A stretch of 64,000 bases of DNA from Ecdyonurus torrentis (Eukaryota; Arthropoda; Insecta; Ephemeroptera; Heptageniidae): positions 12,110,625 through 12,174,624 of the forward strand of contig OX439131.1 of NCBI GenBank assembly GCA_949318235.1, in the 5' to 3' direction. The translations under genes were made by a program, and so were the position numbers. Within the stretch, counting starts at the first letter, position 1, and every line of letters starts with the position of its first letter. The notes beneath the pieces are model-generated. The model was not told where the DNA came from. It saw only the letters and a list, made by a program, of their open reading frames with translations, and searched no databases. Positions 1 through 64,000 of the stretch are shown here, in pieces.

Positions 1-243
1 AATATCTGATACGCCCAGCATTGCTGGGCCAGAATATTAAACTGATTTTTGGAAACAGCTGGAGTGCTAGGAGCTTGCTCCACCTCCGGCACGGGTTGGC
101 TTGGCATTGCAGTACAGCCAGGATCGGCCCAATAATTAAATCAAACAAAGCCCCCACCCCCCCCCCCTCTCTCTCTCTCTCTTCTCTCTCCTGTAATTAA
201 TCTGCATTATGAATTTATTAAATATGAATTCAATATATCTATA

Positions 244-766
244 ATATGTATATTAAGGAAAATAAACCATCGCGGTTAGGTATGATAAATTGAAAGAAAA
301 GGATAGGAGAAAACCAGCAAGGGCCTTACCATAGTGAAGAGAGTCCCATAGTTCGGTGAAAATCTTGCTAGCACAGATATAAAATAACTAATACATTGGA
401 AATATTTCGGCAATCGACTCCACGAGAGATATGGAGCATGTTATGCCTTCATCAGTCCTTACAGACTCAGAGAGAAACTATGAATCATATTCATAGTTTC
501 TCTCTGAGTCTGTAAGGACTGATGAAGGCATAACACGCTCCATATCTCTCGTGGAGTCAATTGCCGAAATATTTCCAATGTGTTAGTCTGTAAGGACTGA
601 TGAAGGCATAACACGCTCCATATCTCTCCTGGAGTCGATTGCCGAAATATTTCCAATGTGTTAGTTATTTTATATCTGTGCTAGCAAGATTTTCACCGAA
701 CTATGGGACTCTCTTCACTATGGTAAGGCCCTTGCTGGTTTTCTCCTATCCTTTTCTTTCAATTTA
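244..766. mobile_element. Hairpin element, family A copy 1, with 14-bp target duplication
   Basis: A long inverted repeat. The left arm reads GAAAAGGATAGG then ACCAGCAAGGGCCTTACC, and the right arm is its complement ending CTATCCTTTTCTTTC. The extra one-sided tag CCATCGCGGTTAGG lies left of the hairpin. The 14-mer TCAATATATCTATA flanks it at 230-243 and 767-780, a convincing target-site duplication. The right arm carries an internal tandem duplication of about 70 bp (starting near 527 and 597). Confidence 0.8.
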
Positions 767-974
767 TCAATATATCTATATATCTAATAAATCTATATTA
801 TAATTATCTGGCATATTATATTATTATATATAGGTATAATTACATTATATTATTAAGTATTATTATTATAATGTATATTTTGCATGCATACACTGTTATA
901 GAATTAATTAACAAACTCCTCCTACATCAATTTCATCCTTTACTTCAAAGTATTAAAAATACTAAAAAAAAAAA

Positions 975-1000
<26 letters not shown>

Positions 1001-1005
<5 letters not shown>

Positions 1006-1053
1006 AGAAGAAGAAGAAGAAGAAGAAGAAGAAGAAGAAGAAGAAGAAGAAGA
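1001..1053. repeat. (GAA)n microsatellite
   Basis: About 17 uninterrupted GAA units directly after a run of A, in the presumed VARS2 intron. Confidence 0.95.
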
Positions 1054-1498
1054 AAGATACAATACCTAATAATAATAAATGAAATTCACTTAAAAAATGT
1101 TATCAGAAATTGCATCTGAGATCTGGATGAATTATATTAATTTTAAATGTGGATAATTAAGTGGCAAAATACTGAACAGAGATCCTATTTAATATTAAGA
1201 GCACCCCCCCCTCCCCCTTCAGAAAGCAACCTTTTTGTTGTTGCTTTTGTTGAAATTATATGCTATATTGATCCAGACTTTGTTGATCAGTTTGCACTTC
1301 AGAGAATACAGATTTGATCTAGATAAAATTGTGTCTATGAAATCTGGATTTCTGCGTATAAGCTCTTATCTGTAATCCAGATAACAAAATTATCCAGAAA
1401 TTGTAAATATACCATAGTACATTGCATCAATTAAAAATATATTGACTCTTTATTATTGGAATTGTATGTTTAATTTGTCCAAATTTTATATTACTCAG

Positions 1499-4400
1499 AG
1501 ACTGGTGCGTATCTCGTCAGTTGTGGTGGGGTCACCAAGTTCCTGCTTACTTGTGCACAAGCTGTGTTGATAATTCACAGACATGGGTAGCAGCAAGAAG
1601 TGAGGATGAAGCACGAACAAAAGCAATGAAGCACCTGTCAACTGATCAGGTATATAAATAATAATTATAATAAATAGTGTCCTAGCATAACACATTACTG
1701 CATAGACATATATGATTTGTGCTGTGGTTTTAATTTATTTTTAAAGAGATACTTAAAAGAGGCTTTGCTATAATATCCTAAATGTAAGTCCATTTGACCT
1801 TTATTTTATTATTATTATCATTATTTTTGTTGATGCAAATGATTTGAAATATAGAAAAATTCAAAATTGTGGGGTGATCAAATCCTACGAAATTTAATTT
1901 TTCAAGGACAAGTGGAATTAAAGACATTTTAGTGAAGCACTCATCTTGATATAATGGTTTACAAAACATTTTTATGCAATAATAATTAAGTCTAAAAATA
2001 TAAGTCTATGTAATTAATTTCGATAACAATAATAATAGTATTTTGTAAATTTAGATTATATGTTGTACATACCATGTGTGTTTATTGAATAAAATGAATA
2101 ACAATAATAGAGAGGTTCCTTGCAAGATGGCAAAAATTATGCATCAGGAACTGCGGCGGTGCCTGTCATCTTTCCTACAGTGACTTAATTTCTTGTCTTT
2201 CCACCTTTCCCTTTAACCTCTAATTCAGTATAAGTCTATAATCTTTGTTTTCCACTAATTTGTGACTTGTAGACATTGACTATGTTACCTTTTCATTCAC
2301 CCCATTGTCACAAACCATGTGCAGAGTCCTTGCAGAAGAGAGCATATTAGTCATTGATGAGTAAAGTGTTACTTTCTTTCTTTCTTGGATGTGAATGATT
2401 TTGGCTTACATTCCTTTATCATGAGGTTACATGTATATGCAGTCATCCCTCTTAGAAAAACAGGAAGTTTGTCAAGTTATTAAAATTTTATCACATTAAA
2501 AAAATGACAAATATATTTAAAACAATTATATGTATAAAAAAAACTGACAAATTATCCAGACCTCAAATATCTTAAAAACTATTACAAAATAGATTTAATC
2601 ATGTAATTTTGTTTACACTCTTCCAGATTACTATCCAGCAAGATTCAGATGTACTGGACACTTGGTTTTCTTCTGCTCTGCTTCCATTCTCAGCCCTAGG
2701 ATGGCCTAAATCAGATGCCCCAGATCTGCAAAAACTATACCCTCTCAATGTAATGGAAACTGGCCATGACATCATCTTCTTCTGGGTGGCAAGAATGGTT
2801 ATGTTGGCATCCCAGCTTACTGGAAAACTTCCTTTCAAGGTAGGCTTGCTAAAATAAAAATTTAATTATATGACTTATCTATATTTAGGAAACCTACTGT
2901 CTAATGGAATTGTCAAACCATATCTTTGGTTAATGCATTCTGTCTTTTGGATCATTAATACTGAAAACTCGCGTGCCTTTTTTTCTTGGTAGAAAATATT
3001 ACTACATGGGATTATTTGTGACTCGGATGGGAGAAAGATGTCTAAAAGTTTAGGCAATGTGATACACCCTGAAGATGTGATCAATGGTACTAGTCTACAG
3101 GTAAGTTTTTCTATATTTTATATTTGTTACTAATTTTACTAATAAATCAACATTGTGGTAATACAGGAGTTAATAGAAAGGACCAGACTGTCTCTTGAAC
3201 AGAGTGGTGCGTCTGCCGAGGATTTTCCCCGAGCATTGGCTGCTCAGAAATCTTCATTCCCTGATGGTGTGCCTGAATGTGGAACAGATGCATTAAGATT
3301 TACTCTCTGTTCTCACAATCTTAAAAGTAAATAAAAAATAAATAAATATATCATATAGTTTATATTTTGAAAAGTGTCAAGGTATTATACTCGACTCAAA
3401 AAACCTCGACCGGTTTATCGTTTTACCACTAATATATCGCCCATTTTCTCGCTCGCATTTCACAGGGGGGCGCCAGGGCGATACCGTACAAGGTCGAACG
3501 GCAGGTAGCTCAGGCTTTTTGAGACGAATATAGTCTAGTTCACAGAAACTTTTTTTTTTTTTTTTTGGTAATATTTATGTTATGTAAATGATCTACACCA
3601 AATGTTTATTTTTTAACAGGCCATAGTGTAACATTTGATATCACTGAATGTCATACAAACAGATTATTTTGCAACAAAGTATGGCAAGCAGCAAAGTTTG
3701 TTTTGTCTGCTGTAAATCAAGCTGGCACTTGTGATCTCTCTCTTCCTGCAACTACCCCAATCAGATTGTGTGAACAATGGATACTGAGTCGTCAAGCTGC
3801 AGCTGTACAGCAAGTAGAGGTAGCTTTGGAAGCGGCTGATTTTCATGAGGCTACAGCTGCCATCAAGGTAAAATATTTTACATGAAAAATAATGTTGAAT
3901 ATCCATTCAAATTCAGTGTAGTGGAGAAGCATTCCCCCCCCCCCCCCCATTGTTTATTTAATACTATGTATAATTTCAACACACATTATATAATATTTAT
4001 TATTTTCTATTTTTTCAGAATTTTTTATACAAAGAATTTTGTGATATATACCTGGAATCTAGTAAAGTGGTTTTAAAAGATCCAAGTTCAGTATTAGAAA
4101 CAACACAAGTTCTAGTTGCTTGCCTCACCACATCTTTAAAACTTTTAGCTCCTTTCATGCCATATCTCACAGAGGAGTTGTATCACTATCTACCTATACA
4201 GCAAAAATCACATGAGACTATTCATCTAGAAGCATTTCCATCTAATCACAAGGTAGGTTTTATGCTAATAAAATTCATCAGCCACAATATTTTTTTTTTT
4301 TTTTTTTTTTTGCAGTGGCAGGAGAGAAGAAATAAAGAAGCTGAAAGAGACATGGAACTAGTTTTAACAACAATAGAGGCTGCAAGACGTTTAAAGAATA

Positions 4401-7400
4401 CCCATCAAATCAAGAAAATGCAGACCAAAAGTAAAGAATTATTGTCATATATTTTGCAAAGCACTTTTTAATATAACAAATTGTATAAGCAAATAATAAT
4501 CAAAGAAAAGGATAGGAAAAACCAACAAGCGCCTTACCACGATGAGGTCCGTAGCTTGCTGAAAATCTTGATGGCTTGTTTTACACAAATATTTACAAGT
4601 TAAAACTAGAGTACTCTAGAAGGGGGGAGTATACGCGATCCAGCAGAATTTTTAAAGCCCTTTCATTGGCTGTTGAAATCGAAAATTCAAATCTGATTGG
4701 CTGGTATGCCCAAGAATTTCATTGTTTTCAGTCAATGTTATTTAATTGGGGGTTTTTTGGTTCTGAAAATGACCGTAAGTAATGGGGAAAAATGAGATTT
4801 TGAACACTCATAAAATTTTACAAAAACGTTGTCACATTATGAAACTTTCACAGATGAAACTTTATTATTTGGCCAAAAAAATTACATAAATTCAAAAGTC
4901 GTAATAATTCGCAAATACCGTTATTTACTGTTTATTTACTTTATTTATGTTCTCTTTTTCGAGAACGCTGTAGTTTTCAAGCAAGCACAAGATTTTTGAG
5001 TTTGTTTACATTTTATTCTTCATTGTTGGAGCGCATTAGCCAATGAGCGTTGAGTATTGATTTTCAAAATATGATATTTTTAAAGCTCAACAAAATAAAA
5101 TTTTTAGTAAACTGAGGGTTTTGAAATTTTAGACATAAAATGGCCATAAAACGAAGTTTGTTTTGTGAAAATTTCGTTGCTGTAACTTCTTTTGTTCAAT
5201 AGTTATGACGTTTCAAAATCGCGATTTTTCCGATTACTTACGCGATTTTTCGTGATCAAAAAACCCCAACTAAGGGTGCGCGTATACTCCCCCCTTCTAG
5301 AGTACTCTAGTTTTAACTTGTAAATATTTGTGTAAAACAAGCCATCAAGATTTCCAACAAGTACGGACCTCATCGTGGTAAGGCGCTTGTTGGTTTCTCC
5401 TATCCTTTTCTTTGATTATCAATTCAAACCGAAATGGTTTTAACCTTACCTAATTAATTAGATGAATTACATGAATTAATTAACGTTTGTAACTATTGTC
5501 AATATTAAAGAAAAGGATAGAATAACCAGCAAGGGCCTTACCACAGTAGAAGTTCTATGGAGAGGTCGAAGTCTCGCATGGCACAGTGTTTTGTTATAAA
5601 AAAGTTCATTTTATAACTGAGAGCTTTCGTCATATATTAATGACATTATCAATCAAAGAAGAAAATTACTTGAGCACATCACTGAGCAGTGTCTTGTCTT
5701 GTCTTGTCTTGTCTTGTCTTGTCTTGTCTTGTCTTGTCTTGTCTTGTCTTGTCTTGTCTTGTCTTGTCTTGTCTTGTCTTGTCTTGTCTTGTCTTGTCTT
5801 GTCTTGTCTTGTCTTGTCTTGTCTTGTCTTGTCTTGTCTTGTCTTGTCTTGTCTTGTCTTGTCTTGTCTTGTCTTGTCTTGTCTTGTCTTGTCTTGTCTT
5901 GTCTTGTCTTGTCTTGTCTTGTCTTGTCTTGTCTTGTCTTGTCTTGTCTTGTCTTGTCTTGTCTTGTCTTGTCTTGTCTTGTCTTGTCTTGTCTTGTCTT
6001 GTCTTGTCTTGTCTTGTCTTGTCTTGTCTTGTCTTGTCTTGTCTTGTCTTGTACAAGACAAGACACTGCTCAGTGATGTGCTCAAGTAATTTTCTTCTTT
6101 GATTGATAATGTCATTAATATATGACGAAAGCTCTCAGTTATAAAATGAACTTTTTTATAACAAAACACTGTGCCATGCGAGACTTCGACCTCTCCATAG
6201 AACTTCTACTGTGGTAAGGCCCTTGCTGGTTATTCTATCCTTTTCTTTAATATTGATCCTAACCGCGATGGTTTTTTCCTTAAATTGTTTTGTAACTATT
6301 GAGTTATATTTATTGTTATATGTTGCTGTGCTTGCAACCCCCCGCCTCCTACTAAAATTCCTTTAACTCCTAATTAATTATACATGCATAAAAGTGCTTA
6401 TAGCCTTGCACGCCTAGCGTGCATAGGGCCGTGCATAACGGCTTGAGACAATATATGGCATGATATATATATTTTTCAAATATATATATATATTTTTTTT
6501 TAAACCACTATCGCCATTTTAGATTTTCAGTTGATGCTGCTGCCTGGCGCCAACTTTCATTTGGTTTCTCCCTATCAATTTTAACGTCACATATGTTTGT
6601 CCATACCGCGATGGTACCTTTCCTTTTCCTAAATATAATTAATTACATGTATAAACAAATAATATTAAGTTAAAAGAAATCATTGTATTGTAATTGGATA
6701 TGAATAAATGAAAAGATATATGTAGTATAATGCTGTTGTCCACTAACCTTCTTTACCTATTAAATATTTAAAATATTTCTTTTTTTTTTCTAACTACAGT
6801 TGTACTGGAGGTATTAGGAAGAGAATTAAAATTATTTGAAGAAAACAAACACATCATGAAAGCTCTTATATCATGTGCGGACTTGCAAATATGCGAGGAA
6901 GGAAAAGTAAAACCTCCAACTACCTCAGAAGTTGTCTCTCCAAATTGTACTCTGCATCTTTGTGGGGAGGTAATATAAATTATAGTAAATAAATAATAAC
7001 CAAACTTTACTTATAAGCATAAACTAAATAAGTAAAGGCGTCTGACGAAAGAATCATAATTTATTTTTTTAATTCTGTTTAACGTGTTTTATTGCTTATT
7101 TTTTCCTCAGCATACGTCTGGTAAACCCTCTCAGCGCAAAGAAAAACTAATTGTAGAAATAAGTAAATTGGAGGCAATCACCAGTGCACCTGGTTATAAA
7201 CAGAAAGCAGCAGAACATGTGCAGCAAGCTCATCAGGATAAGGTTTATTATAATTATATATATATATATATATATTTATTATTATTTTTTTTTTCTATCA
7301 AACCTCTAGGCGAGGTACAACTTATGCTCGTTATTTACATATTTACACATATTACACATAATTAAAAACTCAAAAGATCAATATTTCCGTGCTTTCCTAT

Positions 7401-8470
7401 GCAATCAAAATGCAAACACAAGTACATTTCCATACCTGCTTTTATAATTAAAGTATTTTCATTCCTTTGATTATACTAAAATATAATATTAAGAAGGTGA
7501 TGCTATAATATATATATAGGTAGTATAGGATATAAATCGTCTCTCGGATATGAAAAAAACTCTGATTAGACATTTGAGTGTTTTCAAAGCTTGCATCGTT
7601 ATAATTCAAAAATAGCAAGTAACAAAAAAATAAAATTATTTTTGTCATGCGGCTTATACTGTATATCTGACAATATATTTTATTCATTTCATATTTTTAT
7701 CACAATCAGTTTGCTCTCAATTCATTAATTAGTAAACTAAAACACCCTGTTTTTGCACTCTGTTCAAAAAAGAGAAATAAAAATTATTTTTCCCATGCAA
7801 CAGTAAGCAATAAAAATTTCAAATTAATATCATGGAATCAAGAAATCTTACTTATTCTTAATGTACCAAATATGTTTGCAAGCAATTCCTTTGCCAAAAT
7901 TTGCAAAAAAAAACGGATATTGCATCGTTTTGAAGCTCAAAATTATTTTAAGGGTTCGGTTTCTATTTCCTTAAGTGTTCTTTTGCTAATAGTTAATGTA
8001 AATATCTTATTTCCATGATGTTTGAAGAATTTTTATAAATTTGATGTACTGCTGGTTGCGGTCATCAGGTGTTTTATGTACTGCGAGCTGCGTAAATTCA
8101 TAAATTTGAGTTAATTTTAAAATAATTTTGTAAACGCAAAGAAATAATTTTAAGAATACAAAATTGCATTCCTTAATAATTTTGAGCTTCAAAACATTAA
8201 TAGAATGGAAGATCTTTTTTTGAATAAATTAATTTGAAATTTTTATTGCTTTTACTGTTCCATGGGAAAAATAATTTTATTCACTTTTATGAACAGAGTG
8301 CAAAAACAGAGTGTTTTAGTTTACTAATTAATGAATTGTGAGCGAACTGTTTGTGATAAAAATATGAAATAAAGAAAATATATTATCAGATATATAGCCT
8401 AAGCTGCATGCCAAAAATAATTTCAATTTGTTTTTTCTTTTTCTTTTTGAATTATATATAAATATATAGG

Positions 8471-8552
<82 letters not shown>

Positions 8553-8894
8553 CGATTCAAACTTCAAAAGCACTCAAATGTCTAATCCGAGGTTTCCATA
8601 TCCAAGTGACGATTTATTATAAATAGGATTACTGCAATAATAAAATTTATAAAATGTGAATTATGAACACAAATTTGTGTGGGTAAAGTTTTTATTAATT
8701 AAGTCTGTCAGTAAATTAATTAATACTGTTTGGAAAACTATAAATAAATCATAAATCATATAAAAGAAAAACAATTATATCTTGAAAGCATAAAACCTTT
8801 GACTTCAATACACAATAAATTGTAACTTTTGTTTCAGTTGACACGACTACATGCAGAACTATTAAAAATGACAGCCCAAAGGAAAAGTGCCTAA
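1499..8894 (+). CDS. VARS2: Valyl-tRNA synthetase, C-terminal two thirds, mitochondrial VARS2-like (5' part off window)
   Basis: Charges tRNA-Val with valine. Ten exons join in frame to 528 codons and a stop: 1499-1649, 2627-2839, 2993-3100, 3167-3326, 3620-3867, 4019-4252, 4316-4430, 6800-6969, 7111-7242, 8838-8894. Visible landmarks in order are [17 protein letters not shown] (class I catalytic domain), [48 protein letters not shown] (the KMSKS ATP loop), [15 protein letters not shown], the anticodon-binding helices ([28 protein letters not shown]) and a short charged C-terminal coiled coil. The words [13 protein letters not shown] and ALRFTLCSH resemble my recollection of mitochondrial VARS2 more than cytosolic VARS1; the targeting peptide that would settle it is off window. 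The intron between 4430 and 6800 holds two hairpin elements. The poly(A) signal AATAAA is at 9396. Confidence is high for ValRS, moderate for the mitochondrial assignment. Confidence 0.9.
3390..3536. mobile_element. Small inverted-repeat element (MITE-like) in VARS2 intron
   Basis: Imperfect terminal inverted repeats TCGACTCAAAAA on the left and TTTTTGAGACGA on the right bound about 147 bp of unusually GC-rich sequence. No coding potential and no clear target duplication were seen. Confidence 0.5.
4497..5447. mobile_element. Hairpin element, family A copy 2, with a nested element
   Basis: The left arm starts CAAAGAAAAGGATAGG then CCAACAAGCGCCTTACC; the right arm mirrors it, ending CTATCCTTTTCTTTG followed by the one-sided tag (degenerate ACCGAAATGGTTTTAACC). 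Inside, at 4606-5310, sits a second element with a perfect terminal inverted repeat of about 30 bp (CTAGAGTACTCTAGAAGG to CCTTCTAGAGTACTCTAG). It lies in the VARS2 intron 4431-6799. Confidence 0.75.
4606..5310. mobile_element. Inverted-repeat element nested in hairpin copy 2
   Basis: About 705 bp bounded by near-perfect palindromic ends of about 30 bp containing AGAAGGGGGGAGTATACGCG and its complement. The interior has only short open frames. Its symmetric position in the loop of the host hairpin suggests either insertion at the apex or growth of the hairpin core. Confidence 0.65.
5499..6288. mobile_element. Hairpin element, family A copy 3, with 13-bp target duplication
   Basis: The left arm begins TCAATATTAAAGAAAAGG, continues ACCAGCAAGGGCCTTACCAC, and is mirrored on the right; the tag CTAACCGCGATGG lies outside the right arm. 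TTTGTAACTATTG occurs on both sides (5486-5498 and 6289-6301), a 13-bp target-site duplication. The apex has expanded into a pentamer array. Located in the VARS2 intron 4431-6799. Confidence 0.85.
5690..6052. repeat. (CTTGT)n pentanucleotide array at a hairpin apex
   Basis: About 72 perfect pentamers, followed by GTACAAGACAAGACACTG, which is the complement of the sequence entering the array. All long open frames here are artefacts of the 5-base period. Confidence 0.98.
7533..8616. mobile_element. Large foldback element in the last VARS2 intron
   Basis: Arms of several hundred bases are inverted copies of each other. The outer ends share ATTAGACATTTGAGTG (near 7564) with its complement near 8568, and an inner part around TTTTTGCACTCTGTTC (near 7752) is matched near 8295. 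A (TA)n run at about 8473-8547 interrupts the right arm. No coding sequence was seen. Confidence 0.8.
8473..8547. repeat. (TA)n microsatellite
   Basis: About 37 TA units inside the right arm of the foldback element. Confidence 0.95.
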
Positions 8895-8895
8895 A

Positions 8896-9339
8896 TGAGG
8901 AAGGTGAATTTTTTAACCCCCACTTTTTATGACATTTTTGAAAAAAGCGTTAAAAAATTTTGAGGCGGTATTTTTTCTTAAAACGATTGGAGCATGTGAA
9001 GTATTTTTAATTAATTTTTGGAAATCGTCCTAAAAAGACTCTGACGTCATCAATTGGGCATTTATTTCGGAAAGTAGAAGGTTCAGTAGCCAGTTTTTTG
9101 ACATCATGAGAACAAGCTGATTTCATTAAACTGTTTACTGAACCTCGAACGATTAGTATTTGCCGAGAAAAAAGTGAAATGATGACGTCAGAGTCTTTTT
9201 AGGTCGATTTTCAAAAATTAATTTAAAATACTTCGCATGCTCCAATCGTCCTAAGAAAAAATAGCGCCTCAAAATTTTTTTAAAGCTCTTTCCAAAAATA
9301 TCATAAACTCAACAAAAAAATTTCAATTCACCTTCCTCA
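8896..9339. mobile_element. Foldback element starting one base after the VARS2 stop codon
   Basis: The ends TGAGGAAGGTGAA and TTCACCTTCCTCA are perfect complements; the arms (about 170 bp) also share ACTCTGACGTCAT and its complement near 9055 and 9183. The element fills the first part of the VARS2 3' untranslated region, and the first AATAAA (9396) lies beyond it, so the mature mRNA should contain the entire hairpin. Confidence 0.8.
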
Positions 9340-9428
9340 ATGAGGCTTACTGTTTAGTATGATCTGATATATATTTACTATTATTATTATTTTGAAATAA
9401 ATTGTAAACTAATAATGATGGGTACTAA

Positions 9429-9462
<34 letters not shown>

Positions 9463-9686
9463 CCCTTTCATAAATATACATGCATGCACACACAGCTATA
9501 AACATAAAGGCAAATATAAAAGTATATCTAAAAAATAGCTTTCACCTTTCATAATCAGTAAATAATCCAATAAGGCGTAGTGTTTGTTTACTTTGATAAA
9601 AAAAAAAAAACATGCATTTAATCCTTTATCTATATATTACATAATGAATTTTCAGATAAGGAATAAGGGGGAAAAAGTAGAAGTTC

Positions 9687-11211
9687 CAGTGTTGTAGTCG
9701 ATCGATCAAATTTGGATCCGATCACGATCCGATCACGATCATTTGATCAGATCGTGATCGGATCGACCTTTTTCATAAAAAAATGATCGTGATCAGATTT
9801 CGATCATATTTAGGGCTGTGATCGAACGTTTTTTCGATCCGATCATCATGTTTCATACTTTAGTTTTTACAAGCATATAGGTATTTTTTTCTTTCTTTTT
9901 GTCTTTCTTTTTTTTTTCCCCTCCTTTTTTTTATTCATTATAATAAAGCAAAATGTCAAAGTCCAAAATAGAAAAGAATTTAAAAGTACAGTACAGGCAG
10001 TACTCTGCTATAGCAGCTGCTAGGTAGATATTGAATTGAGATGTTATCTACTTTAGCTAAAAGGTATCGCAAAACAAAACAAAGAAAGCAAAAATGAAAG
10101 AAAGAAAAATAGCAAATACCGGACTCTGAGCTATAAGCTTATAGGCTTTCTAGGAAAGAAATTATTATATCAATAGTGTGTCTGTGTCACCAAAGATTTT
10201 TTTTTTTTTTTGACATGACATTAAAGGCGGTAAATAAGTTTTGTTTAAAATGAATTCTTGGCATATTATTTTGTTCATATATTCAAGTAACAGAATTTTT
10301 TTCTGCATTGAAAGATTGTCAATTTTATTTTAACACAATACATTTCTTGTATGAGTTTTAGAGGTGACTTTATAACCAATCGAAAAATTTTAAGTGCTTT
10401 TTACACTAATGATTTTTTCCACGAAATTTTGATGTATTAAAAAACCGCGGTGAGGGGAAATTTTTTCTGAAATAAACACGAGGGGGTTGCTTTGATTAGT
10501 GGGGATGAAAGACACAGTACTGTACATAGGATAATTTTTGGACCTCCATCCAGACACCAGTCATTAGGTCTGTACGTTCTCGCAGGTGTCACGAGATAAG
10601 AAAGCAGGCAAAAGTGTATTTTTTATTTTTTTTTTACATTCATAAACGTCAATATATTATAATTTATAATATAAATTAAATGATAATTTGGGTGACAATT
10701 TTTTGCCGTGAAATAATAGCTTAAAAGAATTTTATCACGTAACTGGAGCTCCTAAAAAAGATAAAAGTGGGAAAGAGCTTGGTATTCAGTGTTTGTATTT
10801 ATCGTGCAAAAATAAACCGAATAACGTCGTATAGCCTTGAAATCTGTTGCAGTTAATCTAATAAAACATATAAAGGTAAGAACTAACAATTATGTAACAC
10901 ATTTTTTTATTAAAAAAAATTTTACACGGAAATATGAATATAAAAATATTTTTAAGTATAATGTATTATTATATACAGTATAATTTCTTTTTTTTTTTTT
11001 TTTTCATAATTATTATAATTTACAAGTTCTTACATACCTACATTTATTATTGAAAACGATCGAAAATTTTCGATCAAATGATAGTCGATCAGATCGGATT
11101 GTGATCGGATAGTCTCGAGTTTTGATGATCGTGATCAAGATCGGATCGAGCTACATCTCCATTGATTTGATCGCGATCGGATCGAAAAAAGGGCGATCGA
11201 CTACAACACTG
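9687..11211. mobile_element. hAT-type non-autonomous transposon with GATC-rich subterminal repeats
   Basis: Terminal inverted repeats CAGTGTTGTAGTCGATCG and CGATCGACTACAACACTG are flanked by the perfect 8-bp duplication AGAAGTTC (9679-9686 and 11212-11219), the hAT hallmark. About 150-200 bp inside each end is packed with variants of GATCGTGATCGG. The interior has no transposase frame. It lies between VARS2 and CEPT. Confidence 0.9.
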
Positions 11212-11599
11212 AGAAGTTCACTATACTACTATACTGTCTGTAGCTACTGTACGTGGTAGAGGTTTTTACGTATATTGCCGCCACTTTTTGTATTTCGCTA
11301 GTAGCGCCAAGTTGGAACTCGGAAAACTTCGAGAAATATGAAAAAAGGTAGTTTTAAATTATAAATTGCTGCGCAGAAATAAAAAAAGACATTATAAAAA
11401 AAAAACTGCGCATTATATAATAGACAATATAATTAATTTTTGAACATAGTTCAGATCAGGCCACTTCGCAAGCAAGTGACGAGTTTACTGTTGTGTAAGT
11501 CCGGATAGAAGTGGACATTTATTACATAAATAAAAGTGAATACGCAAAGAGTGAGCAAGTAATATTACAGAGTGGTGAAAACTGTAAAAGGGCGTAGTA
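11212..11599 (+). promoter_or_regulatory. Presumed CEPT promoter and 5' untranslated region
   Basis: About 390 bp between the hAT element and the CEPT start codon. No TATA box is evident; the sequence is less AT-rich than the flanks. No specific element can be named. Confidence 0.35.
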
Positions 11600-23533
<11,934 letters not shown>

Positions 23534-24368
23534 CCTCTAGCTCCTGGTTAACAACCAGGAATCTTTCTTTCTTCTACTTTTTTTTTTTTTTTTTTTTTTT
23601 GGTACATTTCTATCTCACATAGGAGAATCAGTAGATATATGGTATCTTGTCCCCAAAGTTATATATTAATAATAAAACAAATTAATTTTATTACTGTTTA
23701 ATATTAATGAGGAAAAAAAATGAACTGAATGTGTCTTCTGTGTTTCCTTCCAACATGTATATTTATTTATTTTTTATTTTTTACTAAATTATTGGCAAGA
23801 GAAATGTCAGATTTCTTGTCTTTTTATTTTAATTTTATACCCATACAAATACACAGATAATGACTGAGAAAAAAAAAATATAAGAAAAAAAAAAAAAAAA
23901 AAAAAAGGCATGAGTACGCTTAGCTGTGGAATGAATACATAAATGCTTGTTTTCTTCTATCTTCTCTGCTAAGCTAGTAAAATCATCCCCTTTTACTGCT
24001 CTCTATTCATGTTATTTGGCTTGGCAAAAATATGGAGTTGGGTATTCATCCTAAGCTTGTTTCTTGCAAAATTATAATTTCCGGTGGTTTTATACACATA
24101 ATATAACATTGAGCATTGTTCAGTTTCTTACTTAAAGGTTAAGCCATGTGTGTTCCCTAACAGACCATAGGGTCAAGCACTTAGATTTTTGTTGTTGTTG
24201 TGAAATATAATATTAAATAGGCTTTTATTTTTTCAATGTTGTATCAGTAATTGTCGTTGTTTATGTATACTTCCTCTTTAAATATTTTTAATTATTATTA
24301 TTTAAACAGTTTCATGGATCATCCAATAATTGTGGAAGTTTTAATTGCAAGTTATACAAAATTCAATA

Positions 24369-24618
24369 ATAAAGAAAAGGATAGAGATATCAGCAGGGGC
24401 CGTACCACAGTAGAAGTTCTATGGAGAGGTCAAGGTCTCATGTGGCGCAGAGTTATACATGTTTACCTATGTACGTAAATGTAACTTATAATTAGAACTC
24501 TGTGCCACATAAGACCTCAACCTCTCCATAGAACTTCTGCTGTGGTAAGGCCCTAGCTGATATCTCTATTCTTTTCTTTATTATTGATCCTAATTGCAAT
24601 GTTGTTTTTTTCTTAATA
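24369..24618. mobile_element. Hairpin element, family A copy 5 (short)
   Basis: AATAAAGAAAAGGATAGAG and CCACAGTAGAAGTTCTATGG on the left are mirrored by CCATAGAACTTCTGCTGTGG and ATTCTTTTCTTTATT on the right, followed by the degenerate tag GATCCTAATTGCAATG. Confidence 0.8.
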
Positions 24619-25882
24619 GGTACACAAAACTAGCTTTTTTTTAGGGGGGAGGGGGTGATGGAATATTATATTTGCAAAAGAACTAACAAATTGATAAATA
24701 TATATGAAGGATGAAAGCTAAAATTGTTGCATCTAAATCATTTTCATTAGTTGTAAATACTTCATGAAACTGTTACGTAAAATTGTTGCTTCTTAATTAT
24801 GAATAAAGTGGTTCAGCTAGGTGGAGAAATTGTAGCAGGTGCATAATATTACAAGCCAAAGAACGTGATTTCATCATAATATTTTGTTTAGAGCTTGTTG
24901 TGAAGTAGAAAAACCAGGCTTAGTTCAATGTTAGGTAAGGTCAAGTTGTGAGAATTAGTTCAAATTGACGTGATTTAAGCTAGTGCAAGAAAGTTGTATT
25001 TTCAAAAGAATTTATTACATCATTTCTTTATCTTAAAAAAATATTTTCTACTGTTATATTCTCCTTCATCATTTACTTTTAGCTTGAATGGTTTAAATTT
25101 CTGTTAAAAATTATTGTTATTTAGACTTTCCTTGCACAGTTTTAATAAGTGAAAACAATATATTGTTATATTCCCCTTAATTAAAGTAATAATAATAGTA
25201 ACGTCACTTCGTAGAAGAAATTTTGTTTGTTTATTGTACTGACCTGTTTATGATGCAGTATAAAAATTATATTCTATGTTTCTCAATGTTAATTTATAGA
25301 ATAATGTAGATTTATAATTAAATGAATGTGTTATAAATGCCCTAATATTGGCTACATTTTTATTTATTTTTTTATTTATTTAGCACATTCTCTTTTCTTG
25401 AAAAATTATTTTCTCAGATATTAGCATCACCAATCTCTTTTATATTTTAATTATTTTAACTTTATTATAGACCTATGTATTAGGGTCCTATGTCTTACTT
25501 ACTTACTTTTTTTTATTATTATTATTTTGAAAAGAGGATTTTTTTTCTCTACCTGTTTATTATATAAAACAAAAAAGAAAGAAAAATACTTGTGGAATGA
25601 CAAAGTTGAGTTATATTTTCCAAAATACTATTGAAAGTGATAGCTGTCAAATTGCCCTTAATTTTGTGAAAGATTTGCATGTTTAAAATAAAGCATCATT
25701 TAGTAAATGTTAATTGCAGATATAAAGATTTAATAGACAAACACATAGATTTTTGAAAAACTGTGTAATGGAAGACTGAGCTGTTACTGACAGTGATGCC
25801 TTGCATGTGTGAGACAAAACTCTTAACTGGTTCACCTATATCTATGTGTTTTTCCATCAACATATTTTATTTATGAATATTC

Positions 25883-26163
25883 AAGTAAAGGATAGAAATG
25901 CCAAACAAGAGCCTTATCACAGTGGAAGATCTATGGAAAGGTCTGGGTCTCCTTTGTGGCACAGAATTTAGTTATATAATGTTTGTAAAGCCAAAAGCTT
26001 TTGTCATCAATGGTGAAAGCTCACAAACAGTATATTAATAACTAATAAATACCATTAATAAACAAATACAAACATATTATAACTCAACTCTGTGCCACGT
26101 GAGACCTCCCCATAGATATTGTACTGTGGTAAGACCCTAGGTTGTATTTCTATCCTTTACTTT
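25883..26163. mobile_element. Hairpin element, family A copy 6 (degenerate)
   Basis: AAGTAAAGGATAGAAATGCC on the left and TCTATCCTTTACTTTA on the right, with inner matches GTGGCACAGA and CTCTGTGCCAC. Arms are more diverged than in copies 3 and 5. Confidence 0.65.
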
Positions 26164-26843
26164 AATCTTCATTTTCCCCTAATTATCAATAGTAATTAGT
26201 ACCTAATATTAAAAATAGCAAAATTGATGTACCATTCTTAAAAAATTGCAATTATGTGATTCAATTCGCAGAAAATTGACTAATTTTATTGATTTTGCTC
26301 TTGATGGAGAATATATTTGAGGGAGAGGGGAGGAACAAAGGCGGATTAGGTCCAATGTATGTCTATTTCACAATACATAAACGTTACCTAATATTTTTTT
26401 TTCTCGCAGCTTATTTACTAACCACCTTTCCTTAACCTCACTTTAATTTAAAGTCTAATCAACCACTAATATAATTATGCTATTTCTTGGCAGGTTAAAA
26501 AATTTGCTAACAAGTATATCTAATGTATAAATGCAGATCATCTAGACCTATTTATCTTTATATTTAATCAATTAACAACTTTTAAGTTTCAGTTTCGTAT
26601 CTTTTCCATTTAAAATGCTAAATTTTGTCACTTTTTTTATTTATTATTATTATTTAATATACAAATACACTGCTTGATTTCACTTATATTTATAACATTG
26701 TGGTGGCTCTGATATATTGTCCGGTGTTCAATTGACCTTGGCAAAAAAATATTGACAGATCGACCCTAATTTTTAGACTTTTCCCTTATAATTTGCAGCA
26801 AAATAATATTTTTCAAGAACAAATTGAAATCAGACATTATAGC

Positions 26844-27071
26844 ATATCGATCTTGTTGCGAAAAAAAGGCCTATCTCGTTTTTTGTCAGTGGAAGCAAAA
26901 GGCGTATCTCGTATTTTGTCAGTGGAAGCAAAAGGCCTATCTCGAGCGCTATCGCCATAACGTTCGGGAACGAGATAGGCCTTTTGCTTCCACTGACAAA
27001 ATATGAGATACGCCTTTTGCTTCCACTGACAAAAAACGAGATATGCCTTTTGTTCGCAATAAGATCGATAT
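26844..27071. mobile_element. Word-repeat foldback element, copy 1
   Basis: Ends ATCGATCTTGTTGCGAAA and TTCGCAATAAGATCGAT. Each arm is about three units of a 33-bp repeat (GGCCTATCTCG, then TTTTGTCAGTGGAAGC). The centre is GAGCGCTATCGCCATAACG then TTCGGGAA. Copies at 31276 and 45353 share ends, and the latter shares the centre, but the units differ. A further arm to the left (26702-26843) is shared with 22771-23095. Confidence 0.8.
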
Positions 27072-27669
27072 ATATATTAGGACACCAAGGATATTTATTT
27101 AAGACAAAAAACAAAAATCTTAAAATTGTCACAACTATATGTTAAATCAATAGAAAATTGTTTGAAAAGTATTGGAAAATATTCTAGTTATGAAACAAAG
27201 AATAAACTTCTCCATGTCGCAAATAATATAGGAACCAAAGAAAATAGTTCCAAATGATTTTCATGATATGTTGCACTTCTCTAAGGTGCAATCATTATTG
27301 ATTGTACTATGCACTTCTCCAAACTACTAACATACACAGTTGTATGCTACTGCGAGGTGTTGGGAAATGTGGATATGGCATGTACCAGCTTATGCTTACC
27401 ACCACCAACTTTGCTGCAAGTCTTGCTGCTTATACTTGTGTTAAAATAGGAATTAATTATTTCATCTCTGCATATAGTTTGTTTTTTTGTTTTGTTTTTT
27501 TCCTTAATTGAACATAATATTTTAAGCCATATGTAAGCAATAGTTCTGCATTTAAAGTATATAGTATCTGATAAGAGGTCTATGTATCAGAGTAGAGCTG
27601 TTGGTGGCTGAGTGGTTTGCTGGTTTGCAGGGCCTCTCCACTAGTCTGCTGATTGGGTACATCTTGCAG

Positions 27670-27782
27670 GCTCTGATGACGAATGGGGAAGCCCAGATGA
27701 CTCACGGAAATTGTTGGACCCAGATAATGAAGACGAAGAAAATGATCCTTATTTTCATAGTACATCAACTACACCAGTGTAA
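27670..27782 (+). CDS. Candidate alternative C-terminal exon of CEPT
   Basis: A strongly acidic 36-codon frame (SDDEWGSPDDSRKLL, then DPDNEDEENDPYF) after the acceptor ATCTTGCAG, ending in TAA with AATAAA 92 bases later (27874). It needs a phase-1 donor; AAATG|GTACTG at 23471/23472 in the last CEPT exon is phase-1 and would replace the last 20 residues of the short form. Acidic cytosolic tails are plausible on this enzyme. Other possibilities are a terminal exon of an unseen gene or chance. No intervening exon was found. Confidence 0.45.
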
Positions 27783-28020
27783 CATATATCAATGCAGCAT
27801 AAAATAATTTGTGAAGAGAAAACCTTATAGACTGATGTAATAATCAGTTATTCAAGTGTGCTATTTTGTAAATAATAAAACTCTGTATCCTACCTCTTTT
27901 CCTATACAGGTCTCAAGTGTTAAAAGGTGGGAGAGGGTTGTTAAAATATTTATAGATTTATATTGTTTTTATTGTATCTTAATTAATTTAAATTATAAAA
28001 TTATATTTTTTGTTCATTTA

Positions 28021-28067
<47 letters not shown>

Positions 28068-28821
28068 CATCTTCTATAACCAAATAAGCAAAAGGTAGAA
28101 TACCTGATAATGTTTAACTTTCAGAAATCTTGCTTAGAAATTTAATTTCACTCCAAGTTGTTCACTCAGATTGAAATACTTTGTGTTGATTTCGTATTAT
28201 TAGAAATCACATTGTAATTGCAGGTTTAGAAACAGTTTTGCTACAATTGCAAATAATTTAATTAGTAAACACCTACTTCTCTAATCATTAAGCTTTTAAA
28301 GATGTATAGTTAAATCCACTGCCCATTCAGAAAAGCTTGAGCTGGGAAAAATATATAATATATTTCCTTCATAAAATACATGTTATAAAAGTCTATGTAC
28401 CTTCTAAGTTTTTTTTTTTTTTTTTTTTATGTTTATTATAATTTTTTTTAAAGGTTAAATTTTAGATAGAAGAATATCTATTCAAAGTGAAAAGTTAAAA
28501 TGTTGTATTTTTGTTTTATTATCATTATTATTATTTTTAAATGTGTTAGTAAAAATGTATTATTATTAGCAGTGCTATGTTGGCCATAAATGGTAATTAA
28601 AAAAATAAATTAATAAACCTTAATAAATAAGTTATCAATAAAGTGTGCTCATCATAACCTTTTTGATACTTTCTTGTCTTGTAATATTATTATCTTTAAT
28701 TAAAAATGAATGTCAAATCAATGAAAAAAATAAACCATATTTAAATAACAACCACAATTTATTTTAATCTAATTTACTGTACATGGGAGGGTGGAAACAG
28801 CCCACCAACTAACTAAATTTT
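27783..28821. other. Convergent intergenic region CEPT / NDUFB5
   Basis: AT-rich 3' flanks of two convergent genes. Contains a (TA)n run at about 28025-28063, poly-T near 28410, and the NDUFB5 poly(A) signal (TTTATT on the plus strand at 28758). No gene seen. Confidence 0.6.
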
Positions 28822-31800
28822 CTAAAGATCTCCTTTGCGATCACTAGTTTTTTGTGTCTCGTCCTGCATAATACGATAGTATTTGGTAATAGCAGGTCGA
28901 TAATAGTAAGCCTGGTAATCTTGGCGCTCGTTCATCTTCTCTCTTACTTGTTTCTCAAGTTTCCTAAACAATCAAACAAAAAGTTACATGCTGCAATAAT
29001 TTAAATAATAGAGAAGAAGTCTTACCTCAGCCTGCGTTTCTCATCCTCCTCATAAAGCAAATGCATGTATTTCTCATACTCTTGCTGGGGGCTGTTATAC
29101 ACATATCGAGCAAAGAATCTCTGGATTGGATGCTGAAAATTCAGGAGAAAGTAAAGAATACATAAGCAAGTAATTATTCACTTTATCTATAAAGTCAAAT
29201 TTTGCTTTTCCTACCCCAGTGTCAACATACAAAGCGATGTAACTAGCGTGAATCACGATACTATGTGCAGTCGGTAGGCGTAGTGCTCTCGCGATCTTTC
29301 TAGAGTTGGGGAACTCTGGGAAGTGAGGGAGGACACTATTGCTTGCTGGCTGCCTGTCTTACACCCCTCTTAGACACGATTTTATATTACAGTGTGAGGA
29401 TGAGAGGTTTTAAACAGCAAGCCGAGTTTGCGAGCGCGATTTTAACCAATCAGCGCGTGCAGCTGCGGGGGCATCGCGTATAAAAACGCGACTGCCACTT
29501 GCTTCCTCAGCTCAGTCAGTTAGCAGATGTGGTGTGAGCCATCTCTAGCTGTACAGAGCTCTCTGCCGAGCCTTACTGATGAGTCCTAGGTAAAGGATGA
29601 AACCGGTCTAAGGCAAAGAGTAAGTCTGATGCTGTTTTATAATGTTGTGTCTTTGACGGAGTGTGAGAACGTGAGATGCTAGGCACATCGTATTTTATTT
29701 TGACACTATACCTCCATCCCTTTAACGTCTACTTTTTAACTAGCTAAAGCTAGAATATTTGATCCCTAGTCCCAATTTACTATTTAAATTAGAGAATTTT
29801 CGCGTTTTATTAATTTTCAATTCAACGTGCTCTAATCTCTACTAACTATTTTCTAAATATTTTTTTAAACTTATTTATCTATAAAGTCAAATTGAGGTGC
29901 ATTCAAATAATTTGTCAATTCAAGAATGTGCTGCAAACATTAATGCTGTTCGTAAACCCTGTTCTCTTGCACCAAAAATTGCGCATTCCATTTGAATAAC
30001 CATAGGCGATCGTCATTTTTGGTGCAGAGAACAGGGTTTACGAACAGCATTACTTACTATTACAACCCTTCATTTAAAAATAATAATACATAATAGGCTA
30101 CATAATACATAATAATGTAATAGGCTAATAATAATAATAAAGGTTTTGAGTAATCCTCACAGGTATTAACTTTTATTTTAGTAAATTATAGTAAGCAGGT
30201 CACAGGAAAGAATGTAAAAAACAAATAACATACCACAATGAGATCCATAACTATTAGTTAACGGTATAATGATTATTTAAGAAACGGGGTTAGATGGATG
30301 TCACCCTTAAAACATCTTAAAGGGCTGTAAGCTGCAACCTCTAGTTAAAACTTAGTTATATATTTTTTAATTGTTGCAACAATCAAAATAACAACTTAAC
30401 TACGGGTTAATTAGTTAGTTAGCTTTGCAGCTTACAGGGTCAGTCAATGTATTATTACGGTATATATTTGTGCAAACTGTGCCATCAAGATCTTCACCTA
30501 GCTACAGACCTCTTTGTGGTGCAAGAGGCTCTTTTTGTTTTTCCTATTCTTTGCTTTGTTAATACATCCAAACTGGAGTAGTTTTTAATTTCCTTTAATT
30601 AAATTAATAAATATTAAGGACAAATCGACTATACGATGTAAGATGATTGATAATTAAATAGATTTGATAGAAAAACACATAGATTATAGATTAGGAAAAT
30701 TGGGGAATGGAAGATAGTATGCATAGCGAGTGCTCACTGACAGAGACGCCATGGTAGAGAAAAATTCCTAACCTAGGCCGAAAAGAATTTTACAGCATAT
30801 GTACTAGTCACTGATATTGGTCTGTAGAAATCAAGAGTTCTCTTCCAGACTACTAGGCTGGAGGTACGGCAAGGATTTCTCTCTTCTTGCAATGCTTATG
30901 AGTCCCAGTAAGTAATGTAAGTAGATAACTATGTAATCCAGAGAGGATTCTCGCTGAAAAGTACTGGTCAGCTGGAGACGTGTATTGCGGGTCAAAATAA
31001 CATTGATCAAATGGGCAACAAAATATAACTTCCAGGATAAAATAAATTAAAAGCAACAGAAAATTGAGCAACGATATTCTCTTATTTGGATTACCTACCA
31101 ATAGAAATACCTTACCAGTAAGGACGGAACAGCTGTCTATGGCTAGAGATGAGGTGCTGAAAATGACAGTGTGCTACACGCAATGCTCAAGATGCCATCT
31201 AAACCAAATGCAAGCCAAAACTACCTAATGCTCGCTTTTTATACAGCAATAGACACAATAGGAACAGCTATTGGTATATCGATGGTGTTGCGGCTAAACC
31301 ACGCTTCTACATTTAGCGTGTTTCCTTACTTTCACGCATCTACGTTTATCGCGATAGCCATAAAAACGCGTATCTACATTTATCGCGACAACAGGTAAAC
31401 ACATTTCTACATAGGAAAACAGGTGTAGAAATGTGTTTACCTGTTGTCGCGATAAATGTAGATACGCATTTTCATGGCTATCGCGATAAACGTAGATGCG
31501 TGAAAGAAAGGAAACACGCTAAAAGTAGAAGCATGGTTTAGCCGCAACACCATCGATATGCTTAATTAATTAATGCTATTTACATTGATTTTTTTGGGCC
31601 TGGGTTAGAAATTATTTTCTGTGCCATGGCATCCCTGTCAGTCTAAGTTCATTACTATCTCCCTTTCTCCATTTTTTGTTTCTAATCTATCGATATGTGT
31701 TTTTCTATCAAATCTTTTAATTTATTATTCTGCTCTTGGATGCTTACTCTGTGATATTCCCAGAACTTCGGAACATATCCTTCAGGAGCCTCTGCCAGTT

Positions 31801-32802
31801 GAGCTGGTCCTATGAAGATGTTTGCATAAAGGATCACTCCAGAAATAGGGATTAGTCCCACCATGACATAGTAATGTGCCATATCCTTGAACTTGTGCCA
31901 TTGCCAGCGTGATGCAGTGATGGGCATAGTGTTATGGCCACCTCCACCATGGCGCACTTGTTGAACTGTCAACACAAAACAGAATACACAATACAAAAAT
32001 ACAGTACGTGTAGGAGGATCTAGACATGTTTATTCTGTATACAGTAATGACTAGGCTGTGCAAAGAATAATAATAAAATCTTCAATCATATATCATAATA
32101 AAAATTCATGACCAACAACAGCCAGCTTCATCATAGGGTAGTTGTGAGCTGCCTATACAAATTGTTCTCATATGATATGTGTATATACAAACATACATAC
32201 ATATCTGTGCATATACATATGTGCATACATAAATATGTACATACTAAATATACATATGTACATAATGTTGTGTTGTAACATATGTATGTACCGAAATGAA
32301 ATGAATAACCTGCAATTTTAGTGATGCTTTTCAGTCTATAGTTGTGCAGGTTTCTCATTTCCTTGCGGTACATGGTACATACTACATACATACGTACATA
32401 CGTACATATACTTACATATTTATGTGTGCTTTATGCATATGCACACACATCACGTTGATACATACCAAAGTTAGCTGGTAAAGAATGTGTAGATGTAAGT
32501 ACTTACATATAAACGCGAACAAATTTTAATTACAAAAGTATAAAGCGATAAAATGAATAATTGAATATGAAGAATTTTACTACATACGGACCATTGCAGA
32601 GACGAGATCGAAGAACGACGGGATATTGAAAACGTATTAATTGAGTTGCTGTCCGCACACGGCCATAGTTTTTTTTGTTTTAAAATTACTTACCTAGAGT
32701 ATTTCTTAAGGTAGGCACAGCAGTTTGGTCAAATAAATTTGATACATTTCGTAAAACAGCAGAATTCGGCCGTATTTTGACCAAACTACTCCAACCAGCC
32801 AT
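28822..32802 (-). CDS. NDUFB5: NADH dehydrogenase (ubiquinone) 1 beta subcomplex subunit 5
   Basis: Accessory subunit of mitochondrial complex I. Four exons on the minus strand: 32802-32694, 31965-31748, 29132-29026, 28963-28822, joining in frame to 191 residues (mammalian NDUFB5 is about 189). The first about 22 residues are basic and free of acidic residues, as expected of a mitochondrial presequence. One membrane helix lies near residues 67-88, followed by the family core NIFIGPAQLAEAPEGYVP and FWEYHRHPIQRFFARY, then a charged C-terminal helix. Poly(A) signal about 60 bases after the stop. Introns contain the ribozyme-bearing element, two MITE-like elements and a word-repeat foldback. The start ATG sits 390 bp from the divergent TTLL1 start, so the two probably share a promoter region. 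Confidence 0.95.
29446..29521 (+). promoter_or_regulatory. CCAAT/TATA/initiator promoter inside the ribozyme element
   Basis: AACCAATCAG (CCAAT box) starts at about 29444, TATAAAA is at 29479-29485, and overlapping TCAG/TCAGTC/TCAGTT motifs, matching the arthropod initiator, lie at 29507-29521, about 30-38 bases after the TATA box. Spacing is that of a normal RNA polymerase II core promoter. In copy 2 the TATA box has become CATATACAA. Confidence 0.6.
29561..29620 (+). ncRNA. Type I hammerhead ribozyme
   Basis: All conserved core positions are present. CTGATGA is at 29576-29582. Stem II is GTCCT pairing with AGGAT (29583-29587 and 29594-29598) with a 6-base loop. GAAA is at 29599-29602. Stem III is the self-complementary ACCGGT at 29602-29607, and the cleavage base is C 29608 in the triplet GTC. 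Stem I pairs GCCTTA (29570-29575) with TAAGGC (29609-29614); after an internal loop CTCT pairs with AGAG (29561-29564 and 29617-29620). Because stem III has no loop, activity as a dimer is expected, as in hammerheads of Penelope-like elements and retrozymes. Confidence 0.88.
29941..30052. mobile_element. 112-bp MITE, copy 1 (TA flanks)
   Basis: Terminal inverted repeat ATGCTGTTCGTAAACCCTG with its complement, flanked by TA. An inverted copy of equal length is at 62208-62319; the central sequence (GGCGATCGTCAT) is reversed between them. In NDUFB5 intron 3. Confidence 0.85.
30220..30595. mobile_element. Degenerate hairpin element related to family A copy 2
   Basis: The right end AAGAGGCTCTTTTTG then TCCTATTCTTTGCTTTG and tag-like AACTGGAGTAGTTTTTAATT resemble copy 2; the left end (ACCACAATGAGATCC) is recognisable only in part. 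Confidence 0.4.
30911..31114. repeat. Dispersed ~205-bp repeat, copy 2
   Basis: Same orientation and nearly the same sequence as 12599-12801. The minus strand has a readable stretch (FCCPFDQ, then FDPQYTSPADQYFSA) that is broken by an indel in the other copy, so it may derive from a coding sequence of an unknown element. Confidence 0.8.
31276..31558. mobile_element. Word-repeat foldback element, copy 2
   Basis: Ends ATATCGATGGTGTTGCGGC and GCCGCAACACCATCGATAT match the ends of 26844-27071. The arms consist of variants of a different word (CTACATTTATCGCGA and relatives). Arms of about 130 bp pair almost perfectly. In NDUFB5 intron 3. Confidence 0.8.
32288..32371. repeat. 84-bp element bounded by GTACCG inside a TACA microsatellite, copy 1
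   Basis: Starts GTACCGAAATGAAATG and ends TTCCTTGCGGTAC, with TACATA-type microsatellite on both sides. An inverted copy is at 60775-60848. Confidence 0.65.
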
Positions 32803-35276
<2,474 letters not shown>

Positions 35277-36509
35277 GAATTGCTCCACAAGCAGTAATTC
35301 CATTGCATAAGCTGTTGCTGTTACACTGCAGTCTAGTTTCATTCACATGGAATGTAAATTAGACTTCTATCGAAATTACTCAACAGATATTGACAGAAAC
35401 CGGAGGTAATGCTATATTTGCATTTTCGCCCCATTCACAGGAGAAAGCGTTCCATGCATGCGCACATTGTCCCAACTTTGTTAATTATGTAGCTGTGTCA
35501 TGTGAATTATAATTAATGCAAATCAGTTGAGTTATACTAGTAGTTAAAATAAACTATTTACCGCTCTGCTTAAAATATATGTATTTTTATAAACTATTAT
35601 AATTATATTAACTCTTGTTAACTTTTTATTATTACCCTATTATTAGGCCTATAATGAACATTATCCAACATAATAACATTAATAATAACTATAGTAATGT
35701 TATCCAAATTAATTCTGTAGTATAGAAAAAAATATATTTAAATAAATAGAACACTATTCATTGCCAAAAAATATAATAAAATACTGTGTTTTGCATATAA
35801 TTAAGTTATATAAATTTGCAAATTACTATATAATTTTAAATGCTTACATTAGTGGCTTTGTTATAAATGAAGTTATTACATTAATTTTAAAAGTAAATTA
35901 TTACTGTTACAATTTGTTATTATATACAGGAGAAAAAAAGCGATTAATTGATACTAATAAATTAAAAGAAAAGGGTAGTAAAGAGACCACCATTACGCAA
36001 CTAGCATGTAGAAAAATACGCATAGCTTTAATGTATGAACATATAGGCAATAGAATAATGAAAGGTAGCTTAAAATCAGGTTGAAACGATTGAAAATTAT
36101 CACGATGGATTTTTGTTACGTTATAACGTGAGCTTTTTACTATATTTTTCTTTTAAATTTTTATTATAATTAATTAAAAATTTACAATAATTTTGGCTCT
36201 ATATCATTTTAGAGGCAGGGGTGCAATGTTTATGGATATCCATATAAAATAAAATCCATAGTAAATAAAATCCTGGAGTTTGGGTCCCAGAATAGAAAGT
36301 CTTTAGGAGCAAAGAAGAAGAAGGGGGTGATATGATATAGCTTGCTGTTATAGTATAGAGCACTATTAGCATTATTGTGAAATAATTTTAATTATTGGTA
36401 TAAAATTTAATACTTCGTAATAAAGATAGTTCACAATTAAATTTGTTTCAGATTAAAAATATAGCAATGTGTAAACGTGACTTAAAAAATGTATGTAAAT
36501 CTAATACCC

Positions 36510-36870
36510 AAGCAAGACAGAGGAAAATTATAAGGGCTTAACCATAGTGAAGGTATGTCCTATAGTTTAAAGAAAATCTTGCTTGCCAGAGATAATCAAT
36601 ACATGGTAGCTTTTGGCACAATACTCTCTACAAGAGAACTGTAGTATCTGTGTGTGCACGCCTTCGTCAGTCTTTTCACCTCTTTAAGTCTGAAATGTCT
36701 GATGAAAGTACACACACTACTGTGATTCTCTTTGACTAATGTGACTAAAGCTACCAATGTGTTTATTATCTCTGTGCTAGCAAGATTTTCAATGAACTAT
36801 ACTAGTATAGGATTCTCTTTACTATGTAAAGATCCTTGGTAATTTTCTGTACCCACTCCTTTTAATTTCA
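36510..36870. mobile_element. Hairpin element, family A copy 8 (divergent)
   Basis: Left ATAAGGGCTTAACCATAGTG and right CACTCCTTTTAATTTC are worn ends; the inner part AATGTGTTTATTATCTCTG then TGCTAGCAAGATTTTC is the same as in copy 1. Confidence 0.6.
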
Positions 36871-37571
36871 AAACTCATGAAGTACTCTTAAATCATAAAA
36901 ATCATTCACTCTCACGCTAGTGAAAGAATGAACCTCCTTTCAAAGCACCACATGATAATCCTTTACCATGTAGTTACAGTAATGTTGGATTTCATTCTTT
37001 CACTACAATGGGTATAAAGTAGATGAGCTTTTAGTAGAAAGAAACACAAACCAAAAGTGTATGAACAATGTTAAGTTATTTTATTCAGGGCTATGAAATT
37101 TCTATCTAAATGTTCCCAACTCCCAACAGCTTATATCCCATTCCCTCTCTATGTATTTTACATAATATATTAACCCCAATTCTAATTTATATTATTATGT
37201 TGATAACTTGATATGCCCTTTTTTCTCTGGCTTTTACAATGACATGTATATTGAAGATCGTAACAACAATAAAATCGCCTTTATTATTATATGGCATTTT
37301 TTTAGTTGTTGATGCTATGTATGTAATTTTAAAATAAAAGAAAAAGTATATCATTTTGTGTCTTTTATTATGAATTTGTCATAAATAATAGACAATAGTA
37401 ACTATATAATAATATAATTATAAGTAATAAATTTATTTAATTCAATAATTTCATAAATTACAAATAAAATAAAAAATTCATCTTGATAACATTATAGTTG
37501 AGACTACTAAATTGTTGTAAATTAAATTACAGTTTTTTCAACTAATAAATAATTCTGTGGTAGGGGAGGGT

Positions 37572-37795
37572 AAAGCAAACTATATTAACGGTCGTTTCTA
37601 CTACAAGCAAGATTGACCCATAAGCAAAAATCTTAGCAACGGATCAACAACGAAAAGGTTTTTAGGAACCTTTATCCATAACAACACATGTAATTTTGAG
37701 GTTTTTAACGGATTTTTTATAACAATGGAAACAAATTTGTCGATCTTGCTTGTAGGAGAAGCCGTAAATATAGTATGCTTTAGGGGAGGGGAAGA
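37572..37795. mobile_element. Inverted-repeat element
   Basis: About 55-bp imperfect arms: CTACTACAAGCAAGATTGA on the left, TCGATCTTGCTTGTAGGAG on the right, with outer partners GGGAGGGTAAAGCAAACTA and TAGTATGCTTTAGGGGAGG. The open frame across it is probably a shadow. Confidence 0.7.
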
Positions 37796-38207
37796 CAAGT
37801 ATATAGGCAACAATATCTGTAAATCTCCAGTATATTATATAATATAATTTAGTTTTTTTCTTCTTCTTTCAATTGTAAATAGGGATTTTTTTTCCATGCT
37901 CTTTACTTCAGACATTTTCCCACTACTTGCTAATACAGCAAATCATATATTTTTTCCAAAAAATAAAAAATAAAAAATTATAATATTAATAAAAATCAGG
38001 TATTTTTTTACATTAAAAGTTTGTACATTGGCAATTTATTAATTTTATTTAAAATATTTTATTTTTTCAAGAGAAACATTTGTTTATTAACTTTAAAAAG
38101 GCATTTGTTTTACAGCCAAGTTGTACCTAGCTTATATTTTGTTTTCCCTGGTGCTTTTGTGACAACATGCCAAGTATTTGTTATACAAGTTACCCTATGG
38201 ATGGTAG

Positions 38208-38407
38208 NNNNNNNNNNNNNNNNNNNNNNNNNNNNNNNNNNNNNNNNNNNNNNNNNNNNNNNNNNNNNNNNNNNNNNNNNNNNNNNNNNNNNNNNNNNNN
38301 NNNNNNNNNNNNNNNNNNNNNNNNNNNNNNNNNNNNNNNNNNNNNNNNNNNNNNNNNNNNNNNNNNNNNNNNNNNNNNNNNNNNNNNNNNNNNNNNNNNN
38401 NNNNNNN
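38208..38407. other. Assembly gap, 200 N
   Basis: Exactly 200 N, probably a placeholder length. The left edge is open on both strands for about 100 bases (plus: acceptor-like TGTTTTACAG then a hydrophobic frame; minus: a frame ending at a TAA/TAG near 38110), so an exon could be hidden here. The right side is AT-rich and soon reaches poly-G (38565-38583), a likely cause of the break. Confidence 0.95.
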
Positions 38408-38683
38408 TGTAAGATGTGAAATTATAAATTGTTATAAAATATTAAAAATGTAAAAATATTATTGAAAAACACCATCACCACCAACAACCAGCAAGATCTA
38501 AATACTGTTTTTAAACATGCTCAACAAGATACAAAATTCCCTTCTTCTTCTTCTTTTTTTTTTGGGGGGGGGGGGGGGGGGGGATAGAGAAAGACAGAAA
38601 TTGTCCACTTTAAAAATTACAATTACTATAAGTTTATTAAAAATAATAATTTTAATTATCATTATTCATTAGATTTAATTATA

Positions 38684-38938
38684 TGAAAGAAAAGTATAGA
38701 GGAAACCAGCAAGGACCTTAACATAAACTTAAAAATAAATAAATAAAAATGGGTAACTTTCAGCACAGACACCTTTTCTGTTTTCTCTTCAATTTTAATG
38801 CTGAAAGCTATCGAATGTGTGTTAGTTTTTTTACCTCTGTGCTAACAAGATTTTGACCGAACAATGCTAAGGCCCTAGCTGGTTTTCTTTGTCTTTTTTC
38901 TTTTATATTATCAACCTAAATGCTATGGTTATTTTCCT
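38684..38938. mobile_element. Hairpin element, family A copy 9 (short)
   Basis: ATGAAAGAAAAGTATAGAGG then AACCAGCAAGGACCTTA on the left; AGCTGGTTTTCTTTGTC then the tag AACCTAAATGCTATGG on the right. Confidence 0.7.
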
Positions 38939-39404
38939 TGATTTTGCACATTATTACATTTATATTATATTTGAGCAGGAAAATATTAATATACAGGTAA
39001 TATTATAGGCTATACTTCATAGTTATCAGCAATGGATCATAAAAATATTAAAGCACATTACATTGAAATTTAATAGAATGCAAAAATGCACCAATTTTCA
39101 TTGGTTGTATCTTTGATTTTGTTCTTTAAAATCATATAAATTATTAGTATAAAAGATTTGATCAAACAAAACATAACATGGAGGAATTTTTCCTAATCTA
39201 TCTATGTGCGTTTCTATCAAATCTTTAATAATTATCAACTATTGCATAGACGATTTTTTCCTAATATTTATTATTGTATAAGTTTTTTATGTTACTGTGA
39301 TCTTCAAATCAAATAGTTATTATTAAAATTTGTCTTCATTTGCTATGATTTAGTACTTTAGTAGTTATGCCATTAAATTAAATAAATATTAAATTTCTTG
39401 AAGA

Positions 39405-39553
<149 letters not shown>

Positions 39554-40333
39554 TTAAGTACTGTAAACCAATGATAAAATTTGAGTAAAAAAAAAAAGTT
39601 TCGCTAATTATACATAATACCTATAATAAATAAAAGTAAGGGAAATTGTCTTTGTGATAGTCAATTTATTAATATTTGATAGAAATACAGATAGATTTGA
39701 AACATTGAGAAATGGAAAATTAAGCTGTAGGGCTGTGACTGACAGGCATGCCAGTCTCTCTCTGTCTCTCTTTTGCTCATCATATAATTAGGCCTATAAT
39801 ACAAGATTATATAACAAATCAAATTGCCTGAGAATAGAAATCAAATGAACAAAAATGTTTAGCAATTGAAGTAAATAATATGGAAGATTATACTTCACGA
39901 AATTCCTTAATTATAGAAACAAATGGGGGGTGTAGGATTAATGAAAGGTATTTACACATAGTATAACTTTCCATATCATGTGCTTTTTCTGTTTCTTTCA
40001 ATGAGTTTTGTTCCTTTGATTAACAACCAAACCATACTCATATTTGTTTGGTAACTTGCTAATTGGGATTACAGATAAGAGCTTATCCAAGGCATCATCT
40101 GGATTGCAAATGGATCAACAAGATACTGATCACAAAAATCTGATTGTTTATAGCAAATTTAAAAACATAAATAAATAAAAAAAAAGTGACAAATTTTAAC
40201 ATAACATTTTTTTTAAACGGGGCGGGAGGAGGTAAAAATCAACTCTGAGGTCTGTATTTTTCCACGTATCCTAATTCTTTTGATTTGAATTGAATCTAAA
40301 ACGGATCAAATAATACAGATACAAATTCAGAAA

Positions 40334-40378
<45 letters not shown>

Positions 40379-40612
40379 ATATATATATATATCCCATATA
40401 TAGGCCTATATATTATATTATATATAGCTAGAGCAAAGCAAGGCAAAGACTGTATTCAGATTTGGAAGCACATTAGAAGTTATATTAAATATCCCTTTAA
40501 AAAAAGATGACAAGTTTAAAAGACACAAACTTTCCCAATAATTGGCACAACAGTTTTATCCACTATGAGTCAATACATCTACATAGATAAATTTAAGTAG
40601 AAATAAATAAAT

Positions 40613-42673
40613 TTAAAAAAGGGAGTCTTTGTCTTTGTTACTTGACTCACCACTTGACTCCACTGTTTCCAACTTGGGTTGAGTTTCCTGTACAATGGAA
40701 CATGTAGCTTCACCAGTCACAGCCGTAGCATAAACAACAGTGGCTGCATATGTTGTTGGCACTGCAACTGTCATATCTTGAGCAGTAAATCTTGTAGTCT
40801 GATGTTCACTCCCACCTGTTAGTCCACATTAAAGTTGCATACACACTCACACAAACAAAACCAAAATTACAACATTTTTTTTTTTTTTTACTGTCTGTCT
40901 TACGAAGCCCCCGTATTCGAGAGGACTGTTGAGCAGTGACAGAAGGTAGCCAGGAAAGGCGCAAGCGCCCATGTTTATGTTTTGTAACTTATAAATTTAA
41001 TCTCCTTCAATGAGCAATTATACCCCCAATTTATATTATTATTATTTTCTTCTTCCTTGTAAACTAAAAATAAACTAAAAAAATAATAGGCCTAGTAATA
41101 GGTAATAAAAAATAAAAAAATTCAACGATGTGTTTAAATGTCCTGTAGTTTTAGTTGCACTACTCATTTTTATAAGCAAAATAGGGCTTATATAAAAAAA
41201 ATTGAGACAAAGGAAATGATACAATTTTTAAAGTGGTACTGGTATTATAACACAGGCTACCAAATGCAATGGTGGAATGTTTGACAAGAAGAAAATAAAT
41301 AATGTTTACCTGGTGTCATTAACACTGACGGATCCCACAACGCTTCACTCTCTTCCATTAACGTTCTCCTCCTAATAGAATAAGAAATATATTTTAATTA
41401 CACACTCTCAAAATATATTGAAAGGAAAAGAAAATTGACACATGAGTATTAAATTATTATTTCTTTTCATCAATCTTATACTTAAAAATAACATAAGTGC
41501 ATAATGATGTGTTTTAAAACTCAATAAAATTTAATGCTCCTGAATCTTAACTGAATTAAATTTTTATGTTACTCAGATATGGTAATTGTACTAGTTATTG
41601 GTATGTGTCTATTATCAGTAATTGATTTTTTTTTTTTAAATACTTTCCACACATATTAGGGCTCTGCAATTTTGATACAATGAATAATGTCAAATGTTTT
41701 AAGCCCTAAACTGGAAGGAAAGTACTCTGCAAGAACAGATATAGAATCATGTTAATACTTGGTACCGTAACTAGTACAGTGGACTTAAAATTAAATATTA
41801 CCATAGTATAATCAATTTAAGGAAAAAACCATCGCGGTTAGGATCAACGATAAAGAAAAGGATAGAAAAACCAGCAAGGGCCTTACCACAGTAGAAGTTC
41901 TATGGAGAGGTCGAGGTCTTGCATGGCACAGTATAATGTTATAAAAGTTTCTTTATAACTTGAGAGCTTTCGTCATATGATAATGACATTATCAATCAAA
42001 AGAGAAAATTACTTGAGCACATCACTGAGCAGTGTCTTGTCTTGTACTGCCGTGTTATGCTCTTGCTGGTTTGGAGTTGGTGGAGAGGGGTGGGGGTGGA
42101 GTAGGGAATCTGGGAAGGAGTGTGAATGAGTGAGGGAAGGAGTGAGTGAGGGAGTGAGGGAAAAGGTGGGAAGGGGAGCGGGAATAGGGTATATTTTTGA
42201 AATATGTTAGCGAATATTAAGTCCAGGCAGCCCTTGGGCTTTTCTGGATCTTAATATATGTTGATATGCTAATTCATAGTCGTAATGTCGCATAGTTGGC
42301 TGGGCCCGGAATAGTGCGAAGTATTGTTGATTTATAACATAATTGGAAATTTGATATGCCATGAGAGGCCGCATGTTCAGCCACAGGTTTTTCCATCTCA
42401 TTGTTTTTTACGGATTGTCTGTGGCCATTCATGCGGTCTCTCGCTTTTTGTGTGGTTAACATTATACTGTGCCATGCAAGACCTCGACCTCTCCATAGAA
42501 CTTCTACTGTGGTAAGGCCCTTGCTGGTTTTTCTATCCTTTTCTTTACCATAGTATAAGTATATTATAGTAGGGGAATCCTGTGTTAATTTTTGAAGCTA
42601 GATAAAAGCAAGCTTCTAGTTCCTTAGTAAAGATTGCGCTAGTGAGGGTGGGTTTTTCTCTCTCGCACACTGA

Positions 42674-42715
<42 letters not shown>

Positions 42716-44082
42716 ACGATGGCATGCACTGCAAGGGTGACTCTTCGCTGCACATGCAACCGGATATAGGGGAGTCGCAGCGTGAAACCGCAAGATTTAT
42801 AAAAATTAATTTGAAATTTTGAATTTTTAAATATTCAAGATGGACTTAATTTTATCAGTTATTTAAGCGTTTCGGGAAAAAATATCTGAATTTGCTGTTT
42901 CATTTACAATTCTACGACAATTAGTAAAAAAAAGTGCTGGGCTAACTTCCCCCCCCCCCTCCTCCTTTAGTTGCACTAGGCGCGTGCTGATTTTTTTTTT
43001 TTTTTTTTGAAGATTCCGGCAACTCCTTGCACATTCCCCAAATAGAGCAAATGCATCGGGGTATCAGAACATCAGAACCACCTCATTTACATGTCTGTTC
43101 TATATGACAACCTCGTTCAGGTTAAAATTTTTATTGCTTTCTTTATATTATATTGCTGTAAAAGAAAAGAATCTGCAGCCCCAGATATTTAGTATTTTTT
43201 TTATTTTTGCGATGAATCCAAAGCAGAGAGATGCTTATAATTATATATAGGCCTATAATAACAACTGCACAATTAAAATAATATAACAAAATAGTATTGA
43301 TAAAAAGTTGATTTTTCTTTTCATCGCAGGAGAATCTGAGAGAGCGAGAGAGAAAAAATAAAAATCCAGCGGTGGCTGGTTATTCGATGCACACATGTGT
43401 CATATAAAAATATGAGGGGGAGAAGTCACGACCCCAAAATTTTCGTACATGCATCCTTCTTCTAAAGAGGGTTTAAATTGCAGACAGCAGAAATAGAGAT
43501 TGTAACACCCTCTATCGGACTAAAAAAACTGGCTTCAAAAATTCCTATCCCATTCCCCTACTATAATATATTTATACTATGATATTACCATTCAAAATTG
43601 ATCCATTTTTGTGCGCCACAAAATATTATGAGTAACAAGAGATCTCCGCTTTTTATGTAAATAATTTTGAGATGTTTTACACAAAGTTTGGAAAATAAAG
43701 ACGAATATTGATGAAGAAGAGTGATCAGGTGATTAGCTCAAGCAGCTTCTCTAGCAAGCCAAACAAAAGCCCCATACTGTTCGTCCACTACCTTCACTTG
43801 CTCGACTCAACCTGTCTCTTCTTCTTTGTATCTTTCTTTTTCTTTCTTTTTTTTCTTTTTTTTCTTTTTTCTTTTTTCTTTTTTTTTTTTTTTTTTTACT
43901 TTTTTCTTTATTTATTATTATTTATGCTTTTGTTAGGATTTTTTTTTTTTTAATTTGATACTTTATAATATAGGCATAGCTTTGATATTTTAATAATTTA
44001 AATGGTCAAATGTTGTTAGGGTAAGAGTAATTTATTTGTTTATTGGTTTACTTACAAAATATATATTTTTATAAAACAAAAA

Positions 44083-44119
<37 letters not shown>

Positions 44120-46757
44120 ACAGTGGCAGAGATAGAGAGCAAACGAAAGACAGGTTGCGTTGGGCAGCACGAGGAGTGTTTGACTTGCTGGCGAAGCAGC
44201 TCGAGCTGATTACCTGAGCGCGATCATAGAAGCGGCCAGCGACTTCTTCTCTTCATCGTCTTCTTTTTCCGAACTTCGTGCCTAACATCTCAATATTATT
44301 TACATAAATAGCGAGATCTCTCGTTTACTCATAATATTTTGTGGCTCGCAAAAATGGATCAATTTTGAATGGTAAAATTTTATTGTAAGTCCACTGTACA
44401 TTTACTATACTAAAGATTTTTTCCTGAACTTTTCCTACATTCCTACTCAATATGACTGCTGTAAGGTGCATCAGATGCGCACACACAGTACGGGTATATG
44501 CTTTAGAGACAATGTGTGCGACTCTGAAGGAAGTAGGGTTTTAGGGAATATTTTTACTCTACTAGGGAGAAGGGAAGATATCTGAGACAAAGATTATGAA
44601 TGTAATCAGTTATTATTTTTACATACCTATTTATTGAGACATCAAGGAACCTTAACTTAGGAATCATTGGCCAGGGTTTTGCAGTAGTAGATGTACATCC
44701 TGAACGCTCCTTCCTCATTTCTTTAACGTAACGATCTCTCACATTCCTCCATTTGGCTCTACAGACCTCCGCTGTAAACAACCATGAATAATGTTACTGG
44801 TACACTGATTATGGCATGCTGAGAACCACAGCTGGCAGATTTAAATTATGTACTGTATCTGTGTTTTACAATTCATTGTCTGTTTAAGTGAGACATAATA
44901 TGTAATGTAATATATTGCACAAATTAGCAATTCAAACTTTGTTTAAGCGTACACAAAACCAAGTATGGTAATTGTACTAGTTATCGGCATGCTTGCCACA
45001 ATTATCAGCAGGTGTTTCTGCTTTTTTATAATATGTTTCACTTATTTGAGAGTTTTGAAATTTTTACACAAAAGCGATTGCTAAAATTTAAAAGCTCCAA
45101 AATCAGTGGAAGGTATTTAAAAAAAATACAACTGCCGATAGCTATATACTGAAGTACCATTACCATAACAGTATGTATGTACAGTATTTCAATATAGAAT
45201 CAGGAACTTTATAATAGCTGCCAGCAGAGGCGTATGCAGGGGGGGGGGGATTTGGGTCCAGACTCCCCCCCCCCCATCAGGTCTGAAAAAGCATGGGCAA
45301 AGGGGGTGGTTTCCCCCCTTTGACTATGCTCACTATAGGCTAATGAATGCAAGTCGATGTTGTTGCGAAAAAAATGTGTAAGTTGTTTTTTGGCACGCTA
45401 AGCAATATGTGTATCTCGTATTTTGTCACGCTAAGCAATATGTGTAAGTCGAGCGCCATCTCCATAACGTTCGGGAACAACTTACACATTTTGCTTCGCG
45501 TGACAAAATGCGAGATACACATATTGCTTAGCGTGACAAAAAACGACTTACACATTTTGCTTCGCCTGACAAAATACGAGTTACACATTTTTTTTGCAAC
45601 AACGTCAAAGTACAGTACATACATAAAATAATATGTGTATGTAAATACATACTTATACAATGTATGATTATGTACTATATGTATCATACATACATGCATA
45701 TGTACAGCTTTGGCCAAAAGTTTCCGAACGGGGCAGCGGCGGCCGCTGCGTTTTCTCATAAAGATAACATAGTGTGGTTGCGGGTTGCCTATGCAAATCC
45801 TTCGGGAACTTTTGGACAGAGCTGTACATACGGTACCAAGAATATGTGTACATATGTGTAGGAAAAAATATTTACAACATAAATATATGTACATAGCATA
45901 CATAATCAACAACCTAATAGTGCATTTATATATTTATGTAAAATACATACATATGTATGTATGTACCTAATGTGTATTCACGTTTGAGCCAACAATCTGG
46001 ACAATGATACCATATTATATTACCCAGTATCAAGTCGATTTACATACATAGTTTTTGTGCATACCGGTATATGTACATATATGTATTTTACATAAATATG
46101 CGTACATATATATTATACTTTTCTAATATTAAAAATGATAAAGTAGTTTCTCTGTTTAATAGACAGTATATAGTATGGACAGTGTACATACTATTGCTTG
46201 ATCATATCAGTGTGTACAAGATACATATTGTACATATGTATAAAACATCATTTGTTATTGTATGATGTTGACACAGCAAAATCCTTCCCATTCTTACCAG
46301 ACCTGTTTTTAACCAATTTATAGTTATCAAATACAATTTTGCTTCCATAAATTGTCTTCTATCAAAGCATAGTAATTATCTAGTCTGTCATCTACTAGAA
46401 TAATTGTAGAACAAACTTGTTCTTAACTCGGGAAACACAAAAACAAATACACTTACCATCCATGCCAAGGCGTCCCCCGATTTCTCGCCAACATCTTTCT
46501 TTGAGCCGCACGTTCTTGTAATCCTTGCAAAATACATTATACAAACATGGATATTGTTTAACCTCACGCGCGAGATATTCCTGAATGTTTCCATACATTG
46601 TAGGGTCATTATCTTTTAAGCATGGCTCTTCCATGGCTTTAACAGGCAACAGAATTCCACTTGACCGCCCGCTCGACCCATAAACGACAGCCATTATGAA
46701 AACATAACGTTCACGGTCATTGGAGGAATATTTTTTCATGCATGCTGGTTGGTTCAT
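40613..46757 (-). CDS. MADF-domain protein (putative DNA-binding regulator)
   Basis: Four exons on the minus strand: 46757-46457, 44771-44627, 41371-41310, 40815-40613, in frame to 236 residues. The MADF domain (Myb/SANT-like, DNA binding) spans about residues 54-145: IQEYLAREVKQYPCLYNVFC, KDYKNVRLKERCWREIGGRL, then CRAKWRNVRDRYVKEMRK and KPWPMIPKLRFLD, giving the spaced tryptophans and the RDRY motif of the family. The rest is low-complexity Thr/Val/Ser. The frame is open upstream to a GTG, but the first ATG is at 46757; an internal ATG at 46694 is a second option. A strong donor (GTG|GTGAGT at 40651/40650) lies inside the last exon, so longer isoforms, perhaps with a BESS domain, could continue downstream. 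The specific orthologue is not recognised. Intron 2 holds a four-level transposon nest. Confidence 0.8.
41812..42544. mobile_element. Hairpin element, family A copy 10, with 14-bp target duplication and captured coding fragment
   Basis: Starts TCAATTTAAGG, tag CCATCGCGGTTAGGATCAAC, then AAAGAAAAGGATAG and CCAGCAAGGGCCTTACC, mirrored at the right end by GGTAAGGCCCTTGCTGG and CTATCCTTTTCTT. TTACCATAGTATAA is duplicated at 41798-41811 and 42545-42558. The centre is not palindromic: it holds a purine-rich stretch (42060-42190) and a protein fragment on the minus strand. Confidence 0.85.
42204..42462 (-). pseudogene. Fragment resembling a Penelope-like element GIY-YIG endonuclease domain
   Basis: Two minus-strand frames that overlap read KARDRMNGHRQSVKNN, KPVAEHAASHGI and, after a frameshift near 42275, ELAYQHILRSRKAQG then GLNIR. 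This order (Arg-rich helix with GHR, then KPV-EH, then a terminal GLN) is what I know from GIY-YIG domains at the C-terminus of Penelope-like reverse transcriptases. The GIY and YIG strands themselves are missing. It fills the core of hairpin copy 10. Confidence 0.55.
45353..45607. mobile_element. Word-repeat foldback element, copy 3
   Basis: Ends GTCGATGTTGTTGCGAAAA and TTTTGCAACAACGTC; centre GAGCGCCATCTCCATAACG then TTCGGGAA, the same as in 26844-27071. Each arm has about three 33-bp units built from ATGTGTAAGTCG and CACGCTAAGCAAT instead of the words of the other copy. In MADF gene intron 1. Confidence 0.8.
45705..45824. mobile_element. Tc1/mariner-type MITE, 120 bp
   Basis: Ends CAGCTTTGGCCAAAAGTTTC and the complement CTTTTGGACAGAGCTG, flanked by TA. 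The GGCCAAAAGT word is common in mariner/Tc1 ends. The centre includes GCAGCGGCGGCCGCTGC. Confidence 0.75.
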
Positions 46758-47077
46758 TTCTTTCACACGTGTCGTAGCGGTTCAATTTAAATTGAGACTT
46801 GCAGTGCAGAAGAGATTTTATTATTATTTTTTTTCTTTTTGAAGTCCCAACACTCCTCACACTTCCATCCCACATATCCCTAAATTAAACCCTAATATTA
46901 TAATACAATAACAATATAAAAAATGTTCTCCCTCATATGAAAAAAGAAAATTAGCTCCCTGAGGCAAAATAGTGTGAGAATATATTCCATATATCTTGCA
47001 GATTGCAGCGAGTTGCAGTGTTGCAGTGTCGGAAAGAGTGCGCGACATAATAAACACGTATTTTTAAAACATTTGTG

Positions 47078-47108
<31 letters not shown>

Positions 47109-47508
47109 GCATTTTTAGCAAATACATTCGACATTGTTCCTTATTAAAACAAATGCCTATCTTCGAACTTTGCGGCGTTGACTTTACATCCACACGGGCA
47201 CGGTATACAAAAAGCACGTTCCATTATGATTAATTATTATATATTTAAAATTATTGCGCGGGTTTTCACACTATTTTTTCCAGCCTTCGTAATAAGTAAA
47301 ATTCTGATGCAGAAGTTTACTAAAACAATTTCTTGCTTATTCTATTACAAATAAAAATATTAATAATTTCTAAACGATAATTAACTCATATTAATTGCCG
47401 TAACGTAAAAAATAATATTAATTTTTTCCGATTTCACCCGAAGTTGCTGAAAAGTCCGTGCATCAAGTCTTGCTATCCCCGGACAAGTCTGACGTTTTTC
47501 GATTCGAT
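46758..47508. promoter_or_regulatory. Divergent region MADF gene / eEF1A
   Basis: About 750 bp between the MADF start codon (minus) and the presumed eEF1A start site (plus). Contains poly-T (near 47080-47108), TA-rich segments and no clear TATA box. No further gene was seen. Confidence 0.4.
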
Positions 47509-47532
47509 CTCTTTTAGCCGTGGCAACGGAAG
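47509..47532 (+). promoter_or_regulatory. Probable eEF1A 5'-TOP start and non-coding exon 1
   Basis: CTCTTTTAGCC is a C-plus-pyrimidine tract like the 5'-TOP start of translation-factor mRNAs, and GGAAG|GTGAGC at 47532/47533 is a strong donor. Splicing to the acceptor at 49359/49360 gives a leader of about 63 bases before the ATG, a usual structure for animal eEF1A genes. The exact start site is inferred. Confidence 0.5.
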
Positions 47533-48789
47533 GTGAGCATATTCTCTTTTCTTGTCTTAAAAAATCCAAAATTATCTGTGATTTTATTAACCATCAGTTT
47601 TTATTTGGGTTGTTTTTGCATAATATAAAATAACATTTAAAGATTTTAATAAATCATTTTGTTACTCTTTGCATGAAAAACTTAAAAATTTTACATTAAA
47701 AAATTTTTATCCACCCGGCATGACCGCATGTGTATACTTTGTTCATTTTGTTTAAAGGGAATATAATTTTGTTTTATTATTAATTAAATACATGTTATTT
47801 TGGTCCTAATTGGGGTCGGATTACTTTTATTCTAATTATTTTCCGTGAAACCGTTTTGATTAGAATTTGTAGGTGAAAATAAATTTGTCGGTAGAGCAGG
47901 ATTAAAGTGGTTTGTCCTCAAAAGTTTATTTATTAATGAAATGACTCTAAAAGCTTATTGCAGTGTTTATTAATTTAGAAGAAAATCGCATTATAAATTG
48001 AATTAACGAACAAAGGTTAATGTGAAGTTAATTTTGCCGCAGTATTGATACGTAATATGATGTAATTACAGCGTGGCTCTTTATGGCCATAAGGAACAAG
48101 TGGTAGCTGTCAAGTGCGTGGCAATATGTTTCCCTATGCTGACATAGCGTTGCTCCATATTAAGTATCGTTTGTAATCTAGGGCTTTAAAATTTTTAACT
48201 TACATAATTTTAAATTTGATTATTCTTATTATTTTCATAAGGTCCAACCTTGGAATTTTTAATATGTATGTAATGTATGAAGATAAACTGCATACGAACT
48301 GAATATTCATATTATGCATACTTCTTGTTGATTAATTATTTTATGTTTGATTATTTATACAAATCTGGCTGCCCGGGTTAAGAAAATAATATTTCTGTCA
48401 TACTCCCTTATGTCAGGCTAACTCCTTGACGCATGTGTCGGTGTGGTGTCTGTAAAATTAGAGCTTTGCTTTATATGTATGTACATAACTTTTGAAATTG
48501 ATTATTCGGTCACCAGACAGCATGCAATTTGATAGAATTCAAATGCATTTAGACCTTATCCAGGTTAAAACTAAACATACGTTCTCGAGCTTGATTTTTG
48601 TTTTTCTGTGAATTTCTGTTGAAATAAAATCTTTGTTCATTTATGCACATATGTATTGGATAATAGCAAACTAATAAGAAATTTAAACTGTCAAAAATAA
48701 ATACATAGTTTGAAACGCTGTTTATAGGATTAATTTACTTGTGACATTTACGTCATTAAATAATTTACAAGTGCAATCTTTTTTATTGG

Positions 48790-49020
48790 TTTCTTGCCGG
48801 TTTTTGCGACCGAACATGCCGGTCTTCTTGTTGGTTGATAAAATCGATTGTGATGGCAAGGCAAGCACAAGGCAGACGAGCGATGACGTTGCCAGACAAG
48901 ATGGCGGCCGCGCCTGCTTGCTTGACTGGCGCTCACCGGTGCCGTCGCGAAGAGAAAACCCGTTCCACGTGAGGGGGCGATCATAGAATGCGCTCGCAAC
49001 CTTACTGACTCTGCCACGAT
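48790..49020. promoter_or_regulatory. GC-rich candidate enhancer or second promoter in eEF1A intron 1
   Basis: A sharp GC-rich island in AT-rich sequence, carrying the YY1/Pho-type motif AAGATGGCGGC (48898-48908), TGACGT (48884), an E-box CACGTG (48966-48971) and several CpG. Open frames on both strands here are not gene-like. Confidence 0.5.
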
Positions 49021-49389
49021 TGATAATTGCTACCCCACTTGAAATTCCTATGACTAACAATGCTTGATGGTTCCAGCATGTTTCCATACATTTCCTTATG
49101 TTTTGTTCAAACCCTATTTAAAAATACCATGACAGCTGATTACAGATAGCACTAGAATTGGACTTTTCCAGAAAAACTACAGTACTATATATTGGGTACT
49201 GTTAAGGGTGGGGGTTTCATTTGACTGCAAATGCTTGGGAACAGAAGTATGCTTGTTGATTTTTGCTGATTTAAATTTAGCACACTTGTGAAATAACTGC
49301 CTGATTGTTCTAACTATGTGTAACACAATTTTAATGACTATTGTCTCTCTTCATTTCAGTTTGAAGGTTCTCCTCACAACTGTCACTAA

Positions 49390-51829
<2,440 letters not shown>

Positions 51830-52727
51830 CTAGCTGTGTGGCCAGGCACGGGCCTGCCGCCGCTAGAGCAGCAGTGTCATGTTAAGTTTGGCAATGCGGG
51901 GGAGCCACTAACACATGCTCCGGGCCTGGGTGTCACAATTATTCTTACTGTGAAGACGTGGTCATCACCACACCTCCTCTCCAGGGCCCCCCGCCCCAGC
52001 AGCAAGCTCCGACGACAACAGAGACGCTGCCAGCCTCCCCTCCCTGCCCCTCCTCCCCCTTCCCTTCTACTCCTTTTCCTCTCAAAGTGGCTCCTCAAAC
52101 ACTGTTGCCATCGCAAAGAGTTCAGGAGGAAAGGCTGGCTTGCGTTCTAATTATTTCTTTTTTAATTGAATTTTTTTTTTTTTGTTTCTGTTGTCTGGAT
52201 TCTTGCACCTCTGGAGAGGATGTGTGAGCAAGTTGATCGCATTTTCTTTCGGATAAATTATTTAGAAAACATGTTTTAAATAAGTTGCTTTTTTTATAAT
52301 TATTACATATATCAGTAATATCACAAAAACTTTATTAAAAAGGAACAAGTTAACAGAACACTCATCTGTTTTTGATTATTTTCATTCCTGTATGAACTTG
52401 TAAGACGTTTATTAATTGTTCTCTTTATCAATTGCTTCTGTATATAAAAGAAAAAGTGATGGCAGTGGAAGGTGGATGCCATAATAAAAGAAGCTTTGAT
52501 CCATGGAAAGACTGATCTTTAATTTCTATGTATACCTTTATTACATTTAATAAAATTTATTATTACGTTTATAATTTTTAATGTTCATTTTTGGGTTTGA
52601 AATTTGAATGTAGAAATATCAAGCACTAGACGCAGTGACTACGTGACTAGCACAAAATAACTCTAAGCAATTTAGTTTCATTGTCATAGGTTATTAGAGT
52701 ACAAAATAAAAAATAATTCAAATTATT
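51830..52727. other. eEF1A 3' UTR and convergent spacer to the DHHC gene
   Basis: The first about 320 bases after the stop are GC-rich (unlike the rest), then AT-rich up to AATAAA at 52483. The 3' end of the minus-strand DHHC gene enters from the right; TTTATT near 52555 may be its poly(A) signal. Open frames in the GC-rich part appear to be chance. Confidence 0.6.
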
Positions 52728-53552
52728 TCAAACCAGTTTATTAGCTTGTAATCTATTTTTATTGGAACATGATATAGAAATAGGAAGTAAAAAATTAACT
52801 AGTCCAGAAGGACCATCAAATGCACATAATAGATTTTTAACCATTCCATTTTGTTTTTCAATATCTGATGAATAAGGTAATTTTGCTAAACAAACTACTG
52901 CTGTCTGGTAAAATCCAAAACAAGAAGTAACAAACCCTACTGATAGTATAATATCAATCACAAGTACTTGACATACGGTTGAGAAATGAATGCCTCCAGA
53001 TAAAAAATGTCCCATTGCCACGGGTAGAAAATAAAGTGAGAGTTGCGTGAGGGCTACATTAGATATAATTGCTGCACTGGTGTAAAAACAAGATAGAGCA
53101 GCATACATGCAGAAAATTATAAAATGCTTCATATTTAATCTAGTAATACAAGTTCCAAGAAAGAAACAATGATGGTCTCGTTGCACTATACACACTTCAC
53201 ATAATGGACAGTGATGACATTCATAAAATGTGTCCATTCGACATTTAGTGCAAAACCAGACCCTTTGTAAGGTCACTGAACTATTGGCCATGGTTTGAGT
53301 TCGTACTGCAGGTTCAAGTTTTCCTCTCGCGAATAAAATAGCAATCCAATTGATATAAACCTCTGCAGTCAGAAAAATAAAAACTAATGTATCTTCGTCT
53401 ATGCTAGTTAAAATCCATACCGTCCAAATAAATAATAATATTGTCATGGTAAGAGTTACAATGGGGACATATTTTAAACATTTTAATAAGAAAATGTTTT
53501 TAAACTTGCGCGGATGATCTGAAGTACGATATTCGTGACCATGAAAATCCAT
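52728..53552 (-). CDS. DHHC palmitoyltransferase, ZDHHC24-like, single exon
   Basis: Membrane S-acyltransferase, 274 residues, no introns. The Cys-rich domain is complete: C101-x2-C104, H114-C115, C118, C121, then the catalytic DHHC at 126-129 (RDHHCFFLGTCI), C135 and N140. Four hydrophobic spans (about 28-50, 56-74, 142-175, 190-225) place the DHHC loop on the cytosolic side. The compact size and lack of a long tail resemble ZDHHC24 and its insect relatives; the exact orthologue is not certain. Lone intronless gene among intron-rich ones, which may indicate a retrocopy origin, although nothing in the frame is broken. It converges on eEF1A. Confidence 0.88.
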   Translation of the reverse strand: MDFHGHEYRTSDHPRKFKNIFLLKCLKYVPIVTLTMTILLFIWTVWILTSIDEDTLVFIFLTAEVYINWIAILFARGKLEPAVRTQTMANSSVTLQRVWFCTKCRMDTFYECHHCPLCEVCIVQRDHHCFFLGTCITRLNMKHFIIFCMYAALSCFYTSAAIISNVALTQLSLYFLPVAMGHFLSGGIHFSTVCQVLVIDIILSVGFVTSCFGFYQTAVVCLAKLPYSSDIEKQNGMVKNLLCAFDGPSGLVNFLLPISISCSNKNRLQANKLV

Positions 53553-54441
53553 TGTTATTGTAATTAATTAAATTTGAAATAATGTACACAGAAAAGTGAT
53601 GTATATTCTTGAAAAAACACGAATCTTGTAATGTAGCTCAAAGTTTGTAGCTATTAGAGTCACTAGCTTCTCCATCGATCTGTGGTCAACTGCAACGTTT
53701 TCACGTAAAAAACAGCGGAGCTTCAATTTTATGTACACGCCTACTTTATTCCACGTAAACTCGATCTACTCGTCACCGAATCGCGATCGCGCAGTCGCGT
53801 TAGAGTAGAAACATGTCGCAGTGGCAAAAAATTGTTTTTTTAATAATAAATAATAATAATAAATAAACACTTTTTTCTTGCTTTTAATCTGCTTTCAATA
53901 TGCATGGGAATCAGCTACAATATTTATATAATTGTTTTAACATCATGAATTTTTTAGATTGTTCTCGTTATAATAGCGCCTAGAATTTATATTGATGCAA
54001 CCTGCAATACACACACGCTCGAAAAGTTGCCTATATATCAGGATATAATATGAATTGGATATGAGAGTATAGTTTGCGTTCTCGCTAGTTGAATATTGCA
54101 CCTTTTTTATTTTATTTTTAACGCCACACGTGAACAGAAATTTATAATATTGACCATTATGCAGTATAGTAAAAAAGCATTTCTAAAAATGTAATAATAG
54201 ATTTTAATTTCCCTTCAAAAAAGGCTAAAAAAACACAAAAAAAACATACTGTGTATGCTTGGTAATATTTTATCAACTCTAAGATGGTGCTACAGCGAGC
54301 AATATCATGCAACGACCACATTTTAATTAAATATAAGTAAAAATACATTTTACGTGCAACATGTTTTAATTGTTATTAAAAAGGATTTTTTTTTATTTAT
54401 TTATTAAACACCAAGGTGTACTTATACATATTTATATAGGT

Positions 54442-54870
54442 CTACATTTTTGCATATTGACTTAATGATAGGGTCCGAGATGGACAATGAAGTAAGTGGT
54501 ACCTAGTACATAGGCCACTACATAATACACATACACATTTATCATTACACTCGTGATATTCTTTAATTTGACAGATTACATGGTGGAAACCATGCACCGC
54601 ATAACGGGTAAAAACATGCCTGTCTGTACAGTTTGGGCCTTTCCACCCATTAATGTTATTAATATTAAATGCAGGGGTATTATAGAAGGCCAGGCTGATA
54701 TCTTCAGTTTTACTTAGTCTATCCTTAACAAATTTAATGTAATTATCTGTTTTTAACAATTTAAATTTCACTTGTAGTTCCGTTACAAATAACTCCTCCC
54801 CTGCTAGCTTAAATAAATAAATAATAAATATCAATAAATTAATATACGAATCGAATAAATATATATTCAT
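54442..54870 (-). CDS. Unassigned open reading frame, Cys-rich end
   Basis: 142 codons, of which the last 110 or so look protein-like (AFNINNINGWKGPNCTDR, HGFHHVICQIKEYHECND, then CVCVLCSGLC). A possible acceptor (AGCTAGCAG near 54807) precedes this part, so it could be an exon or a remnant of a mobile or viral gene. No family recognised. The N-terminal hydrophobic stretch is AT-driven. Confidence 0.25.
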   Translation of the reverse strand: MNIYLFDSYINLLIFIIYLFKLAGEELFVTELQVKFKLLKTDNYIKFVKDRLSKTEDISLAFYNTPAFNINNINGWKGPNCTDRHVFTRYAVHGFHHVICQIKEYHECNDKCVCVLCSGLCTRYHLLHCPSRTLSLSQYAKM

Positions 54871-55026
54871 TTTTTAAATAAAAATGGGAAATAAAATATT
54901 TCATTTACAATGTATCGCATTAGAGATATGTTAAGCTCCCCCCCCCCCCCCCCCCCACACCCTAATATAATTAATTCATGGATTCAAAGCCTATATGTCT
55001 GCACATGATAAATGCACTTGACGATG

Positions 55027-55290
55027 TTAAAATATGGAACAAGCAGCTTGCTCTATATGGTCGTAAGGTTCGCCGCGTAAGTAAACGTATTTACATTGTT
55101 GTAACTCATTTCTTTGCACAGATGACATGATGTGCGCAAAAAAGACACACTGCTTGGCAGCGATTCGTGCAAGCCTCCTAATAACTGCAAAACTGCGGTA
55201 GTGCTTGTCTTGGGTGCGACGTCGTACTAGAGTGTCTTTCCGTATGGGATATATGCGACACGAGCAGGTCGGATGACTATCATCCAACAT
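55027..55290 (-). CDS. Unassigned open reading frame, basic
   Basis: 87 codons with higher GC than the flanks. Arg/Lys-rich centre (LVRRRTQDKHYRSFAVIRRL) followed by IAAKQCVFFAHIMSS. It lies upstream of the 54442-54870 frame on the same strand, so they may be parts of one gene or remnant. No family recognised. Confidence 0.2.
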   Translation of the reverse strand: MLDDSHPTCSCRIYPIRKDTLVRRRTQDKHYRSFAVIRRLARIAAKQCVFFAHIMSSVQRNELQQCKYVYLRGEPYDHIEQAACSIF

Positions 55291-56307
55291 GGGTCAACCT
55301 AACCTACCTTATTTATAACGAAGAGAAATCAACATTTATTTCCAGTTGTTTGGTTGGGTTTAAGTAAGAACACGTAATCAATCATCTATTTCATTTTGCA
55401 AACATAAATAGATAGAGCTCATCAGCTAGAAAAGTTAAAATTTAAGACATTAAAAGAAGATATATTAAAATAGTAATAACTAATAATACAATATTTATTT
55501 TGATGTACAGGTGCCATGGAAAATATTACACTTTCAGGCATACGTGACGAAGTAAAAAAGAAATACATTAAAAATAAATAAGAAATTTTACATCTTGCAA
55601 ATAAATACTTAATATTATATTCATTAAATGTCAAGTGGCATTTTATTTCATGATTTTTTTTTCTAGGGTAATTTCATAAGAGAAGAAAGAAAAATCGAAT
55701 TACGCAAAGAGTAAGAACGTTTTCATTCTATAGGATAGGAAAGCTACATGTATAGCTTGATGATTTAAAAATCTAAATTCTATAATAGGTAGTTTAATTG
55801 CACTAGAAACTATTTCTTTCTGTTTTTTTTATACGTTCTTTGACAAAATCTTTACAAACATGCTGTATACACAAATTACAGGTTGTTTGTTTATTTTATG
55901 CTTTTATTTACACATCAAAGAGGAACTTGTAAACAGTTAAAAGTTTATAATTTAACATCTATTTATATTGACAAAAACTACAGCATTTTTTTTTAAATAT
56001 ACATATAAAACTTCAAAATGTTCAAATAAATAATTATGTGGCACACAATTGTTCATAATATATAAGGCACAATATTGGGTTTTAACCTCAGTGGCTTGTA
56101 TAAGGTGGCACACTTTCAAAAAATTGTCGGACAATACATTTTCTTAATTAAAAACTATACAGTCTACTAGCTTATTTCAATATATTAAATTAATGATTTA
56201 GAATAAATACATTAGAATATAAACATTTATAACTTTCCATTTAAAATTATTTTTGAATATCAACAGTCTTTATTTTAAATAGAAATTCAATATTTTTAGT
56301 TTTTAGG

Positions 56308-58126
56308 TTACCGTGCTACTTTATCATCCACGTTTGCTTTGCAATAAATTTTTGCCATGAGTGCTGCAGCTGCTAAAATACCTACAGAAAGTCCACCTAA
56401 AACAGCAGCAAGTGTTGTGAGATCTGGTGTAGGATTGACAAGTAAACGAGGACGTTTCTCATCGTGCCAGGGTACCCAAGTATTGTTCCAAAATGCTGGG
56501 TTTGCATTATCATCATTAGGTACATTAGCTGCAGGTATTGCGGTTCTGCGCCATCTCTCTAAACTTTGTGATAAGCTCATCGCTACAAGAGGACGAACTG
56601 CAGAAAGATCTACTAATTCACACGGATCTTCACGAATGTTAAATAAACAAGGAGATACGAGTGGATTACAACGGTAGAGTGCGTTGCTAGGACGAGGTCC
56701 ACATCTCACTTCAGCGTCATCACGTAGATCAAGGACTTCTTCGGGTGTAATACGAGACCGAGGAGCAGATACTGAGGCTAAAGCAGCTCCCGCTTTAGAG
56801 TTTAGTACGCTTAGAACATCATACTCGGGGTCACCATAGCCACGTCCTATCTCACCGTACCAAGAATCAACTCGTCCGTTTTGTGTTGTGCCTGTAAGGA
56901 ATATGTATAAGTTTAATTATTTTTCCAATAGCTGTTGGGCAGTAAATCCATAATTTATATTGGTTTTTGAACATTTATATAAACTGAAAAATTAAAACTG
57001 CTGAAATTATTGATTTGTGTCCTCAACATTTGAAAATCAATATGAAAAAGAGCTTTATATAAATGTTATTACTTTAATAATTATATATATTTTATATTCT
57101 TTATATAATATATTCTTTTTGAGCAAATATTAAAATAATTAGGTGGTGTTTTTATTATATAAGAAATGAAATTATATTCTTTGCTAAGACAAAAATTATA
57201 CATATAAGCTTTATTTACTTTCCAAGGTTTAATAAAATATTAATAATAATATTAAAAATAAAACATAAAAACGAAGAATTATTGATAAAACTTGAATTTA
57301 TTATTATGCATTAACTATCGTATAATATTTTTCATTGAACAAAAGATAAGATCACCTAACCTCTAGATATATATAATTTACCTGTGATATATTTCCAATC
57401 TCCACGTTGTAGTGCTGCATACTGGTCCACCTCATCAATATTGTGTAGTACCTCGGTACGAGGAGACGTCAGGTTAAAGGTAAGCGCGGGCCAGACGTCA
57501 ACACCATCCAGTCCTCGTTCTCTCAGAGCAGACGAGTCGAGTCCAGCGGCAGAAAAAAGTGTTGGTAACCAGTCTGAGATGTGCATCGTCTGTGTAGCTA
57601 CACGTCGCGTGGAGTTCAACCAGGGGGTCCATACTGCAGCTACACCACGAACACCACCTTCCCAGGGGGATTGCTTCATCTAAAAAAAAAAAATTAAAAA
57701 ATAAAAACTTATATTTCGCAGAATTACTTTAGTTACTTATGTATATTTCAGACCCTCACTCTCTAAACAAAAAACGGGGGACAAAATAACAATGCATTTT
57801 TTTTTTACATACATTATCTGCAGACGTGTGAGTTAACAAGTTTAATAATTATTATTATGGTAATTATAATAAAAGCCTGTATCAGTGAAAAAACAGCAAC
57901 TTATACTTACTCCTCTAAGAGGCCAGTTGGAACCACGGTTTGAATGAATTCCGTACGTTGGAGCTCCATTATCAGATAAAAATAAGATAATTGAATTATC
58001 CAACATTCCTCGACGACGTAAGGCTTGAACAACTTCGCCTACTGAATTGTCAAGTTCCGCTACCATGGCTAGAAAAATGCAACATTTTTTTATACTCGTA
58101 ATTTAATGTAATTATATAGAATATAT

Positions 58127-58201
<75 letters not shown>

Positions 58202-61200
58202 TGTGAACATAACACAATGCTCATAAAAGAATAAAATAATTATATAAACAAAGGTAGATGAGAAAACCTCGTAAAAATTTTTAAATACCTGCATAAGTAC
58301 GACGATCAGGGTCTCCGATGTGCGAGAATCGTGCTATTGTGGCATTGGGAGCTTGAAAAGGTACGTCTTGATTGCCCGTATGGGGAGCAAGGTGTGCTAA
58401 ATAAAGGAAAAGTGGCCGACGCGTGTCATGTTCACGCACAATTCTTACAGTTTCTTCAGTGAAAAGTTGAGTCGAATAACGACCTCTTGCACTCCAATCG
58501 TTCTCTAAATCACGATGCATATCATAACCACGGAAAAAATGATTCTGTTAATAAGATAAAATTACAAATTAATTTTTTACACCTTATTTTTACACACAGT
58601 TAAGTTATTTCATCATATTATCTGAATGCAAAGAGGTTTAAAAGAGCTGAGATCAAAATTATACTAACCGTTGCTTGAGTTTCATGATTGAAATAATCAT
58701 GAAAACCATTCCAGTAGCCGTAATGAGAATCAAACCCTCGATTTGTAGGGAGGTAGTCACGTTTAAAAAAGCCTAAATGCCATTTTCCAACGGCACGTGT
58801 CACATAACCTTCATCTCGGAGATATTCTGGCAGGAGACGTTCGTTTAGAGGCAAACCTCGAGGTTCGCTCTCCAATAACACCAAATGTTGCATACCTGAA
58901 AACAGTTATAAAAAATTGCAAATACAGTAAACGTATTCTATTATATATGATATTACATTGTTTAATCTACAGTGTTATTTTGTATTCAAAAATATATAAT
59001 TTTCTTATTACCATTCAAACAATATTTGTTACAAACTTTTTTATATGGAAGCATATATAATTTTATATTTTGATTAAAATATGACACATCATTTTCACAG
59101 TAATAATTACAAAATAATACTTTTGAATTACTTCACTCAATGTACATTTTATTTCATTGTATACATTTAAAATGACATTAGTTGCAGATAATGTTCTGGA
59201 TATACAATGTAATTATTCTTTATTATTGTTATTTTACTATTGTACAATGTTAGACTTTATTTAAGAAATCTCTGTGGGATTTCCTACAACTTTTCTTCAG
59301 GTCAGAGAACTGCACGAGCAAGATTTTTTGTCTTCTATATAAATCATTATTATTTTATTTATTTAGCTACCTGCAAAGAAATTTCAAGCAAACCGTCTAT
59401 TTTTAATTGACTGCCTAAATATTGTGTGCATTTTTGTTTTCTTTTGCTTTATTTGAAGCAATATATTATTTGATTTTTGTAAAATTTAAAAATCATTGTC
59501 AGTATGATTAATATAATATTTTAAGACAAATTTAGCCGACAAAACATAAACAATCATTAAGTGGCCAGATTTTGTTAATGACTATATATTTTTGAATGAT
59601 TGTGATTTAGAGTTCAAGGTAATTTCCGGATTAATAATAATAAAAAAAATAAAAAAATAAAAAAAACGAGGGTATTCACGCGACTGACCAAGCGTGTATA
59701 AGTTTTAAACAAACTTTGTTCTTTTATTTTTCATCGCTATTTCTTTTAACTATTGATGTGAGTATAAGACTAGTTTTTTAACATAAGTAAAAGTAAGCTC
59801 TAAGTTTTAAATACTCCACAACTAATAATAATAATAATTAACGAACAAAAATGCAATAAAGTTGCGTATCTTTACGTACGTATTATGCATTGCGCAACTG
59901 CTACTATATTTATTTTAGTTTTACTGGAAATGAATTTTTATATTGACTAAATAAAGGAACAATTGATTTGAGGTTGACTTTAAGCAATTTCGCACACATC
60001 CGCTTCTGTTTCAACGTACTGCGCATGCGTAGTAAGTAGCAACGGAAGAAGATGTGAGTGATTTTGCTTAAAGTCAGCCTCAAAACAGTTGCATCTTTAT
60101 TAGTCAATAGGTAAATGATATTAATTAAATGAATTTAAATTCTTTAGTAACTGCATGGTTTCTATATATTATGTCTTTCAATTAAAATTGCTAAAATATT
60201 CCAATGTCCAAATATCTGTAGTTTTTACTAGTTTTGAGATAGTTTGAGACACTATAATTCACCTACCTGTATGTACAGGGTGTTTGCCAGTGAGCAGTGC
60301 AGAGCGACTAGGAGTGCACAAAGCAGGAACGTAGTGATTATTGAGGATGAGACCATTGTAAGCCAACGCATCAATATTCGGAGTTGGAATTTGATTGGCA
60401 CCATGAAAACCGACATCATTCCAGCCCTGACGAGTAAAGAAAAAAACACATTATAATATATAGTTGAGAAAATCTTGTATTACGAGAGTTCAAGTACGTA
60501 TATTAATAAATATAATATGACCCATAAAAAGTTGTATTATTTATTACAAGATGGAAAAAAATGAATATAATCTATCTCGAAAGATGAATCTTGGAAATTT
60601 CCAACCGCAACAAAAATTATAGAAGTTCAATGCTGAAAGTTTTAAATATATGACGTCATAGCCAGGGTCACATCACATTGAGAACGAATTGTATATTATA
60701 TATAAATATGCTGGTTTATTATATAATATATATTATGTAAAATATTATGTGTGTGCATGTGTATGTACCGCAACGAAATCAAAAAACTTCACAACTATAG
60801 ACTGAAATGCATCACTAAAATTGAAGTTTATTCATTTCATTTCGGTACAGTGATACACACTTACACACACGTTTGTCATAATATGGATTACAGACATTCA
60901 GAAAATGTGCAAAGAACAATTAAATAAAAAATAAGAAGTAAATACGCAACGCAAATAAATGAATACATCGGATCCATATACTTATTCATATTCTCCTTTC
61001 GATTGTAAAAAAATAATATAATAATAATAATAATGATACTTCATCGGAAGGCTATATTTTTGAAGTGAATTAATTAAAGAATTTGCAAATCTACTTACGA
61101 GGTCATCAGCAAGGATGACAATGATGTTTGGCTTGGAGCTGGGTTGTGCAACTTCTCCTGCGCAAATCACCACTTGCGCCAGCAGTAAAGGCGCCAGTAT

Positions 61201-61224
61201 CAGCGCTATCACACTTTGCCACAT
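56308..61224 (-). CDS. Arylsulfatase B-like, signal peptide and C-terminal membrane anchor
   Basis: Type I sulfatase, 602 residues. Exons (minus): 61224-61099, 60426-60267, 58895-58669, 58544-58289, 58068-57911, 57679-57382, 56891-56308. A signal peptide (about residues 1-22) is followed by [20 protein letters not shown] (metal aspartates 40, 41), signature 1 [11 protein letters not shown] with Cys79 as the formylglycine precursor, signature 2 [13 protein letters not shown] (Lys133, His135), SDNGAP (Asp289, Asn290) and SPWEGGVRG, in the order of ARSB/ARSI/ARSJ. A hydrophobic span at about 566-588 followed by a short basic tail suggests a type I membrane anchor, unlike soluble lysosomal ARSB. 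N-glycan sites include NNTW. All active-site residues are present. Probable role: desulfation of glycosaminoglycans or related substrates; substrate not predictable. Confidence 0.92.
58130..58197. repeat. (TA)n microsatellite in an arylsulfatase intron
   Basis: About 33 TA units between exons 4 and 5. Confidence 0.95.
59942..60109. mobile_element. Inverted-repeat element related to 22771-23095
   Basis: Ends TATTGACTAAATAAAGG and CTTTATTAGTCAATA; inside them TTTGAGGTTGACTTTAAGCAA and the partner with AAGTCAGCCTCAAAAC, and an apex with ACATCCGCTTCTG as in 22771-23095. In the arylsulfatase intron between exons 2 and 3. Confidence 0.7.
60775..60848. repeat. GTACCG-bounded element, copy 2 (inverted)
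   Basis: Starts GTACCGCAACGAAATC and ends TTCATTTCGGTAC; over its length it is the reverse complement of 32288-32371, including ACTATAGACTGAAA and GCATCACTAAAATT. Confidence 0.65.
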
Positions 61225-61429
61225 TCTGAAACAATAATAAAACAAAAATTCTATTACTAAAAAAATAAAAATAAAAATCATTATATTTTGAGTATTAAAA
61301 ACAAAAAATGATATTCAACAAATCTGAAAATGTGTGTGCAATTGCAATGAGAGAATGCGAATTCCCTCTACATAATTTTTTGGAATGATATAATGTAAGT
61401 AAATCCATATAATAACGACTATATAAGAG

Positions 61430-61487
<58 letters not shown>

Positions 61488-63908
61488 TTCAGTTTTTTTA
61501 ATAACTATAAATATTCATGAATTATGCATGAATACACACACATTATGCATTTTTTACATTAACACTGCAAATTGAAAGATTTTTGTTGTATGCACAGTAA
61601 ATTACGTGACATAAAGAAAAAAATGCATGTATAAAAATTAAAATAATGTATTGTTGAATAATAAATTTGTATTTATTTCCCCTTTAATAAAATTAAATAA
61701 ATAGTGATTCGAGTAATGAAAATCTTTAGAGATGAAAAAGATTGTTAAAATGTTATTTTTATGGCCAGAATTATTTGCTCAAGTATATTATGTATTTTTT
61801 TAATTCTTATAAAATTAAAATAATTCTATATAAGTGCCACACAAACTTTTGAATGGAATAATACTATGCAAACTTATAGAAGAATTGCTATACTTATTGT
61901 TAGTACAGCAAAAAGATCCGAATGCGTAATTTTTTTAATTGTATATGTTTCTTTTTATTGTAAGTTGCAAATAATAATAATAATAATAATAATAAAATAA
62001 ATAAATAAATAAATAAAAAACATTAAAAATTAGTATCAGTTACTCACATTTTTGTTTTATCAAATATTATATATTATGCAGTTTTACACTCCAATTGCCT
62101 GTTTTGTCTTTATTATAAAAGTAAAGCTACAATCTCTGACTTAAATATTATGTAAATAATTCAAATTATTTTTAATAACTATTTACCAGAAACTCCAATA
62201 TACTCATTAATGCTGTTCGTAAACCCTGTTCTCTGCACCAAAAATGACGATCGCCTATGGTTATTCAAATGGAATGCGCATTTTTTGGTGCAAGAGAACA
62301 GGGCTTACGAACAGCATTATTATTATAAGAATTATGCTCTTATGGTGCAGCCTTATATTATTTCACTTTAAAAACTAGTTTGAATTTTTTATAGAAATTT
62401 TTAATAACATGCACTTTAGATTATACATACATATAAATTTTGTGCACGTCAACTCTTCACGAGAATAAAAATAATAATGGAATTTATTAAATGTTAACTC
62501 AATTGATATCGTATCTTGTGGTCTCTTTTGCACAAGGAAATCCCTTACTGATTACTCATGGCATGGCATATCATATATATTTTTTTTATTATTGTTTCAG
62601 CTATATTTATTATTTAATAAAAATATTATAGTTTAACGTACAGGAGATTAGCAATAATATTTTCAATTATCTCTTCTTAAACCCTCGATATGTTGCAAAA
62701 CTTATTAGTCTTCTTGTCAAGTTTATTTATGGTACTCATGTGACAATAAATTATATTACAAATAAAAACGTTAACGAGAGTTTATCAGTTGTCGATAAAT
62801 TTTATGTGATTTAAACCTTTTCTTAAAAGTATTTCAATTATAGCAATAAAACAATAACTTCGTTTAAAAATTTAGTACTATGTTTTTTTATACCAGTTTT
62901 CAAAAAAAAAAAAATATATATATATACAAAAAAAATGTCAATTTATAATAGATGCATTAAAAATAGAGACAAGCAAAATAATAGTTACACTTTATTTTAA
63001 TAGACTATTTCATTTTTTTCTTAATTTTATAATTATTATTTTCATTGAATATCCTTTTTTTAATGATTTTGAACTTGATTTTTAATCGACACTATTTTTT
63101 TTTTGTTTTTGTTTTTTTTTACCATAACGAACACGGTATTTGTTTATATATTTTGGAGTCAAATGATATGAAAAACAAAGGATTTACTGTCCTTTCCTGA
63201 ATAAAGCGGAAGGAACATTTGCACGCATTTTAAAGTGCTTCCGATTAGAGGATGAATTAAAATTTTCCACATTTTAAAAGTCGAAGGCTGCTAAAATATA
63301 AGTTAAAGTAACGCTGTGTTTGTACTCAATTGAGCATATCTTTTATTTATATATACTTCAAAATACAAAATAATTATTATTATATATTTAGCTGGTTATT
63401 GCCTTGAAGTTTGTTGGCCTTCTTATATTTAGTACTCAAAATTATCAAATAATTAAAATGGCAACAATGAAGTTATTTTGCGTGTTCTGTTGTTAAATAT
63501 GGTATCATGAACTAAATTTTCGTATCATCAGTTGTTTATCTTTCGATGACAGCCATCAACCATTCCATTTTAATATTCATAATAAAAATTATAATTTATA
63601 ATAATATGCAGCGCTTTTTGTAATTTTTTTTTTTTTTAAATACACAAACAAAACATATGAAATGCTTCAATTTTATTCATATAAATTGCGTTTCATTATT
63701 TTTTTAAGATTTTATATATATAATTGCCTTGAAATTAGAGTATTTAAAATAATAGCATGCAAAATATGAAGAAGATATACTTTTACTGTCTTGCTATTTT
63801 TCAATAGTTAATTTTTTTTCTGCTCATTATTGTAAATGATTATAGTATGTCATTGTAACAACGTTATAAATAAAAGAGTAAAGAGCACAATTAAATTATA
63901 ACATTTCG

Positions 63909-63940
<32 letters not shown>

Positions 63941-64000
63941 AGATTTTATGCATGTTATTATTATTGAAATGTCAAATTTAAATGGAATTATTGTTTATGA
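61225..64000. other. Non-coding flank upstream of the arylsulfatase gene
   Basis: Very AT-rich. Presumed promoter of the arylsulfatase gene near 61225-61450, a (GA)n run (61434-61486), a (TAA)n run (about 61970-62000), a MITE (62208-62319) and poly-T near 63920. No exon was recognised. Confidence 0.5.
62208..62319. mobile_element. 112-bp MITE, copy 2 (TA flanks)
   Basis: Same ends and length as 29941-30052, with the central part inverted relative to that copy. Confidence 0.85.

Follow-up and report, generated by a model that had tools for sequence, protein, structure and literature searches.

A hammerhead motif in an NDUFB5 intron of the mayfly Ecdyonurus torrentis lies in a young insertion that is probably a retrozyme-like element

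Animal retrozymes, as described in the portions of the reports consulted here, carry type I hammerheads, have target-site duplications of more than 4 bp and give self-paired RNA (PMC7229834; PMC4918200); the duplication of the Nematostella retrozyme is 15 bp long (PMC4918200). Hammerheads also occur in the pseudo-LTRs of Penelope-like elements, which cut DNA that is AT-rich (PMC11167929; PMC7761336). According to the consulted part of one of these reports, a Penelope-like element preferred AT-rich DNA in vitro and its hammerhead cleaved only when protein was added, and hammerhead mutants of one such element had no effect on insertion in vitro (PMC11167929), a result that would speak against a need for cleavage should the element described below move likewise. 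In the axolotl Amex1 hammerhead, the monomer with a single-pair helix III cleaves weakly, 6% in an hour, and the dimer is far better, as given in the section of that study seen here (PMC7229834).

The locus analysed here lies in a 64,000-nucleotide stretch of the Ecdyonurus torrentis genome (assembly GCA_949318235.1, contig OX439131.1, forward strand, positions 12,110,625 to 12,174,624), called the window below and numbered from its first base. Within it, the 672-bp segment 29202–29873, which contains a hammerhead motif, probably represents a recent insertion of a retrozyme-like retroelement that is not autonomous (copy 1; Table 1). The insertion sits in an intron of NDUFB5, the bordering exons of which match PF09781 (NDUF_B5) on the minus strand with 88.5 bits (E 5.8e-25). 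As the motif is on the plus strand, this confirms the first-pass annotation, which had placed the ribozyme in an NDUFB5 intron and antisense to the gene. Judged by eye from its splice sites, the intron runs from about 29133 to 31747, and the upstream exon ends near 31748. The position in this intron looks incidental. The same intron holds a palindrome of about 112 bp (29941–30052) that resembles a MITE, with perfect arms of 27 nt and 12 nt and a 96%-identical match at 62200–62319; Rfam mir-504 matches it on either strand, below threshold in each case.

Table 1. Positions of the features of the two element copies, the hammerhead motif and the host gene in the window
Feature	Position	Strand	Remarks
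Copy 1, non-coding retrozyme-like element	29202-29873	+	672 bp between direct repeats; similarity to copy 2
Target-site duplication, left copy	29182-29201	.	20 bp, identical to 29874-29893
Target-site duplication, right copy	29874-29893	.	20/20 against left copy
Terminal stem of foldback	29218-29249 with 29676-29707	+	27 pairs
Second stem	29357-29399 with 29625-29668	+	36 pairs
Putative promoter	29446-29485	+	CCAAT 29446-29450, TATAAAA 29479-29485; by eye
Initiator-like TCAGTC	29512-29517	+	by eye
Hammerhead ribozyme (motif)	29561-29620	+	type I topology
Outer stem I	29561-29564/29617-29620	+	CTCT/AGAG, 4 bp
Inner stem I	29570-29575/29609-29614	+	GCCTTA/TAAGGC, 6 bp
Core box CTGATGA	29576-29582	+	
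Stem II	29583-29587/29594-29598	+	GTCCT-AGGTAA-AGGAT, 5 bp
GAA	29599-29601	+	
Palindromic helix III ACCGGT	29602-29607	+	pairing between two molecules expected
C17	29608	+	predicted cleavage between 29608 and 29609
Copy 2, left arm	18767-18983	-	old, CpG-depleted
Copy 2, right arm	17313-17716	-	broken hammerhead core at 17540-17584
NDUFB5 exon bordering intron	29026-29132	-	PF09781 with next exon; splice sites by eye

The motif has the features that define a type I hammerhead, with the core CUGANGA, GAAA, an NUH triplet and three helices of which stem I is open. All of the parts named at first (CTGATGA, a 5-bp stem II, GAAA, ACCGGT and a stem I of 6 plus 4 bp, which encloses an internal loop) were recovered base for base and in the right order. 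The description of the hammerhead as intact holds for the core, which is complete in sequence, and reaches no further than that. The base of stem II is a G.U pair; the usual hammerhead consensus at this place is G–C.

The covariance-model check that had been proposed for the motif ended below threshold: the Rfam Hammerhead_1 model (RF00163) matched 29570–29614 with 25.1 bits and an E-value of 0.0036 in 2.5 kb, short of the gathering score of 34. The loopless helix III may have lowered this score. Scanned with Rfam at the gathering threshold, the whole window gave U2 snRNA alone and no hammerhead, and a whole-window scan by E-value gave Hammerhead_3 as the only hammerhead entry (22.1 bits, E 3.9). 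A descriptor search for hammerheads on both strands of the window had the motif in Table 1 as its single match. In sequence simulated from the dinucleotide transition frequencies of the window, equally strong motifs (inner stem I of at least 6, stem II of at least 5 and stem III of at least 3 bp) arose 5 times in 505.6 Mb, both strands included, or about 6e-4 per 64 kb. The strength of the motif is thus above chance for one window; given this rate and the sub-threshold Rfam score, the motif alone is inconclusive in a scan of very many windows. The element in which it sits is better evidence than the motif itself.

Other repeats and RNA-like sequences are scattered through the window. The U2 snRNA match (96.4 bits) occupies 1–137 and is cut by the window start. 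Two copies of a 78-bp unit at 507–665 contain CTGATGA and CCGAAA; a second hammerhead was considered in this tandem and rejected, as a stem I proved impossible by hand and neither the descriptor nor the Rfam scans gave a hammerhead there. Arrays of 33-bp units at 26864–27052 and 45374–45591 seem to be made of inverted versions of each other, and the former region matches Rfam MIR2646 with 136 bits, which falls short of the cut-off of 245. A perfect array of the pentanucleotide TGTCT, with 72.6 copies, occupies 5690–6052.

Predicted energies bear on how the ribozyme would act. The lone 60-base ribozyme is predicted to misfold at −16.2 kcal/mol, compared with −13.0 for the active fold without helix III and −6.6 with a single-pair helix III, so that the best monomer fold is more stable than the active monomer by 3 kcal/mol or more. 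When two molecules share a helix III of 6 bp and exchange their stems I, the active fold (−33.5 kcal/mol) comes close to the best dimer fold (−34.0 kcal/mol). On these modelled energies, it is plausible that the ribozyme works as a dimer through its palindromic helix III. The first-pass annotation had gone further in stating that stem III can pair only between two molecules; a dimer is made plausible by the energies and by the newt-type precedent, and ‘only’ was too strong, because a 1-bp helix III that closes a CCGG tetraloop is possible. The closest likeness in this respect is to the satellite hammerheads of newts and axolotl (HHR_Amex1), which, in the text consulted, share the one-pair helix III with a palindromic tetraloop (here A-CCGG-T) and the action as a dimer (PMC7229834). 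Those hammerheads sit in amphibian tandem repeats of about 330 bp, and the present motif differs from them in a stem II that begins with G.U (PMC7229834, as far as consulted). Dimer action has also been proposed for repeat-type hammerheads with a palindromic helix or loop III, for example in Aedes, where the dimer helix III is described in the part seen as 10 bp long, compared with 6 bp here (PMC3088659).

The limits of the element are taken from a perfect, AT-rich direct repeat of 20 bp; in 1,484 control pairs of stretches drawn from the window, no exact repeat was longer than 12 bases. The limits first given for it, 29218–29707, turned out to mark an inverted repeat (TGTCAA...TTGACA) that lies inside the element and forms the terminal stem of the predicted foldback. 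The GC content of copy 1 is 43%. No long direct repeat is present inside the element (29000–30300 examined), which is therefore without LTRs. BLAST of 29101–30300 against the window disclosed no tandem unit beside copy 1, in keeping with the single hammerhead match, and located a further copy (copy 2), split in two, on the minus strand: 17315–17712, 79% identical to 29441–29836, and 18769–18990, 76% identical to 29195–29413. The similarity covers about 29202–29415 and 29439–29838 of copy 1, of which the last 35 bp have no counterpart in copy 2. A 51-bp stretch on the minus strand at 39047–39097, 78% identical to 29786–29836, may represent a common tail or a fragment and is too short for interpretation. 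Between the arms of copy 2, about 1 kb (17717–18766) interrupts the element; by eye, one stretch of it resembles the C-terminal part of an ORF for a LINE reverse transcriptase, interrupted by stops.

Copy 1 is a young insertion, copy 2 an old one. CpG ratios are 0.91 for copy 1, 0.28 and 0.27 for the two arms of copy 2 and 0.70 for the window as a whole; where copy 1 has a CpG that can be aligned (24 cases), copy 2 shows TG or CA in 18 and retains the CpG in 3. No target-site duplication of copy 2 was found, the longest word common to its flanks being 8 bp. Its hammerhead core (13.7 bits with Rfam) is changed at G12 and A14, so that of the two element copies in the window one, copy 1, has an intact core. 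With two bases of the core broken in copy 2, the comparison does not speak for conservation of the core as such; most of the pairing in stems I and II persists in copy 2.

Set beside the metazoan non-LTR retrozymes, in the features given in the consulted text of PMC7229834, the element likewise has a type I hammerhead, no coding capacity, a GC content below 50%, a duplication of more than 4 bp and no LTRs, and its monomer RNA is predicted to be highly self-paired. Those elements measure about 170–400 nt and form tandem arrays (PMC7229834, same sections), whereas the present one is 672 nt long and is a lone copy at its locus. We therefore liken it to the non-LTR retrozymes without counting it among their typical members. 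With the hammerheads of Penelope-like elements it has in common the setting in a retroelement, a proposed dimer action and an AT-rich target (PMC11167929, in part). Penelope-like hammerheads are described in the portion of PMC7761336 consulted as minimal, without helix III or loop contacts, in contrast to the palindromic helix III and the internal loop of stem I found here.

The inverted repeat of the element is rarely matched by shuffled sequence, its score being reached in 1 of 1,000 shuffles for copy 1 and in none of 1,000 for copy 2. As a circle, copy 1 is predicted to fold at −228.7 kcal/mol, with 63% of its bases paired, against a mean of −173.8 (s.d. 6.8) for dinucleotide shuffles, none of which (0 of 60) was as low. 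Fold strength by itself was set aside as evidence because z was −6 or lower in 5 of 24 random control windows. It is the strand dependence of the fold, not its strength, that sets the element apart: the ribozyme strand reaches a z of about −8.5, compared with −2.8 and −1.7 (two runs) for the opposite strand, which folds at −173.2 kcal/mol. This difference of 55 kcal/mol compares with at most 12 in six control windows, which were picked after the 24-window test as its five strongest folds and one weaker fold, and whose z-scores differ somewhat between strands (for example, −37 and −28, −10 and −6). Folding of the two arms as separate strands gave a weaker picture: copy 1 had z −6.9 for plus and −2.7 for minus (0 of 40 as low in each case), its minus strand thus also folding below the shuffles, and copy 2 folded weakly, with −2.05 for plus (1 of 40 as low) and −1.05 for minus (6 of 40).

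Comparison of the copies points to retention of the pairing. The fold has 213 predicted pairs, and for 173 of them both bases can be aligned in the two copies; 124 of these are unchanged, 31 are changed and still pair, and 18 are broken. When substitutions were permuted among sites with the same base, 33.7 broken pairs were expected (s.d. 3.7), and none of 1,000 permutations was as low as the 18 observed; changed-but-kept pairs were expected to number 22.9, and 8 of 1,000 permutations were as high as the 31 observed. Pairs changed on both sides were not in excess (4, with 2.8 expected). In four stems, there are 12 G.U pairs to 2 A.C mismatches (p 0.013), a count made on a strand-neutral alignment, with the reservation that the stems were drawn from the plus-strand fold.

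We propose that transcription of a retrozyme-like element of this kind would be driven by its own putative CCAAT/TATA promoter or come from read-through. A couple of transcripts, or adjacent units within a multimer, would then pair through ACCGGT with their stems I swapped and be cut after C29608. The resulting 672-nt monomer, from cleavage site to cleavage site, would be circularized by a host RNA ligase and copied at an AT-rich target by a reverse transcriptase borrowed from a LINE or Penelope-like element; no reverse transcriptase or Penelope-like protein was recognized by eye among the 28 ORFs of at least 120 amino acids in the window. If the promoter works, transcription would start about 95 nt before the cleavage site. 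Such a start is inside the element, so that the approximately 300 bp upstream of it would be copied only by way of circular or multimeric RNA. A bolder version, in which the element is an animal retrozyme and a transcription unit of its own, with a Pol II-type promoter, a long RNA rod, a 672-nt circle larger than those of described animal retrozymes and single dispersed copies in place of tandem arrays, is conceivable, and we put it forward tentatively and with considerable doubt.

Several of these observations can be read in other ways. Copy 1 could be a piece of a Penelope-like element, either a solo pseudo-LTR or a non-autonomous derivative, moved directly by an RT/GIY-YIG protein and without a circle. 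The target repeat is AT-rich, and both pseudo-LTR hammerheads and AT-rich cutting are known from such elements in the reports consulted in part (PMC11167929; PMC7761336); their hammerheads are minimal, unlike this motif, in the section of PMC7761336 seen, and no protein of this kind was recognized by eye in the ORF list, so we consider this origin unlikely. The earlier link to retrozymes and Penelope-like elements is nevertheless supported by the 20-bp repeat, the second copy and the strand-dependent fold, which do not decisively separate the two. A chance hammerhead-like motif in an unrelated dispersed repeat, with a fold that serves another purpose or none, would account for the sub-threshold Rfam score and the broken core of copy 2, and at about 6e-4 per window some such motifs are expected across many windows. 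It accords poorly with the place of the motif in a young insertion, on the strand that folds strongly, and with stems I and II that mostly pair in copy 2, and is in our judgement distinctly improbable.

The inverted repeat, present in both copies, might instead represent the termini (29218–29249 and 29676–29707) of a DNA transposon of the MITE or foldback kind, all the more as other foldbacks are common in the window. We regard this as very improbable, given that the similarity between the copies runs past the inverted repeat, by about 130 bp on the right, that the repeat is internal and does not adjoin the 20-bp direct repeat, and that the fold is strand-dependent, unlike those of the six control windows. 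The same ends, TGTCAA...TTGACA, begin with TG and close with CA around a mid-element TATA box, as they might in a solo LTR with a hammerhead like the plant LTR retrozymes; the copies are similar beyond these ends and the duplication lies further out, at 20 bp compared with the 4-bp duplications of plant LTR retrozymes in the portion of PMC7229834 consulted, which leaves this reading hardly credible. A domesticated intronic ribozyme that regulates NDUFB5 would fit the intronic position, and vertebrates have conserved intronic hammerheads (PMC3088659, as far as consulted). With the ribozyme running antisense to the gene inside a young mobile insertion, a function for NDUFB5 is extremely unlikely. 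A recently inserted, retrozyme-like element therefore remains our preferred explanation for copy 1.

Ribozyme-carrying elements of this kind and dimeric hammerheads have already been published; what differs here is the length of 672 nt, the lone copy and the putative promoter. In literature searched by title and the opening of the abstract, we noticed no promoter-bearing animal element of 672 bp. Exact patterns of the element gave 0 matches in viral and other contig collections, a result of little weight from non-animal collections. The existing view, in which the hammerheads of animals are mostly located in selfish retroelements, is unchanged by this locus. With its intact core and perfect target-site duplication, the young copy offers a good test of whether circles made by hammerheads serve as templates for insertion. 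If we have read it rightly, the element would extend the animal retrozymes to a larger, dispersed and perhaps self-transcribing form.
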